Below are positions 1 to 59,076 of a DNA stretch of 59,076 nt, piece by piece. Source of the stretch: Nitrospinaceae bacterium (GTDB lineage: Bacteria; Nitrospinota; Nitrospinia; Nitrospinales; Nitrospinaceae). The notes beneath the pieces were generated by a model. The model saw nothing but the letters and a program-made list of their open reading frames with translations, ran no database searches and had not been told where the DNA came from. Location of the stretch: assembly GCA_024644405.1 (NCBI GenBank), contig JAHELC010000011.1, positions 1 to 59,076 of the forward strand. Reading direction: 5' to 3'. The stretch's first letter is position 1; every line of letters starts with the position of its first letter. Made by a program: the position numbers and the translations under genes.

Positions 1-399
1 TTAAAACTCTTCAAAAAAGTATCCCCCGCACCCCAACTGATTTTCTTCGACGGACAGGGGATAGCCCATCCCCGCAACCTGGGTCTGGCTTCGCACATGG
101 GACTGTTTCTGGATTGCCCCACCATCGGCTGTGCCAAAAGCCGGTTGACGGGCACTTCCCGGGAACCGGGATTAAAGAAGGGATGTCGGGCCCTTTTGAA
201 AGACAAGGAAAGCAAAACCATCGGATCCGTTCTCCGGACGCGTGAGAACTGTAAACCGATATTTGTTTCGGTGGGGCATCATATCGATTTGGAAACAGCG
301 GTTCGCTGGACACTGAAATGCACGACGCGCTACCGGATTCCCGAGCCGACCCGCCTGGCCCATATCCGGGTCAACGACTTCAGGAAAAGTCATTCTTAA
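1..399 (+). CDS. nfi: Endonuclease V, C-terminal part (5' end outside window)
   Basis: The reading frame is open from base 1 to the TAA at 397-399, so the N-terminal half lies upstream of the window. The visible 132 residues match the endonuclease V core: a DGQGIAHP stretch, then GLASHMG, the TIGCAKSRL block, a GSVLRTRE strand and the closing LPEPTRLAH-like element (IPEPTRLAH here). The family cleaves the second phosphodiester bond 3' to deaminated bases (inosine in DNA, or in RNA in some members). Any in-frame ATG here, such as the one at 97, is internal to the conserved domain and is not a start. The gene converges on the methyltransferase with a 5-bp gap. Identity is clear from motifs; activity cannot be judged because the N-terminal catalytic residues are missing from the window. 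Confidence 0.93.
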
Positions 400-404
400 A
401 AAGA

Positions 405-1178
405 TTACCGTTTTCTTCCGACCACAAGAAATCCGCTGCCGCCATACACGGTTTCGGTGTGTTCGATGGCAAATCCCGCCTGCGCAACTGCATCGCGCAG
501 CTCTTCCGGCTGATAGCCATGCCAATATCCGGACTTCAATTGCTTCTCGATATGTTTCAATCCCAGGTGAAGCGTCAACGGGTAAACCAGAAATTTTTTC
601 ATCCACCAGGACCGTTTCTTATTTTTTAAACTTTCCAGACTCGCGCGGATAATTTGCTGCGCATCATAGGACAGAGTCGGGTTGGCGGTAACCAATAATC
701 CACCCGGCTTCAGGACTCTTTCAAATTCCTGAAACGCGTGCTTTCGATCATTCTCTTCCGGAAGCGTGTAAACCGAGAAGTGCGCGGCCACACAGGAAAC
801 GGAGGCGTCTCTCAGGGGCAAGGGTTTGGAAAGATCCGCCTGCACTCCAGATACGGATCTATTCAGGTCCATTCGGTTCGCTCTTGCTTTCAGGGCTGCG
901 TGACCGGCGGGTAGAGTATCCATGCCCAGGTATTGCCCACCCCTGGCCAACCGATCCGTGAGCAGGGGCAGCAATAATCCCGAACCGCAGCCCGCGTCCA
1001 GAACCCGTTCTCCCTCTGTCAGCCTCAGTAAGTCCGCCACACGCCGGAGAGATTCAAGATAAGCCTCAGGGGACAGCCCATCATAGAGACGGGTTTTGAA
1101 CCCGATCTGCCAGTATTTTTTATAGGTAGATGATAAAATATTCGATTCTCCGCCTTGTCCAGTACCTCCAAAGTCCAT
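405..1178 (-). CDS. Class I SAM-dependent methyltransferase
   Basis: A 257-residue protein with a Rossmann-type methyltransferase core. Motif I is DAGCGSG at about residues 61-67, an acidic end of strand 2 (GMD) follows, and the post-motif strand reads RVLKPGGLLV, as in Methyltransf_11/25 families. The substrate is not evident; a C-terminal YGGSGFLVVGRK is typical of small-molecule or lipid/quinone methyltransferases but is not diagnostic. The longest frame begins at a TTG at 1202; the ATG at 1178 is preferred because the TTG would run back over the leader of the divergent gene at 1217. Neither start has a good ribosome binding site. The gene is divergent from the hypothetical gene at 1217 and convergent with endonuclease V. 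Confidence 0.8.
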   Translation of the reverse strand: MDFGGTGQGGESNILSSTYKKYWQIGFKTRLYDGLSPEAYLESLRRVADLLRLTEGERVLDAGCGSGLLLPLLTDRLARGGQYLGMDTLPAGHAALKARANRMDLNRSVSGVQADLSKPLPLRDASVSCVAAHFSVYTLPEENDRKHAFQEFERVLKPGGLLVTANPTLSYDAQQIIRASLESLKNKKRSWWMKKFLVYPLTLHLGLKHIEKQLKSGYWHGYQPEELRDAVAQAGFAIEHTETVYGGSGFLVVGRKR

Positions 1179-1216
1179 ATAATAGGACCAAACCCTGCCC
1201 AACTGGGAGATTAATT

Positions 1217-1651
1217 TTGGCGAAAAAACCCTTTATCAACAAATACGGATTTGTCGAATACCCTTTCCTGCATGACACTCGGAAGGGCCAAAACTGGTGG
1301 TTTTTCAATTTACTGGAAGATCACCTCAAGCGGCGGTGCAGGCAAAAACTGGGTCCCGACTACACCAAACAGGATATGCATGACGACATGCTGACTTTTC
1401 TGCACGACACCAAACTGAAATTTTATGTCCTGCTGCCTGTCGGCATGGGAATGGAATTCAAACTGATCGGCAAATACGAAACCAAGGAACTGGTCCACCT
1501 CGAAGACCCGGTACCCTACATCACTGATAAATACGGCGGCGGCAAATTCAAAGTCAACATCTACCACGAAGGTACCTTTGCCGGCACTGAAAATTATAAA
1601 ACCCACGGTGATCCCAAATGGGTCGAAATTCCGGACGACGATCTGACCTGA
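1217..1651 (+). CDS. Hypothetical protein, 144 aa
   Basis: I do not recognise this family. The TTG at 1217 is chosen as start because a GGGAGA ribosome binding site ends 6 nt before it and the upstream part of the frame overlaps the divergent methyltransferase. The product is soluble-looking, with no signal peptide or membrane segment. It begins with KKPFINKYGF, has aromatic-rich stretches (NWWFF; FYVLLP), a central region resembling a beta-rich domain and an acidic C-terminus (EIPDDDLT). It stands between the methyltransferase (divergent) and the lipase lipoprotein (same strand, 58 bp downstream), with which it could be co-transcribed. No function is assigned. Confidence 0.7.
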   Translation: MAKKPFINKYGFVEYPFLHDTRKGQNWWFFNLLEDHLKRRCRQKLGPDYTKQDMHDDMLTFLHDTKLKFYVLLPVGMGMEFKLIGKYETKELVHLEDPVPYITDKYGGGKFKVNIYHEGTFAGTENYKTHGDPKWVEIPDDDLT

Positions 1652-1709
1652 TGGCATTCTATCACTAAGAGAGGTATCCATTTCACCCTCTTGCTTCCCT
1701 AGGGTCAAG

Positions 1710-3125
1710 ATGCCTAAACACATCCCAGTATTGTCCCTTTTTTTTCTTTTGATGTCCGCCTGCAGTACCACGGAGCCCATACCTGATCTAGGCAATCTGT
1801 ACAATGAGCTCGCGATGCAGGAAGATCCTTATCGCAATCCCGTCATCGTGATCCCCGGACTCTTGGGATCAAAACTGGTTGACCATGATACCGGGGAAAT
1901 GGTTTGGGGAACTTTCGGATTGGGCCAGGTGGACCCCAATACGCCTACAGGCGCACGACAGTTTGCCCTCCCGATGGAGAAGGGGAAAAAACTGGAGGAA
2001 CTGCGTGATAACGTAAAACCTGCCGGTGCGTTGGATCGGGTGGTTATCAATTTCCTGGGGATTCCTCTTGAGCTCAACGCCTACTATAATATTCTGCAAA
2101 CCCTGGGCGTAGGGGGCTACCGGGATGAAGAGTTGGGACTGGCAGGCGCTGTCGACTACGGGGAAGACCATTACACCTGTTTTCAATTCGCTTATGACTG
2201 GCGCCGGGATATTGTCGAAAGCGCCAGGCAATTGGACCATTTCATCAAAACACGGGCGCAATATGTCCAGAAGGAAACCGAAAAACGTTTCGGTGTAAAA
2301 ATGGTAAAGGTGAAATTCGACCTGGTGGCCCATTCGATGGGAGGATTGGTCGCCCGTTATTATCTCCGGTACGGTGCGGCGGACCTTCCTGAAGACGGCA
2401 GTCTTCCGAAGCTCACCTGGGCCGGGGCCGAGTACGTGGACCATCTTGTGATCATAGGTACTCCCAATGCCGGAGCCATGACTTCCCTGGAGGATCTGAT
2501 TCACGGGGCCAGTGTCGATTCCCTGTTTCCACGCTATTCTGCCGCCGTGTTGAGCACCATGCCCGCCATGTATGAACTGCTCCCCCGCGGTCGCCATGCT
2601 CCCCTGCTTCGGGCAGACGGCGAACCGGTGACCGATCTTTTTGATCCGGAACTTTGGAAAAGTCATCAATGGGGATTGGCGGACCCAGAACAGGATCCAT
2701 TTCTCAAGCTCCTTCTGCCAGAAGTCGAAAGCCGGGAACAAAGACTGGAGATCGCACTGGACCACCAGGCCAAAGCCTTGCGCCGCGCCCGGCAATTCAC
2801 CTCGGCTCTGGACCTTCCGGCCAAACCGCCGAACTCGCTCAAGTTATTATTGATTGCCGGGGACGCCGAGGAAACCAAAATGACCGCTCAAATTAATCCC
2901 GGAAGGGGAATCAAAATAATTAAAAACGGTCCAGGGGATGGCACCGTGCTGCGCAGTAGCGCGCTAATGGACGAACGCAAGGCCGACAATCTCAACCACC
3001 GGCTGATTTCACCGATTTACTGGAGCCAGGTGCACTTTATTTTTTCCGATCATCTGGGGTTGACCAAAACACCCGCCTTCACCGACAATGTCCTCTACTT
3101 TTTGCTGGAGAGTCCCCGGGATTAG
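1710..3125 (+). CDS. LCAT-like alpha/beta-hydrolase lipoprotein (lipase/acyltransferase)
   Basis: A 471-residue protein with a lipoprotein signal: a hydrophobic stretch ends in a lipobox LMSAC with the lipidated Cys at residue 18. The mature part resembles lecithin:cholesterol acyltransferase/PGAP1-type hydrolases: an oxyanion segment VIPGLLGSKL near residue 50, a nucleophile elbow AHSMGG with Ser at about 209, and a likely catalytic His in SDHLGL at about 448. A DWRRD segment (about residue 165) also matches LCAT proteins. The predicted role is hydrolysis or transfer of acyl groups on lipids at the inner or outer membrane; the substrate is unknown. After the lipidated Cys comes STTEP, without Asp at +2, which in enterobacterial rules favours outer-membrane sorting. 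It is convergent with the radical SAM gene. Confidence 0.82.
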   Translation: MPKHIPVLSLFFLLMSACSTTEPIPDLGNLYNELAMQEDPYRNPVIVIPGLLGSKLVDHDTGEMVWGTFGLGQVDPNTPTGARQFALPMEKGKKLEELRDNVKPAGALDRVVINFLGIPLELNAYYNILQTLGVGGYRDEELGLAGAVDYGEDHYTCFQFAYDWRRDIVESARQLDHFIKTRAQYVQKETEKRFGVKMVKVKFDLVAHSMGGLVARYYLRYGAADLPEDGSLPKLTWAGAEYVDHLVIIGTPNAGAMTSLEDLIHGASVDSLFPRYSAAVLSTMPAMYELLPRGRHAPLLRADGEPVTDLFDPELWKSHQWGLADPEQDPFLKLLLPEVESREQRLEIALDHQAKALRRARQFTSALDLPAKPPNSLKLLLIAGDAEETKMTAQINPGRGIKIIKNGPGDGTVLRSSALMDERKADNLNHRLISPIYWSQVHFIFSDHLGLTKTPAFTDNVLYFLLESPRD

Positions 3126-3141
3126 TGTGGGCCTGACCGCA

Positions 3142-4209
3142 TTAAGTGAAATTGTAGGCGAAACACCCGCTGGTGCAGCGCACCATATAATGCGGACAGC
3201 TTTTGCAGGGTTCTTTCGGTTGCGTGTCCTCAAACACATGTCCGAGGAATTTGGTGTGCATTTTCTTCACAGCGATATCGTTTACTTCCTTGAAGTCCTG
3301 AACATTCCCCAATTTAAAACCATGAAACGGGAAACAATTGAAACAGTCGCCTTTGGGGTCGACGTCCATCGGGCTGTCGTCGGCACATCCGAGGTATAAA
3401 TCCTGATCCTTCCACTCCGTGATATTGGGAACCGGCTGGTTGGCGTGATAAAAAAACCGCTCCACCAGGGGATATTCTTCCTCCGAAATGTTATCTAACA
3501 AGCAGGGCGGAAACGAACAGTCAAACCGGAACGTCAACTGCGGAAACTCCTTGAGCAGGTCGATCATCTTGCGACCCATCCGGGGATAATCTTTGATCGG
3601 CAAGGTCACATTCTCTTCCTCCCCGACAATGGGAAAGGCGGGGCTGACCCGGATTTTGTAACTCTGTCCTTCCGGCAAACCCATGTCCTGATAAATAGCG
3701 TCGATTTCGCGGCACTGGGTTTCAAGGTCCTGCTCCACCGAATACAAATTGAGGCTGAACATGAGGCTGTAACCGTTTTCTCCGAGAATCGCTTCCGCCA
3801 CCTCCCGGCAGCGCTGATGATTGCGCTCGCTGATGTTCTCCATGGTCTGCCAGTTGAGGAGGACCGAGAACTGGATATTGCGCTCGATACTGCCCCCCGG
3901 CCCGACCGTCTTCAGCAACAGGTCGAGAGTTTTCTCCGGCATCAATCCATTGGTGAAAACCCCGAGATAGGTGAACGGTTGCATGGTCTGCAGGGTGCTG
4001 GAAAGAATATCGTTGAACCGAGGGTGCAGGGTCGGTTCCCCGCCCATGAAATTGATGAGGGTGACGTTTTTAACCCGTGGCAGCATTTCCCCGGTGAAAA
4101 ATTCGTAATCCATGGACTTCCCGGGGGTCTTCACGTTCTCTTCCATGTACTCATCGGCGAAGCAGTAATTACACTTCAAATTACAATAACTATTCAATAT
4201 TATGTTCAT
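3142..4209 (-). CDS. Radical SAM protein with Cys-rich C-terminal (SPASM-like) domain
   Basis: A 355-residue radical SAM enzyme. The cluster-binding motif is CNLKCNYC (Cys 9, 13, 16) right at the N-terminus, followed by a GGEPTLHP motif. The C-terminal 100 residues carry several Cys in CADD, CFNC, CKSCP, CTSGC and similar contexts, as in SPASM/twitch domains that hold auxiliary Fe-S clusters. Such enzymes modify peptides or proteins, or mature enzymes. The ATG at 4209 is preferred over an upstream start at 4245: a GGAG lies about 9 nt before it and the family motif starts at once. I looked for a short precursor peptide gene on either side and found none; the nearest gene is the divergent 286-aa protein. 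Substrate unknown. Confidence 0.85.
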   Translation of the reverse strand: MNIILNSYCNLKCNYCFADEYMEENVKTPGKSMDYEFFTGEMLPRVKNVTLINFMGGEPTLHPRFNDILSSTLQTMQPFTYLGVFTNGLMPEKTLDLLLKTVGPGGSIERNIQFSVLLNWQTMENISERNHQRCREVAEAILGENGYSLMFSLNLYSVEQDLETQCREIDAIYQDMGLPEGQSYKIRVSPAFPIVGEEENVTLPIKDYPRMGRKMIDLLKEFPQLTFRFDCSFPPCLLDNISEEEYPLVERFFYHANQPVPNITEWKDQDLYLGCADDSPMDVDPKGDCFNCFPFHGFKLGNVQDFKEVNDIAVKKMHTKFLGHVFEDTQPKEPCKSCPHYMVRCTSGCFAYNFT

Positions 4210-4363
4210 TGAATAAGGACTCCACTGGCGCAACGCCAATATCAAAATGCAGGATACACTCTGCGTGACATCTTCCTGAACACCATTGTTTACCCTGCCA
4301 AAAGCCTATTCGCTCGGTCCGGCTTTATAGTTCAATCGTTTTTTTACAGGGATTACCGGTGGC

Positions 4364-4391
4364 TTGCATTATATAGGAAATCTCCTATAAT
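4364..4391 (+). promoter_or_regulatory. Promoter with inverted-repeat operator
   Basis: TTGCAT (4364-4369), a 16-bp spacer and a perfect TATAAT (4386-4391) form a sigma-70-like promoter for the 286-aa gene at 4475. A perfect 7-bp inverted repeat, TATAGGA and TCCTATA separated by 4 nt (4372-4389), fills the spacer and overlaps the -10 box. A dimeric repressor bound there would block RNA polymerase. The promoter and repeat are seen directly; regulation is inferred. Confidence 0.55.
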
Positions 4392-4474
4392 TGATCTGAA
4401 TTTCACCGATACGCATTTATATATAGAGAACAGAGTGGATCCCCCATCAGGAATCCTTAAGCCTCTGAAATATC

Positions 4475-5335
4475 ATGCTAGCGTTTGCCAAAGACATCAC
4501 CCAAAGCCAACCGAGCCATCGCGAAGAGGACAAAAATCCTGAGTTGAAGAATTACATGAACTATCAGCGGAAACTGAATCACGTCCGCCTGGTCTATTAC
4601 TCCCTCAAACACGCCAAAAACGACCTCCAGGAAAACCTCCAGCAACTCAGGAAGAGCGGCGAAAGCGCGGAATCTTATCTCGAACAGGCGTTTCCGTTAT
4701 CGCATCATTTCGCAGATGACAAGGTGCTCACGTTGATGCTGAAAAAACTGGTCGGTGGACACAATGAAGCCAAGCAATGGTACCGGATGAATTCCTATTA
4801 CTACGCTCTGGCTTACGATTGCATGGACCGGTTCATCAGGCATTACAACCAGATGGTGCGCGACTCCGACGAAGAAGCCCGCGAATTCACCTTTGCGGGC
4901 GGCGGAGAAATCGATTTCGGCGATTGGGTCTATTTATACTTTCCGCACCTGGATTTTCTGATCGGCACCCCCTTGGATCAAACCCAATACCCCTTCGCCA
5001 AGCGCAACAAAACCATCGAGGAGGAAATCGACAAGAAAACTCATGACGGGGAGACGCTGGAAGCAACCCTGAATTCACTCAAGGAAAAGTATGAGATCGA
5101 TGACGTCGCCATCAAGGTGCTCCTGCACAAACCTGTCAGCCATGACGACCTGGAGTTGTTTCACACGTCCATCAAAACTCCCATTTACGAATTGCTGACT
5201 CACAAGCAGGCGGGAAGCTGGGAGGCCATGGATGGCGAAACCCTGATGGACCAGGCCTATAATTTCGGCTCGCAATTGAAGATATGGACCTGGGGTAAGA
5301 AAAAGAAGAAAGTAAAAGTGGAAGAATCGTCTTAA
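4475..5335 (+). CDS. Hypothetical protein, 286 aa
   Basis: I do not recognise this family. The protein is soluble, charged and apparently alpha-helical, with no signal peptide or membrane segment. The first ~100 residues are Gln/Lys/Glu-rich helices (YMNYQRKLNH; YYSLKHAKND). A central segment has GGGEIDFGDWVYLYFP, and the tail is basic (TWGKKKKKVK). The ATG at 4475 lacks a clear ribosome binding site; an in-frame ATG at 4556 (MNYQRKL) is an alternative. A promoter-like element with a palindrome lies about 85 bp upstream. It is divergent from the radical SAM gene and convergent (7-bp gap) with the Rieske gene. A regulated cytoplasmic protein is the most that can be said. Confidence 0.72.
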   Translation: MLAFAKDITQSQPSHREEDKNPELKNYMNYQRKLNHVRLVYYSLKHAKNDLQENLQQLRKSGESAESYLEQAFPLSHHFADDKVLTLMLKKLVGGHNEAKQWYRMNSYYYALAYDCMDRFIRHYNQMVRDSDEEAREFTFAGGGEIDFGDWVYLYFPHLDFLIGTPLDQTQYPFAKRNKTIEEEIDKKTHDGETLEATLNSLKEKYEIDDVAIKVLLHKPVSHDDLELFHTSIKTPIYELLTHKQAGSWEAMDGETLMDQAYNFGSQLKIWTWGKKKKKVKVEESS

Positions 5336-5342
5336 GATTTGC

Positions 5343-5768
5343 TTAAAGCGTTTCGTCGGGGTTTATCGGTTTCTGGATGGTGGGGATTTTGAATTTGAGG
5401 GTTTCCGGTGGTTTGTGGGAGCCCTTGCCGATCGCCTTTTTTTCCCACCCTTCCTCTTTGACTTCGAGGCCGATCCGAATCTTTCCCTTGTGCAGGCGCA
5501 CCGGGTAGATTTTGGTTTTCATGAAGGGATTCTGCCGGCAGTAGCCGGTTTCCAGATCATACCGCCATTCGTGGTTGGGACAGATAATCACGCCTTCCTC
5601 GATCCTCCCTTCCCCCAGAGGCGAGCCCTTGTGCAGGCACTTGTTGGCAATGGCAAAATACTTGCCCTTGTAATTGAACAGGGCGATTTCGTCCTCCCCC
5701 GCGGAGATGATGGCGGACTTGCCGGGCGGCAACTCCTCCTCATCCATGACCTTGACAAATTTCAGCAT
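5343..5768 (-). CDS. Rieske [2Fe-2S] ferredoxin-like protein
   Basis: A 141-residue soluble Rieske protein. The cluster ligands are seen as CLH (Cys44, His46) and CPNH (Cys63, His66), i.e. C-x-H-x16-C-x2-H, with the usual GSPLGEG and HEWRYDLETG contexts. It resembles NirD/biphenyl dioxygenase-type ferredoxins rather than membrane-anchored cytochrome bc1 Rieske subunits, as there is no N-terminal membrane helix. The last ~35 residues (after LEVKEEG) extend beyond the usual small Rieske fold. It likely carries electrons to an oxygenase or reductase not encoded nearby. AAGG precedes the start by about 6 nt. It is the last gene of a minus-strand run after trigger factor (47-bp gap). Confidence 0.9.
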   Translation of the reverse strand: MLKFVKVMDEEELPPGKSAIISAGEDEIALFNYKGKYFAIANKCLHKGSPLGEGRIEEGVIICPNHEWRYDLETGYCRQNPFMKTKIYPVRLHKGKIRIGLEVKEEGWEKKAIGKGSHKPPETLKFKIPTIQKPINPDETL

Positions 5769-5815
5769 GACAACCTTTTATACACCTTACGATCCACCTG
5801 GGATCGGACGTATTT

Positions 5816-7210
5816 TTATTGTTGAGTGGACTCCTGCGATTTCTTTTCCTTGTCCAATTCCTTTTTCATATCCGCTTCCGACAGGTATTCAAATTCGCAG
5901 TGCGAGAAAATCAGATTCAGCGCCTTCTGGCCCAGGATGCGGTTACTGGTCTGCGTCATATAATCCTGGTTCGAGAACAGGGATTGCTTCACCTCATCCA
6001 CCGATTTTTTGGTTTCCTGCGCCAGACGTTTGTACTCTTCCTCCATGTCCGACTGCGCCACATGGATGTTCTCGGCCTTGGCGATACCCTCCAGAATGAC
6101 ATAACCCTTGGTATTGAACTCCGCCCGCTCGCGCCATTCATGCTCCGCCTGCTCCGGATCGAATCCCGAATCCTCAAGCTTCATACCCGACTGCTCGATC
6201 TGAAACTTCATCCCTTCGATCATGAATTTCAATTCCTGCTTGACCAGAGACTCCGGAGGATCGACCTCATGTTCCTTCACCAGGTAATTGAAAATGTCCT
6301 GCTTGATACGGACCTCCTCGGCATTCTCCTTCATCCCCTGGATGCCTGACTTGACCTTTCGACGAAAAGCCTCGACCGACTCCTCCCCCTGCTGCTGAAC
6401 GAACTCATCGGTCAACTCCGGCAGGTTCCGCTTTTTGATTTCCTTGATGCGCACATGAAACGTCGCCAGGTCATCCGCTTCTTTTTGCTCCGCGCCGGGA
6501 ATCGGCATGCTGACCCGCCGCAACTTCTTGTTCCAGTCGAGCGGAAGAGTGACCTTGACTTCGAACTCCTCACCGACCTTATGACCGATCAACTGATCTT
6601 CAAACCCGGCGATCATTTTTTTCTCGCCCACGCACACCGGATAATCATTCGCCGTTCCATTTTCCAGCGGCTCGTTGTCGAGAACACCTTCGAAGTCCAT
6701 GATCAGATGATCCCCCAACTGCACCTCATGACCCTCCCGGTAAATCTCGAAAGTCCCGAACGGTTCCAGGTGATTTTGAATGGAGGCTTCCACCTCGGCA
6801 TCGGTCACCTCAAACAGCGTCTTTTTAAATTTCAGTCCCTTGTAATTCTTGAATTTGACATCGGGTTTGATGTCCAGCATCACTGAAAACGAGAACGGTT
6901 TATCCCGTTTGATTTCATTGATCGCGGAATGATCGATTTCCGGCGGCCCGGCGGGAATGATCCCGGTTTCCATGAGCGCCTTGTCGTAATACTCCTGCAT
7001 CAGCTCCTGCCACAACTGGGACATCGATTCCAGCGGTACCTGTTTTTCGAGGATGTGTTGCGGGATTTTGCCCGGACGGAACCCCGGCATCTTGACCTGC
7101 TTGTTGATTTCCTTGTAGGCGTGGGTGATCCTTTGCGCCACCACGTTCCCCGGTATTTCGATGTCCAGCTTGCGCCGGACCCCTTCCAGTTCTTCTACTT
7201 TGAATTCCAT
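5816..7210 (-). CDS. tig: Trigger factor (ribosome-associated chaperone/PPIase)
   Basis: A 464-residue protein with the trigger factor layout: an N-terminal ribosome-binding domain containing the FRPGKIP signature (GFRPGKIPQHI near residue 44), an FKBP-type peptidyl-prolyl isomerase domain around residues 160-250 (GDHLIMDFEG; GFEDQLIGHKVGEE), and a long helical C-terminal chaperone domain. The length is slightly above the usual 430-450, with an insertion in the PPIase domain (MPIPGAEQKEADD) and a Lys/Glu-rich tail. It acts co-translationally at the ribosome exit tunnel. It sits between ispG (upstream, 21 bp) and the Rieske gene (downstream) and is not followed by clpP/clpX as in many bacteria. 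Confidence 0.96.
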   Translation of the reverse strand: MEFKVEELEGVRRKLDIEIPGNVVAQRITHAYKEINKQVKMPGFRPGKIPQHILEKQVPLESMSQLWQELMQEYYDKALMETGIIPAGPPEIDHSAINEIKRDKPFSFSVMLDIKPDVKFKNYKGLKFKKTLFEVTDAEVEASIQNHLEPFGTFEIYREGHEVQLGDHLIMDFEGVLDNEPLENGTANDYPVCVGEKKMIAGFEDQLIGHKVGEEFEVKVTLPLDWNKKLRRVSMPIPGAEQKEADDLATFHVRIKEIKKRNLPELTDEFVQQQGEESVEAFRRKVKSGIQGMKENAEEVRIKQDIFNYLVKEHEVDPPESLVKQELKFMIEGMKFQIEQSGMKLEDSGFDPEQAEHEWRERAEFNTKGYVILEGIAKAENIHVAQSDMEEEYKRLAQETKKSVDEVKQSLFSNQDYMTQTSNRILGQKALNLIFSHCEFEYLSEADMKKELDKEKKSQESTQQ

Positions 7211-7231
7211 GAATCGTCTCTAAATAACAAA

Positions 7232-8392
7232 TTAATCGGGGACCACCTGCGCGCCATGTTTCTCTTCGATCAGCTTGTCGAGTTCTTCCCTGAGCTTCGC
7301 CAGAATTTCATCGTAGCTGAACGCGCCGACCGCCTCCGTTCCCTTTTTGAGATTGACGTGGGCCGGGCCGCACCAGAGACCGAGATCGGCGTCGTCGGTT
7401 TCACCGGGGCCGTTCACCCGGCATCCCATGACCGCGATGGTGATCTTGTATTTCTCGGCGTATTCGGTCATTTTACGCACATCCTGCGCTAAATCCACAA
7501 ATTTTCCATTCTCGACCCGGGAGCAGCTGGGGCAGGCGATGATGTTCAGACCCTCCAGAAAGTTCTTCGGAACGGACCTAAACCTCCCATCCTCAATATC
7601 TTGGAGTATGGAGCGCCCTACGACGATTTCCTCGCCTTTGTCGTCGTCAGGAACAGTCAGGGATACCCGGATGGTATCGCCGATTCCAGCCGGAATCAAT
7701 TGCTCAAACGCGACCCGGGTCTTGATGACTCCTTCCGGCGGCATCCCGGCCTCGGTGACTCCCAGATGCAAGGGCACATCCGGCCGCTCCGCGGCGAAAC
7801 GCTTGTTGGCCTCGATCACTTCCTTGTAGTCCGAATTTTTGAGAGAAACACAATAGTTCTCGAACCCCAGATTGTCCAGCAATTCGCAATGATCTACTGC
7901 GCACCGCACCATGGCCTGAAGGGGATCGTCCGGGTACTGGGCTTTGTAATCGGGGTCCACCGACCCGCTATTCACTCCGATCCGGATGGCACAATCGTTT
8001 TCCCGGGCGGCTTTTACAATGAATTCGACCTTTTCCGGAATGCTCAGGTGCTTGTCGAGATGGTACAGGTGGCCGGGGTTATACCGGATTTTATTCACAT
8101 GAGGGGCCACCAGCGGCGCCAGCCGGTAATTTTCCTGGATGTCCACGGAAAATACCGCCTTGGAGGCCTGCCTGAGAATTTTCAGGGCCTCGACGTCTTC
8201 CTTGCTGTCGACGGCGATGCGGATGATATCGGCCCCGGCCTTTTCAAGAATCTGGATTTGCCGGGCGGTGGCGTCGATATCCACGGTCCGGGTGGCGGTC
8301 ATGCTTTGTACCGCTATCGGAGAATCGCCTCCAATGGTCAAGGAGCCGATCCGGATTTTTCGGGTTTTACGGGGTTGGATTTGGGAATTCAC
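7232..8392 (-). CDS. ispG: 4-hydroxy-3-methylbut-2-en-1-yl diphosphate synthase (IspG/GcpE)
   Basis: A 386-residue IspG, the [4Fe-4S] enzyme that converts MEcPP to HMBPP in the non-mevalonate isoprenoid pathway. Features seen: the N-terminal RKTRKIRIG and PIAVQSMT block, the TIM-barrel region ([17 protein letters not shown]), and the C-terminal cluster motifs IACPSCSR and [10 protein letters not shown]. The longest frame starts at a TTG (8434) with no ribosome binding site. The GTG at 8392 has GAAGAAAG about 10 nt upstream and gives an N-terminus like that of other IspG proteins, so it is preferred. First gene of the ispG-tig-Rieske run. Confidence 0.95.
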
Positions 8393-8660
8393 AACGCGGG
8401 TTCTTTCTTCAAAGGGTTGGTGTGGGATGGTCAAGTAATATCAAAAGGTTATCAGAAACGGACCGGGTTCTCAATCGAATCCTTGAGTTTGCAAAGTTCC
8501 TCAACCCATTTTACCTCAAGTTGCTGCCTTGGAATCCTAAAGCTTTTGATTTATAGTTGACTACTGGCAATGGCGGTTTGAATTCCGGACATCACCTGTA
8601 TATCCTTCAATCGGCTCCCGGTCATCATCGGGACGGTGGAATCATCCTAAAGGCAAATTC

Positions 8661-10544
8661 ATGAAAAAACACTTTTTGCTCCTGGTCCTTCTGCTGGGAT
8701 TCGTTTTACTTTATGCCCCTTCCTCCTTAGCGGAAAAAGCCTCACACGGGCTGTCTTTGTATGGCCCGCAGGACCTCAAATACAAACCCGGCGAACCCTA
8801 TCGTTACGGCAATCCCAAAGCACCCAAGGGAGGACACCTGGTCCTCAATGCCTTTGGAGCATTTACCAAGCTGAATCCCAATTCCTTAAAAGGGGTGGCA
8901 GGCGCCCTGATCAACCAACTGGTTTTTCAAACCCCGATGGACAGTTCGGCGGATGACGACGAACCTTTTTCCCAGTACGGCAACCTGGTGGAAAAAGCGG
9001 AGCTGGCCGATGACCGCCTGTCCCTGATTTATCATATCAACAAAAACGCAGAATTTTCCGATGGACATGCGGTCACGGCAGACGACTTTGTCTTTTCCTT
9101 TGATCTTCTCAAGGACCCCGAGTATCACCCGCTTTACAAACAGTACTTTGCTGCAATTAAAAGTGCGGAAAAGCTGGATACCCATCGCGTCAAATACACC
9201 TTCGCTTACTACAATCAGGAACTCCCGCTCATCACCGGTCAAATGCTGATTTTTCCCAAGCACATTTACGGTGAGAAAGGGAAAAAATTCGGATCGGATT
9301 TCGATACCAAGGCCGTGGGCAGTGGTCCGTATACCATTAAAAAATACGAGTTCGGTAAATACATCACCTACAAACGCAACCCTAAATGGTGGGGGAAAAA
9401 ACTGGCGATCAACAAAGGCCGTTACAATTTTGATGAAATCACCGTCAAGGTATACCTGGATCCGGTCGCCATGCGCGAAGCCTTCAAGGGCGGGGAATAC
9501 GATATGGATCTGGTCAGCAGTTCGCGCGACTGGGCATTGGACTATCAGGGTGACTTCGTCAAGAAGGGTTACTACCTGCGAAGGGAGATTCCCCACACTC
9601 GTGTATCCGGCATGCAGGGATTCGCCATGAATATGAGAAAACCCATATTCAAATCGCGCAAGGTGCGTGCCGCCATCTCCATGGTGATGGATTTCGACTG
9701 GAGCAACCGCAATCTTTTCTACAACCAGTACACGCGCAGTGATTGCTATTTCGACAACAACCCGGAATTAAAACCCCAGGGTCTGCCCCAGGGCGAGGTC
9801 AGGATGATGTTGCTGAACCTCAGAAAAAAACACGGCAAGGAGTTTGTTCCAAAAACGGTGTTCACCAAGCCGGTCGGCGCGCTGGGCCAGGGCATCCCCA
9901 TCGAAAAAAATATTTCGTTTGCCAATAAATTACTAAACTCGGAAGGATGGAAACGCGGGGCGGACGGATTTCGGAGAAAAAACAACAAAATTCTGCAGAT
10001 CGAATTCTTATACTTCAATCAACTCTGGGAACGCATCATCGAACCGTATAAGAATAATTTGAATAAGATTGGCGTTAAAATGAAATTCAAGAGGGTCCAG
10101 GCCGCTCAATATGAGGAACGGTTGCGCGAGTTTAAATATGACATGATCCTGGTTAGTTTTTTCGCCGGCCGCTCGCCCGGGAACGAGCAACGCAACATGT
10201 GGACCACCGAAGCAGTGAAAGTACCCGGTTCCCAAAACTATATTGGGATCCAGAATCCGGCCATCGACGAACTGGTCGATACCCTGGTCAAAGCCAAAAC
10301 AAGGCGCGAGCTGGTCAATACCGTGCAAGCCCTGGACCGCATTCTGACCCATCAGTTTTACGTGGTGCCGCACTGGTTTATCAGTTACGACCGGATTGTG
10401 TACTGGAACAAATTTTCGCATCCCGAGGTTCTGCCTTCCGCATCGAACCGTTTCAATCATTTTCTGGAGTGGTGGTGGTGGGATGAAGCCAAAGCCCACA
10501 AACTGCGAATGGCACGGGAAGCGGGTCTGCCGGTGACGGAGTGA
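8661..10544 (+). CDS. yejA: Extracellular solute-binding protein family 5, YejA-type
   Basis: A 627-residue periplasmic binding protein with a signal peptide (hydrophobic core, cleavage near LAEKA at about 24-25). The opening HGLSLYG, the YGNPKAPKGG motif and the SDGHAVTADDFVFSFDLL block are typical of SBP_bac_5 proteins of the YejA branch, which bind oligopeptides (in enterobacteria also microcin C). The AAAGG ribosome binding site precedes the ATG by about 8 nt. It heads a yejABEF-like set on the plus strand, with a 136-bp gap before yejB. The peptide specificity cannot be read from sequence. Confidence 0.9.
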   Translation: MKKHFLLLVLLLGFVLLYAPSSLAEKASHGLSLYGPQDLKYKPGEPYRYGNPKAPKGGHLVLNAFGAFTKLNPNSLKGVAGALINQLVFQTPMDSSADDDEPFSQYGNLVEKAELADDRLSLIYHINKNAEFSDGHAVTADDFVFSFDLLKDPEYHPLYKQYFAAIKSAEKLDTHRVKYTFAYYNQELPLITGQMLIFPKHIYGEKGKKFGSDFDTKAVGSGPYTIKKYEFGKYITYKRNPKWWGKKLAINKGRYNFDEITVKVYLDPVAMREAFKGGEYDMDLVSSSRDWALDYQGDFVKKGYYLRREIPHTRVSGMQGFAMNMRKPIFKSRKVRAAISMVMDFDWSNRNLFYNQYTRSDCYFDNNPELKPQGLPQGEVRMMLLNLRKKHGKEFVPKTVFTKPVGALGQGIPIEKNISFANKLLNSEGWKRGADGFRRKNNKILQIEFLYFNQLWERIIEPYKNNLNKIGVKMKFKRVQAAQYEERLREFKYDMILVSFFAGRSPGNEQRNMWTTEAVKVPGSQNYIGIQNPAIDELVDTLVKAKTRRELVNTVQALDRILTHQFYVVPHWFISYDRIVYWNKFSHPEVLPSASNRFNHFLEWWWWDEAKAHKLRMAREAGLPVTE

Positions 10545-10680
10545 ACCGGATGATTATCAATCCATTATTGTCCTAAGCGGTTTTAAGATTGAAATACTTC
10601 CAGAAAGAGTGATATTTACCCGAACGGCGCACCTGCAATCTGCCGGAATCCAGGATTTGTAAACCGATGCCGATAATTCT

Positions 10681-11823
10681 ATGACCACTTATATCATCCG
10701 CAGACTGCTGTTGATGTTTCCCACCCTGATCGGGATTCTTACGGTTACGTTTATTATCATCCAATTCGTTCCCGGCGGGCCGATCGATCAAATGAGAACC
10801 CTGCTTCGGGGGCACGAGGGGGTAACGGGCGAAGCCGGCGGCGGCTCTCAAATGGGAGCCATGAGTCTCAAGGCTCAGGAGATGGATCCCAAGTTTCTCG
10901 AAGCGCTAAAAAAAACCTATCACCTCGACCGGCCTCTCTGGGAACGCTATCTGCGCACCTTCGCCTGGTACTCGCCCAAGGATATGGAGCAGCCGTTCAC
11001 CGAACGATTTTTCAACCGGGACAACTGGGAGGGATTTCTGATATTCAAGTTCGGCCATTCGTTTTACCGCAACAAGTCAGTGCTGGAATTGATCAAGGAA
11101 AAACTGCCGGTCTCCGCCTCCCTCGGCATCATCAGTTTTTTTATGACCTATATCATCTGCATTGCCCTGGGCATCGCCAAGGCCGTGAGAAGCGATTCTC
11201 GTTTCGACACAGTCTCCAGCGTTATCGTGCTGATCGGTTACAGCACACCGGGTTTTGTTCTGGGATTACTGCTGATCGTATTCTTTGGGCCGGGGGACCG
11301 GGCCATCGCCCATCTCATACCTATCGCCGGTCTTACCTCGATGGGTATACCCGGATATGAAGATTGGAGTTTCTGGCAGAAATTCACCGATTACCTGCAT
11401 CACCTGATGGCACCGCTGATCTGTTACGTCATCGGCGGATTCGCAACGCTTACGATGTTGACCAAGAACGCGATCATCGAAGAAATGCGCAAACAATATG
11501 TACTCACCGCCCGCGCCAAGGGTTTGACCGAGAACACCATCCTCTACAAGCATATTCTGAAAAATTCACTGATCCCGCTCATTACCGGATTCCCCATCGC
11601 CTTTCTAACCATGTTTTTTTCCGGCTCATTGCTGATCGAACAGATTTTCACATTGGACGGCCTGGGCCTGTTGTCCTACCAGGCCGTGATCCAGAGGGAT
11701 TATCCGATTGTGCTGGGCAGTCTGTTTATTTTCACATTGTTATATCTGATTGGACAGTTGTTGACAGACATTTCTTACGTGATTATCGACCGCCGGATTT
11801 CATTTGAGGAATCGCAAGGATAG
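10681..11823 (+). CDS. yejB: ABC transporter permease, YejB-type
   Basis: A 380-residue inner-membrane permease of the DppB/OppB class. The N-terminal helix (YIIRRLLLMFPTLIGI) is followed by a periplasmic segment starting with FVPGGPIDQM, as in YejB. The EAA loop, which docks the ATPase, reads YVLTARAKGL...KHILKNSL. About six membrane segments are visible. A Gly/Ser stretch (GEAGGGSQMG) near residue 55 is a low-complexity insertion in the periplasmic loop. No ribosome binding site is seen in front of the ATG. It abuts yejE (stop and possible GTG start overlap by 1 nt). Confidence 0.92.
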   Translation: MTTYIIRRLLLMFPTLIGILTVTFIIIQFVPGGPIDQMRTLLRGHEGVTGEAGGGSQMGAMSLKAQEMDPKFLEALKKTYHLDRPLWERYLRTFAWYSPKDMEQPFTERFFNRDNWEGFLIFKFGHSFYRNKSVLELIKEKLPVSASLGIISFFMTYIICIALGIAKAVRSDSRFDTVSSVIVLIGYSTPGFVLGLLLIVFFGPGDRAIAHLIPIAGLTSMGIPGYEDWSFWQKFTDYLHHLMAPLICYVIGGFATLTMLTKNAIIEEMRKQYVLTARAKGLTENTILYKHILKNSLIPLITGFPIAFLTMFFSGSLLIEQIFTLDGLGLLSYQAVIQRDYPIVLGSLFIFTLLYLIGQLLTDISYVIIDRRISFEESQG

Positions 11824-11828
11824 TGGCA

Positions 11829-13136
11829 ATGAAACTGAATCGGGATCTTAAAGTCAAATTTCAAAAATTCAACAGCGACAAACGTGCGCGCTACAGCCTG
11901 ATCGCCCTGATGGCGGTTTTTTTTCTCACCCTGCCCGCCGAGTTTTTGTGTAACGTCCGCCCCCTCCTGCTGGTCGTCGACGGCAAACCGTATTTCCCGA
12001 TACTGCTCACCTACAGCGAGCAGGATTTCGACGGCCCCCTCTCCTCGGAACCCGATTACAAGTCGGAACGATTTCAAAGGATACTCAAGGGGGAACCGCC
12101 GGACGCCTCAACCGATACCGGCTTGAGCGAATTTGAGAAAAGAAATAGTGGGGGTCTCTCTCTGAGCCTGGAGGACTTTGAAGAAGGAGAAGATGAAGTT
12201 TTATATGCGCCTCTGACTATGACCCTGGACGATTTTGAAGAAGATGATTCCAAAACATCGGTCCCGGAAAATAAAAAAGAAGTCATCCCAGAGGTCCCTG
12301 CTATACCTTTAAAGACCCATGACTACTGGATGCTCTGGCCTCCGGTGCGTTATGACTACCAATACATCCCAAGCTACAGCGAAACCGGCCGGGTTGCCCT
12401 GGCGGCACCTTACGAAACGTCTTCTGCCGATAAAAAGAGAATCATTCCCTCCTCCTGGCAGGACGGGCATTATCTGGGCACCGACGATCGCGGCCGGGAC
12501 GTGCTGGCGCGTTTGATTTACGGGTTTCGCATTTCAATGATTTTCGGATTGTCCCTGGCGGTAACCGGAACGCTTCTGGGATGTCTGCTGGGTGGCATTC
12601 AGGGATTTTTCGGGGGATGGATCGATTTGGTCGGGCAACGATTGACTGAAATCTGGGGTTCCATCCCGCGTCTTTATATTCTCATTATACTGAGCGCCAT
12701 GCTGTCTCCTTCCATCCTGCTCCTGTTTGCAATTCTGAACCTGACTGCGTGGCTGGGAATGGCCGCTTACATCCGGGCTGAATTTTTAAAGGGACGCGGT
12801 CTCGAATACGTCAAAGCGGCTAAAGCCCTGGGGGTTTCCAGTTTCCGAATCATGGGGAAACACATCCTGCCCAATTCGCTGACACCGGTCATCACATTCT
12901 TTCCATTTGAGGTGACGGCAGGCATTCTGGCTTTAGTGAGTCTCGATTTTCTGAACCTCGGCGTTCCCAGTCCCGCACCAAGCATCGGTGAACTGTTGTC
13001 GCAGGGCAAAACCAATCTGCAGGCCATCTGGATATTAATTCCCACCTTTGTAGTGCTGACCGGGGCGCTCACATTGTTGACTTTTGTCGGCGACGGCATC
13101 CGCAACGCTTTTGACCCCAGAAAGGCGGCCAACTGA
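11829..13136 (+). CDS. yejE: ABC transporter permease, YejE-type with acidic insertion
   Basis: A 435-residue permease of the DppC/OppC class. The YejE hallmarks are clear: FLCNVRPLLLVVDGKPYFPI at the first membrane segment, LGTDDRGRDVLARLIYG, and the EAA loop EYVKAAKALGVSS...HILPNSLTP. It is about 95 residues longer than E. coli YejE (341 aa). The excess is an acidic, low-complexity insertion at about residues 88-163 between the ADYxS-type segment and the WMLWPPVRY segment. It holds two similar units, LSLEDFEEGED and MTLDDFEEDDS. The start ATG at 11829 has AAGGA 8 nt upstream; a GTG at 11823 is the alternative. The insertion should lie in the periplasm, given the family topology. Confidence 0.9.
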   Translation: MKLNRDLKVKFQKFNSDKRARYSLIALMAVFFLTLPAEFLCNVRPLLLVVDGKPYFPILLTYSEQDFDGPLSSEPDYKSERFQRILKGEPPDASTDTGLSEFEKRNSGGLSLSLEDFEEGEDEVLYAPLTMTLDDFEEDDSKTSVPENKKEVIPEVPAIPLKTHDYWMLWPPVRYDYQYIPSYSETGRVALAAPYETSSADKKRIIPSSWQDGHYLGTDDRGRDVLARLIYGFRISMIFGLSLAVTGTLLGCLLGGIQGFFGGWIDLVGQRLTEIWGSIPRLYILIILSAMLSPSILLLFAILNLTAWLGMAAYIRAEFLKGRGLEYVKAAKALGVSSFRIMGKHILPNSLTPVITFFPFEVTAGILALVSLDFLNLGVPSPAPSIGELLSQGKTNLQAIWILIPTFVVLTGALTLLTFVGDGIRNAFDPRKAAN

Positions 13137-15146
13137 ATGTTGCTCGAAGTCGACAATCTGAAAACCTATTTCCGGGTGGGCCTGACGCAGGTGGCGCAGG
13201 CGGTGGACGGCGTTTCCTTTCAATTGGACCAGGGTAAAACCCTTGCTCTCGTAGGCGAATCGGGTTCCGGCAAATCACAAACCGCCTTTTCCCTCATCCG
13301 CCTGATTGCTGAAAACGGATATCACCCCTCCGGCAAGATCCTGTTCGACCGGGAAAACCTGTCCGAAAAATCGGAAGAAGAGATGCGCCAAATACGTGGC
13401 AACGATATTGCCATGATCTTCCAGGAACCGATGACTTCACTCAACCCTCTGTACCCGATCGGCAATCAGCTGGAGGAACCACTTCGCATGCACCGCAAGT
13501 TGCAAAAAGGACCCGCACGCCGGCGAGCGATCGAGCTGCTGGAACATGTCGGTATCCCCGACCCCCACAAGCGCATCGACAATTATCCTCATGAACTATC
13601 CGGGGGCATGAAGCAGAGGGTGATGATCGCCATGGCGCTGGCCTGCGAACCCAAGCTGCTGATCGCTGATGAACCGACGACGGCACTGGATGTGACGATT
13701 CAAGCCCAGGTCTTGCGGTTGATGGCGGATTTGCAAAAAGAAACAAGCATGGCGATCCTGCTCATCACGCACGATATGGGAATTGTCAACCAGATGGCGG
13801 ACGATGTCTGTGTCATGTATGCCGGACGCATCGTGGAGCACGGCAGCCGTGAACAGGTTTTCAATCATATGATGCATCCTTATACGCGGCGGCTGTTTGA
13901 ATCCATTCCCAAACCCGGCGATGAATCGTATGAACTGAAAACCATCCCGGGACTGGTACCGCCGGCAACCGATTACGGGGAAGGATGCCTGTTTGCCGAC
14001 CGATGCTCGCACACCATGGATGTATGCCGTCAACACGACAGCAATATATACAAGGTAGGTCAGGGCCATACCGTCCGCTGTCATTTGTTTGAAGAGGGCG
14101 CCAGTCCAACCGCCTTACAGGAAGAACCTAGAATTCCAGCTCCCAAAAAACAGATGGGACACGAGCCTTTGGTCACCGTTGAGGCTTTAAAAACCTGGTT
14201 CCCGGTGCGCAAAGGCGTGTTTCGAAGAATCGCCAACCATGTCAAGGCCGTCGATCACGTGGACCTGGAACTGATCAAGGGATCCACGGTCGCCCTGGTA
14301 GGGGAATCCGGGTGCGGCAAAACCACATTGGGGGAATCGATACTGCGACTGAACCGGGAGGTTCAGGGTATAGTCCGGTTTCAACAAACCAACGTGATGC
14401 GTTTATCATCCAACCAGCTCAAGCAAATCCGTCGACACATGCAAATCATATTTCAGGATCCCTTCGGTTCCCTGTCGCCGCGACTGCGGGTTCGGGAAAT
14501 CATTGGGGAAGGCCTGCAGGTTCATTTCCCGGAACTGAATCCGGATGAAACCCAGGAAAAAATTTCCAAGGCGCTGAGCGAAGTCGGGATGGACCCTTCC
14601 GTTGCCGAGCGATACCCGCATGAGTTTTCCGGAGGTCAGCGGCAACGTATCAGCATCGCCCGGGCATTGATTCTGGAACCCGAGTTTCTGGTGCTGGACG
14701 AACCGACCAGCGCGCTGGATGTTTCTGTGCAGGCACAGGTGCTCAACCTGTTGAGGGAGCTGCAGGCCCGGCACAATCTGACCTACCTGTTCATCACCCA
14801 CAATCTGAATGTGGTGCAATATATTGCCGATGAAGTGGCCATCATGTATCTCGGGCGCATTGTGGAATATGCGACGGCGAAGGAACTGTTCAAAAACCCG
14901 AAGCACCCGTATACCCAATCCCTGCTCAAAGCGGTACCCTCGCTGGGAGAACGCAAACCGTTTGAAACGGTGGTGGGTGATGTGCCGTCGCCGCTCGACC
15001 CCCCTGCGGGATGTCATTTTCATCCGCGGTGTCCCATCTACCGGAACGAGCCGGAAGGATCGCCTCTACGAAAAAAATGCCGGGCGGAGTACCCGGAAAA
15101 GAAAGCCGCCGGCAATGCTTTTGTCAGGTGTCATGCTGTGGAATAG
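13137..15146 (+). CDS. yejF: Dual-ATPase ABC transporter subunit, YejF-type
   Basis: A 669-residue protein with two fused OppD/OppF-type ATPase domains. The first has Walker A GESGSGKS, signature LSGGM and a DEPTTALD Walker B region. The second, after a linker at about residues 330-345, has [13 protein letters not shown] and DEPTSALD. Each half ends in the oligopeptide C-terminal extension with Cys motifs ([15 protein letters not shown]). It energises the YejBE channel. The start ATG directly follows the yejE stop (TGAATG), pointing to translational coupling. It completes the importer set. Confidence 0.94.
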
Positions 15147-15175
15147 TCATACAATTCTAGTAACGCGGAGAGGGT

Positions 15176-15268
15176 TCAGTCGGCCTTATGACTGCTTATC
15201 AGGTAGAAGAGCAGCGTGAAAGCGGCGAGAAATCCCAAGGCGATAAAAATAAGACACTGTAAACTCAT
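15176..15268 (-). CDS. Small single-span membrane peptide, 30 aa
   Basis: A short frame on the minus strand encodes 30 residues: MSLQCLIFIALG, a hydrophobic run to about residue 25 (AAFTLLFYLI), then SSHKAD. It has an excellent Shine-Dalgarno sequence, AGAGGAGTG, placed 3-5 nt before the ATG at 15268. The product would be a single transmembrane helix with a short polar tail, the size of bacterial small membrane regulators or respiratory accessory subunits (CydX- or CcoS-sized), though I see no family signature. It sits alone between yejF and proline dehydrogenase. Existence is supported by the ribosome binding site and the helix-like composition only. Confidence 0.55.
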   Translation of the reverse strand: MSLQCLIFIALGFLAAFTLLFYLISSHKAD

Positions 15269-15360
15269 AACACTCCTCTAAACGGAAAAATCCAAGGGGA
15301 AAGTCTATACCATCCCGGTAAACCAATCCAAGGTAAAATATCCGGTGGTAATCTAAACTT

Positions 15361-15389
15361 TTGCCCCATCCTTCCGAATCGTATATATT
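15361..15389 (+). promoter_or_regulatory. Candidate promoter for proline dehydrogenase
   Basis: TTGCCC (15361-15366), a 17-bp spacer and TATATT (15384-15389) lie about 100 bp before the proline dehydrogenase start. The surrounding AT-rich run (to about 15395) supports a promoter, but the -35 matches consensus at only four positions. Confidence 0.35.
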
Positions 15390-15488
15390 ATATAAGTATC
15401 AGAATTTTATTAGGTTTTTCGCCATTGTACCATGTCTTTCAGGCTCAGGAACGGGTCGCCTGCACACCATTGTCCGGGATCATACACG

Positions 15489-16355
15489 ATGCGTATTCTC
15501 TATCCATTCGCCAAACGGTTTATCGCCGGAGAAGATCGGGCAACAGCGCTCAAGAATATCAAATCCCTGTACGATCAGGGGTTCCTCTGCACGGTGGATG
15601 TCCTGGGTGAAAGCGTGCACACCGAGGACCAGGCAACCGCGGCGAAAAACGAATACCTGGCTCTGCTGAAGGACATCGAAACCTATCATCGTCCCGTCGA
15701 CATTTCGGCCAAGGTCAGCGCGCTGGGCATGGACATCAGCTATGATTTCTGCAAAAAAAACGTGGAGGAACTGATTGACGCGGTGCAACATCACACCATC
15801 CGTTTTGACATGGAAGGTTCGGATTTAACCGAACGAACCCTGAAGTTGGGCCTCGAACTTCAGAAGTCCCATCCGAATCTGGGTGTGGTTCTGCAGGCCT
15901 ATTTACGCCGAACCCATCAGGACATTCAATCGGTCATCGAGCAAGGAGTTTCCACCCGGCTGTGCAAGGGGGCCTACAAGGAGTCGGAGACCATCGCTTA
16001 TCAATCGATGGACGAAATCCGTGAAAACTTTTTACAGCAGGCTTGCCGCCTTTTGAAAGAAGGAAACCTGCCCGCCATAGCCACCCACGACGAAATCCTG
16101 ATCGAGCAAATCAGCGAATTCATCGAAAGGGAAAACATACCCCGTGATTCCTTCTATTTTGAATTGCTTTATGGAGTGCGGCGGGATATCCAACAGGCGC
16201 TTCTGAACAAGGGATATCAGGTGCGAATCTATGTTCCCTACGGCCAAGCCTGGCTTCCTTACACCTTGAGACGGCTGGCGGAAAGAAAAGAGAATATTAT
16301 TTTTGTCGTAAAAAACCTCATCAAGGAAACCCTGGGCTTGAGCAAAATCAAATAG
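15489..16355 (+). CDS. Proline dehydrogenase (monofunctional PRODH)
   Basis: A 288-residue FAD-dependent proline dehydrogenase, which oxidises L-proline to pyrroline-5-carboxylate. The beta/alpha-barrel motifs are seen: DVLGESV, VDISAKVSALG, IRFDMEGSD, VLQAYLRRT, RLCKGAYKE, ATHDE, FELLYGVR and the closing YVPYGQAWLPYTLRRLAER, which holds the proline-carboxylate arginines. The longest frame begins at 15432, but the ATG at 15489 (MRILYPFAKRF) fits the family start better and has GGGA upstream. It lacks the P5C dehydrogenase half of PutA, and no separate P5C dehydrogenase is in the window. The next gene, a glycosyltransferase, starts 30 bp downstream. Confidence 0.93.
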   Translation: MRILYPFAKRFIAGEDRATALKNIKSLYDQGFLCTVDVLGESVHTEDQATAAKNEYLALLKDIETYHRPVDISAKVSALGMDISYDFCKKNVEELIDAVQHHTIRFDMEGSDLTERTLKLGLELQKSHPNLGVVLQAYLRRTHQDIQSVIEQGVSTRLCKGAYKESETIAYQSMDEIRENFLQQACRLLKEGNLPAIATHDEILIEQISEFIERENIPRDSFYFELLYGVRRDIQQALLNKGYQVRIYVPYGQAWLPYTLRRLAERKENIIFVVKNLIKETLGLSKIK

Positions 16356-16385
16356 CCCTCGACTACACGGCGTCCACCCGTAACC

Positions 16386-17525
16386 ATGACACTCAAAGTA
16401 TTGACCATTTACTACAAGCACCGGCGGGGTGGATTCTGCAAACGATTCCGCCTGAAGATCGAGACTTATCTGAAGGCAGGCTGGCAGGTGCACTACATCG
16501 CGGTGGAGCCTTACCCCTATCAGGACGAAAACCTGATTCCTCATATACTCCCCTGCCCTTTTCACAAGCATTCGGGAGTATTCTTCTGGGTCTGGTTTTT
16601 CGTCATGGCGCCCCTGCATGCGCTGGTTTTAGGGCTACGCCACAAATTTCATCTTATCTCTGCAGCCACTCCGGTTTATGCCTGGATCAGTGGACCGGTT
16701 AAGTGGTTGCGCAAAATCCCCATGGTGACTCTTTTATGGACCAAGCCCCAGTTCACCACCGATTGCCATGAGGACTACCAATCCCTCAACAAACTGGAGA
16801 ATGTGCTGGAGCGATGGGGGGTCCGGTGGTCCGACCGGATGATCGCCAATTCCGAGGCCTGCCGCACCGCCTGGATTCAACGCTACCGGCTGGAGGCCGA
16901 AAAGGTTGAGGTCCATCCGAATCATGTCGATCTCCTCTCATTCAAAAAGGAAGAGCAACGCCAAAAACTGATCCAGCAATTGAAACTGGCGGAGGATGCT
17001 TTCATCATCGTTAGTACCAGTATTTTTGAACCGCATAAAAACCTGGAATTTTTGATCGCCGCGTTTTCCCATGTGGATTCCGAACGGGCGGTTTTGGTGT
17101 TGATCGGAGCCGGCGAGCAACGCACGCACCTGAAAAAGGTCGCACGGGCATTAGGCATTGCAGAGCGTGTGATATTCACCGGGTGGAGGGAGAATGCGCG
17201 GGAACTGCTCCAGGGATCGGATTTGTTTGTGTTCCCCTCTTTGCGGGAAGGGATGTCCGAAGCACTTTTGGAAGCTACCACCTGCAAGATGCCTTGCCTG
17301 GTGAGCGCCATCCCTGAAAACATGGAAGTGATCCGCAATCCCGAGCAACACTTCAGCCCTCATGAAACGCACGAGCTGATCCAGAAAATAAACCGCTGTA
17401 TTGCGGACAAAAAATACTATACCGATTTACAAAAGCAAACTGAAGTGGAAGGTCACCGGTATAATTTTGATTGGGGTAAAGGCTGGATGGAGCACATCCA
17501 GCAGATGATAAATCCCGGTAGTTAA
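16386..17525 (+). CDS. Glycosyltransferase family 4
   Basis: A 379-residue GT-B enzyme. The C-terminal domain has the Rossmann strand FIIVSTSIFEPHKN, the GAGEQR strand, FTGWRENARELL and the nucleotide-sugar motif FPSLREGMSEALLEA, typical of GT4 retaining transferases. The N-terminal half contains an amphipathic/hydrophobic region (FFWVWFFVMAPLHALVLGL) suggesting membrane association. Acceptor and sugar are unknown; cell-envelope glycan is likely. No ribosome binding site is obvious. Its TAA shares bases with the stop codon of convergent lipA (TTAA at 17522-17525). Confidence 0.87.
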   Translation: MTLKVLTIYYKHRRGGFCKRFRLKIETYLKAGWQVHYIAVEPYPYQDENLIPHILPCPFHKHSGVFFWVWFFVMAPLHALVLGLRHKFHLISAATPVYAWISGPVKWLRKIPMVTLLWTKPQFTTDCHEDYQSLNKLENVLERWGVRWSDRMIANSEACRTAWIQRYRLEAEKVEVHPNHVDLLSFKKEEQRQKLIQQLKLAEDAFIIVSTSIFEPHKNLEFLIAAFSHVDSERAVLVLIGAGEQRTHLKKVARALGIAERVIFTGWRENARELLQGSDLFVFPSLREGMSEALLEATTCKMPCLVSAIPENMEVIRNPEQHFSPHETHELIQKINRCIADKKYYTDLQKQTEVEGHRYNFDWGKGWMEHIQQMINPGS

Positions 17526-18415
17526 ATTATTCCCGCAGCACCGGCTTGTTGGTCCGCCTGGAACGAACTGCGAACCAATGGACCGGATTCCACATGATCA
17601 AATCCCATGTGTTCGCCGATCAGCTTGTATTCGGAAAAAACATCCGGATGGACATATTCCCTGACTTCGAGATGGGATCGTGAGGGCTGAAGGTACTGAC
17701 CGAGGGACAACACCCGGCAACCCGCTTCCCGGAGATCCGTCATGGTTTGAACCACTTCCTGCCGGGTTTCGCCATGACCCAGCATCATACTGCTTTTGGT
17801 AATCATTCCAAATTGTCGGGCCGCCACGGACAGGGCTTTCAGGGACCAATCATAACGGCATTGGGGGCGGACACGTTTCTGCAGCGATTCCACCGTCTCG
17901 ATATTGTGCGCATACACATCGGGTTGAGCGAGACATACCGTTTCTATTAACGATACCTCGGCCTTGAAATCCGGCACCAGAGCCTCTACACCCAGGTCAG
18001 GGCACAGTTCACGAATCTGCCGAAGGGTTTCGGCCCAGTGGCTGGCTCCCGCGTCCGGCAGATCGTCCCGATCCACAGAAGTGACGACAACATAATTCAA
18101 ATTCAAATGTGAAAGCATTTCAGCGACATGCCGGGGCTCATTGTCATCGGGAGGCAACATCTGACCGGAGGGAACATCGCAAAACCGGCAGGCGCGCGAA
18201 CAATGATCACCCAGGATCATCAAGGTCAACGTTCCATTACCCCAACATTCACCAATATTGGGACAAGATGCGGATTCGCATACGGTATGCAGTTGATACT
18301 TTCGAACCAAAGAGCGCAAGTCAAAAAATTTTTCGCCGGACGGTAAAGACGTTTTCAACCAGGCGGGGAGACGACTGCGTGTATTAAGGGAGATCGTGGA
18401 CTTCTTCAACACCAT
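17522..18415 (-). CDS. lipA: Lipoyl synthase
   Basis: A 297-residue radical SAM enzyme that inserts two sulfurs into octanoyl groups on lipoyl domains. Both cluster motifs are present: the auxiliary-cluster CESASCPNIGEC and the radical SAM CSRACRFCDV. The RSSFQAD-type C-terminal motif (LVRSSFQADQ), with the serine ligand of the auxiliary cluster, is also there. The ATG at 18415 is preceded by AGGAAA. No lipB or lipoylated complex subunit is nearby. It is divergent from lptF. Confidence 0.97.
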   Translation of the reverse strand: MVLKKSTISLNTRSRLPAWLKTSLPSGEKFFDLRSLVRKYQLHTVCESASCPNIGECWGNGTLTLMILGDHCSRACRFCDVPSGQMLPPDDNEPRHVAEMLSHLNLNYVVVTSVDRDDLPDAGASHWAETLRQIRELCPDLGVEALVPDFKAEVSLIETVCLAQPDVYAHNIETVESLQKRVRPQCRYDWSLKALSVAARQFGMITKSSMMLGHGETRQEVVQTMTDLREAGCRVLSLGQYLQPSRSHLEVREYVHPDVFSEYKLIGEHMGFDHVESGPLVRSSFQADQQAGAAGII

Positions 18416-18420
18416 TTTCC

Positions 18421-18450
18421 TGAACAGAGTCGGTGGATAAATAGTATAAT
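18421..18450 (+). promoter_or_regulatory. Candidate promoter for lptF
   Basis: TGAACA (18421-18426), an 18-bp spacer and a perfect TATAAT (18445-18450) lie about 90 bp upstream of lptF. The -10 is strong and the -35 is weak. Transcripts from here would include the hairpin at 18480-18509. Confidence 0.4.
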
Positions 18451-18479
18451 GATGTGATAAACCGTCTCGAGAGACTTAA

Positions 18480-18509
18480 GGACTTCCGCCCAGGGAAACG
18501 CGGAGGTCC
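18480..18509 (+). promoter_or_regulatory. 5' leader hairpin before lptF
   Basis: GGACTTCCGC (18480-18489) pairs with GCGGAGGTCC (18500-18509) around a 10-nt loop, giving a 10-bp stem with one G-U pair in RNA. The 3' arm contains GGAGG. No U-tract follows, so it is not a normal terminator. It could control mRNA stability or translation of lptF (ATG at 18537). Structure is seen; role is inferred. Confidence 0.4.
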
Positions 18510-18536
18510 CAACTACCGGGGATTCTACCAGCATTC

Positions 18537-19757
18537 ATGAAAATCATCCACCGCTATATTTTCACAGAAACCCTTAAAATATTCGCCCTGAGCACCATGT
18601 TTCTGACCGTGGTCATGTTTCTTGACAAGGCGATGTTCATGACAGACCTGATCCTCAATCGCGGGATGACGATTTTTGAGGTGGGTCGAATGGTTCTCTA
18701 TATATCACCCATATTTCTATCCATCACCATTCCAATCAGCGTGCTTGTTGCGGCAGTAGTAGCCTTCAACCAGTTTTCAGCTGACAACGAACTTGTCGTC
18801 ATGAAATCCAGTGGCTGGAGTTTTTTGTATCTTCTCCGCCCTGTTCTTCTTTTTTCCTTCCTGGCTTACATTGCGACCAATATTATTATTTTTTATGCAC
18901 TTCCCGTAGGCAATCAGGCCTTGAAACAGATGATATTTGATATTGTAAAAACCCGCGCCAACATCGACATCAAACCCAACGTATTCAACCGCGATTTTGA
19001 CAACATGGTCCTGATGGTTAAAGAAAAAAAGGGGCCGAACAGTTACAATGGAGTTTTCATTGCGGACAGTTCGTATGAAGGCTCCACGAAAATCATTCTC
19101 TCCGAGCAGGGGTTCATTCTCACCGACCCGGCCAACCTCAGAATCCAATTGCAGCTGAGAAATGGATCCATCCATGACCTGGCCAAACAGGGTGAAGATT
19201 ATCAAATAATGAAGTTTGATCGATACGATTTGACCCTGGATATTCCCGGAACCGACCAACTCAAGAAAAAACAAATCCTGAAACCCAGAGAGATGTCTGT
19301 TTCCGAACTGAGAAAACGAATTGAGCATAATGAAAAAATCAACTGGCAGGACGATGTGGAAAAGGTTGAATTGAGTAAACGGTTCTCTATTCCGCTGACC
19401 TGTATTCTTTTTGGAATTATAGGGGCACCTCTGGGCATCACTTCCCGGCGATCCGGAAAGTCCGGAGGATTTGTTTTTGCAATTCTCATTATCCTGATGT
19501 ATTACGTCAGCCTGGTCGTTTTGCAGAATTTCGGCCGTAGCGGAATGATCAATCCCTATTTTTCGGTGTGGATACCCAACATCATCCTATTGATGTTCAC
19601 AATTTATGTTGGTTACAAAACCCAGAAAGAAATGCCTTTTAGAACCTTTAATAAAATTAACGAATATATCGCCATGCTTTGGGAGTTTCTGTTGAAAAAA
19701 TTCGGACACGCCCCAACTCATTCAGAAACAAACAACCATTCCAGAAATCCAGATTGA
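18537..19757 (+). CDS. lptF: LPS export permease, LptF/LptG family (LptF-like)
   Basis: A 406-residue YjgP/YjgQ-family protein. The N-terminal region (RYIFTETLKIFALS, then PIFLSITIPISVL and FNQFSADNELVVMKSSGWS) matches LptF, followed by a periplasmic beta-jellyroll-like section and three C-terminal membrane helices. With LptG and the LptB ATPase it extracts LPS from the inner membrane and passes it to LptC/A. The partner LptG is not in the window, so assignment to F rather than G rests on the N-terminal resemblance. It is followed 8 bp later by the CBS protein; a leader hairpin lies upstream. Confidence 0.88.
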   Translation: MKIIHRYIFTETLKIFALSTMFLTVVMFLDKAMFMTDLILNRGMTIFEVGRMVLYISPIFLSITIPISVLVAAVVAFNQFSADNELVVMKSSGWSFLYLLRPVLLFSFLAYIATNIIIFYALPVGNQALKQMIFDIVKTRANIDIKPNVFNRDFDNMVLMVKEKKGPNSYNGVFIADSSYEGSTKIILSEQGFILTDPANLRIQLQLRNGSIHDLAKQGEDYQIMKFDRYDLTLDIPGTDQLKKKQILKPREMSVSELRKRIEHNEKINWQDDVEKVELSKRFSIPLTCILFGIIGAPLGITSRRSGKSGGFVFAILIILMYYVSLVVLQNFGRSGMINPYFSVWIPNIILLMFTIYVGYKTQKEMPFRTFNKINEYIAMLWEFLLKKFGHAPTHSETNNHSRNPD

Positions 19758-19765
19758 GGTCTTCA

Positions 19766-20218
19766 ATGATTACAGCCAAAGAGATTATGACCGAGAAAGT
19801 GATTACCGTCACAAAAGATACTTCCATTAAGGAATTATCGGATTTATTCATCAAACACAAGGTAAATGGATTCCCGGTAGTGGACGGCAAGGGCGAATTG
19901 ATCGGAATCGTCACTGAAAAAAACCTGATCGAAAAAAGCAAAAACCTTCATATCCCCACAGTGATCGCTTTGTTCGATGCCGTTATTTATCTGGAGAGCG
20001 GCAAAAAATTCGAGGAGGAAGTGAAACGGTTTAACGCGACCCAGGTTGAAGATATTTACACTTCCCATGTGGTCACTGTTGCACCAGACGCCGGCATCCA
20101 TGAAATAGCTTCACTGATGGCCGAAAAAAGTATTCACTCGATCCCAGTGGTGGATGGCAAAAAAATACTGGGAATCGTCGGCAAGCTGGACATCATCAAG
20201 GGTTTGGCCCAGGGTTAG
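19766..20218 (+). CDS. Tandem CBS-domain protein
   Basis: A 150-residue protein made of two CBS domains and little else. The first begins AKEIMTEKVITV and ends in the IGIVTEKNLI strand; the second runs from VEDIYTSHVVTV to LGIVGKLDII. Such pairs form a Bateman module that binds adenine nucleotides or similar ligands. The ATG at 19766 has TGAGGT a few nt upstream and follows lptF by 8 bp, so it should be co-transcribed. There is no output domain, so a regulatory partner must be separate. Partner unknown. Confidence 0.9.
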   Translation: MITAKEIMTEKVITVTKDTSIKELSDLFIKHKVNGFPVVDGKGELIGIVTEKNLIEKSKNLHIPTVIALFDAVIYLESGKKFEEEVKRFNATQVEDIYTSHVVTVAPDAGIHEIASLMAEKSIHSIPVVDGKKILGIVGKLDIIKGLAQG

Positions 20219-20324
20219 CTTGCACAAGAAAAAATTAAGACTGTCATTTTCAAAAAAAATCGGGTATAAGAAAATCATAGGCGCATTTAAGAAATCTCCA
20301 TTGAGAAGCCAGGGAGGAGTCGCC

Positions 20325-23068
<2,744 letters not shown>

Positions 23069-23088
23069 TCATCCGTATCGTAGAAAAA

Positions 23089-23880
23089 CTATTTTGAACC
23101 CTGCTTGTCGAGAAATCTTTCAATTTTATCCAAATCTTCAATCCGGTCAACGCCCATGGATATTTTCTCGGTAATCTCCACTTGGATAGGATAGCCATGC
23201 TCGAGAATCCGGAGTTGTTCCAGCTTCTCTAATTGCTCCAGAGGGGTGGGAGGCATTCGGGTAAAATCCAACAGGAACGACCGGCGATAGGCGTAAAGTC
23301 CAACATGTTTAAAAACCCGGCTCATCCCCGCTTCTTTGGATTTGGAAATGTTTTCCGGCCACCCGTTTTTCCATTCATCACGGTGAAAGGGGATCGCCGA
23401 TCGGGAAAAAAAGAGCGCTCTCCCCTTTTGATTCGTAACTACCTTGACTACATTGGGGTCGATGATTTCATCCGATTCGTGAACAGCCATCATCAACGTT
23501 GCTACATTCAAAGCAGGATCCTTGTCGAGACAGTCGATCACCTGTTCAATATTTTCCGGAGGAATGAGAGGCTCATCCCCCTGAATATTGACTACAATAT
23601 CACAATTCAGCCCGGATGCCACCTCCGCAATACGGTCTGACCCGGTGGTATGGTCCTGAGAAGTCTTAACCGCCTTGCCACCAAACGCGGTCACGGCATC
23701 CAGAATCCGGTCATCATCCGTCGCCACAATAACTTCCGCTATCCGGGAAACTTTTTGAGCCTGCTCCACCACCCATTGAATCATGGGTTTCTTTTTGATT
23801 TGGGCCAGAGGTTTGCCGGGAAAACGGGTCGATGCCCACCGGGCGGGAATAATGGCGACTACCCCGGACTCAGTAGGCAT
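23089..23880 (-). CDS. kdsB: 3-deoxy-manno-octulosonate cytidylyltransferase (CMP-Kdo synthetase)
   Basis: A 263-residue nucleotidyltransferase with the KdsB signature: IIPARWASTRFPGKPL, ATDDDRI, VNIQGDEPLI and the HVGLYAYRR block. It activates Kdo with CTP for lipid A-inner core assembly, showing that the cell makes LPS. Its start overlaps the end of the upstream sugar transferase gene by 11 nt, and pyrG follows after 29 bp. Confidence 0.97.
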   Translation of the reverse strand: MPTESGVVAIIPARWASTRFPGKPLAQIKKKPMIQWVVEQAQKVSRIAEVIVATDDDRILDAVTAFGGKAVKTSQDHTTGSDRIAEVASGLNCDIVVNIQGDEPLIPPENIEQVIDCLDKDPALNVATLMMAVHESDEIIDPNVVKVVTNQKGRALFFSRSAIPFHRDEWKNGWPENISKSKEAGMSRVFKHVGLYAYRRSFLLDFTRMPPTPLEQLEKLEQLRILEHGYPIQVEITEKISMGVDRIEDLDKIERFLDKQGSK

Positions 23881-25273
23881 GCCGGTTGATCAATCCATTC
23901 CAGAGGGTTTTGATTATAATCTTGATGTCAAAAAGCAGGGACCAGTGTTTGATATAATACAGATCGTGCTCGATCCGTTTTTCCAGGCTGGTATTGCCGC
24001 GCCAGCCATTGACCTGGGCCCAACCGGTAATACCCGCTTTCATCTTGAGACGCAACATGTAATGGGGAACCGACTTTTTAAAATCCTCTACAAATACCGG
24101 TCGTTCCGGCCGGGGACCCACCATACTCATGTCTCCAAAAAGCACGTTCAGGAACTGCGGCAATTCATCCAGGCTGGTTTTACGAAGCAGAACTCCCAGG
24201 CGGGTGCGGCGGTCATCATTTTCCCGGGTCCATACCGGACCGGATTGCGATTCTGCGTCCACTTCCATGGAGCGGAATTTATACATTTTAAACGCTTTTC
24301 GATCCAAACCGACACGCTCCTGAATAAAAAACACCGGCCCGCGGGATTGCAACTTGATTAAGAGAGCAATTAAAATCATCAAGGGGCTGGTAATAACGAT
24401 CGCTAAAGAAGAAATCACAATATCGGTGGCACGCTTGAAAACGAGATTCCAGCCGTATAGGGGAGATTCCGTCAAATTGACTATGGGCAGGCCGTCGAAA
24501 TTGTCCACGCCCCCGCTCAGGCTCATGTACTGCAATAAATCCGGAACCACTTTGATATCCACCGATTCTTCGCCAAGGTTGAACAACACCCTCTCGAAAT
24601 GGTCCTGGGATCTCATGGACAGGGTAATAAACAGTTTGTCCACCCCTTGCTCCTTGATGTGCCTGGAAACGTCGTCGAGCAGTCCCAACACCGGATAGCC
24701 CTGAATACGCGTTCCGATTTTTTTCTTTTGGGTGGTCAGAAACCCGACTATTTTGAATCCCATTTCCGGATGCAGGTCGATGCGTTCCGCCACCTCCCGC
24801 CCCAGATCACCCGAGCCTGCAATCAGGACATAACGCAGGTTTTTTCCCCGCCGCCGAAGTATCATTAAAAAATTTCGAACAATCATGTGGGACGCCACCA
24901 GGGAAAAAGTGGCGGTCAACCAGAATATTCCCACCACGATGCGGGAGTAGCTTTCTTCCCGGTAAAAGAAAAGCAGTGAGGAGAGAATCAATACTGATAT
25001 GGTGTTGGCTTTAATGACATTGTAATAATCCACCCACACGGATTTGCCCCGTAAGGGCTGGTACACCCCGACTACTTTGAAATTGAATAAAAAAAGGATC
25101 AAAACGGGAATCAGTAAAGCCTGATACTGCTCGACGGGGGGAATTCCATTGTAAAGGGGTATCCAGCCGGCATGGAATCGAATGTAATAGGCGCCGATCC
25201 AGGAGGCCAGGATCACCAGGCTGTCGGAAATGACGAGGGCAGATAGAAATAGCTGACTATATTTTTTCAGCAT
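23870..25273 (-). CDS. Polyprenyl-phosphate sugar-1-phosphate transferase (WcaJ/exopolysaccharide type)
   Basis: A 467-residue polyisoprenyl-phosphate hexose-1-phosphate transferase. The N-terminus has four or five membrane helices, then a CoA-binding-like Rossmann domain (YVLIAGSGDLGREVA) and a C-terminal bacterial sugar transferase domain with KRATDIVISS, FFIQERVG, YKFRSM and MVGPRPERP. It starts exopolysaccharide, O-antigen or capsule repeat units by placing a sugar phosphate on the lipid carrier; glucose is most usual. The start overlaps the upstream GT4 gene by 17 nt, so the two are translationally linked. Confidence 0.93.
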   Translation of the reverse strand: MLKKYSQLFLSALVISDSLVILASWIGAYYIRFHAGWIPLYNGIPPVEQYQALLIPVLILFLFNFKVVGVYQPLRGKSVWVDYYNVIKANTISVLILSSLLFFYREESYSRIVVGIFWLTATFSLVASHMIVRNFLMILRRRGKNLRYVLIAGSGDLGREVAERIDLHPEMGFKIVGFLTTQKKKIGTRIQGYPVLGLLDDVSRHIKEQGVDKLFITLSMRSQDHFERVLFNLGEESVDIKVVPDLLQYMSLSGGVDNFDGLPIVNLTESPLYGWNLVFKRATDIVISSLAIVITSPLMILIALLIKLQSRGPVFFIQERVGLDRKAFKMYKFRSMEVDAESQSGPVWTRENDDRRTRLGVLLRKTSLDELPQFLNVLFGDMSMVGPRPERPVFVEDFKKSVPHYMLRLKMKAGITGWAQVNGWRGNTSLEKRIEHDLYYIKHWSLLFDIKIIIKTLWNGLINRHAY

Positions 25274-26420
25274 CGGATTTCTTCAAGTATTCTTGAATAA
25301 ACATTCGGATTCGGTATTGGAACTGATCCCGATCAAATCTCAGGGCATGTTCCCGAATTTCATGGGCATCGAATCCGGTTTCAACAGTGTCAAAGTGTTC
25401 GATCGCCCGACAAAGACTTTTCCTTTCCGTTGTATAAAAAAACAACCCTGTGGGCTTCCGGGTTTTTTCCTCAGGGATGCCGGTCTGTGGTTTCCATGAA
25501 CCGGGTTCAGGGATCACCGTTTCCAGCGCCCCGCCTTGTCCGAGGGCAATGACCGGGCAACCCATGGCCTGAGCCTCCAGCGGGACAACCCCGAAGTCCT
25601 CTTCCCCGGGAAACACCAACGCCCGGCAACGGGCATAATGTGAGCGAACCTGCTCGTCCGCAAGCCACCCCAAAAACTGAATATTCGAGGCGGCAATCGA
25701 GCGGAGGTAACGCATTTCCGGACCTGTCCCAATAATCTTGAGAGGATATCCTAAATCATTAAAGGCTTCAACTGCTAAATCCACACGTTTATAAGGAGAT
25801 AGAGCCCCAACTATAAGAAAATAATCTTCACGGGGCTCGTTGATGGGCGAATAAAAAAGGGTATTCACCGGTGGCGTGATAACGGTCGATTCTCTTTGAT
25901 AATAATTCTCAATTTTTTTCTGAATATGCCGGGATATGGCAATGAACTGGTGAACGCCACGATTGGAGCGGACATCCCAATTTTTGAGGAACGGACGCAG
26001 AAGACGCATGAAGAAGGATTGAACCCACCGGCCCCTGTCGGAAAAATAAATATCGAACTGGTCCCAAATATATCGCATTGGCGTAAAACAATAACAGATA
26101 TGGGTGCCCCCGCCGGTAATGCGAACTCCCTTGGCAACACAGTGGCTGCTGCTCAGGATCAGATCATAGCCCTTGAGATTTAAAGCACCGATGGCCCAGG
26201 GCATCAGTGGCAGGGTATAGCGATAATATTTTTCAACACCCGGAAGGTTTTGCAAAAAAGAGGTATGAATCCGCATGGATTCAATTCGGGGGGATACGCT
26301 GCCGGGAATATGCAAGAGGGTAAAAAGATCGGCATCCGGGAATACTTCGCAGAAAACCTCGAGACACCGCTCACCTCCCCGCATACCGGTCAACCAATCG
26401 TGAACCAGCGCCACTTTCAT
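25257..26420 (-). CDS. Glycosyltransferase family 4
   Basis: A 387-residue GT-B enzyme. It opens KVALVHDWLTGMRGGERCLE, the typical start of WbaZ/mannosyltransferase-like GT4 proteins, and has the FLIVGALSPYKRVDLAVEAF strand and the FPGEEDFGVVPLEAQAMGCPVIAL motif that binds the nucleotide sugar. It works with the adjoining sugar transferase in surface polysaccharide assembly. The donor is likely a GDP- or UDP-hexose. It lies 65 bp after the CpoB-like gene. Confidence 0.92.
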   Translation of the reverse strand: MKVALVHDWLTGMRGGERCLEVFCEVFPDADLFTLLHIPGSVSPRIESMRIHTSFLQNLPGVEKYYRYTLPLMPWAIGALNLKGYDLILSSSHCVAKGVRITGGGTHICYCFTPMRYIWDQFDIYFSDRGRWVQSFFMRLLRPFLKNWDVRSNRGVHQFIAISRHIQKKIENYYQRESTVITPPVNTLFYSPINEPREDYFLIVGALSPYKRVDLAVEAFNDLGYPLKIIGTGPEMRYLRSIAASNIQFLGWLADEQVRSHYARCRALVFPGEEDFGVVPLEAQAMGCPVIALGQGGALETVIPEPGSWKPQTGIPEEKTRKPTGLFFYTTERKSLCRAIEHFDTVETGFDAHEIREHALRFDRDQFQYRIRMFIQEYLKKSDAEKI

Positions 26421-26485
26421 GGAGAGTTCAAAACCTGTTGGCTTTCAAGCCTAGGGTTGGAAAGTAAAGGATTCAGAAATCGAAG

Positions 26486-27598
26486 CTATTTGATTTCCAT
26501 CAACTGCTTTTCAATCTTCTGACGGACCTCGGAGGGAGGGTTGCTTTTCAACGCCACTTCCAGAGCATCCAGGGCTCTTCCGGTATCGCCTTTTTTCTGA
26601 TAGCTGACTCCCAACATGTAACGTGCATCGTGGACCTTATTGCCGTCAGGATACTGAGTCAGCACGGTTTGAAATTGCTTGATGGCATCATCATACATAT
26701 CCAGTTTCAAATAATTACTGCCCATCCAGAAAACGATATTATCTTTGAGATTTTGAGGTGGGTTGCCCAGACTCATTTCCTGAAACAACAGAATCGACTC
26801 ATCGTATCTGCCGGCCCTATACGCGGCCAATGCCTCATTGTATTCCCTGGGTGTTTTGGTATGCGTAAGGTGCCGTCTCATCGGCCGGGTTTTTTGAATC
26901 AACTTGGCCTGCTTGGAAGGAACAGGGGTCTTTTTAATAGTCGCTATTTCATTTTTCAGCCTGACGATTTCCGATTTCAGGGATTCGATTTCAGCATTGA
27001 CGGTGTGTGACCCCGACCCCGCGGACAGCGAAGCATCCACCCGCTCCTGCGTTGCGGTCAACCGCGGTTCCAGATTATTCACAATCTTCTGAAGCTCCTG
27101 CACTCTGAACATCAATTCTTCCTGCTGACTGTGCAGGGTGGCGACATCCGTCTTTAATTCTTCCTTGTCGGTTTTTTGATCCACACTGACGAAACCGCCT
27201 CCATCACTGATCACACCGCTACCCTGTTCAATTTTTTCTGCCGGCTGTGACTGCGGTTGGGGTGCGGGTCTGGGAGCGGGTTGAGCCTTCGGCTCATCAT
27301 CAAAAAAGAAATCCTCTTCGTCGGGAGAGACAGGCACGGATCGGGGCTGAGGTTCCCCGGCCGGCTGGGATTGAGCCAGCGCGTTGTCATCTTTGAAAAA
27401 GTCTTCTTCCTTGTCATTTTTGGCGGGAGTCTTATCATCAACCTCAGCTTCAAATTCGCTTCCGAAATCTTCTTCAAAAAATAAATCTTCATCGTCTTCA
27501 TCGCTGCTCCACGGCAATGAACTGCACCCCGTTAGGGCTAACGAAACAATGAAAATGGTTACCGAGATAAATTTGAAACTATTTTTAACGAATAACAT
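26486..27598 (-). CDS. CpoB/YbgF-like TPR lipoprotein with acidic-aromatic N-terminal repeats
   Basis: A 370-residue lipoprotein: signal and lipobox LALTGC with Cys at about residue 25. A long low-complexity region follows (about 30-125), rich in Glu, Asp, Pro and Gln, containing three acidic-aromatic motifs: DLFFEEDF, EEDFFKDD and EEDFFFDDE. A coiled coil (about 145-225) precedes two or three TPRs (YNEALAAYRAGRYDESILLF; GSNYLKLDMYDDAIKQF), as in CpoB/YbgF, which coordinates the Tol-Pal system and peptidoglycan synthesis. No tol or pal genes are nearby, so the name is by domain order only. GGGGGAAG precedes the ATG. Confidence 0.8.
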   Translation of the reverse strand: MLFVKNSFKFISVTIFIVSLALTGCSSLPWSSDEDDEDLFFEEDFGSEFEAEVDDKTPAKNDKEEDFFKDDNALAQSQPAGEPQPRSVPVSPDEEDFFFDDEPKAQPAPRPAPQPQSQPAEKIEQGSGVISDGGGFVSVDQKTDKEELKTDVATLHSQQEELMFRVQELQKIVNNLEPRLTATQERVDASLSAGSGSHTVNAEIESLKSEIVRLKNEIATIKKTPVPSKQAKLIQKTRPMRRHLTHTKTPREYNEALAAYRAGRYDESILLFQEMSLGNPPQNLKDNIVFWMGSNYLKLDMYDDAIKQFQTVLTQYPDGNKVHDARYMLGVSYQKKGDTGRALDALEVALKSNPPSEVRQKIEKQLMEIK

Positions 27599-27711
27599 GA
27601 CTTCCCCCAGTAAATGAAAACAGGCTTCCCAAAGACCCCATCCGAAAATAAATCTGTTGCGCTCGTCGGCAAATCCTTCGAAATTGTAACAATTTATACA
27701 GAGTTATACAA

Positions 27712-28887
27712 TCACTTGGGGACGGCCCCGGCAGAAAACCCGGTTTTTGAACGAATTTCTAGAACCGCTTTCTCCAAGGCATCAGACACACGTGTCATGT
27801 CCTCCGTTTGGTTTCCCCGGCCCAGGCTGATTCTAATGGTTTGAACCATTTCGCTTTCCGGAACCGCCATGGCTCCCAGCACTTCAGAGGGCAGTATCGA
27901 ACCCGAACTGCAAGCGGTCCCGGTGGAAACAAAAATACCCGACAGGTCCAGATGAATCATCAATGTCTGCCCCTCTACCCCGTCAAATCCCAAATAGAGG
28001 GTGTTGGGAAGACAAAATTCTGGATGACCGTAAAACCGGGCACCGGGGATCCGTGATTCAATTTGCCGGCGCAGGTCGTTACGGAGTTCGGAAACTCGAG
28101 ACTGGTCCGACTCCAGACGGGACTGGGCGATTTCGGCCGCCTTTCCCAAACCTACGATCCCGGGCACATTCTCTGTTCCTCCCCTTCTTTTTTTCTCCTG
28201 ACCGCCACCGGAAATCAGAGGAGACAACGGGGGAGTTCCCCTCCGGATATAAAGAGCTCCCACTCCCTTGGGGCCGTACATTTTGTGGGCAGAAAGGGAC
28301 AGCAGATCCACCGGCAGAATTTGAGTGTCCACCGCGATTTTACTCACCGTCTGAACGGCATCGGTGTGAAACAATACGCCCCGGGCTCGGGCCAGCTCCC
28401 CGATTTTCTCGATGGGCTGCAGCGTTCCCACTTCACTGTTGCCATGTTGAAGGGTGATCAACGTGGTCTCGTCCGTGATCAGGTCGGCCAGTGCGGAACA
28501 ATCGATTCGTCCATGGGAGTCGACTGGAACATAACCGATGTCAAAACCCTCCTTCCGCAATTCTTCACAGGTGTTCAAAACCGCCGGATGTTCCACGCGG
28601 CTGGTGATGATGTGGTTGCCCTTATTTTTGAGAGCACGGGCCGTCCCGGTGATGGCCAGATTATCCGACTCCGTGCCGCCGCTGGTGAAGGTGATTTCTA
28701 CGGGATGCGCGCCGATCAATGCGGCCACCTGTTCGCGAGCCTGGTCCAGACATACACGGGCCGCCCGGCCTCGGGCATGAGCACTGGAAGGATTGCCGAA
28801 AGCGTCCCGGAATAAAGGAAGCATGGCTTCCAAAACTTCTTTGTCGACGGGAGTGGTGGCATTGTGATCCAGGTATATCTGCTGCAT
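27712..28887 (-). CDS. Cysteine desulfurase (NifS/IscS family)
   Basis: A 391-residue PLP enzyme that takes sulfur from cysteine for Fe-S clusters and thiocofactors. Seen: IYLDHNATTPVD at the start, SGGTESDNLAI, the PLP lysine in SLSAHKMYGPKG, and the active-site Cys loop TGTACSSGSI, in the group I (NifS/IscS) arrangement. The ATG at 28887 is used; the frame extends to a TTG at 28899, but the family starts at MQQIYLDHN. No iscU or nifU is adjacent. It lies 46 bp after cysE, suggesting a cysteine/sulfur supply pair. Confidence 0.94.
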   Translation of the reverse strand: MQQIYLDHNATTPVDKEVLEAMLPLFRDAFGNPSSAHARGRAARVCLDQAREQVAALIGAHPVEITFTSGGTESDNLAITGTARALKNKGNHIITSRVEHPAVLNTCEELRKEGFDIGYVPVDSHGRIDCSALADLITDETTLITLQHGNSEVGTLQPIEKIGELARARGVLFHTDAVQTVSKIAVDTQILPVDLLSLSAHKMYGPKGVGALYIRRGTPPLSPLISGGGQEKKRRGGTENVPGIVGLGKAAEIAQSRLESDQSRVSELRNDLRRQIESRIPGARFYGHPEFCLPNTLYLGFDGVEGQTLMIHLDLSGIFVSTGTACSSGSILPSEVLGAMAVPESEMVQTIRISLGRGNQTEDMTRVSDALEKAVLEIRSKTGFSAGAVPK

Positions 28888-28933
28888 ATTTCTTATCAAA
28901 AAAAGGTTATTTAAAACCGGAAAGGAATGAGGA

Positions 28934-29662
28934 TCAGCTGTCGTTCGAGGCTTTTTTCATACCGGTCTTTTTGAGAGGAACCGGTTCAGGAGGTGGGGAC
29001 GTAGCCTCATCCGTAGATTCCAATTCCACCGCGTCCTTGAGCAAACGTATATCTTTCTCCATTTGAGGGAGGCGGTCCAGCACCACTTCGATGGCTTGCG
29101 CCATAGGATCGGAGAAAGTCTCTTCCAGATCTTCAAAGTCAGCTGAAATACCGGAAAAGACCACGCGTCCCGGAACGCCGATGACCGTGGAATATTCGGG
29201 AACCGATTGCACCACCACCGACCCGGAACCGATCTTACTGTTGTTGCCGACAGTCACCGGACCCAGCACCTGCGCGCCCGCGCCAATGACGACGTTGTCG
29301 CAGATGGTGGGGTGGCGCTTGCCCTTTTTCATACTGAGTCCGCCCAGGGTGGCGCCATGATACATAAAAACGTTATCGCCAATTTCCGACGTCTCCCCGA
29401 TCACCACGCCCATGCCGTGGTCGATGAAAAATCTCCGGCCGATTTTCGCGGCAGGATGGATTTCAATGCCGGTCAGCCATCGAACCAGATAAGAGAACAG
29501 ACGGGCGATCAGTTTGATATTGTGATTCCAGAGCCAATGATTGAATCGGTAGGCGATCAAGGCATGCACGCCTGGATAACAGATCAATACCTCCCAGAAA
29601 TGCCGGGCTGCCGGATCTTTCTTCATGGCTTCTTGAATATCTTCGTTGAGTTGCGTAAACAT
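28934..29662 (-). CDS. cysE: Serine O-acetyltransferase
   Basis: A 242-residue CysE with left-handed beta-helix hexapeptide repeats. Key segments are [52 protein letters not shown] and [11 protein letters not shown]. It acetylates serine for cysteine synthesis. The C-terminus after residue ~200 is a charged tail with a Pro-rich end (SPPPEPVPL) that goes beyond the core. It is the first gene of a long minus-strand run toward pyrG; an intrinsic terminator separates it from the lipoprotein gene upstream. Confidence 0.95.
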
Positions 29663-29735
29663 CTCTATAAAGTCTCGATTAATCAGGAAATGCTTGTAGA
29701 ATTGTATTATATCCCCCCCGCCGGGGCAATGGGCA

Positions 29736-29766
29736 ATAAAAAACCCCAGAAAGCACTTTCTGGGGT
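29736..29766 (-). terminator. Intrinsic terminator after the glycine-zipper lipoprotein gene
   Basis: ACCCCAGAAAG (29743-29753) and CTTTCTGGGGT (29756-29766) form a perfect 11-bp stem. On the minus strand it is followed by a T-rich run (29736-29742). It lies about 40 bp past the stop of the 29805-30197 gene, as expected for its terminator. Confidence 0.85.
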
Positions 29767-29804
29767 AATGGTTATTCTGCCAAATCCTTGAACTGGAAGA
29801 ATCC

Positions 29805-30197
29805 TCAACTGATCACATTATGGCCCCGGTTGATCATGCAATTCCGGTAGGCATGAACGAAACGCTGATCGGCGTTCATACCCTGGCTCACACCCCCGGT
29901 AATCCCGCCAGCGGTCGCACCCAGCATTGCTCCCTGCACCGGACGTCCCGAGAGACTTCCCAACAGGGCTCCCCCCAGCATTCCAATGCCGCCGCCGACG
30001 ATGGCGCCCTTGGCGGATTCCTCTCCCACCCGGCTGGCCTGGTGGGCCAGAGCTTCACATTCATACATGTCCTGGCCGATACGATCGGCTCGCGGATCGC
30101 CATAAGGGTCTACCGTAGGGCGATAACCACCATGGGAAGCACACCCGGAAAAAATCAAAGTCACTAATAACAGAAATGCAAACCTCTGAGCCAACAT
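29805..30197 (-). CDS. Glycine-zipper lipoprotein
   Basis: A 130-residue lipoprotein. The ATG at 30197 has GAGGATTCC upstream and gives a signal with lipobox LIFSGC (Cys at about 19). The centre is a glycine zipper, [21 protein letters not shown] continuing through [14 protein letters not shown], flanked by two Cys ([18 protein letters not shown]) that may form a disulfide. Such proteins insert in or line the outer membrane; their exact role is not known. Monocistronic, ending at the terminator at 29736-29766. Confidence 0.85.
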
Positions 30198-30329
30198 AAT
30201 GGAATCCTCGACGATTATGAAATTCATACGACTCCTTCAGTCTATTCAAACCACTGCGGTAAAGTCAAACTTCTATGCTAAAAAAGAAATGGACGAAAAC
30301 GGGGTATATTCGGGGAAAAATTCGGCTGG

Positions 30330-30345
30330 ACCCTTTGGAAAGGGT
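30330..30345. repeat. Small inverted repeat after scpA
   Basis: ACCCTTT and AAAGGGT around GG, just past the scpA stop. A T-run occurs some 9 nt further along on the minus strand, so it may act as a weak terminator. Confidence 0.3.
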
Positions 30346-30348
30346 TAT

Positions 30349-31137
30349 TCAAAGGGTTTCGGGATTCAGTTCGGGATCCACTTCTGAGTTGATGTAATCC
30401 TTGAGGGCCTCTTCCTGGGTCTCACGGTCGGCGGTGCGGTAGACGCGAATGGTCTCGAATTGACTCCCCTGTTGCACGCGAATGAGGGACATGCGCATCA
30501 ACTCCAGGAGGGCCAGAAAAGTCACAATGACTTCCTGCTTGGACTCGTTACTGACAAACAGGGATTCAAAGGTGACGCTTTCATGCTCGTTCAGAGTATC
30601 CAACACCCGGTTGATGTGCTCCGAAACGGAAAGCGTGGTGATTTTTATTTCATAATCTTCCTTAAATGTCCTTTTACTCAGAACCTCTTTAAAAGCGCTG
30701 AACAAATCGAACACCGTGGCGTCGACGATGACTTCCTCTTCCCCCTCCTCGACCTGAATTTCGCTGCCCCGTGAAAACAGTTGTTGCCGGTCGTATTCCA
30801 GCTGACGCAGGTCCCCGGCGGCGTGTTTGTATCTCTGGTATTCCATTAGCCGGCGGGTCAACTCGGCCCTGGGATCGGTGCCATCTTCGCCGTCTTCGTC
30901 CTCGCCGTGGGAAGGCAGGAGCATTTTCGACTTGAGCCGGGTGAGTTCGGCGGCCATCACCAGGTATTCGCCGGCGACTTCCAGGTTCAGTTCCGTCATC
31001 AGTTCCAGATATTTTAAATACTGCCGGGAAATTTCCGCCACAGGGATGTCGTGAATTTCCATCTTCTGCTCCTTGATCAGGTGCAGAAGCAGATCGAGCG
31101 GCCCTTCGAAGATGTCGAGTTTGAGCTGATAGGTCAT
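30349..31137 (-). CDS. scpA: Segregation and condensation protein A
   Basis: A 262-residue kleisin. The N-terminal motif FEGPLDLLLHLIKEQKMEI and the following IPVAEISRQYL are the ScpA hallmark. A charged linker (SHGEDEDGEDG) precedes the LTRRLMEYQRYK helix, and the C-terminal winged-helix part binds SMC heads. With ScpB and SMC it forms the condensin that organises the chromosome. scpB is not adjacent within the window, which is less usual. It lies downstream of rsmE on the minus strand (78-bp gap). Confidence 0.94.
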   Translation of the reverse strand: MTYQLKLDIFEGPLDLLLHLIKEQKMEIHDIPVAEISRQYLKYLELMTELNLEVAGEYLVMAAELTRLKSKMLLPSHGEDEDGEDGTDPRAELTRRLMEYQRYKHAAGDLRQLEYDRQQLFSRGSEIQVEEGEEEVIVDATVFDLFSAFKEVLSKRTFKEDYEIKITTLSVSEHINRVLDTLNEHESVTFESLFVSNESKQEVIVTFLALLELMRMSLIRVQQGSQFETIRVYRTADRETQEEALKDYINSEVDPELNPETL

Positions 31138-31215
31138 AGGTGAGGTTCCAAACGGAGAGTTTCACAAACGATGCTTCGGTCAATGTACCACCAATTCCCC
31201 AACGCGCCAACCCTA

Positions 31216-31953
31216 TTATAAGTCGCCCCAGCGGTGCTGGAGGAGAGACAGGATGACCAGCGATGCGGAATCGGCTTTTAACAGGCGCGGACCCAGAGTT
31301 ACGGTTTGAAACCCTTCTTGCTTGAGAAATTCAATCTCCTCTGCCGCCCAGCCGCCTTCCGGTCCGGCCAGAAAAGCGATGGAAGAGACAGAGTCCGGTG
31401 TCACAACATCCTGCAAGCGGGTTTGTTGTTCTCCCTCCCAGAAAACCAGTTTCAAATCAGACTCGGACGATTGCCGGCAAAACTCCTCAATCGACAACAC
31501 CGTAGAATGGATTTCGGGCACCCGGGACCGCCCGCATTGCTTGGCGGCTTCTTCGGCGATGCGTTGCCAGCGTTGAGTGCGGTTCGGTTCCGACACCTTC
31601 GCCAGACGGGCCACACAACGTTGTGTTTTCAGCGGAACAATCTCGACCACACCCAGTTCGGTCGCCTTTCTGATTAGAAGATCAAACGCATTGCCCTTGA
31701 TCAGGGCCTGCCCCATCCGAATAGTTACGGGGGATTCGGTCTGCAGGGCAATTTTCGACAGGATTTCACCTTGAACATGATCCCGATCCACAACCCCCAA
31801 AACAATCTCGTACCGAATCCCCTGGTGGTCGATGACTTCAATCCGGTCACCCGGTTTCATTCGGAGAACCGTACGAATGTGGTTCACATCAGAACCCTTA
31901 ATCGTTACCGTATTTTCGGAAAACCCTTCGGGAGAGACAAAGAAGCGGTGCAT
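31216..31953 (-). CDS. rsmE: 16S rRNA (uracil-1498-N3)-methyltransferase
   Basis: A 245-residue SPOUT-family methyltransferase. The N-terminal PUA-like part starts HRFFVSPEGF and the HIRTVLRMKPGD segment follows. The C-terminal knot has ATELGVVEIVPLKTQR, LAGPEGGWAAEEI and LGPRLLKADSA. It methylates U1498 in helix 44 of 16S rRNA. No ribosome binding site is evident. It follows the HAD gene by 6 bp. Confidence 0.95.
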   Translation of the reverse strand: MHRFFVSPEGFSENTVTIKGSDVNHIRTVLRMKPGDRIEVIDHQGIRYEIVLGVVDRDHVQGEILSKIALQTESPVTIRMGQALIKGNAFDLLIRKATELGVVEIVPLKTQRCVARLAKVSEPNRTQRWQRIAEEAAKQCGRSRVPEIHSTVLSIEEFCRQSSESDLKLVFWEGEQQTRLQDVVTPDSVSSIAFLAGPEGGWAAEEIEFLKQEGFQTVTLGPRLLKADSASLVILSLLQHRWGDL

Positions 31954-31959
31954 GGCGGG

Positions 31960-32685
31960 TCAGGAGTTGGCAAAAAGCGTTAATAGTTCCGTCGCGGATT
32001 TGATTTCGTAATCGGGAGTCACGTCCGGGGGCAATTCTTTTCCATCTCGATTCAACCAGGCGGTGGGCATACCCACACTTTGAGCTCCGACGACATCCGC
32101 TTTCAAATTATCTCCGACAAATAATACTTCCGACGGTTCCAGCTTCAATCGCGCCAGGGCCAGCTGAAAAATGGAAGGATGCGGTTTTCGGTACGGGACT
32201 TCCGAGGAATAGACCGAAAACTCAAAGTAAGGGTCCAGCCCCAATAACGTTTGCTCATAATCTTTCATATAGCCGGGATTGGTCGTGTTGGAAATGATGC
32301 CCATGCGTATCCCGGCTTTCTGCAATGCGACGAGAGTTTTGATCATCTCTGGATAAACCTTGCGGTGGGAATAAATTTCATCGTAATAAATTTTCAACAA
32401 ATCCTCGAAACGGACTTTTCCATTCAAATGGATATTGTTTTGCATCAGGAGAAAATTGAGGACGTGATCAAATCGGGCCTCCCGGTGGGTGGGACGGGAA
32501 ATCTCGATCATTCCGAAGAACAGGCGGTGGTACGTGTCATACCATTGCTGAAAACCGGGAAGCGCGAACCCATTTGTTTCCAGATGATCATACACCCGCC
32601 GTAAAGCCGTCCGGTCTTCTTCATTGACCAGATCGACCAGGGTATAGGCCCAGTCAAACAACACCGCTTTATAGGGAAAATTCAT
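31960..32685 (-). CDS. HAD-superfamily hydrolase with DxA motif I
   Basis: A 241-residue HAD protein with a helical cap after motif I. The four motifs are: I, FDWAYTLVD (Asp11, Ala13, Thr15); II, ISNTT; III, the Lys in YRKPHP; IV, VGDNLKADVVGA. The second Asp of the usual DxD phosphatase motif is Ala, as in the DWAGT motif of phosphonoacetaldehyde hydrolase. It may therefore not be an ordinary phosphatase. No phosphonate genes are nearby. It lies just upstream of rsmE (6 bp) and is divergent from the dehydrogenase gene. Confidence 0.85.
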   Translation of the reverse strand: MNFPYKAVLFDWAYTLVDLVNEEDRTALRRVYDHLETNGFALPGFQQWYDTYHRLFFGMIEISRPTHREARFDHVLNFLLMQNNIHLNGKVRFEDLLKIYYDEIYSHRKVYPEMIKTLVALQKAGIRMGIISNTTNPGYMKDYEQTLLGLDPYFEFSVYSSEVPYRKPHPSIFQLALARLKLEPSEVLFVGDNLKADVVGAQSVGMPTAWLNRDGKELPPDVTPDYEIKSATELLTLFANS

Positions 32686-32833
32686 TGAGTCAAAACTTTG
32701 TTTTTATCCACAACATTTACATTGAACTCCTGATAAAAAACATTAATAAATGCCTTGATATTTAGCAACTAAATAATGACCTTGTCGGGAAGTCCTTTAC
32801 TCCCCCCCGGCTATACTTTAATCTGATAACCTT

Positions 32834-34018
32834 ATGAGCTTAATTTATGCCGTTTTAGGTGCCGGAAGACAGGGAGTCGCCGCCGCATACGATCTCGCAC
32901 GCTTGGGGGATGCGAAAGAAATCCGTTTGTTCGATCTCGACGCCGAAGCCGCGATGCAAGGTGCCGAGAAGGTCAACAAACTCCTCCAGACCCAAACCGT
33001 TCAGGGCAAGGCATTGAACGTCGAACACCCTTCCGTCCTCGTTCCCGCTCTTAAGGGTGTCCATTCCACGATCAGCGCCGTTCCCTACATGTTCAATCTA
33101 CAGATTACCGAAGCGGCGATTGAAGCGCGCTCCAATATTTGCGATTTGGGCGGACACACCGAAACCGTTCGCCAGCAATTGGCCTTGGGAGATAAGGCAA
33201 AAGCGGCGGGGATCACCATCACCCCGGATTGCGGCATGGGACCCGGTCTCAACATCAACATGGGGATCCGGGCCATGGATTATCTGGACGAGCCGGAGGA
33301 CGTGTATATCTGGGACGGAGGCTTGCCACAAAACCCGCAACAGCCCTGGAACTACGATCTCACTTTTAACTTCAATGGACTCATCAACGAATATTACGGC
33401 GACGCCTGGTTTATCCGCGGCGGACAACCGACCCCGGTTCCCTGCCTGACGGAAATCGAGACCCTAGACTTTCCTCAGCCTTTCGGGTTTCTGGAAGCGG
33501 CGGTGACCTCCGGCGGCCTTTCCACCGCGCCCTGGTCTTTCAAGGACAAACTCCGCCGACTGGAGAATAAAACCCTGCGCTATCCGGGCCACTGGGACCA
33601 GTTCAAAGCGTTCCAGAGCCTGGGACTGTTTGATCTGGAAAGAACAATCATCAATGGCAATTCTTTTGTACCCCGGGAATTGCTCAAGGCCATGCTGGCC
33701 CCCAGAATTACACCGGAACCCCCGGTCTATGATGTTTGCCTCATCCGCGCCCAGGCCACCGGCCGGCTCAACGGATCGCACTCCTCATGCACGCTCGACT
33801 TTTTGGAAACCTACGACATAAAAACCGGCTTCACCGCGATGGAACAAATCACCGGCTGGCACGCCTCGATCATCGCCATCATTGCCGCCCAAGACAAGCT
33901 TCCCAAGGGGGCCGTGCCGGTGGAATTGGCGCTGAGAGGAAAGATGTTTGATCAGGAAATCACCCGCCGCGGATGGGAATTGAAACGCGAAATCTTTACG
34001 AGCCCGGTTTCTCCATAG
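32834..34018 (+). CDS. Saccharopine dehydrogenase-family oxidoreductase
   Basis: A 394-residue NAD(P)-dependent enzyme. The N-terminal Rossmann motif is GAGRQG (residues 9-14) followed by FDLD. The STISAVPYMFN and CDLGGHTE segments and the DCGMGPGLN motif are typical of saccharopine dehydrogenase-like and lysine 6-dehydrogenase proteins. It could act in lysine or another amino acid's metabolism; the substrate is not settled by sequence. No clear ribosome binding site is present, and a TATACT box lies 18 bp before the ATG. Its 3' end overlaps convergent serB by 23 bp. Confidence 0.85.
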   Translation: MSLIYAVLGAGRQGVAAAYDLARLGDAKEIRLFDLDAEAAMQGAEKVNKLLQTQTVQGKALNVEHPSVLVPALKGVHSTISAVPYMFNLQITEAAIEARSNICDLGGHTETVRQQLALGDKAKAAGITITPDCGMGPGLNINMGIRAMDYLDEPEDVYIWDGGLPQNPQQPWNYDLTFNFNGLINEYYGDAWFIRGGQPTPVPCLTEIETLDFPQPFGFLEAAVTSGGLSTAPWSFKDKLRRLENKTLRYPGHWDQFKAFQSLGLFDLERTIINGNSFVPRELLKAMLAPRITPEPPVYDVCLIRAQATGRLNGSHSSCTLDFLETYDIKTGFTAMEQITGWHASIIAIIAAQDKLPKGAVPVELALRGKMFDQEITRRGWELKREIFTSPVSP

Positions 34019-35222
34019 CCTTACGTAATTCCTTAAGTTCATTACCTGAAATACCTAAAAAATAAAGAATTAATTCAAGATTGTAGACGCTGATCGAAGC
34101 CTGCGCGTGTTGCTGGACGATGGGTTTGGCGTTGAAGGCGATGCCCAGTCCGGCCTTGGCCAGCATGTGGATGTCGTTGGCGCCATCCCCTACCGCCACC
34201 ACCTGCTGCAGGGAAAACCTTTCACGTGCGGCCAGGGCGTCCAGGATCTTTGCTTTGGACTCCCCGTCAATGATTTCACCTTCCACCTCACCAGTGACTT
34301 TGCCCTCCTGAATCTGCAACTGGTTGGCAAAACCGTAATCCAACTTGTACTTTTCTTTCAGTTTCGTGATAAAGAACTGGAACCCGCCACTGACAATGGC
34401 GATCTTGTAGTTCAGGTGTTGTAGAATGCGCACCAGCTCGGCCGCGCCCGGAGTGAGCGGCAGGTAGTCGTAAATCTGCTCCAGCTGGGAAACGGTGAGT
34501 CCCTTCAACAGCGCCACCCGTTGCTTGAGGGCGGTGGTGAAATCGATTTCCCCCTGCATGGCCTTTTCGGTAATCCCTGCCAACTGCTCCCCCACTCCCG
34601 CCAGCTTGCCCAACTCATCGATCACTTCGCATTGCAGGAAGGTCATATCGGCGTCCAACACGATCAACCGTTTGTTGCGGCGGAACAGGGTGTCCTCCTG
34701 CACGGCAATATCGATATCAAAATTCTCTTTGAATTGCAGTAAGGCGGTCAGAATATCAACATTGGTCATTACCTGCTTGGCGCCAATGACGATTTCGATC
34801 ACATGGTGGTCGGCATAATCCAACTGCTCGATGCGGATGATGTTGATATCCAGGTCGGCGAGGGTGCGGGTGAGTTCCTGCAGGAGGATGGGACCGAGTT
34901 TTTGTCCCAGGACGGTGACCACCAGGCGGTGCTTGTAAGGCGCTTCGGGACGATGCTCGGAATCCCAGGGATAAGCAACGACTTTCATGCCGGTTTGCGT
35001 CCCATAGGCATTCAGGGATTTACGGAGGTCCGCCAAGGCCTGCGGTTGTTTGCTCTCCAGCAAAATGGACAGGTTCAACATGCCATTAAAAACAAACTGC
35101 TTGATGTCGACCACCAGGCATTCGTGACGCACAATCGCTTCCAGCGCTTCGGCAAGGATGCCGGGCCGATCAGAACCGGAAATATGAATATGGATTTGTT
35201 CGGTGGATTGAGGAGAGCCCAT
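33996..35222 (-). CDS. serB: Phosphoserine phosphatase with N-terminal ACT domains
   Basis: A 408-residue SerB. Residues 1-180 hold two ACT-like regulatory domains (IHISGSDRPGILAEAL; VVTVLGQKLGPILLQELTR). The HAD catalytic part has DADMTFLQCEVIDELG, the VSGGFQFF motif and VGDGANDIHML. It makes serine from phosphoserine and is probably regulated by an amino acid through the ACT domains. Its ribosome binding site (GGGAGGA) is about 12 nt from the ATG and lies in a palindromic repeat that could hide it. It ends inside the convergent dehydrogenase gene. Confidence 0.94.
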   Translation of the reverse strand: MGSPQSTEQIHIHISGSDRPGILAEALEAIVRHECLVVDIKQFVFNGMLNLSILLESKQPQALADLRKSLNAYGTQTGMKVVAYPWDSEHRPEAPYKHRLVVTVLGQKLGPILLQELTRTLADLDINIIRIEQLDYADHHVIEIVIGAKQVMTNVDILTALLQFKENFDIDIAVQEDTLFRRNKRLIVLDADMTFLQCEVIDELGKLAGVGEQLAGITEKAMQGEIDFTTALKQRVALLKGLTVSQLEQIYDYLPLTPGAAELVRILQHLNYKIAIVSGGFQFFITKLKEKYKLDYGFANQLQIQEGKVTGEVEGEIIDGESKAKILDALAARERFSLQQVVAVGDGANDIHMLAKAGLGIAFNAKPIVQQHAQASISVYNLELILYFLGISGNELKELRKAMEKPGS

Positions 35223-35234
35223 GAATCAGAAGTT

Positions 35235-35252
35235 CCTCCCTACCAAGGAGGG
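35235..35252. repeat. Palindromic repeat A, overlapping the serB ribosome binding site
   Basis: CCTCC and GGAGG around a short loop (core 35235-35251). On the serB transcript the second arm is the Shine-Dalgarno sequence, so the hairpin may hide it. It resembles repeat B in its CCTCC/GGAGG core. Confidence 0.5.
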
Positions 35253-35289
35253 CTAAGCATCAGTAATAAGTATGGTCGTTTAATTATTT

Positions 35290-35310
35290 CCCCTCCTTAC
35301 GAAGGAGGGG
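35290..35310. repeat. Palindromic repeat B
   Basis: CCCCTCCTT and AAGGAGGGG around ACG, a perfect 9-bp stem, followed by an ACAGGGGAGGT tail. This looks like one of the short intergenic palindromes (REP-like) dispersed in many genomes. Confidence 0.65.
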
Positions 35311-35374
35311 ATACAGGGGAGGTTATGATACCCTTTTCCTTGTTTTTAAGTTAATTAGTTATCTCGTCAAAAGC

Positions 35375-35408
35375 TACCCCACCCAGCCCTTTTTAAAAAG
35401 AGGGGGCT
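35375..35408. repeat. Palindromic repeat C, at the 3' end of the LRR gene
   Basis: TACCCCACCCAG followed by CCCTTTTT and AAAAAGAGGG (imperfect stem). It directly adjoins the stop codon of the LRR gene and could fold just after it on the transcript. It is related in style to repeats A and B. Confidence 0.5.
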
Positions 35409-35882
35409 TTATGCGTCCCGCGCGGAGCGGAGCTGGGGATTGTAGCGCCAGCCTTCGCGTTTTTTGCAGGTCCAGCCCTCGTTGACCTGAAACGTGGTGA
35501 GCCCATCCAGCATTTGCGACTCGAACAAGGCGATAACTCCCGGACCTTCTATGGGATTGCCTTTCAGGTGCAGGCGTTTCAGTTTGGGCAGGCACTTCGA
35601 CAGAGCCAGCTTCTGCAGCCCGGCATCAGTGATGCAGTTCTTATTGAGGTTTAAATATTGGACATTTTCCAAGTGGACGCATTTTGCCAACTCCCCGAGT
35701 CCGGCATCGCCCAGTTGGTTGTCATCCAGATCCAGCCAGCTGACTTCTTTCATGCGCGGAGCCTGCCAGAGCAGCCGGGCTTCTTCCGCCGTCAGGCCGA
35801 GACCGCTCAACATGGCCTGATTGCCCCGCAACCTGCCCTCGAAAATCGATTCAACGTCCTTAAATTGTGTTCTCTGCGCCAT
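35409..35882 (-). CDS. Leucine-rich repeat protein
   Basis: A 157-residue cytoplasmic protein with no signal peptide. At least three ribonuclease-inhibitor-type LRR units are visible: VSWLDLDDNQLGDAGL, VQYLNLNKNCITDAGL and LKRLHLKGNPIEGPGV, each with the LxLxxNxIxDxG pattern. LRRs bind proteins; the partner is unknown. The ATG at 35882 is used; a TTG 21 bp upstream is an alternative. It is followed by the palindromic repeat cluster and serB. Confidence 0.82.
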   Translation of the reverse strand: MAQRTQFKDVESIFEGRLRGNQAMLSGLGLTAEEARLLWQAPRMKEVSWLDLDDNQLGDAGLGELAKCVHLENVQYLNLNKNCITDAGLQKLALSKCLPKLKRLHLKGNPIEGPGVIALFESQMLDGLTTFQVNEGWTCKKREGWRYNPQLRSARDA

Positions 35883-36408
35883 TTTCAGTTTTCTTAAACT
35901 CAAATGAGTGCTGCAAAACGGTGGATTGTATCAATTATCATTGAACTTTTGGCAGAATATTTTTTTACAAGGTCAGCTCTTTGTTCCCACCAACACTTTA
36001 CTATTACGAATTCACTATCACTCTTTCTTAAAGTAATTTGGACATCTAAAATGAATAAAGAGGAGCCTGGAAGATATCAAAGGCATCTGGTCCGATACCT
36101 GACTTTGAGTCCTCTTTGAGTGTCAGCTCAATAGATTTCCGCTTATGGGCACAATCAGGGATTCTAATTGAATCAAGAGAGGGATGATCATCGGGACAAT
36201 TTGTACGTCTTTTATACGGGACATTAACCAAACAGAGCCCTTAAACCCAGTTAAAAATAGATAAAATCAGCAAAATCAATGGTAAATTATACCCCATTTG
36301 GGGTATATATTATTGATACCCTTACATCTACACTAACCATTGTAAATAAGTACATTCTTGTATGCGGGCAGGGTATAACATTTACATTTCCAGGGTTAAA
36401 TGTAGTCC
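35883..36408. other. 526-bp AT-rich intergenic region without a supported gene
   Basis: No frame here has a ribosome binding site or recognisable product. It contains nested inverted repeats at 36057-36117 (AAAGAGGA with TCCTCTTT, TCAAAG with CTTTGA, GGT with ACC), a perfect 8-bp inverted repeat at 36288-36307, and a 7-bp inverted repeat at 36378-36403 next to the pilin start. It probably holds the pilin promoter and control sites, but no promoter stands out clearly. Confidence 0.6.
36288..36307. promoter_or_regulatory. Perfect 8-bp inverted repeat upstream of the pilin gene
   Basis: TATACCCC (36288-36295), ATTT, GGGGTATA (36300-36307). It lies about 100 bp before the pilin ATG. It is symmetrical and AT-flanked like a regulator-binding site; no T-run follows, so a terminator is unlikely. 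Confidence 0.4.
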
Positions 36409-37062
36409 ATGAAAGCAGAAAATAAAAATTCAGAACGCCGGTACACAATCACCAATCAAGAGGGTTTTACCCTTATGGAGTTGGTCATTGCCGCAGCCGT
36501 TGTCGGGATAGTGGCGGCTGTGGCTGTGCCTCAGTACTCTGCGTATAAAGAACGGGCCTATGATACGACGGCCCAGGCCGACCTGCGCACTGCATTTCAA
36601 GCCTGCCAGGAGTTTTGGACCTTTAACAGCAGCAACAGTCCCTGTTTGTTAAACGCAGCTTCCAATACTGCATCCCATAGCGAATTCAGGTCTGCTCCGA
36701 CCGATTCCATAGAAATTAAGATTGACAGTGACGTCAACAATACCGAATATGATTTTATCGCCACCGCCCGCCATCCCTCGTCCTCCAATTCATTCGTGAT
36801 TGATCACCGGGGAATCGTAAGCAAGCTCAAGGGATGCAGTGCAGTAGCACATAATGACCCCAATGACCTTGGACATAACGCCAAGGGAGGCTGCGGCACC
36901 GCCCCCACTGACTCTACCCCTGAAACCAGCCTTGACTCTACCCCTGAAACCAGCCTTGACTCTACCCCTGAAACCAGCCCTGTCTCTAAAGGGAAATCCA
37001 AGGCTGGTTCCAAGTTTAAGGCTTCCAATTTAAAGGCCAAACTTTTGAGTTTCTTTAATTAA
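36409..37062 (+). CDS. Type IV pilin-like protein with repetitive C-terminal tail
   Basis: A 217-residue prepilin. The class III signal is QEG|FTLMELVIAAAVVGIVAAVAVP, with Gly19, Phe20 and the conserved Glu at +5. The globular part has a YDTTAQADLRTAFQAC helix, two Cys that may bridge (QAC...SPC) and beta-strands ending in YDFIATARH and VIDHRGIVSK. After a second Cys pair (KGCS; GGCG) comes a Ser/Thr/Pro tail with three tandem DSTPETS units and a basic end (SKGKSKAGSKFKASNLKAK). It would be a type IV pilus or pseudopilus subunit processed by PilD. No ribosome binding site is seen. It stands alone and is convergent with rarA. Confidence 0.88.
   Translation: MKAENKNSERRYTITNQEGFTLMELVIAAAVVGIVAAVAVPQYSAYKERAYDTTAQADLRTAFQACQEFWTFNSSNSPCLLNAASNTASHSEFRSAPTDSIEIKIDSDVNNTEYDFIATARHPSSSNSFVIDHRGIVSKLKGCSAVAHNDPNDLGHNAKGGCGTAPTDSTPETSLDSTPETSLDSTPETSPVSKGKSKAGSKFKASNLKAKLLSFFN
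36910..36981 (+). repeat. Three tandem 24-bp repeats in the pilin gene
   Basis: The unit begins GACTCTACCCCTGAAACC and is 24 bp long, present three times (36910-36933, 36934-36957, 36958-36981), nearly identical (one base differs in the last copy). It codes for DSTPETSL and stays in frame, so copy-number change would alter tail length. Confidence 0.95.
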
Positions 37063-37100
37063 CTCTTGGATATCCGGCACAAGTCTACTGTCTGTATCAA

Positions 37101-38375
37101 CTATTTGCCGTCCCGGGGCAGATATTTTTTACCCTTCAATTCTTCGGGAAGGTAGTCCTGCTCCACCCTCCCGCCGGGGTAATTGTGGGGATATTTGTAG
37201 TCGGCGCCGTAGCCGTATTTTTTGGCGTCCTTATAATGCGCATCCCTGAGGTGGTTGGGAACGGGAAACGACTGGCCTTTTTTCTCGACGTCGCTCAGAG
37301 CAGAGTCGATAGCCTTGATGGCGGTATTGTCTTTCGGCGCCCGCGCGACATAGATAACCGCCTGCGCCAGCGGGATTCTCGCTTCGGGCAGGCCAATACG
37401 CTCGACCACATCGAAGGCCGCATTGGCGAGTACCAGCGCCATGGGATCGGCCAGCCCCACATCCTCCGCCGCCGTGACCACCAGGCGTCGCGCGATGAAC
37501 CGGGGGTCCTCGCCGCCGGCGATCATTTTGGCCAGCCAGTAAATTGCCGCGTCGGCATCCGATCCCCGCATACTTTTCTGAAAGGCGGAGGCGTGATCGT
37601 AATGCTCGGTGCCATCCTTGTCATACAGCACGGCGGTGCGCTGGATGATGCCTTCAATCACCGACCGCCCCACTGGCGGGGGATTCTCCAATTCCTTTGA
37701 GTACATCGCCGCCGCTTCCAGCACGTTCAACGCCCGGCGCGCGTCGCCATTGGCATGGCTGATGATCAAATCCACCGCCGTCTCGTCGAAAGCAATCGGG
37801 ATATCCCCCAGACCGCGAATCTTGTCCTTCAAAGCCCGTTCAATAATATGACGGATCTGATCGGCGGTGAGGTATCCCAGACGGAACACCTGGCAGCGGG
37901 AACGCAATGCGGGGATGACTTCGAACGACGGGTTTTCGGTGGTGGAGCCGATGAGACGGATGGTTCCGTTCTCGACATAAGGCAATACCGCGTCCTGCTG
38001 GGATTTGTTGAAACGGTGGATTTCGTCGATGAACAAAACCGTGCGGCGTTGGGATTGCGTCCAGTTGCTTTTGGCGCGTTCGATGATTTTGCGGAGGTCG
38101 GCAACACCGGCATTGACCGCGCTGATTTCATGGAATTCGCTTTGGGTGACGCGGGCCACGATGCGGGCGATGGTGGTTTTGCCGGCTCCGGGCGGCCCCC
38201 ATAAAATAAAGGACAGCCCGGCATCCTTTTCAATCAACCGCCGGAGCGGGCTTTTGTCTCCAATGAGGTGTTCATGGCCGAGCAGGTCTTCCCAGGATTC
38301 AGGCCGCATGCGGTCGGCCAGCGGAGGCGGCGGTCCATCGGTTGATTTTTCATAGTCCGGGAATAACTCCATCAT
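37101..38375 (-). CDS. rarA: Replication-associated recombination protein A
   Basis: A 424-residue AAA+ ATPase of the RarA/MgsA/WRNIP1 family. Motifs: LADRMRPESWEDLLGHEHL, Walker A GPPGAGKT, Walker B FIDEIHRF, sensor 1 GSTTENPSFE, and the C-terminal DPRFIARRLVVTAAEDVGLAD block with the PVPNHLRDAHYKDAKKYGYG end. It acts at stalled replication forks. It lies 40 bp after the ABC-2-type membrane protein gene on the same strand. Confidence 0.97.
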   Translation of the reverse strand: MMELFPDYEKSTDGPPPPLADRMRPESWEDLLGHEHLIGDKSPLRRLIEKDAGLSFILWGPPGAGKTTIARIVARVTQSEFHEISAVNAGVADLRKIIERAKSNWTQSQRRTVLFIDEIHRFNKSQQDAVLPYVENGTIRLIGSTTENPSFEVIPALRSRCQVFRLGYLTADQIRHIIERALKDKIRGLGDIPIAFDETAVDLIISHANGDARRALNVLEAAAMYSKELENPPPVGRSVIEGIIQRTAVLYDKDGTEHYDHASAFQKSMRGSDADAAIYWLAKMIAGGEDPRFIARRLVVTAAEDVGLADPMALVLANAAFDVVERIGLPEARIPLAQAVIYVARAPKDNTAIKAIDSALSDVEKKGQSFPVPNHLRDAHYKDAKKYGYGADYKYPHNYPGGRVEQDYLPEELKGKKYLPRDGK

Positions 38376-38415
38376 CTCTTTTTTATATCAAAGAATGGCG
38401 AAATTCCCAAGAATT

Positions 38416-40107
38416 CTAAAAGTCCCTTAACTTGAGAGCGCGGATACCCCGCCGCATGGGTGCGATGGCCACATAAAATGAAAGCGCAATGATGAGAGCA
38501 TAAAAACCGATGGGCTCCCAACCGGACACTCCCCCCACATACATTTGCTTGAAGTGGACATACATGGGGCGGGCGCCCAAAACCAGCACGACTCCAACAT
38601 ATATCAGGCAGGAGATTATAAACAGAATGCCACCGGTCCCGCTGGAAATTTCCGAAATGTTTTCATAATCAAACTTGGGATACATGGCACCCATACCCAC
38701 GGCCATGCCCACCACACCGATCGTTATGAAGACCACCCCTATGATCGATACCCGCATGACATAGGCGTCGACCTGAAGCAGAATATTGGAAACAATCACC
38801 AGGAATTCCCCGATGAGCAGGAGCGGAGGAAAATACATTATAAATTTGCCCAGCAAAAAGTTTTCCATCTTTAACGGGGAAGTGTAAACGGCCCACATCT
38901 TTTTCCCCTCCAGACTGGTGGTGGAAAACACGAACCGGGATGCGAGGGCCGCAAGCACAAACCCGATCAACCCCACATTCAACACAGAGACAATATTTTT
39001 CAATACTATGTTTTCGAGAGGCAGGTTGACGATATTGAAGATATAAACCACCACCAACGCTGCCAGAATAAACAACTGTGACCAATAGGACGGGTCCCGT
39101 GAGAAGACTATCAGATCCTTCATGAACAATCCTTTTTGACCGGATGAAAAAGGCATAACACTCAACCAACCCGGCTTGTGGGTTCCCCGCTTTTGGGCTT
39201 TATCCTTGGGAGCGCTTTTAACTTCCTGATAGGAACGCCAGCTGGCAAAATAGATTTTCCGGCTGATCCACCAGAACACTCCACCCAGAACCACGGCGGT
39301 TGCATACAGGTAACCCAATTGCCACAACGCGGTGCCGGTTTGTTGCTCGGTCCAGCTGGACACTCCAATCGTCATCCAACTGCTGGGGTGAAACCCGAAT
39401 TCCGGCATCTTGAGGCTTTCCACAAAGGCGATGATCGCTTCGTCGGAGACTTTTTTGTCAAAAAACTTTTCCGGAGAAAGAAAACGGAAAAATATAATCA
39501 TCCCCGCCAGAAAAAACAAACCCATGAAAGATAAGAACTGATAGGCCTTGTCCGTAGGAAAACACCACATCAGGACCATGATCCCGATGACACCCAGCAA
39601 AGTGGGAATCACCACAAAGGGCGGCAGGCTTGTCAGAAGAAATAGATAATATCCCCAGTTCACATCAAAGTAATACCCGTACGCCAGAAAGATGGGAAAG
39701 GCAAAGATCAGCACCACCCAGGACGCGTTGACGAGAGTCTGAAAGAAACGCACGCGGATAATGGAGCCTTTGCTTACCGGTTGTGAGTGCAGGAAATCCA
39801 GGTCTGAAGATATATAGAAAATGGACAACGATGCGATGATGGCGGAAAACAGAACCATCACGAACAGGGTGAGAAATATCACGTTCAGCAGTTGGAAAAT
39901 CAACTCCTCCCCGACCTTGAAAGGCAATTCATCCAGATACCGGATCATCCGGAAAAAGAAAGCATAATTGGCAGCGAAGAAGAGACTTCCGAGGATCCCG
40001 ATCAATCCCCAGCGGCTCCACTTGTCGGGGGCCGGATGCACAAAATTGTTCTTTAGAAACAACCATCGGACCCGGAAAAGCTTGTAGGTATCGGACATCG
40101 CCGGCAT
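38416..40107 (-). CDS. Large ABC-2-type membrane protein (putative ABC exporter permease)
   Basis: A 563-residue membrane protein with about 12 predicted transmembrane segments in two halves, separated by a cytoplasmic part near residues 290-330. It resembles the 'putative ABC exporter' family (PF16949-like), with the FYISSDLDFLHSQPVSK segment near the end of the first group of helices and LVSSRF-like FVFSTTSLEGKKMW later. Such proteins need a separate ATPase, which is not adjacent. The ATG at 40107 has GAGGGT 7 nt upstream. Substrate unknown; it lies between the YheT-like hydrolase and rarA. Confidence 0.72.
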   Translation of the reverse strand: MPAMSDTYKLFRVRWLFLKNNFVHPAPDKWSRWGLIGILGSLFFAANYAFFFRMIRYLDELPFKVGEELIFQLLNVIFLTLFVMVLFSAIIASLSIFYISSDLDFLHSQPVSKGSIIRVRFFQTLVNASWVVLIFAFPIFLAYGYYFDVNWGYYLFLLTSLPPFVVIPTLLGVIGIMVLMWCFPTDKAYQFLSFMGLFFLAGMIIFFRFLSPEKFFDKKVSDEAIIAFVESLKMPEFGFHPSSWMTIGVSSWTEQQTGTALWQLGYLYATAVVLGGVFWWISRKIYFASWRSYQEVKSAPKDKAQKRGTHKPGWLSVMPFSSGQKGLFMKDLIVFSRDPSYWSQLFILAALVVVYIFNIVNLPLENIVLKNIVSVLNVGLIGFVLAALASRFVFSTTSLEGKKMWAVYTSPLKMENFLLGKFIMYFPPLLLIGEFLVIVSNILLQVDAYVMRVSIIGVVFITIGVVGMAVGMGAMYPKFDYENISEISSGTGGILFIISCLIYVGVVLVLGARPMYVHFKQMYVGGVSGWEPIGFYALIIALSFYVAIAPMRRGIRALKLRDF

Positions 40108-40157
40108 AGAATCGACCCTCAAGAAATGTGGACAGGTTTTTTGAGTGTTAAGACTGT

Positions 40158-41135
40158 TTATTCAGGATAAAGGGTTTTCGCCCATTGCACACAAATAAAA
40201 TCCATCCAGCGGCGATCGTCTAAGGAGTTCCGGGAACGGGAGATATAACCCATATGGCCGCCAAACTCAGGATTCATAAAGTCTATCTGCTGGCTCATCC
40301 GTACACTCTGAAAAATTTCCGCGGGGATAAAGGGGTCGTCCTGAGAACAGAGAATGGTGGTGGGAACCGTAATCGGTTCCAGAAACTGCTTTGCACTGCA
40401 TTCTTCATAATAAGCTTCCACACGGGGATAACCGAACGCGGGAGCCGTGTATTCCACGTCAAACTCCCAGATGGTGTTGGGCGTGACAGCGGGTCGAAAA
40501 GCCTCCGGATGGCATTCCACCATGGCCTCCACCTGCCGGTTCATCAGACCGAGATAATATTTGTTGAACGTGTTGGACCAGGGCCCTTCCGATATTTGCT
40601 GGCTGGCTACTTTGAGATCGATGGGAGGGTTCACCGCCAGAGCGGAATGGACATTGGAGGGGATTTGCCTGCCCTCCCCCAGGTACTTCAGAAGAATATT
40701 GCCCGTCAATGAAAACCCGATCACAAGAAGTTTCCGGGCGGGATACAGATCCACTATGAATTGGATGATTCGCGCCAGATCCTCGCTCGAGCCACCATTC
40801 CAGAGCCGGTCGCATAAACCGATTCCGACACCACTGCCCCGTTGATTCATCATAAAAACGCCGAAACCCTCCCGGAACAGTTTGGCGGCTATCCGGCGCA
40901 TATAACCGGATTCACTGCAGCCCCCCATGCCGTGACCGATGAGCACGAGGGGAGCCGATTCCTCCGCCGCTTTCAATTCATACATCAATAGCAAATTTTT
41001 CTCGTCCAACCGAATCCGATGTTGGATCCTTCGCGGCAGTTGGGGATCGCCCGTGAACTGGGAACCGAAAATGGTCTGCGCAATCGGCCCGCGCACCAGC
41101 GGATGTGGATTAAAACTGTAATCAAACCCAGCCAT
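40158..41135 (-). CDS. Alpha/beta hydrolase, YheT/EMB8 family
   Basis: A 325-residue hydrolase. It opens FNPHPLVRGPIAQTI, as YheT-family proteins do, then has LIGHGMGG (oxyanion), the nucleophile elbow GFSLTG, the acid in SQDDPFIP and the catalytic His in GGHMGY. Activity on short esters is likely; the natural substrate is unknown. The ATG at 41135 is used, with GGATGGGA 6 nt upstream. A GC-rich hairpin lies just before it. It lies 50 bp upstream of the ABC-2-type gene on the same strand. Confidence 0.88.
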   Translation of the reverse strand: MAGFDYSFNPHPLVRGPIAQTIFGSQFTGDPQLPRRIQHRIRLDEKNLLLMYELKAAEESAPLVLIGHGMGGCSESGYMRRIAAKLFREGFGVFMMNQRGSGVGIGLCDRLWNGGSSEDLARIIQFIVDLYPARKLLVIGFSLTGNILLKYLGEGRQIPSNVHSALAVNPPIDLKVASQQISEGPWSNTFNKYYLGLMNRQVEAMVECHPEAFRPAVTPNTIWEFDVEYTAPAFGYPRVEAYYEECSAKQFLEPITVPTTILCSQDDPFIPAEIFQSVRMSQQIDFMNPEFGGHMGYISRSRNSLDDRRWMDFICVQWAKTLYPE

Positions 41136-41147
41136 ACAAATTCCCAT

Positions 41148-41170
41148 CCAGCCGGGGTCAACCCGGCTGG
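41148..41170 (-). promoter_or_regulatory. GC-rich hairpin before the YheT-like gene
   Basis: CCAGCCGGG (41148-41156) and CCCGGCTGG (41162-41170) form a perfect 9-bp stem with a 5-nt loop. It ends about 12 nt before the ATG at 41135. There is no T-run, so it is more likely a translation-control hairpin or a binding site than a terminator. Confidence 0.45.
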
Positions 41171-41321
41171 ATATATTCAAAACTAAATTTAAACGCGGCG
41201 GAATGAAATAAATATTCCATCCAGCGTATCTATAACAGGAATATTACTTTATATTGCAGGTTAATCGTATTTGCGGTTTATTGGGTAGAAAAAATGATTA
41301 TGACCCATATTTTAAAGGCTC

Positions 41322-41350
41322 TTGACGGGTACCGGCCTACTTGATAGATT
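41322..41350 (+). promoter_or_regulatory. Promoter adjoining the TPR-cupredoxin start
   Basis: TTGACG (41322-41327), a 17-bp spacer and TAGATT (41345-41350) place the transcript start about 3 nt before the ATG at 41360. No ribosome binding site is present, so the mRNA should be nearly leaderless. Confidence 0.45.
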
Positions 41351-41359
41351 GACTTCATC

Positions 41360-42754
41360 ATGCGCTTTTCTTTTACAAATATAAGGTGGATCGCCCTGGC
41401 AGCGGCTATTGGGGCTGTAGGGATTGCGGTAAGCGCCACAACACACTCCTTTGCCGGGACATCCGAAGAGGCACTTCACAGGGCAAAAATTCTAAGCCAG
41501 AAGGGAGACTGGAACGGGGCCATTCTTGAATTCGAAAAAGCCTTGCAGGAAAAACCCGACGACGCCGTAGCCCAAGCCAATCTGGGAGTGGCGCTCAGCC
41601 GGGTCGACCGTCACAGGGAGGCCCTTCTCTCTTTCCAGAAAGCGCTAGAGATGGGTTATGACAATGCCAACTTCCGGTATTTCCGCGGCCTGTCTCTCGC
41701 CAAGCTCAGTTTTCTGGAAGAGGCCGCCCAGGAAATCGAAATCGCTCTCCAGAAAGATTCACGCATGGTTCATGCGGATTACGACCTGGGCTTGATTTAC
41801 CATCAATTGGGATGGGACGAAAAGGCGCGGAATCAGGTCGCCAAACTTTACAAGAGAAATTACAAGCTGGCTCAGCAACTCCATGACCAGGTTCCGCTCG
41901 ATTACAAAATCAGTTCAGTCGACCAGGGAGGAACACTGACGGGCCGGGTCAACCTGGTGGGTCTGGTACCCAAAGCACGGGCGTTCCATCTGATTCACGC
42001 TCCCAATATCGAATTCTGCTCGCGCATGTCCGACGGCAAAGGCCACCGGATTCTTTATGATTTTACCGTTTCAAAGAAAGGCGGACTCCAGGACACGGTT
42101 ATTGCCATCCAGGGGATCAAAAAAGGAAAATCCTTCCCACGCAAAATGCAAACCCTGGAACTCAAGCGATGCCACGCGAACAAGTATGTGATCGGTATCA
42201 AGAACGGGGAGAATATCCTGATTGAAAACACGGATCCTATCAAACACGAAATCGCCACCTATGAAATTTACGGGGCGCACCGGAACCAGACCAGCAACAA
42301 AAGCGTGTTACCGGTCAATTCGCAGGTCCGTTCCGCTTTCATCAAACCCGGCGCGCCGGAGTTTATTCTGAAATGCAACCTGCACCCTTTTCTCCAGACC
42401 CGGGGCTATATCGTTGACAACCCCTATTTTGCGATCAGTAACGCCGAAGGAAACTTCAATATCGAAAATATCCCGCCCGGAACTTACGATGTGACCGCCT
42501 GGCATCCTTTCGTGCCCACGCAAAGTGGGACGATCACCATCGAATCCGGAAAATCCGCGCAATTGAATTTCACGTTCAAGGGAGAGGACGCGCGGCGGAA
42601 ACTGTACCACGACGACACCGAGGGCTACCGTTTCAACACCTGGTTTGACAGCAAGGAAACATTTTATGGTGACATCAGGAAAGACGACCCGGTGGAAGTT
42701 CTACAACACTTCGATAATTCGGAACGCTACATTGGGGATTTGAAGCCCTTCTGA
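41360..42754 (+). CDS. Secreted TPR protein with cupredoxin-like and carboxypeptidase-regulatory-like domains
   Basis: A 464-residue secreted protein with a signal peptide (cleavage near SFAGT, about 32-33). Residues ~35-170 hold four TPR units (GDWNGAILEFEKALQEKPDD is the first). From ~195 the domain resembles the two cupredoxin proteins at 57.5-59 kb: GRVNLVGLVPKARAFHL, RILYDFTV...GGLQDTVIAIQGI, and the putative metal site KHEIATYE with KCNLHPFLQ. The expected axial Met is Leu. A carboxypeptidase-regulatory-like segment follows (GNFNIENIPPGTYDVTAWHP). It may be a periplasmic copper or electron-transfer protein held in a complex by its TPRs. Function is inferred. Confidence 0.8.
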   Translation: MRFSFTNIRWIALAAAIGAVGIAVSATTHSFAGTSEEALHRAKILSQKGDWNGAILEFEKALQEKPDDAVAQANLGVALSRVDRHREALLSFQKALEMGYDNANFRYFRGLSLAKLSFLEEAAQEIEIALQKDSRMVHADYDLGLIYHQLGWDEKARNQVAKLYKRNYKLAQQLHDQVPLDYKISSVDQGGTLTGRVNLVGLVPKARAFHLIHAPNIEFCSRMSDGKGHRILYDFTVSKKGGLQDTVIAIQGIKKGKSFPRKMQTLELKRCHANKYVIGIKNGENILIENTDPIKHEIATYEIYGAHRNQTSNKSVLPVNSQVRSAFIKPGAPEFILKCNLHPFLQTRGYIVDNPYFAISNAEGNFNIENIPPGTYDVTAWHPFVPTQSGTITIESGKSAQLNFTFKGEDARRKLYHDDTEGYRFNTWFDSKETFYGDIRKDDPVEVLQHFDNSERYIGDLKPF

Positions 42755-42789
42755 TTTGCTCCTTACGATCGAACCATTCTCTTTACAGT

Positions 42790-43590
42790 TTACTTGGAAG
42801 ATTTAAGGACGATGGTCTTCAGTTTGTGAAGGCGTTGCGCTTTTTGGGCGGCGGCGCGGGCATTGGCTTCAGTCTGGTATTTCCCGAGAAACACCCGATA
42901 CCAGATTCCCTTGGTTTTGGACACCTCCACGCTCTTCACAAAAGCGGAATATCCTTTTTGCTTTAACTTGGACTCCAGGGAACGGGCGTGGCTCAGCTTT
43001 TTGAAGGAACTGACTTGAACCATGTATGGTGTGAGCGCCGGGGTGGGCGGTGCTGTCGGGCGGGTTGAGCCAGATGAAGTCGCAGCAGGAGATTTACGCT
43101 TGACCGAACTCGGCGAAGCTGTTGGGGGTGCCGCTTTCTTCTCCGGTTTCTCCTTCATCAGATCGTCCAGCTTGTTGATGATATCCTCATAGGAAGAAGA
43201 GGGTTTTTCTGCTCCGTCATCCGGCTCCTTGTAGGAAGCCAGGAGGATACGTGGCTCATGGATGACTTTCCCCACTTCATCCACCCAGGAGTGCACGGTT
43301 TTCTTCATGACCTTAACCTTGCCGTCCAGATCGACATACCGTTCCAGATCCACGTCTTCCAGAGTTTCAAAAAAAGTGTAGTCGTATTTCTTAACCGGAG
43401 CGGGCATCACGTCTTTCACATTCTCGAAAAAAGATTTGGGTTTGACCGCGCGATCTTTCTTGACCACCTGGACCTGCTCCCCGGATTTACTGGTCAGAAA
43501 CGAGAACAGGTTGTTCTGGCCGGCAGAGTAAATACCCCATCCTGCTAAACCCAACAATCCCAATAAAAATATTTTTTTCAGAAATCCCAT
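42790..43590 (-). CDS. SPOR-domain membrane protein
   Basis: A 266-residue bitopic protein. The ATG at 43590 has GGTGA upstream and gives a single N-terminal membrane helix (FLLGLLGLAGWGIYSAG). A long periplasmic linker contains a low-complexity Ser/Pro/Ala/Thr stretch (about residues 150-185). The C-terminal ~75 residues are a SPOR domain (YMVQVSSFKKLSHARSLESKLKQKG; WYRVFLGKYQTEANA), which binds denuded peptidoglycan at the septum. It likely acts in cell division or wall remodelling. It lies downstream of argS (148-bp gap). Confidence 0.88.
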   Translation of the reverse strand: MGFLKKIFLLGLLGLAGWGIYSAGQNNLFSFLTSKSGEQVQVVKKDRAVKPKSFFENVKDVMPAPVKKYDYTFFETLEDVDLERYVDLDGKVKVMKKTVHSWVDEVGKVIHEPRILLASYKEPDDGAEKPSSSYEDIINKLDDLMKEKPEKKAAPPTASPSSVKRKSPAATSSGSTRPTAPPTPALTPYMVQVSSFKKLSHARSLESKLKQKGYSAFVKSVEVSKTKGIWYRVFLGKYQTEANARAAAQKAQRLHKLKTIVLKSSK

Positions 43591-43738
43591 GGCTTCACCC
43601 GCATTGAAATCAAATGTGACCCCTCGAACCGATAAGGGAAAAAATAGCAATGAAATTATACCAAATTTTTCAATGGTTTATAGGATTTTTTTTGGGGGGG
43701 TCGAGCGGCCGGAACATTCGGGTAAAAGGTGAATTTTG

Positions 43739-45403
43739 CTACATTTTCTCCGGGGCGGACACGCCGAGGATGGCGAGGCCGCTGGCGATGACATTTCTCA
43801 GGCAATCCAGGAGCAACAGGCGAGCCAGCGTCAGTTCCCGGTTCTCGGTCACAATGCGATGCTGTTTGTAATAGCTGTGAAAAATGGAGACCAGTTCCTG
43901 CAGATAAAAGGCGATCCGGTGGATCTCCAGCGACAGGGCACTTTTTTCAATACATGCCGGGTAGGCCAGAATCTTTTTGATCAACGCAAACTCTTCAACT
44001 TCTTTCAGTAAAGAAAGATCGGCGGAGGCCACATCCGGCGCGGGAACCTTCTGCTCGCCGGCGGTCCGGAACACACTGCAGATCCGGGCATGGGCGTATT
44101 GGATATAGTACACGGGGTTTTCCGGCGACTCTTTCTTGGCCAGATCCAGATCGAAATCGAGATGACTGTCTGAACTCCGCATCAGGAAAAAAAAGCGGGT
44201 GGCATCGACCCCCACTTCCGCAACGACGTCGGCCAGCGTTTCAAACTCGCCCGACCGGGTGGACATCGAAACCTTCTGGCCTCCGCGTTTCAGGGACACG
44301 AACTGCACCAGCAGAACCTTGAAGACTTTCTCGTCGTAACCCATGGCCTGCAACACCGACTGCATGCGCGGGACATAGCCATGATGATCCGCACCCCACA
44401 AATCCAAAATGAGATCGTACCCACGATCCACCTTGTTCTTGTGGTAGGCGATGTCCGAGCAAAAGTAAGTTCGTTCACCACCCTGCTTGATGATTACCCG
44501 GTCGGCATCATCCTTGAACTGGGAAGTCTTGATCCAGGTGGCGCCATCCTTTTCATAGACAAAACCTTTATCCCTCAGCCAATCGATCGCCTTGTTGACC
44601 GAATCGTCGTCATCCAGACTCTCCTCGCTGAACCAGCGATCGAATTCCACCCTGAATTCTTTAAGATCGTTGCGTATGCCTTCGAGAATGGAGTCCTTGG
44701 AAAACTTGCGGAAAAAAGTCAGCGCATCTTCGTCCGGTTTATCGAGGTGACTGGAACCGTCCTGGTCAATAACCGCCTGAGCCACATCCTTGATGTAGTC
44801 CCCTTTGTATCCGTCTTCGGGAAATTCCACCTTCTTATTCAATAATTCCTGGTACCGCAGCCAGGTCGAACGGCCCAAGTTATTCATCTGGTTGCCGACG
44901 TCGTTGATGTAATACTCGGTCGAAACATCGAAACCGGCCTTTTCCATGAGACAGGACAGCGCATGCCCGACAGCGGCACCCCGGCCATGCCCGACGTGGA
45001 GCGGACCGGTAGGGTTGGCACTGACGAATTCCAGAAGGACTTTTTTCTTTTGGCCGACATCGGATTGGCCGAACTCACGGCCTTGAAGAATTGCCTCCTG
45101 CAGGCGGCTTCGGAAAAAATCTCCCGACATTTTGATATTGATAAAACCCGGTCCCGCCACCTCGGCCGATTCGATCGAATCCTTGCCCTCATTTAATAAC
45201 CCGCATATCATCTCGGCGATCACCTTCGGATTTTTCTTTTCCGAGCGTGCCAGCTGCATCGCCAGAGTCGTCGCAAAATCCCCCAGTTTTTCATCCTTGG
45301 GCTCTTCGATGATGATTTCAGGCATTTCCGGCAAAACCAGATCGCCGTTTTCTTTCGCACGGGTCAATGCGTCCGCGATATGATTTTTAACAGTTTCCTT
45401 CAT
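43739..45403 (-). CDS. argS: Arginyl-tRNA synthetase
   Basis: A 554-residue class I synthetase. Seen: the N-terminal add-1 domain, the HIGH-type motif (SANPTGPLHVGHGRG), WGADHHGYVPRM, the KMSKS-like loop (QKVSMSTRSGEF) and the anticodon-binding DALR domain with the family C-terminus. The ATG at 45403 is preferred over a TTG 12 bp upstream. A 148-bp gap with a T8G7 homopolymer run (43686-43700) separates it from the SPOR gene. Confidence 0.96.
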   Translation of the reverse strand: MKETVKNHIADALTRAKENGDLVLPEMPEIIIEEPKDEKLGDFATTLAMQLARSEKKNPKVIAEMICGLLNEGKDSIESAEVAGPGFINIKMSGDFFRSRLQEAILQGREFGQSDVGQKKKVLLEFVSANPTGPLHVGHGRGAAVGHALSCLMEKAGFDVSTEYYINDVGNQMNNLGRSTWLRYQELLNKKVEFPEDGYKGDYIKDVAQAVIDQDGSSHLDKPDEDALTFFRKFSKDSILEGIRNDLKEFRVEFDRWFSEESLDDDDSVNKAIDWLRDKGFVYEKDGATWIKTSQFKDDADRVIIKQGGERTYFCSDIAYHKNKVDRGYDLILDLWGADHHGYVPRMQSVLQAMGYDEKVFKVLLVQFVSLKRGGQKVSMSTRSGEFETLADVVAEVGVDATRFFFLMRSSDSHLDFDLDLAKKESPENPVYYIQYAHARICSVFRTAGEQKVPAPDVASADLSLLKEVEEFALIKKILAYPACIEKSALSLEIHRIAFYLQELVSIFHSYYKQHRIVTENRELTLARLLLLDCLRNVIASGLAILGVSAPEKM

Positions 45404-45497
45404 GGGTCCGATCAATCATCCAAAAGATCAATATCATTATTTCCAACTAAATTTAAATCGAGTGAGGGGCTGAGAATAGTTAAATTAAAAGAAAGGA

Positions 45498-45815
45498 TTA
45501 TGGGGATGGCTTGCGGACGGCCTCGACTTGAGATTCCAGTTCTTTTTCCAACTGCTCTTTTTCTTCCACAAATTCCTGTTTCAACTTTTCCGATTCCATT
45601 TCCAGCTGTTCCGGCGGGGTCCGTTCTGCAAGGTGATTCAACTTGTGCTGAAGGGTGACGTCCTTATCCGCGATTCTGGCTTTGAATTCCTTGCGAATTT
45701 CGGCAATGCGCTCTTTCTGCCTGGCAGTCAGCTTTTTTTGTTTTTTCACCTCGGGAACCAGTTTGTCGGATTTTTCCATACTGATTTCCCAGGCGCTTTT
45801 CAAACCGGACATCAT
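45498..45815 (-). CDS. Small charged coiled-coil protein
   Basis: A 105-residue Lys/Glu-rich protein with no membrane segment. From about residue 30 it is nearly all helix: LTARQKERIAEIRKEFKARIADKDVT, then a second heptad-rich part QLEMESEKLKQEFVEEKEQLEKEL. It looks like an antiparallel coiled coil with a TPPEQLE hinge. The pair of ATGs at 45815/45812 follows a GGAGAA ribosome binding site. I do not know the family. It lies just upstream of argS, with the divergent uracil-DNA glycosylase beyond. Confidence 0.72.
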   Translation of the reverse strand: MMSGLKSAWEISMEKSDKLVPEVKKQKKLTARQKERIAEIRKEFKARIADKDVTLQHKLNHLAERTPPEQLEMESEKLKQEFVEEKEQLEKELESQVEAVRKPSP

Positions 45816-46040
45816 AGTTCTCCAATTGTTTGAAGTGATTATAAACGAACCCCTAAACTCAGACAAACCAAAATATGGCTGCTTTTTCCGTTTCCAACTC
45901 CTATATTCGCCATTTCCGTTTCAACGCGGGATTGGTATACTCAGGGTCCTTTGAACCTTTATAGGTGCAACTCCTGACTAATTCTCCGAATACCGGATAA
46001 ATTGGTAGTTTATCGTTTATTTTCAAATAGTTATAAGGGA

Positions 46041-46068
46041 TTGACAGAATAACATCATCCGTTATTCT
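46041..46068 (+). promoter_or_regulatory. Promoter with palindromic operator, leaderless
   Basis: TTGACA (46041-46046), a 16-bp spacer and TATTCT (46063-46068). A perfect 8-bp inverted repeat, AGAATAAC (46046-46053) and GTTATTCT (46061-46068), lies between and overlaps both boxes. The expected transcript start coincides with the ATG at 46076, so the mRNA should lack a leader. It looks like a repressor-controlled promoter for a repair gene. Confidence 0.55.
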
Positions 46069-46075
46069 ATATGAC

Positions 46076-46861
46076 ATGGTACCTGATACGGAACGCGCAC
46101 TCTTACTGCAGCAGCTGAAAAACTACCTGGTGTTTCTCAGAGAATCAGGTCACACCCATGCTCCCCTGAACAGCGAGTTGAGTGAATTGCCTGTAATCGC
46201 CACCCCCTCCGGAACGTTTCACGACAGTTCCCCGCAACCTTTGGAATCCCAAATGACCCCTAATTCACCTTTCCCGGAATCGGGGGATAACCGCGATCTA
46301 TCCGCCGGACTGACCGATGTGCGTGAAGAATTGGGTGACTGCCAGCGTTGCAAATTATGTGAAGCCCGGCAGACCATTGTCTTTGGATCGGGTAATCCCA
46401 ATGCCGACCTGGTATTTGTCGGTGAAGGCCCCGGAGCCGACGAGGATGCACAAGGACTTCCGTTTGTCGGTCGCGCCGGCAAGAAACTGACGGAAATCAT
46501 CGAAAAGGGAATGTTGCTCGACCGGGGGAAAGACACTTACATTTGCAATATCGTCAAATGCCGTCCTCCCGGCAACCGCGATCCCGAAAAGGATGAAGTG
46601 GAGGCTTGCAAACCATTTCTCATCAAACAACTGAAAGCCATTCGTCCCAAAGTGATTGTCGCCCTGGGCAAACCCGCCGCCAGCACCTTGCTGGGCCGGA
46701 CCGTTCCCATCACCAAGGAACGCGGTACCTGGCATGAGTTCGAGGGCATGAAACTGATGCTGACTTATCACCCGGCTTACCTCCTTCGCGCCTACACCAA
46801 GGAAAACCGGCAGGCGGTGTACGATGATATGCAAAAGGTCCTGGAGGTTCTGAAAGCATGA
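46076..46861 (+). CDS. Uracil-DNA glycosylase, family 4 (4Fe-4S)
   Basis: A 261-residue enzyme. The catalytic core from residue ~88 has the first Cys motif [43 protein letters not shown], a further Cys in VEACKPF, and the HPAYLLR end, as in family 4 glycosylases that remove uracil from DNA. The first ~85 residues are a Ser/Pro-rich extension with an initial helix ([18 protein letters not shown]), often seen in this family where it may bind a polymerase or clamp. No Shine-Dalgarno sequence exists; see the leaderless promoter at 46041. Its stop overlaps moxR (ATGA). Confidence 0.92.
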
Positions 46862-47802
46862 CTCAAGCTCAAGACGCCATCGAGCGGCTTAAAAGTAATA
46901 TCGGGTCCGTCATCGTAGGCAAACCTGAAGTCATCGAACAGGCGATTATCGCCTTGATCGCCAAAGGCCATCTGTTGATCGAGGATGTTCCGGGTGTCGG
47001 CAAAAGCTCATTGGCTTATTGCCTGGCGCATTCCGTCAATCTCGATTTCAGGCGCATCCAGTTCACCAACGACATCCTGCCTTCGGATATCGTCGGAGTC
47101 TCCATCTACAACCAGAAAGAAGGCACCTTCCATTTCAACAAAGGCCCCATTTTTGCAAATTTGGTGTTGGCGGATGAAATCAACCGCTCCTCGCCGCGTA
47201 CTCAGAGCGCCCTGTTGGAGGCCATGAATGAAAAACAGGTGACGGTGGATAACCAGACCTATCCACTGGAAGATCCCTTTATGGTGATCGCCACACAGAA
47301 TCCGATCGAAAGTCACGGCGCGCACCCTCTACCCGAATCGCAACTCGATCGTTTCATGATGTACATCTCCATGGGTTATCCTGAACCCGATGATGAACGT
47401 AAATTGCTTACCGAGGTGTCGCCCATTCAAAATATTCGGGACATAAAGGCGGTGCTTGAAAAAGACGACATTCTGACGCTTCAACGTAAAGCGGAAACCG
47501 TAACCATCGAACCCATCCTGACCGATTATATTTTGAACGTGGTCACCGCTACCCGGGAATCCTCGCATCTGGCGCTGGGCGTCAGCCCGCGGGGAGGTAT
47601 CATTTTACAGCAGGCGGCCCGGGCGCGAGCGCTGGCGTACGGTCGCGACTACTGTATTCCCGATGACATCAAACAACTGGCCGTGCCCGTATTGTGTCAT
47701 CGGGTTATCCCGGAATCGCGTCACGGAACTCACAAGCGAACTGTGGACGACACCTCTGCCATAATCACTGACATTGTCGAGCGCATGGAAATCCCCGTTT
47801 AG
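46858..47802 (+). CDS. MoxR-type AAA+ ATPase
   Basis: A 314-residue MoxR ATPase. Walker A GVGKS, the QFTNDILPSDIVGVSIYN segment, Walker B ADEINRSSPRTQSALLEAMNE and the sensor 1 ATQNPIES are all present, followed by the GVSPRGGIILQQAARARAL end. These chaperone-like ATPases mature other proteins, usually with a DUF58/VWA partner; the DUF58 gene comes next after 36 bp. Its ATG overlaps the glycosylase stop by 4 nt. Targets are unknown. Confidence 0.94.
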   Translation: MTQAQDAIERLKSNIGSVIVGKPEVIEQAIIALIAKGHLLIEDVPGVGKSSLAYCLAHSVNLDFRRIQFTNDILPSDIVGVSIYNQKEGTFHFNKGPIFANLVLADEINRSSPRTQSALLEAMNEKQVTVDNQTYPLEDPFMVIATQNPIESHGAHPLPESQLDRFMMYISMGYPEPDDERKLLTEVSPIQNIRDIKAVLEKDDILTLQRKAETVTIEPILTDYILNVVTATRESSHLALGVSPRGGIILQQAARARALAYGRDYCIPDDIKQLAVPVLCHRVIPESRHGTHKRTVDDTSAIITDIVERMEIPV

Positions 47803-47838
47803 TTTTTAATTTCTCACTCATCACCGGACAGGGGCGCC

Positions 47839-48813
47839 TTGAAAAAGAAACTCAATTACAAACCGATATTCACCCTTTCCTATTTCAACCGGACCCTGCA
47901 GATAACCCGCGAGGGAGGCGGCTTTATTTTTCTATTGTTCGGAGTGGGCATTGGCGCCATCAACACCGGAAACAATCTGCTGTATCTGGTTCTTGCCATG
48001 TGCTGCAGTTTTATTGCCGTATCGGGAATTTTATCCGAACAGACCTTGAAGGGAGTATCCGTCCAGGCAACTTTGCCTAAAACGGTTTACCTGGAAGACT
48101 CCTATCCGTTGCACTTGAAGATTTCCAATGTCAAAAAAACGATTCCTTCCTATTCCCTGTATGTAGAATTTCCCCTGGACCCGATGGGGCGTTACCGCAT
48201 CGAACAAACGGCCTATACGTATCAAGTTCGTCCCCAGTCTTCCGTGGACAAGAACCTGATGTTTGTGGGCCTCAAGCGGGGGCCGGTCCACTTGAAATCC
48301 GTCGATTTGAAAACCAGTTTTCCGTTTGGGTTTTTCGTTAAAACCAAAACGCTGCCTATAGCAGTGGAGACTCTGGTTTTCCCCGAAATCAAAAACGTTG
48401 CCCTTCCCTCTCCCACCGAATATTCCGAAGAGGGAGAAGGCACCATCGGCCTTGCCGGGGACGATTTGTATTCGATCCGGGAATATCAGCCCGGAGACCC
48501 CATGGCGGCGGTCCACTGGAAATCGAGCGCCAAAACAGGAACCCTGCGGGTCAAGGAATTTTCCAAAGGCGGATTTCACAACTACACGTTGTTCCTCAAT
48601 ATCATCGACCCCCAAACCAATGTCATGGTCGGACCGGAAACACTCGAAATCCGGGTGACAGAAACGGCCTCGCTGGCGTATCATCTGATTCGGCGGGGAG
48701 ATGAGGTGAGTTTAAAAACTCCCGAGATGCAAACCCCCTCTGGCAATACCGAACCTCACCTGGAACACATCCTGAAATACCTCGCCAGGGTCGGGTACGA
48801 CAACCCAAGATAA
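47839..48813 (+). CDS. DUF58 membrane protein
   Basis: A 324-residue protein with two N-terminal membrane helices (FIFLLFGVGIGAINTGNNLLYLVLAMCCSF) and a DUF58 domain around the REYQPGDPMAAVHWKSSAKTGTL block. DUF58 proteins are partners of MoxR ATPases. The TTG at 47839 is the start, with AGGGGC about 3 nt upstream. Its role with MoxR is inferred from this frequent pairing. The SLOG gene follows 13 bp later. Confidence 0.88.
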   Translation: MKKKLNYKPIFTLSYFNRTLQITREGGGFIFLLFGVGIGAINTGNNLLYLVLAMCCSFIAVSGILSEQTLKGVSVQATLPKTVYLEDSYPLHLKISNVKKTIPSYSLYVEFPLDPMGRYRIEQTAYTYQVRPQSSVDKNLMFVGLKRGPVHLKSVDLKTSFPFGFFVKTKTLPIAVETLVFPEIKNVALPSPTEYSEEGEGTIGLAGDDLYSIREYQPGDPMAAVHWKSSAKTGTLRVKEFSKGGFHNYTLFLNIIDPQTNVMVGPETLEIRVTETASLAYHLIRRGDEVSLKTPEMQTPSGNTEPHLEHILKYLARVGYDNPR

Positions 48814-48826
48814 TCCGCAGAGGCCA

Positions 48827-49384
48827 ATGCCAAACAACAGACCCCGGGTCGGGGTGATTGGATCGGGAACTGAAAAATATCCGCAACTCAGCGAACCTTT
48901 GGGGCGTTGGCTGGCCGGACAGAATTGTGATTTGATTAACGGAGGTGGCGGGGGCGTTATGGCGGCCGTGTCCCAGGCCTTTGCAGAGGTTCCGGACCGG
49001 AAAGGCAGCGTCATCGGAGTCATCCCAGCTTCCGGTCCCTGCGACTCGCCGCAAGCGCGCTCGGCATACGCACCTCTCCAGGGCTATCCCAACTCATGGG
49101 TCGATATTCCCATCTATACCCATCTCCCCTTGTCGGGAGCTTCAGGAAAGGACATCGCCAGCCGCAACCACATCATCATTCTATCCGCCGACGCGATCGT
49201 GGCTTTCCCCGGGAGTGAGGGAACACGTTCCGAAATCCAGCTGGCGCTGGAATACGGCAAACCCCTGCTGATTCTGAATCCCGATCATGAATGGGATGAA
49301 TTCAATAGTGCCACCATAGCTATGGTGAACAATTCGGAAGAAGCCATCCAGTGGCTGGCAAAAAATATTCTTCAAACAGAATAG
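48827..49384 (+). CDS. SLOG/LOG-like Rossmann-fold nucleotide-binding protein
   Basis: A 185-residue protein of the LOG (lysine decarboxylase-like)/SLOG class. It has the GVIGSG N-terminal strand, the INGGGGGVMAAVSQ motif and a PGSEGTRSE motif in place of the usual PGGxGTxxE. Relatives hydrolyse or sense nucleotides, or act as molybdenum cofactor carriers. It follows DUF58 by 13 bp and may be in the same operon. GAGG precedes the ATG by 4 nt. Confidence 0.8.
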   Translation: MPNNRPRVGVIGSGTEKYPQLSEPLGRWLAGQNCDLINGGGGGVMAAVSQAFAEVPDRKGSVIGVIPASGPCDSPQARSAYAPLQGYPNSWVDIPIYTHLPLSGASGKDIASRNHIIILSADAIVAFPGSEGTRSEIQLALEYGKPLLILNPDHEWDEFNSATIAMVNNSEEAIQWLAKNILQTE

Positions 49385-49392
49385 AACCGTTT

Positions 49393-49800
49393 TCAGGAAG
49401 CGATCTTGCCTTCGGCATTGACCTTGAGTACCTTGTCCCCTTCGATGTGCTTGCCGGTGGCTTTAAAACCGGTTTTGGTACCGTCCACGATCTCAATGGT
49501 CATGCCTTCCAGTTTCTTAAATTCATATTCTTTGATCATCAAATCGAGCTCACAGGGTCCAGCTGTTCTTTGTATTCCGGTCGCCTTGGAAACCATTCTT
49601 TGCGCCATCCCATTAGCCCAATGGCGGTTGCATGCCCTGTGCAGATCTTTTAAATTGCCTTCGGCCTTGAGATTGTAATAATCCGCTTTAAACGGGCTGG
49701 TGCCCGGATAAGCCAGGTAGCCGATCACCGCCACGACAATCACAATCCACACCACCGCTTTTCCACTTTCATTTTCTAAAGATTTCTTACGTATTTTCAT
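49393..49800 (-). CDS. Pilin-like protein lacking the prepilin motif (paralogue 2)
   Basis: A 135-residue protein with one N-terminal membrane helix (AVVWIVIVVAVIGYLAYP) and a small globular domain. It aligns with the pilin at 36409: a membrane segment ending in P, an YYNLKAEGNLKDLHRAC helix, a second Cys (GPC), and the strands TGFKATGKH and VLKVNAEGK. In place of G-FTLxE it has G-KAVVW, so the Phe and Glu at +1 and +5 are absent. AAGGGG precedes the ATG. Its neighbour at 49833 is a closer paralogue. Function unknown. Confidence 0.78.
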   Translation of the reverse strand: MKIRKKSLENESGKAVVWIVIVVAVIGYLAYPGTSPFKADYYNLKAEGNLKDLHRACNRHWANGMAQRMVSKATGIQRTAGPCELDLMIKEYEFKKLEGMTIEIVDGTKTGFKATGKHIEGDKVLKVNAEGKIAS

Positions 49801-49832
49801 AAACGCCCCTTAACGTAAATTAATTGATTTCA

Positions 49833-50246
49833 TCAGGAAACTTTTTTGCCATCCGCGTTGATTTCCACTACGTCAGTCCCCTCTTTATGCTTTGCGGTGG
49901 CGGAGAATCCGCTTTGTGTTCCATCCCTGATTTCAATGACAACATTATTATCGTGCGGGAAATCATAGGGAGAGAGAACCGCCGTTGCCAGATCGCATTC
50001 CGTTGCAGAGTTTTTTTTGCCTTTGTTTGCCAACGATGTGGCGTGCTGTCCGCCGGCGGCCCACACCAGTTTACAGCTGTCGTACAATTGCGTTAACTGG
50101 GTTTCCGCCTTGAAATTGTAATAATGTTCCGCAAACGGGCTGGTCCTGGGATGGAGTAAAAGCGCGAGGACGGCCATGCTCACAAAAAAAATGACCGCTG
50201 TTTTCCCCTGTTCATTGTTGACTGACTGAAACGCTCTCGACATCAT
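49833..50246 (-). CDS. Pilin-like protein lacking the prepilin motif (paralogue 1)
   Basis: A 137-residue protein with an N-terminal membrane helix (TAVIFFVSMAVLALLLHP) and a globular part like that of its neighbour and of the pilin at 36409: YYNFKAETQLTQLYDSC, a second Cys (TEC), IEIRDGTQSGFSATAKH and VVEINADGK. The segment EQGKTAVI aligns with QEGFTLME of the pilin; the +1 Phe and +5 Glu are gone. The start is one of two adjacent ATGs (50246/50243) after a strong GAGGAGG. Lies 100 bp after the LolA-like gene and 32 bp before its paralogue. Confidence 0.78.
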   Translation of the reverse strand: MMSRAFQSVNNEQGKTAVIFFVSMAVLALLLHPRTSPFAEHYYNFKAETQLTQLYDSCKLVWAAGGQHATSLANKGKKNSATECDLATAVLSPYDFPHDNNVVIEIRDGTQSGFSATAKHKEGTDVVEINADGKKVS

Positions 50247-50346
50247 ACGCCTCCTCACCACTGCAATGAGTGATTGATCCTTTCATTCAGTATAAAGGCA
50301 AAAAAACCACCTGAAAGAAATTAATTACTTCAAAAAACCGGGAATT

Positions 50347-51117
50347 TCAGCGTTTTAAAATGCGCTGGGAAAAGTATTTGGCGGGAATATCGACATCGAA
50401 CTTGATTTCGTCGAACATGTAGGTGGTTTTGGTGTTTTCCTTGAGCATATCGCGGAAGACCATCTTCCGGGGAAACAAACGGTCACCGATCCTCCGGTAT
50501 TCCTTGAAGTGAATCAGCTTGAGCAGTTTTCCGCTTTTGGCATACGCTTCTTCCTGGAGCACGGTGTTCTTAACCGGATCGACCCAGATTTTAAGGGTCT
50601 GGTAGGTTTTGGTTTTCTTTTTGGCTTTAAGCGTCATGACCAGCGTTGGCACACCCTCCACCTTTTCCTCACCGTCAATGGTTCCGACATAGGCTTCGCT
50701 GATTTTTTCATCTTCCATCATGTCTTCATAAGAAAGGTCGCTTCCCATCATCGATTGCCGCAACAGATGCCCGGCGATTAGAATTTTGCGGTCGGTATGA
50801 GGTGTGTACATCCATAATTTTTTTTCCAGTTTCAGCATTTTGGTGCCACGCTCTCGCGCGGGCGCCTTGTAATAGCTGTAGGACTTGGTGACGCCCTCCA
50901 TCCAGCTTTCCATCGAAAGCGTTCTGACACGCCGGCCGTTGTCGATGATCAACCGTCCGTCGATGTACTTGGTGCTGGCCCAGAGGTTTTTGTCCACTTC
51001 CACCAACAGACGTTGAGCCCGGTCGTCTTCCGCCCTGCCCACATCCGGCATCAACAAACTCGAGAGCACGACGAAGGACAGTAAGCCGTACCATATGTTT
51101 TTAAAATATAATTTCAT
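50347..51117 (-). CDS. LolA-like outer membrane lipoprotein-sorting protein
   Basis: A 256-residue secreted protein with a signal peptide (cleavage near GRAEDD, about 29). The body matches the LolA-like 'outer membrane lipoprotein-sorting' family (PF17131-like): a long N-terminal beta-section, KKLWMYTP, the telltale GSDLSYEDM motif and TLKIWVDPVKNTVLQEE. Such proteins carry lipid or lipoproteins across the periplasm between an ABC or RND pump and the outer membrane. Its ATG overlaps the stop of the permease gene by 1 nt, so it is the last product of a coupled set. Cargo unknown. Confidence 0.85.
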   Translation of the reverse strand: MKLYFKNIWYGLLSFVVLSSLLMPDVGRAEDDRAQRLLVEVDKNLWASTKYIDGRLIIDNGRRVRTLSMESWMEGVTKSYSYYKAPARERGTKMLKLEKKLWMYTPHTDRKILIAGHLLRQSMMGSDLSYEDMMEDEKISEAYVGTIDGEEKVEGVPTLVMTLKAKKKTKTYQTLKIWVDPVKNTVLQEEAYAKSGKLLKLIHFKEYRRIGDRLFPRKMVFRDMLKENTKTTYMFDEIKFDVDIPAKYFSQRILKR

Positions 51118-52418
51118 TATCCGGCCTCCAGTTCGCGGAACAGGTTGGCTTCCGAGCGTTGAAAAATGGCGAGGTTGGCGATCAGGTTGCCCACCACGCT
51201 GGCGGTGACACCCGGGATCACCGCAAACACGAAGGCATCCAGGCTGACCCGGGCACGAATGATGTCACTCATCATGAGTCCCGATGTCTCGAAGATCCCA
51301 TGGGTGCTGATACCCACTTCCTGCAGGTAATACACCAGACCCCCGCCAATAAGACAACCGGCGGCAGAACCCAGGATACCGACCATCAAGGCTTCCAGCG
51401 CCATGAGGGCAATCAATTTTTTATGGGTTTCGCCCAGGGCAAGCAGTAACCCCATTTCGCCGTAACGGTGCACCCCGTTGAGGAGCCCTGCATTCCAGAG
51501 CACCAGGACCATCAAAAAGGTGAACACGCCGATCACGACATCATCGACCAACTCAAATTTTATGGACAACTCCCGCAGGTTTCTTTGATCGAGAACGGAT
51601 AAGATCAGGGGTTCGTCATCCGAAGCCCAGGCCCCGGGTGGGTTTTGCTTCAATGCCGGAAGATGGTCCATCAGGTTCTGTTTAAGGGAGTCGTACTTTT
51701 TATACCCCACATGCATCGGCAAAAATCCCAGGAAATCGGTGACCATATCCTCCATGTAAAATGTCTGCTGGGCATCGGCCAGATCGATCAATGCCATTTT
51801 CTTGTCCATGGCCGCCAGACCAAACCGCACCAGACCGACCACCCGGTAATTGTCCGTGGCCATTCCGCCATCGAAGTTCTGGCCCAACAGGGTAACGGTA
51901 TCCCCCAACCGCAATCCCAGAGCATCGGCCAGCTTGTACCCCACCAGCATTTCCTTGGGCTGGGAGGGAATCACCCCTTCAATCACGGATTTTTCCAAAT
52001 CCAACCGTTCGCGCTCGGGAGAATTTTTGTCCGACAGGTTGATCGCCATGCCCACCACAGGCGTCTGCGATTTCGTTTCTCCATTCTCATCGGGAACATC
52101 CATGATGGCCCCCCACCGGATCCGAGGCGACCACTCAATTTTCGGGTCGCCGTTTTTCTCCAGCCATTGCAGAGTCTCCTTTTGTCCGGCCAGTGCGCGA
52201 TCAAGGGGAACCAGGTGCTCTTCATCGTAAAACGGTTTGTTGACAAACCTCAGGTGACCGGTATCCAGGTGAGCGGTCATGTCAATCATTCCGGCAAAGG
52301 TACCCTCCATGAATCCCAACAGATAAATCAACAGCGTCACCCCCACGGTGATCACCAGAAAAGGGAACAGCGACCGGGTTTTGTCACGCCAAATGCCTTT
52401 TAATAGCCATCGGATCAT
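51117..52418 (-). CDS. FtsX-type ABC permease 2 (LolC/E-like)
   Basis: A 433-residue permease of the MacB/LolC/FtsX family: one N-terminal membrane helix (FPFLVITVGVTLLIYLLG), a large periplasmic domain (about 45-290) and three C-terminal helices (DDVVIGVFTFLMVLVLW; LIALMALEALMVGILGSAAGC; VFAVIPGVTASVVGNLIANLAIF). The conserved cytoplasmic loop is RYGEMGLLLALGETHKKL. It pairs with the other permease to form a LolCE-like heterodimer with the ATPase at 53581. Its start overlaps the stop of permease 1 by 4 nt. Confidence 0.9.
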   Translation of the reverse strand: MIRWLLKGIWRDKTRSLFPFLVITVGVTLLIYLLGFMEGTFAGMIDMTAHLDTGHLRFVNKPFYDEEHLVPLDRALAGQKETLQWLEKNGDPKIEWSPRIRWGAIMDVPDENGETKSQTPVVGMAINLSDKNSPERERLDLEKSVIEGVIPSQPKEMLVGYKLADALGLRLGDTVTLLGQNFDGGMATDNYRVVGLVRFGLAAMDKKMALIDLADAQQTFYMEDMVTDFLGFLPMHVGYKKYDSLKQNLMDHLPALKQNPPGAWASDDEPLILSVLDQRNLRELSIKFELVDDVVIGVFTFLMVLVLWNAGLLNGVHRYGEMGLLLALGETHKKLIALMALEALMVGILGSAAGCLIGGGLVYYLQEVGISTHGIFETSGLMMSDIIRARVSLDAFVFAVIPGVTASVVGNLIANLAIFQRSEANLFRELEAG

Positions 52419-53584
52419 GTGATCGCCCTCCCCCGGAGCGCCTGGGTCGGTTCCACTTTCGAGATTTTCCGTACCGGCGCCCAGGCGACCAAAATCATAA
52501 TGGCGACAATAACCAGCATGGAGATAATCACTTCCACCGGATCAATCTTGAGAAAAATATTTTCACGAATGGGAATCTGGGATTCCGAAAGATGGGACAC
52601 ATCCAGCCCCACACTCTGGAACCAGGCAAAAATAATCGTTCCCAGAACCAAAGCCACGATAACCGCCGCCAGCGCCGCCAGGCTTCCCTCCATGGTAAAC
52701 AGCCGGACCACCCGGCCGGGCGGCATGCCAAAGGCCATGAGTGTACCGATTTCCCGCTGACGTTTGAAAATATTCAGGAATTGGGTGTTGAACACACTGA
52801 TGCCTCCGAGAAAAATCAGTATGACCCAAATGATGACGGCATATTTCCGGTCCTGCCGGATAAGCTCGAGAATATCCTTGAGAAGGAATTCCGGCTCTTG
52901 AAATAGGGTTTCGACGACGGGTCCCTGAAATTTTTCTACCGCCACCCAGGTGACTTCACCCTCGCGATGGGTGATCTGGCGCAGGTGATCGAGGCGCATC
53001 CACACCACGCCTTCGTCAATGCGGGGATTGATCAGAGGCACCACGTCAACCACCCGGGCGTCCAGCGCATCGACCGCCCCGAAGCGGTCCCGCCATCTCA
53101 GGACCACGCCGTCTCCAATGTGGAGATGGGATTTCCCGGCCATTTGATTGCCTATGATGATGGGGATGACATCATCAACCGGTGTTTTCCATTCCTCCAA
53201 TTTGTTCAAAGGAAGATCGAGCAGCGTTTGCTGCATTTCCATGCCGCGCAATTGCACCGGAAACAATCGGCGGTTGGGGAAAATCTGCCCCTGAAGCACC
53301 AGCACCTCGGCTTTATCTGAAGACGGCAGTCGGGAAAGGGCATCAGGAGTTGCGAAAGTCTCGTCCTCCCATTCCATGGGAGCGAGAATATCGAAATCGG
53401 GGGTTCGGTAATGGCCGCCGGCGACATCGGTCGACACCATGTTGCGTACCGCCTGATCCTGGAACCCGTTGTAAAATGAAAGATTGAAGACCACCGCCAC
53501 CATGGCGAGCGCGGTCACCAGCACGTTCAAAAAAGATCGCATCCCCTGTCGCAGAAAATTTTTGAGCGCAATCTGGAAGATCAT
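52415..53584 (-). CDS. FtsX-type ABC permease 1 (LolC/E-like)
   Basis: A 389-residue permease of the same family: N-terminal helix (SFLNVLVTALAMVAVVFNLS), periplasmic domain (about 45-255) and three C-terminal helices, with the loop KRQREIGTLMAFGMPPGRV. The ATG at 53584 overlaps the ATPase stop by 4 nt (ATGA); the frame's longer start is inside the ATPase gene and is not used. The two permeases are only distantly alike, as for LolC and LolE. It likely mechanically transmits ATP-driven motion to extract a lipid or lipoprotein from the inner membrane. Confidence 0.9.
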   Translation of the reverse strand: MIFQIALKNFLRQGMRSFLNVLVTALAMVAVVFNLSFYNGFQDQAVRNMVSTDVAGGHYRTPDFDILAPMEWEDETFATPDALSRLPSSDKAEVLVLQGQIFPNRRLFPVQLRGMEMQQTLLDLPLNKLEEWKTPVDDVIPIIIGNQMAGKSHLHIGDGVVLRWRDRFGAVDALDARVVDVVPLINPRIDEGVVWMRLDHLRQITHREGEVTWVAVEKFQGPVVETLFQEPEFLLKDILELIRQDRKYAVIIWVILIFLGGISVFNTQFLNIFKRQREIGTLMAFGMPPGRVVRLFTMEGSLAALAAVIVALVLGTIIFAWFQSVGLDVSHLSESQIPIRENIFLKIDPVEVIISMLVIVAIMILVAWAPVRKISKVEPTQALRGRAIT

Positions 53585-54288
53585 ATCAATTTTCCATCGG
53601 GTTGTTTGGTCTTGTCCCATTGCACATAACCGTCGTCCAGGCGCACTTCCCGTCGAATGTATTTGGTCACCTTTTCGTCATGCGTGCAGAATACAAAGGC
53701 GGCCTTGAAATCGCGGTTGAGTTTCAGCATGAGTTCCAGAATATGATAGGAATTTTCGGCATCGAGGTTGGCGGTCGGTTCGTCCGCCAGAACCAGCGCG
53801 GGGTCTTTGATCAAGGCGCGGGCGATCGCCACCCGCTGGCACTGGCCGCCGGACAACTCTGTCGGTTTCTTTTTTATTTCAGGAGTCAGGCCTACCAGAT
53901 CGACCAGGGATCTGACTTTCTCACGAACGTCCGATTCTTTGGCATCGTTGAGTAATAGCGGGAACAGGACATTCTCGTAAACCGTATAGACTGGAAGCAG
54001 GTTGTAGGATTGAAAAATAAAACCGACATTTTCTCTCCGGAAGGCGGCCAACTCATCGCGGTCCATTTGGCTCAAAGGGCGACCCTGGAAGAGAATTTCG
54101 CCGGAGGTGGGTTGATCCAATCCTCCCATCAAATTCAAGATTGTCGTTTTTCCGGAACCCGACGGACCGACAAACGACATGAACGCCCCTTCATCGATTT
54201 CGAGGCTGATATCATGAAGCGCGGTGAAATCCTGGCCGCCCACCCGGTACACTTTGGATACATGATCGATCGTTACCATATTGCTCAT
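53581..54288 (-). CDS. ABC transporter ATPase (LolD/MacB type)
   Basis: A 235-residue ATPase with Walker A GPSGSGKT, Q-loop ENVGFIFQSYNLLPVYTVYEN, signature LSGGQ, Walker B LVLADEP and the H-loop in CTHDEK, all in the LolD/MacB/FtsE-type pattern. Its ATG overlaps the stop of the beta-barrel gene by one base, and its stop overlaps the next permease. It powers the two FtsX-type permeases. No other transporter subunit of this kind is in the window. Confidence 0.95.
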   Translation of the reverse strand: MSNMVTIDHVSKVYRVGGQDFTALHDISLEIDEGAFMSFVGPSGSGKTTILNLMGGLDQPTSGEILFQGRPLSQMDRDELAAFRRENVGFIFQSYNLLPVYTVYENVLFPLLLNDAKESDVREKVRSLVDLVGLTPEIKKKPTELSGGQCQRVAIARALIKDPALVLADEPTANLDAENSYHILELMLKLNRDFKAAFVFCTHDEKVTKYIRREVRLDDGYVQWDKTKQPDGKLI

Positions 54289-55421
54289 CAGAAAAATGCG
54301 ATTAGAGTGAGGCCGGCACGCGACTCGGTTCCCGTAAAAACAAATGGGGATTCACGGAACAAACGGCCGGACCGGTTGTTGCCGTCAACACTGCCTCCGA
54401 CCTGTGCTTGCACATACAAGTACAACTGTTTCCAAATGTTGTATTCGATTTGCGGAGCGAATTGAAAACTCTGGTCACTCAAGTCGAAAAAGAAAAACGC
54501 CCGCCAGACAATATCGATACCTACCGGCTGGTCCAACTGCAAGCCCAACACCTGGATCGTCCGGTCCTGTTTAGGATCGATATTGGTAAAACCCGGCTCC
54601 TGCGTCCTGAGAAAATATTCCAGCAAAACATGAAGGCCCTGCCCTACATCAAAAGTGTAATCGACACCGAAGACCGTATCAAATCTTAATGGGTCGCCAG
54701 GCTGGTCCTGCTGAATATCCAACCGGCTTTCGTTCCAGTAACCCACCCCATACTCACCTTTGAGGTGATACCCCACCTGAACCATTTCAAGATTAAAGTC
54801 GGCTAAAAAGGGAAGATCGGTTTTGGGATGGTATTGCACAACCGCGCCGGCTTCGATCGGGCCGAAGTTCGCTTCACCCCGCAATCCGGTGATGACCCGG
54901 TTCCCGGTCTTCGCTGGCACTGCCCAGCCCTGAACTGAAGAGGTACTGCTCAGGAAATAGGTCGACCGCAATCCATCGACACCTCGGGTGAGGGGGATAA
55001 TTCCTGAAATAACTCGGGTATCGAAGAAACCGAGTGGACGAAACAAGGTACTCGCCCCGAAAAGTATCTGCTGGCGACCGCCACGGATTTTAAAATTGTC
55101 CTTTTCATACCGGATCCAGCCACGGAACAGCTCAGCGTCGTATTCCTCCACCGCACCTATTTCTTCACGAATGCCGCCGGTATAAAGCAGATCACCGACC
55201 ACTTCATAATCGAAAATGTGTCCGTCTTTTTCAAACAGCGTGCCCACCAGGCCGTTTCTCAATTCGACTTCGTGATCGAATCGGGTGAGGTCCGCTGGAG
55301 GCGGATCGAACAGCATCTGCGAGCTGGCACGGAAGCGCCCTTCGTAATGCCAGTCGAACGCCCACACCTGCGCAGGCACCCCTACCAGCAAAAGCCCGGA
55401 GAGATAGAGGAAAGTTTTCAT
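54288..55421 (-). CDS. Outer-membrane beta-barrel protein
   Basis: A 377-residue protein with a signal peptide (cleavage near VWAFD, about 21). The rest is a run of amphipathic beta-strands (LFEKDGHIFDYEVVGDLLY; VGYHLKGEYGVGYWNESRLDI; IDIVWRAFFFFDLSDQSFQFAPQIEYNIW) and it ends in Phe-Phe, the BAM-type C-terminal signal. It resembles DUF1302-like and other porin-like barrels; the exact family is not clear. Its position as the first gene before the ABC set suggests an outer-membrane acceptor for the exported cargo. Its ATG overlaps the GT stop by 4 nt. Confidence 0.8.
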   Translation of the reverse strand: MKTFLYLSGLLLVGVPAQVWAFDWHYEGRFRASSQMLFDPPPADLTRFDHEVELRNGLVGTLFEKDGHIFDYEVVGDLLYTGGIREEIGAVEEYDAELFRGWIRYEKDNFKIRGGRQQILFGASTLFRPLGFFDTRVISGIIPLTRGVDGLRSTYFLSSTSSVQGWAVPAKTGNRVITGLRGEANFGPIEAGAVVQYHPKTDLPFLADFNLEMVQVGYHLKGEYGVGYWNESRLDIQQDQPGDPLRFDTVFGVDYTFDVGQGLHVLLEYFLRTQEPGFTNIDPKQDRTIQVLGLQLDQPVGIDIVWRAFFFFDLSDQSFQFAPQIEYNIWKQLYLYVQAQVGGSVDGNNRSGRLFRESPFVFTGTESRAGLTLIAFF

Positions 55422-56590
55422 TTTGAAGAAATCAATTCCTCAACTGCATTCTCGATTTTTTTGCAAATGGCCTCCCAGCTGTAATGCGTTTGTACCGCCC
55501 GGTAACCGTTGTCTCCCAGAGTTTTCATTTTGTGAGGATCAGCGAGTAAATCCTTTATCGGCTTTTCCCAATCCTGCGGATGCATGGATTGGACCATCAC
55601 TCCGATTTCTTGCTCACGAAATAGATTATCCAGCCCACCCACGGGGTTGGTGATGATGGGCCGCCCACAAGCCATATACTCAAATATTTTCAAGGGAGAA
55701 ATTCCGGTCTCGTTCAATCCTTCCTCAAAGTAAGGCGCCAGGCAAATATCCCCGGCATTGATATAGACGGGAACTTGTTCAAAGGGAACCCGCCCTGCGA
55801 GGATAATATTCCGGCTCATCCGTTTTTGGTCGATCCACTGTTTCAGATCATCCTTCTTTTCACCGTCGCCGACGATCAACAGATGGAGGCCCGGGTTGTC
55901 TTCAACCAGGGCGGGCATCAGGGGAACCAGCCGGTCAATACCATGCCAGCGTTTCAAAGAACCCACGAACACCAGATAATTCCCATCCGGCGGCAATCCC
56001 AACTGATTCCGGCATTCGGTCTTATCCATCGGCCGGGAAAATTCCGGATTGGCGCCGTTGCTGACCACCAAGATGGAATCTTCCTTCACTCCATAATTCC
56101 GACACAAATAATCGCGAATCAATATCGAGGGCACCACCACTTGATCCGACAGCTTATAAATGATGCACTCCATAACAGTGACGAAGGCAATCCAAACCTT
56201 TGACACGTTATTGATTTTCATTTCCACAGGGGCCAGTCCGTTGACCTCGACCACATACTTGAACCGGAACACATATTTCAGGAGGGTGGCTATCCATTCC
56301 AGGGATTGCAGGCGGGCATACAGGACATCCGGCCGGGATTTTAAACAGTGCCATGAAAGAACAAAAAACAGGCTCAGATAAAAGGAAAAAAAAGTAAACC
56401 AGGACTTTCTGAAACCCACCGGCACATGGACGAACCGGACTCCCGCGAGTTCCCGTCTTTCACCCAGATCCGGGACAAACAGAGTCACCTCGTGTCCCAT
56501 CCGCGCAAATTGCCGGCAAAACTCAAAAACGTGACGGGTGCTGGCGTCTTCGGTGGCCGTATTGATCCTGGCGAGATAAAAAACTTTCAT
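55418..56590 (-). CDS. Glycosyltransferase family 4
   Basis: A 390-residue GT-B enzyme: KVFYLARINTATEDASTRHVFEF at the N-terminus, a hydrophobic stretch (FFSFYLSLFFVLSWHCL) in the N-terminal domain, FVGSLKRWHGIDRLV, LIVGDGEKKDDL and APYFEEGLNETGISPLKIFEYMACGRPII in the sugar-nucleotide domain. The ATG at 56590 is used; an upstream start at 56629 is possible but poorer. Four-base overlap with the beta-barrel gene makes it the first gene of the export operon. It may glycosylate the cargo or a surface glycan. Confidence 0.88.
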   Translation of the reverse strand: MKVFYLARINTATEDASTRHVFEFCRQFARMGHEVTLFVPDLGERRELAGVRFVHVPVGFRKSWFTFFSFYLSLFFVLSWHCLKSRPDVLYARLQSLEWIATLLKYVFRFKYVVEVNGLAPVEMKINNVSKVWIAFVTVMECIIYKLSDQVVVPSILIRDYLCRNYGVKEDSILVVSNGANPEFSRPMDKTECRNQLGLPPDGNYLVFVGSLKRWHGIDRLVPLMPALVEDNPGLHLLIVGDGEKKDDLKQWIDQKRMSRNIILAGRVPFEQVPVYINAGDICLAPYFEEGLNETGISPLKIFEYMACGRPIITNPVGGLDNLFREQEIGVMVQSMHPQDWEKPIKDLLADPHKMKTLGDNGYRAVQTHYSWEAICKKIENAVEELISSK

Positions 56591-56680
56591 GGATTCCCGA
56601 AGAAAACTTTGGCAAGGACAAAAGGACATACGGCGTTCTCAACCGCGTCTTTGTCATTCTTTAACAACCTGGGATGAAGC

Positions 56681-57166
56681 CTAGAGTAATTTCTTGAGAT
56701 AGGGAACCAGTTGATCGGCTCCGACCGAAGGGCTTCGGGCTCTGAGAACCCCTTTGGAATCGATTATCAAAACAGTGGGCATATCCCTTTGGGTATAGGC
56801 CTTGTGCACGGTCTGGTTGGGATCCAGCAAGTATGGGAAATGGACCGGCTGGGGAAATCCCGCAAGGTAATCCTGGACCGCTTTTTTAGAATCACCACTG
56901 GTATTGATTCCCAGGATAACCAGGTTGTCTGTGTTCAACGCCTTTCGGACTTTTTCGAACTCCATCGCCTGATTCATGCAGGGCACGCAAATATGAAACA
57001 TACCCACGAGAACGACCTTGCCTTTCAAGTCGCTCAAGGTATGTTGTCCACCGGTGATGGCATTCAAAGAAAAATCAGGAGCGGAATCTCCCGCCTGTGG
57101 GCTGGCTGCCCAAGCTGGGTGAGCCAAAAATAGGATATTCAGGAGAATAAGGATAATTTTTCTCAT
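56681..57166 (-). CDS. TlpA/redoxin-type thiol-disulfide protein
   Basis: A 161-residue secreted protein with a signal peptide (cleavage near AWAAS, about 20). The thioredoxin-like domain has PDFSLNAITGG, GKVVLVGMFHICVPCMNQ with the active-site Cys60 and Cys63 (CVPC), and the cis-Pro loop MPTVLIID. It reduces or exchanges disulfides in the periplasm, perhaps for cytochrome c or copper protein assembly. GAGG precedes the ATG by 7 nt. It is divergent from the cupredoxin genes. Confidence 0.9.
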   Translation of the reverse strand: MRKIILILLNILFLAHPAWAASPQAGDSAPDFSLNAITGGQHTLSDLKGKVVLVGMFHICVPCMNQAMEFEKVRKALNTDNLVILGINTSGDSKKAVQDYLAGFPQPVHFPYLLDPNQTVHKAYTQRDMPTVLIIDSKGVLRARSPSVGADQLVPYLKKLL

Positions 57167-57408
57167 TCTGGGCCTCTTTGGGGGAATAAAACCTCAATTT
57201 CCAAGGTCTAAAAGATGGTAAGTCTGGTTTATTTTAAGATAGGCGGATAGGTTTGGAAAGCTAAATATACTCATCGCATGATTAACTTTTTTTCATGTCC
57301 CGTTAATCAGGAATTCACCAGAGAGGACTACTATAAAGTTATTTCAACCTGTCCAATAGGGTTAGAGATCAAGGATCGAAAAGTGCATTTTAACCGTTTA
57401 AGTCTCAC
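57167..57408. other. Divergent intergenic region, AT-rich
   Basis: About 240 bp between the thioredoxin-like gene and the cupredoxin promoter. No gene, strong repeat or terminator is visible; it probably holds the promoter of the minus-strand gene. Confidence 0.5.
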
Positions 57409-57437
57409 TTGAACTTGCAACCGGTTTGATATATGAT
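57409..57437 (+). promoter_or_regulatory. Promoter of the cupredoxin pair
   Basis: TTGAAC (57409-57414), a 17-bp spacer and TATGAT (57432-57437). The -10 overlaps the ATG at 57433, so transcription would start after it and translation must begin at the ATG at 57472. Confidence 0.5.
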
Positions 57438-57471
57438 TTCGCTAAAATCTCTAAACCTTTTAATTTTTAAG

Positions 57472-58164
57472 ATGTTTAAAACTATTTTTGCTACATTTTC
57501 GCTTCTGATTCTGGCCTCTCCGATGCACGCAGCAACCATCAAAGGAGAGATCAAATACCTGGGGAAAGTCCCGTCCCCGGTCACTCACAAAACGGGAAAG
57601 TTTAAAAAAGTGTGTGGTTCTGAGATACTGGAGGAGTCGTTAATCCTTCAAAATCAAAAAGTTAAGAATGTTGTGGTTTGGCTGGAAGGGAAACAAGCTA
57701 AAAAATTAAAAAACAAGCCCGGAACTTATACGCTCGACCAGAAGAAATGCGCTTATTCGCCGCGAATTCTGGCCATGCCCCAGGGCTCCGTATTGAAGAT
57801 TTTGACCAGTGATCCGATCAATCACAATATCCATACCTACTCCTTTGAAAACGATCCGATTAATATCATGTTTTTACCAAATCAGGATTATACTCAGGAG
57901 ATGGAGGAACCGGAGGTCATCAAAGTTTCCTGCGACCTTCATAGCTGGATGGAGGCTTACATCGTGGTTACGCCGCATTCCTACTTTGCAGTCACCCAGA
58001 GCAATGGCACCTTTGAAATCCCAAATGTTCCTCCGGGAAAATACACACTCAAAGTATGGCACGAGTTGCTGGGTGAGGAGTCGCGGAAAATTGAAGTCGG
58101 AAAAAATGTGACTCAGGTCAATTTAAATTTCACGGAATTGGCGACTCAAATAACTCGAAAATAG
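57472..58164 (+). CDS. Secreted cupredoxin-like protein with carboxypeptidase-regulatory-like tail (a)
   Basis: A 230-residue secreted protein. The start ATG at 57472 gives a clean signal peptide (FKTIFATFSLLILASPMHA); the upstream ATG at 57433 lies in the -10 box of its promoter. A cupredoxin-like domain has a candidate type-1 copper site: NHNIHTYS for the first His, and SCDLHSWM with Cys, His and Met. A carboxypeptidase-regulatory-like segment follows (GTFEIPNVPPGKYTLKVWHE). It is probably a periplasmic copper or electron carrier. A 52-bp gap separates it from the next paralogue, suggesting co-transcription. Confidence 0.82.
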   Translation: MFKTIFATFSLLILASPMHAATIKGEIKYLGKVPSPVTHKTGKFKKVCGSEILEESLILQNQKVKNVVVWLEGKQAKKLKNKPGTYTLDQKKCAYSPRILAMPQGSVLKILTSDPINHNIHTYSFENDPINIMFLPNQDYTQEMEEPEVIKVSCDLHSWMEAYIVVTPHSYFAVTQSNGTFEIPNVPPGKYTLKVWHELLGEESRKIEVGKNVTQVNLNFTELATQITRK

Positions 58165-58216
58165 GTAATCGCACCACTTTTAAAGGTGACAGTTTCATAG
58201 ATGAGGGAGCAATAAT

Positions 58217-59053
58217 ATGAAAAAGCCCAAGCTGTTTATCCGATTGGCCCTGACTTTCTTCGCATGTATCCTGAGTACACAGGTTTGGGCCTATCAGGAG
58301 ATTGAAGTTAAAAATGGAGGAACCATTCAGGGGAAAACCACTTTGATAGGGGGAGTTCCCCAGCCCCGGGTGTTCCATCTCGTTTTGTTTCCAAACCTCG
58401 ACATGTGCGCCGAAGTGGATACGGATGACGAAATGAACCGAGTACTCTTTGACTTTATCACCGACGAGCAACGCGGACTGAAGGACGTGGTGATTACCCT
58501 GGATCACGTGGAAGCCGGCAAATCTTTTCCCAACAAACCAATCAATATTCTCTCGGAAAATTGCAAATTCCTGCCGACCGTTAACGTCATCCCGCAGGGA
58601 GGAACGTTCTTTGTCGACAACCAGGATGCGGTCATGCACAACAGCCAAGTTTACCAAAGTGAGCGGGGTAAAATCATCCTGAACATCCCGATACCCGCCG
58701 AAGAGATTTCCGAAGGTAAAGTGCAGTTCAAAAAGCATTATAAAATTTTCCAGATGATCTGCGGAATGCACGAGTTCATGCAAACCTGGGGCTACCGGGT
58801 GCAAAATCCTTATTACCATCTAACCCAAGTCGACGGTAATTATAAAATCGACAACATCCCTGCCGGGGAATACAAAATCACCGCCTGGCATTTTTTGATG
58901 AAAAAGCAGTCCAAGAAAATCAAAATTTCTGAGGGCGAAACGATTAATCTGGATTTTGAATTCGACGGCGATAAGGTCATTCGCCCCTTTTATGAAACCA
59001 TCAAATCCGGACGGATCAAAAAAGATGCACGGGTTCCGGGAAGTATCCATTAA
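58217..59053 (+). CDS. Secreted cupredoxin-like protein with carboxypeptidase-regulatory-like tail (b)
   Basis: A 278-residue secreted protein with a signal peptide (cleavage near VWAYQ). GAGGGAG lies 7 nt before the ATG. It is closest in layout to the C-terminal part of the TPR fusion at 41360: GKTTLIGGVPQPRVFHL, VLFDFI...RGLKDVVITLDHVEAGKSFP. The putative copper ligands are MHNSQVY and ICGMHEFM, with Met present. A carboxypeptidase-regulatory-like segment (GNYKIDNIPAGEYKITAWH) follows. Likely a copper-binding electron-transfer or metal-handling protein, co-transcribed with the gene before it. Confidence 0.82.
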   Translation: MKKPKLFIRLALTFFACILSTQVWAYQEIEVKNGGTIQGKTTLIGGVPQPRVFHLVLFPNLDMCAEVDTDDEMNRVLFDFITDEQRGLKDVVITLDHVEAGKSFPNKPINILSENCKFLPTVNVIPQGGTFFVDNQDAVMHNSQVYQSERGKIILNIPIPAEEISEGKVQFKKHYKIFQMICGMHEFMQTWGYRVQNPYYHLTQVDGNYKIDNIPAGEYKITAWHFLMKKQSKKIKISEGETINLDFEFDGDKVIRPFYETIKSGRIKKDARVPGSIH

Positions 59054-59076
59054 TCACCATTTGACCTCGTGCGGAT

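Follow-up and report, generated by a model that had tools for sequence, protein, structure and literature searches.

Six tightly packed genes in the genome of a Nitrospinaceae bacterium raise the question of whether they encode a dedicated export route across the whole cell envelope, and whether that route is separate from the housekeeping Lol system. The genes lie in the window, the whole stretch of 59,076 nucleotides that was analysed, which corresponds to contig C36 of a 2.98 Mb genome (95.8% complete; order Nitrospinales). The features of the locus are as follows.

56681..57166, minus strand: TlpA/ResA-like periplasmic thioredoxin (AhpC-TSA, E=2e-19), an upstream neighbour that is not claimed as a component.
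55418..56590, minus strand: GT4-type cytosolic glycosyltransferase, accessory and patchily conserved, with a 4 nt overlap with the barrel gene.
54288..55421, minus strand: outer-membrane β-barrel of 377 aa, 18-stranded in the AlphaFold2 model, with a signal peptide-like N-terminus and a C-terminal Phe.
53581..54288, minus strand: LolD-like ABC ATPase, assigned from ABC_tran, NCBIfam and sequence motifs.
52415..53584, minus strand: FtsX-type permease P1, 389 aa and four TM helices, assigned from Pfam FtsX, the TM profile and its own clade.
51117..52418, minus strand: FtsX/MacB_PCD permease P2, 433 aa and four TM helices, assigned from Pfam and its own clade.
50347..51117, minus strand: periplasmic LolA-like carrier of family PF17131, assigned from Pfam, an alignment and PDB relatives.

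All six open reading frames from the glycosyltransferase to the carrier were confirmed in the ORF listing of the window, each with an ATG start (at 56590 for the glycosyltransferase and 53584 for P1) and an in-frame stop. Their coordinates bear out the original observation of six same-strand genes joined by successive overlaps of 4, 1, 4, 4 and 1 nt. The TlpA gene is located 90 nt upstream of the glycosyltransferase gene, and a gene for a small single-TM protein lies 85 nt downstream of the six-gene set. Other than the optional glycosyltransferase, no biosynthetic genes flank the module in the window.

The ATPase matched ABC_tran (Pfam, E=1e-35) and carries Walker A, LSGGQ and TH(D) motifs; its best NCBIfam model was LolD, at 239 bits, below the cut-off of 308. 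In Pfam, P1 matched FtsX (E=3e-19) and P2 matched both FtsX (E=8e-10) and MacB_PCD (E=4e-8), while matches of the two permeases to the NCBIfam LolC/E models were weak (51 and 30 bits against a cut-off of 362). The best PDB sequence matches of P2 were LolF chains, followed by MacB and LolE, all of them weak. By hydropathy, P1 and P2 each have a 1+3 arrangement of hydrophobic helices, TM1 being followed by a large domain. The set displays the features of a type VII (FtsX/MacB/LolCDE) transporter, namely four-TM subunits, the order TM1-large periplasmic domain-TM2-4, an FtsX C-terminal domain and an ABC ATPase. The carrier gave a full-length match to PF17131 (LolA_like; E=2e-49, 168 bits against a cut-off of 30, profile positions 3-184 of 184) and none to PF03548 (LolA). 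Its relatives in the PDB are 4z48, 3buu, 3bk5 and 9tp6, and several LolA-like proteins have solved structures of unknown function (PMC6394551). The earlier assignment of an ATPase, a permease pair and a carrier is therefore upheld by the Pfam and NCBIfam matches, the TM profile and the ABC motifs. The glycosyltransferase contains GT4/GT1 domains (Glycos_transf_1, E=1e-27, and Glyco_transf_4 in Pfam) and no TM helix was detected in it by hydropathy.

The barrel protein belongs to no sequence family in Pfam, NCBIfam or the PDB, and so its identification depends on structure prediction. An AlphaFold2 model built from a 37-sequence alignment (A5) contained 18 strands, with a mean pLDDT of 86.8 and a pTM of 0.82, where a 6-sequence alignment had given a pLDDT of only 44; the call of an outer-membrane barrel is borne out by this model. 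Foldseek placed it among classical porin-like folds at 9-13% identity, with MOMP (5ldt), OccAB1 (5dl5, TM 0.62) and AlgE (5d5d, TM 0.61) as the closest matches. AlgE and the OccD/OccK proteins share strand number and fold with the module barrel (5d5d, 5dl5) but are only 9-11% identical to it, with no sequence relation, and AlgE serves a different machine. The 18-strand fold is a generic one, and the nearest structures include ordinary porins. An Omp85 protein was ruled out by the 18 strands, the absence of POTRA domains and the best-matching folds (porins, MOMP, Occ and AlgE); TolC was ruled out by strand number and domains, and LptD by the 18 strands, the length of 377 aa and the absence of a jellyroll domain. 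Membership of the DUF1302 family was unsupported by profile search, with no match even at E<=5. The best conserved stretch of the barrel, R-x-G-x-Q-x-I-x-FG....RPL.FFD, follows strand 5, in the long segment that leads to strand 6, and may line the pore.

The module resembles the LolCDE/LolF-LolA-LolB system in its LolD-like ATPase, its LolC/E-type permease topology and its LolA-fold carrier. However, its LolC/E and LolD scores are below the cut-offs, its carrier is a PF17131 and not a PF03548 protein, and it has a barrel as a partner. Moreover, a search of the same genome for separate canonical Lol genes found both LolCE (G000:C16:240897-242165, a single copy scoring 425.7 bits, above the 362-bit cut-off) and LolA (C16:97207-97701, the sole PF03548 protein). 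Because these canonical genes coexist with the module on another contig, the module is not the housekeeping Lol system, as had been predicted. Canonical LolCE is present in 68 of the 77 genomes of the phylum. No match to LolB was found in the whole host genome, and so the contrast originally drawn between a Lol system that uses LolB and a locus that uses a barrel has no discriminating value here.

Within the order Nitrospinales the module is widely retained. A P2 profile identified orthologues, nearly all full length, in 48 of 64 Nitrospinales genomes, and in 25 of the 28 that are near-complete (>=90% complete, <=5% contaminated); elsewhere in the phylum the profile gave two weak, non-orthologous matches only. 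The order barrel-ATPase-P1-P2 was observed in 35 of 39 fetched Nitrospinales loci, with the LolA-like gene next at every locus where it was identified. Among the four exceptions, three lie at contig ends. In the remaining one (L061, genome G057) only P2 and the LolA-like gene are left, the P1 gene being cut off with unrelated genes beyond; the five-gene unit may be dispensable in this organism, or the assembly may be faulty at this point. Gene overlaps recur throughout, and the P1-P2 junction is -4 nt in 41 of the 46 loci measured. Upstream of the unit lies TlpA, present at 24 of the loci fetched for Nitrospinales (L054-L093) and often accompanied by a gene encoding a SPOR/Cds6_C-domain protein. 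Of the 24 Nitrospinales loci whose upstream region is completely covered, 11 carry the glycosyltransferase gene, once as a fragment, and it always sits between TlpA/SPOR and the barrel.

The identical five-gene order was also found beyond the Nitrospinota: at L020, from an unclassified bacterial MAG; at L022, from a MAG of the Neomarinimicrobiota in which P1 is duplicated; and at L028 and L029, on two plasmids of Persicobacter, a member of the Bacteroidota. Its occurrence outside the phylum is at least this wide. Identities of the proteins at these four loci to those of the window are 22-26% for the barrel, 34-37% for P2 and about 40-44% for the LolA-like protein. The carrier motif GSDLSYEDMMEDE is invariant from Nitrospinota to Neomarinimicrobiota (alignment A2), and the translated Persicobacter carriers deviate from it slightly (GSDVSYEDMMQER and GSDISYEDMMQEK at L028/L029). 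In quick maximum-likelihood trees the LolA-like proteins of the module form one clade (SH-aLRT 93), apart from MMPL-linked and other ABC-linked homologues, and P1 and P2 each form a separate clade across phyla (SH-aLRT 100 each). Recurrence of the five-gene order in dozens of genomes and several phyla indicates that the association exceeds chance, and the shared order together with the distinct LolA-like, P1 and P2 clades suggests, at the level of sequence, that the five genes evolved together as a unit. The hosts of L020 and L022 also hold a tandem LolC/LolE-like permease pair away from the module, one member of which reaches the cut-off in the L020 host and neither in the L022 host.

Neither the glycosyltransferase nor TlpA was found at L020, L022, L028 or L029. 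Gene-order conservation therefore divides the original proposal: the barrel stays with the ABC genes across phyla and the glycosyltransferase does not. Its presence in 11 of 24 loci and its absence in other phyla rule it out as a conserved core partner, and the role once suggested for it, that of modifying the cargo, is not a general one. It seems to be an optional gene of the operon, added in Nitrospinales and lying outside the conserved core.

LolA-like proteins also occur in more distant settings. Loci comprising an ATPase, one FtsX permease, a LolA-like protein and a hypothetical protein of ~400 aa were found in Vibrio and Plesiomonas, where a histidine kinase and a LytTR regulator are also encoded, and on plasmids of Bdellovibrio, Aliiroseovarius and E. 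coli. The E. coli plasmid and Aliiroseovarius loci adjoin genes for a ketosynthase (and for ACP, crotonase or anthrone oxygenase), and a Sulfitobacter MMPL/LolA-like pair adjoins a type I PKS. The Nitrospinaceae host itself carries an MMPL, LolA_like (also DUF1329) and DUF1302 barrel set on contig C32 and two MMPL-LolA_like pairs on contig C16. Comparison of the module barrel with the hypothetical proteins of the distant gamma loci or with the DUF1302 barrel gave hhalign probabilities of 1-3%, which are not significant; with barrel homology undetectable by profile, any transfer of function from these loci is loose.

Taken together, the module is on balance probably a self-contained, Lol-like ABC exporter of a hydrophobic, lipid-like cargo, with its own LolA-like shuttle and its own barrel. 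P1, P2 and two copies of the LolD-like ATPase would form a type VII transporter that extracts the cargo from the inner membrane and hands it to the operon's soluble LolA-fold shuttle. In the hydrophobic cavity of the shuttle it would cross the periplasm, to be delivered to the operon's 18-strand barrel and so to or through the outer membrane; the co-translated glycosyltransferase of some Nitrospinales may glycosylate it first. The gene families, their coupling, the barrel fold, the conservation of the five genes and their separation from the housekeeping Lol genes are established here, whereas how the parts assemble into one route, which way it runs, whether the barrel receives the cargo and what that cargo is are what we infer from the gene set. 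We favour a lipid-like cargo over lipoproteins for three reasons: the genome already has a canonical Lol set, analogous RND systems handle hydrophobic compounds, and the distant ABC relatives adjoin acyl/polyketide-type genes, though none of these is direct evidence for Nitrospinales. More tentatively, the module could represent an undescribed lipid export machine that operates across phyla in parallel to Lol and Lpt, placing one particular lipid or glycolipid in, or passing it through, the outer membrane via its own barrel, with TetR and the glycosyltransferase as optional elements. Lpt itself uses LptFG (YjgP/Q) permeases and the LptD barrel, where the module has FtsX permeases and a 377-aa barrel without a jellyroll.

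The nearest described system is the Borrelia BBJ23-29 cluster, which is built on the same principle, with a barrel of the Omp85 type. This computationally described cluster of ABC, LolA-like and Omp85 proteins was proposed to act in specialised lipoprotein sorting, with the barrel as an insertase or surface-exposure gate (PMC13078400). It shares with the module a clustered ABC ATPase and MacB/LolE-like permease, a LolA-like carrier and an outer-membrane barrel, but it has an Omp85-type barrel, TPR proteins and one permease as against the 18-strand porin-like barrel and two permeases here; the window LolA-like protein had no Borrelia plasmid match at E<=0.01. This precedent raises the alternative that the module is a second, specialised Lol system for a subset of lipoproteins, in which the barrel replaces LolB as insertase or gate. 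The proximity of the ATPase to LolD, the LolF, MacB and LolE matches of P2 and the lack of LolB in the genome are in keeping with this, but we consider it unlikely, given LolC/D/E scores far below the cut-offs, the canonical set in the same genome and the export of small hydrophobes by RND/MMPL relatives that use the same carrier superfamily (PMC6394551). In addition, an unsystematic look at the conserved neighbourhood, made without a lipobox scan, identified no lipoprotein gene.

AmeABCD of Castellaniella defragrans provides a second analogue: an RND pump with the LolA-fold protein AmeB (DUF1329) and the AmeA barrel (DUF1302) that contributes to monoterpene tolerance and dye export, that is, to hydrophobe efflux (PMC6394551). 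The MMPL, LolA_like and DUF1302 set on contig C32 of the Nitrospinaceae host follows this plan. The common elements are an energised inner-membrane pump, a LolA-superfamily periplasmic protein and a barrel; however, the AmeABCD pump is an HAE3 RND protein and not ABC/FtsX, its barrel belongs to a different sequence family and AmeC has no counterpart in the module. A hydrophobe or drug efflux route that removes toxic lipophilic compounds, as the ABC equivalent of AmeABCD and with no part in biogenesis, would fit the TetR-type regulators encoded immediately upstream in L022, L028 and L029 (TetR_N domain shown for L028), which are common for efflux operons. Yet within the window no TetR gene can be made out close to the module, and near-universal vertical retention in autotrophic Nitrospinales suits a housekeeping product better, which makes efflux a still less likely role. 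TetR control as in Persicobacter is likewise a feature of the TetR-MMPL-LolA_like operons of Bacteroidetes, which are switched on when iron or hemin is limiting (PMC10434189, PMC10470040) and also pair a PF17131-type carrier with a hypothetical partner; those operons use an MMPL pump, whereas the module uses ABC/FtsX. Finally, a MacAB-TolC or FtsEX-like role (tripartite efflux or mechanotransmission), in which the barrel would be an unrelated porin in the same operon, would accommodate the FtsX and MacB_PCD domains and the generic porin fold but is very improbable, since MacAB-TolC combines a fused ATPase-permease with an MFP adaptor and TolC, whereas the module has a separate ATPase, two permeases, a dedicated LolA-fold carrier and a barrel that is not TolC-like and stays beside the ABC genes across phyla, and its conserved locus encodes neither an MFP nor TolC.

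The original view of the locus as the best candidate for an undescribed system has to be qualified, because BBJ23-29 and AmeABCD are close analogues in architecture. For the exact combination, searches of the open-access literature turned up these two analogues only and no account of the 18-strand-barrel, two-permease version.

Overall, LolA-like (PF17131) proteins are common and are routinely annotated as 'outer membrane lipoprotein-sorting protein'. A compact unit of a PF17131 carrier, an ABC pump and a barrel offers a way to study by experiment how non-LPS lipids or other hydrophobic products may get to or across the outer membrane when neither LolB nor LptD is involved. The order of the unit is kept across phyla and the unit is nearly universal in the nitrite-oxidizing Nitrospinales, and the Persicobacter plasmid copies place the module in culturable hosts.

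Two further gene pairs lie in the window, one immediately 3' of the module's LolA-like gene and one near the end of the window:

49393-49800 and 49833-50261, minus strand: two small single-TM proteins, immediately 3' of the LolA-like gene
57433-58164 and 58217-59053, plus strand: a pair of neighbouring proteins that look secreted

The small proteins are related to each other, as judged from cross-hits at about 40% identity, have no match in Pfam, and were seen only in loci of the genus of the window and its closest relatives. The first of the secreted-looking proteins has a carboxypeptidase-regulatory-like C-terminus, and the two are likewise neighbours at locus L015.

Other loci, with the module or with a more distant ABC/LolA-like set, show the following:

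L063 (Nitrospinales):9059-9862 and equivalents, minus strand: gene for a SPOR and Cds6_C (NTF2-like) protein, between the TlpA and barrel genes
L022 (Neomarinimicrobiota MAG):6282-8595: permeases
L061 (G057:C1:411000-424000; Nitrospinales, single-contig genome): broken module
NZ_CP060058.1:11084-28238 (L032; E. coli IncK2/Z plasmid): ABC/LolA-like locus with biosynthetic cluster

The SPOR/Cds6_C gene is found in many Nitrospinales and is absent from the genus of the window, in which the glycosyltransferase gene occupies this position. The Neomarinimicrobiota copy encodes two P1-type permeases in addition to P2, and therefore three permease genes per single ATPase. At L061 the module is reduced to P2 and the LolA-like gene, with unrelated genes in the P1, ATPase and barrel positions; this break may reflect either a deletion or an assembly fault. 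On the plasmid, an ACP/ketosynthase/SDR/crotonase cluster carries its own ATPase, FtsX permease and LolA-like genes and a ∼ 400-residue hypothetical protein. Among 5426 complete E. coli genomes, 2 contain it.

The genome of the window also encodes MMPL systems:

L024:5449-10172: MMPL/LolA_like/DUF1302-barrel operon
L023:8085-15427: two MMPL-LolA_like pairs in tandem, separated by a TetR-like gene

These systems, which resemble AmeABCD (an RND pump with a LolA-superfamily periplasmic protein and a DUF1302 barrel), coexist with the ABC version in this organism.
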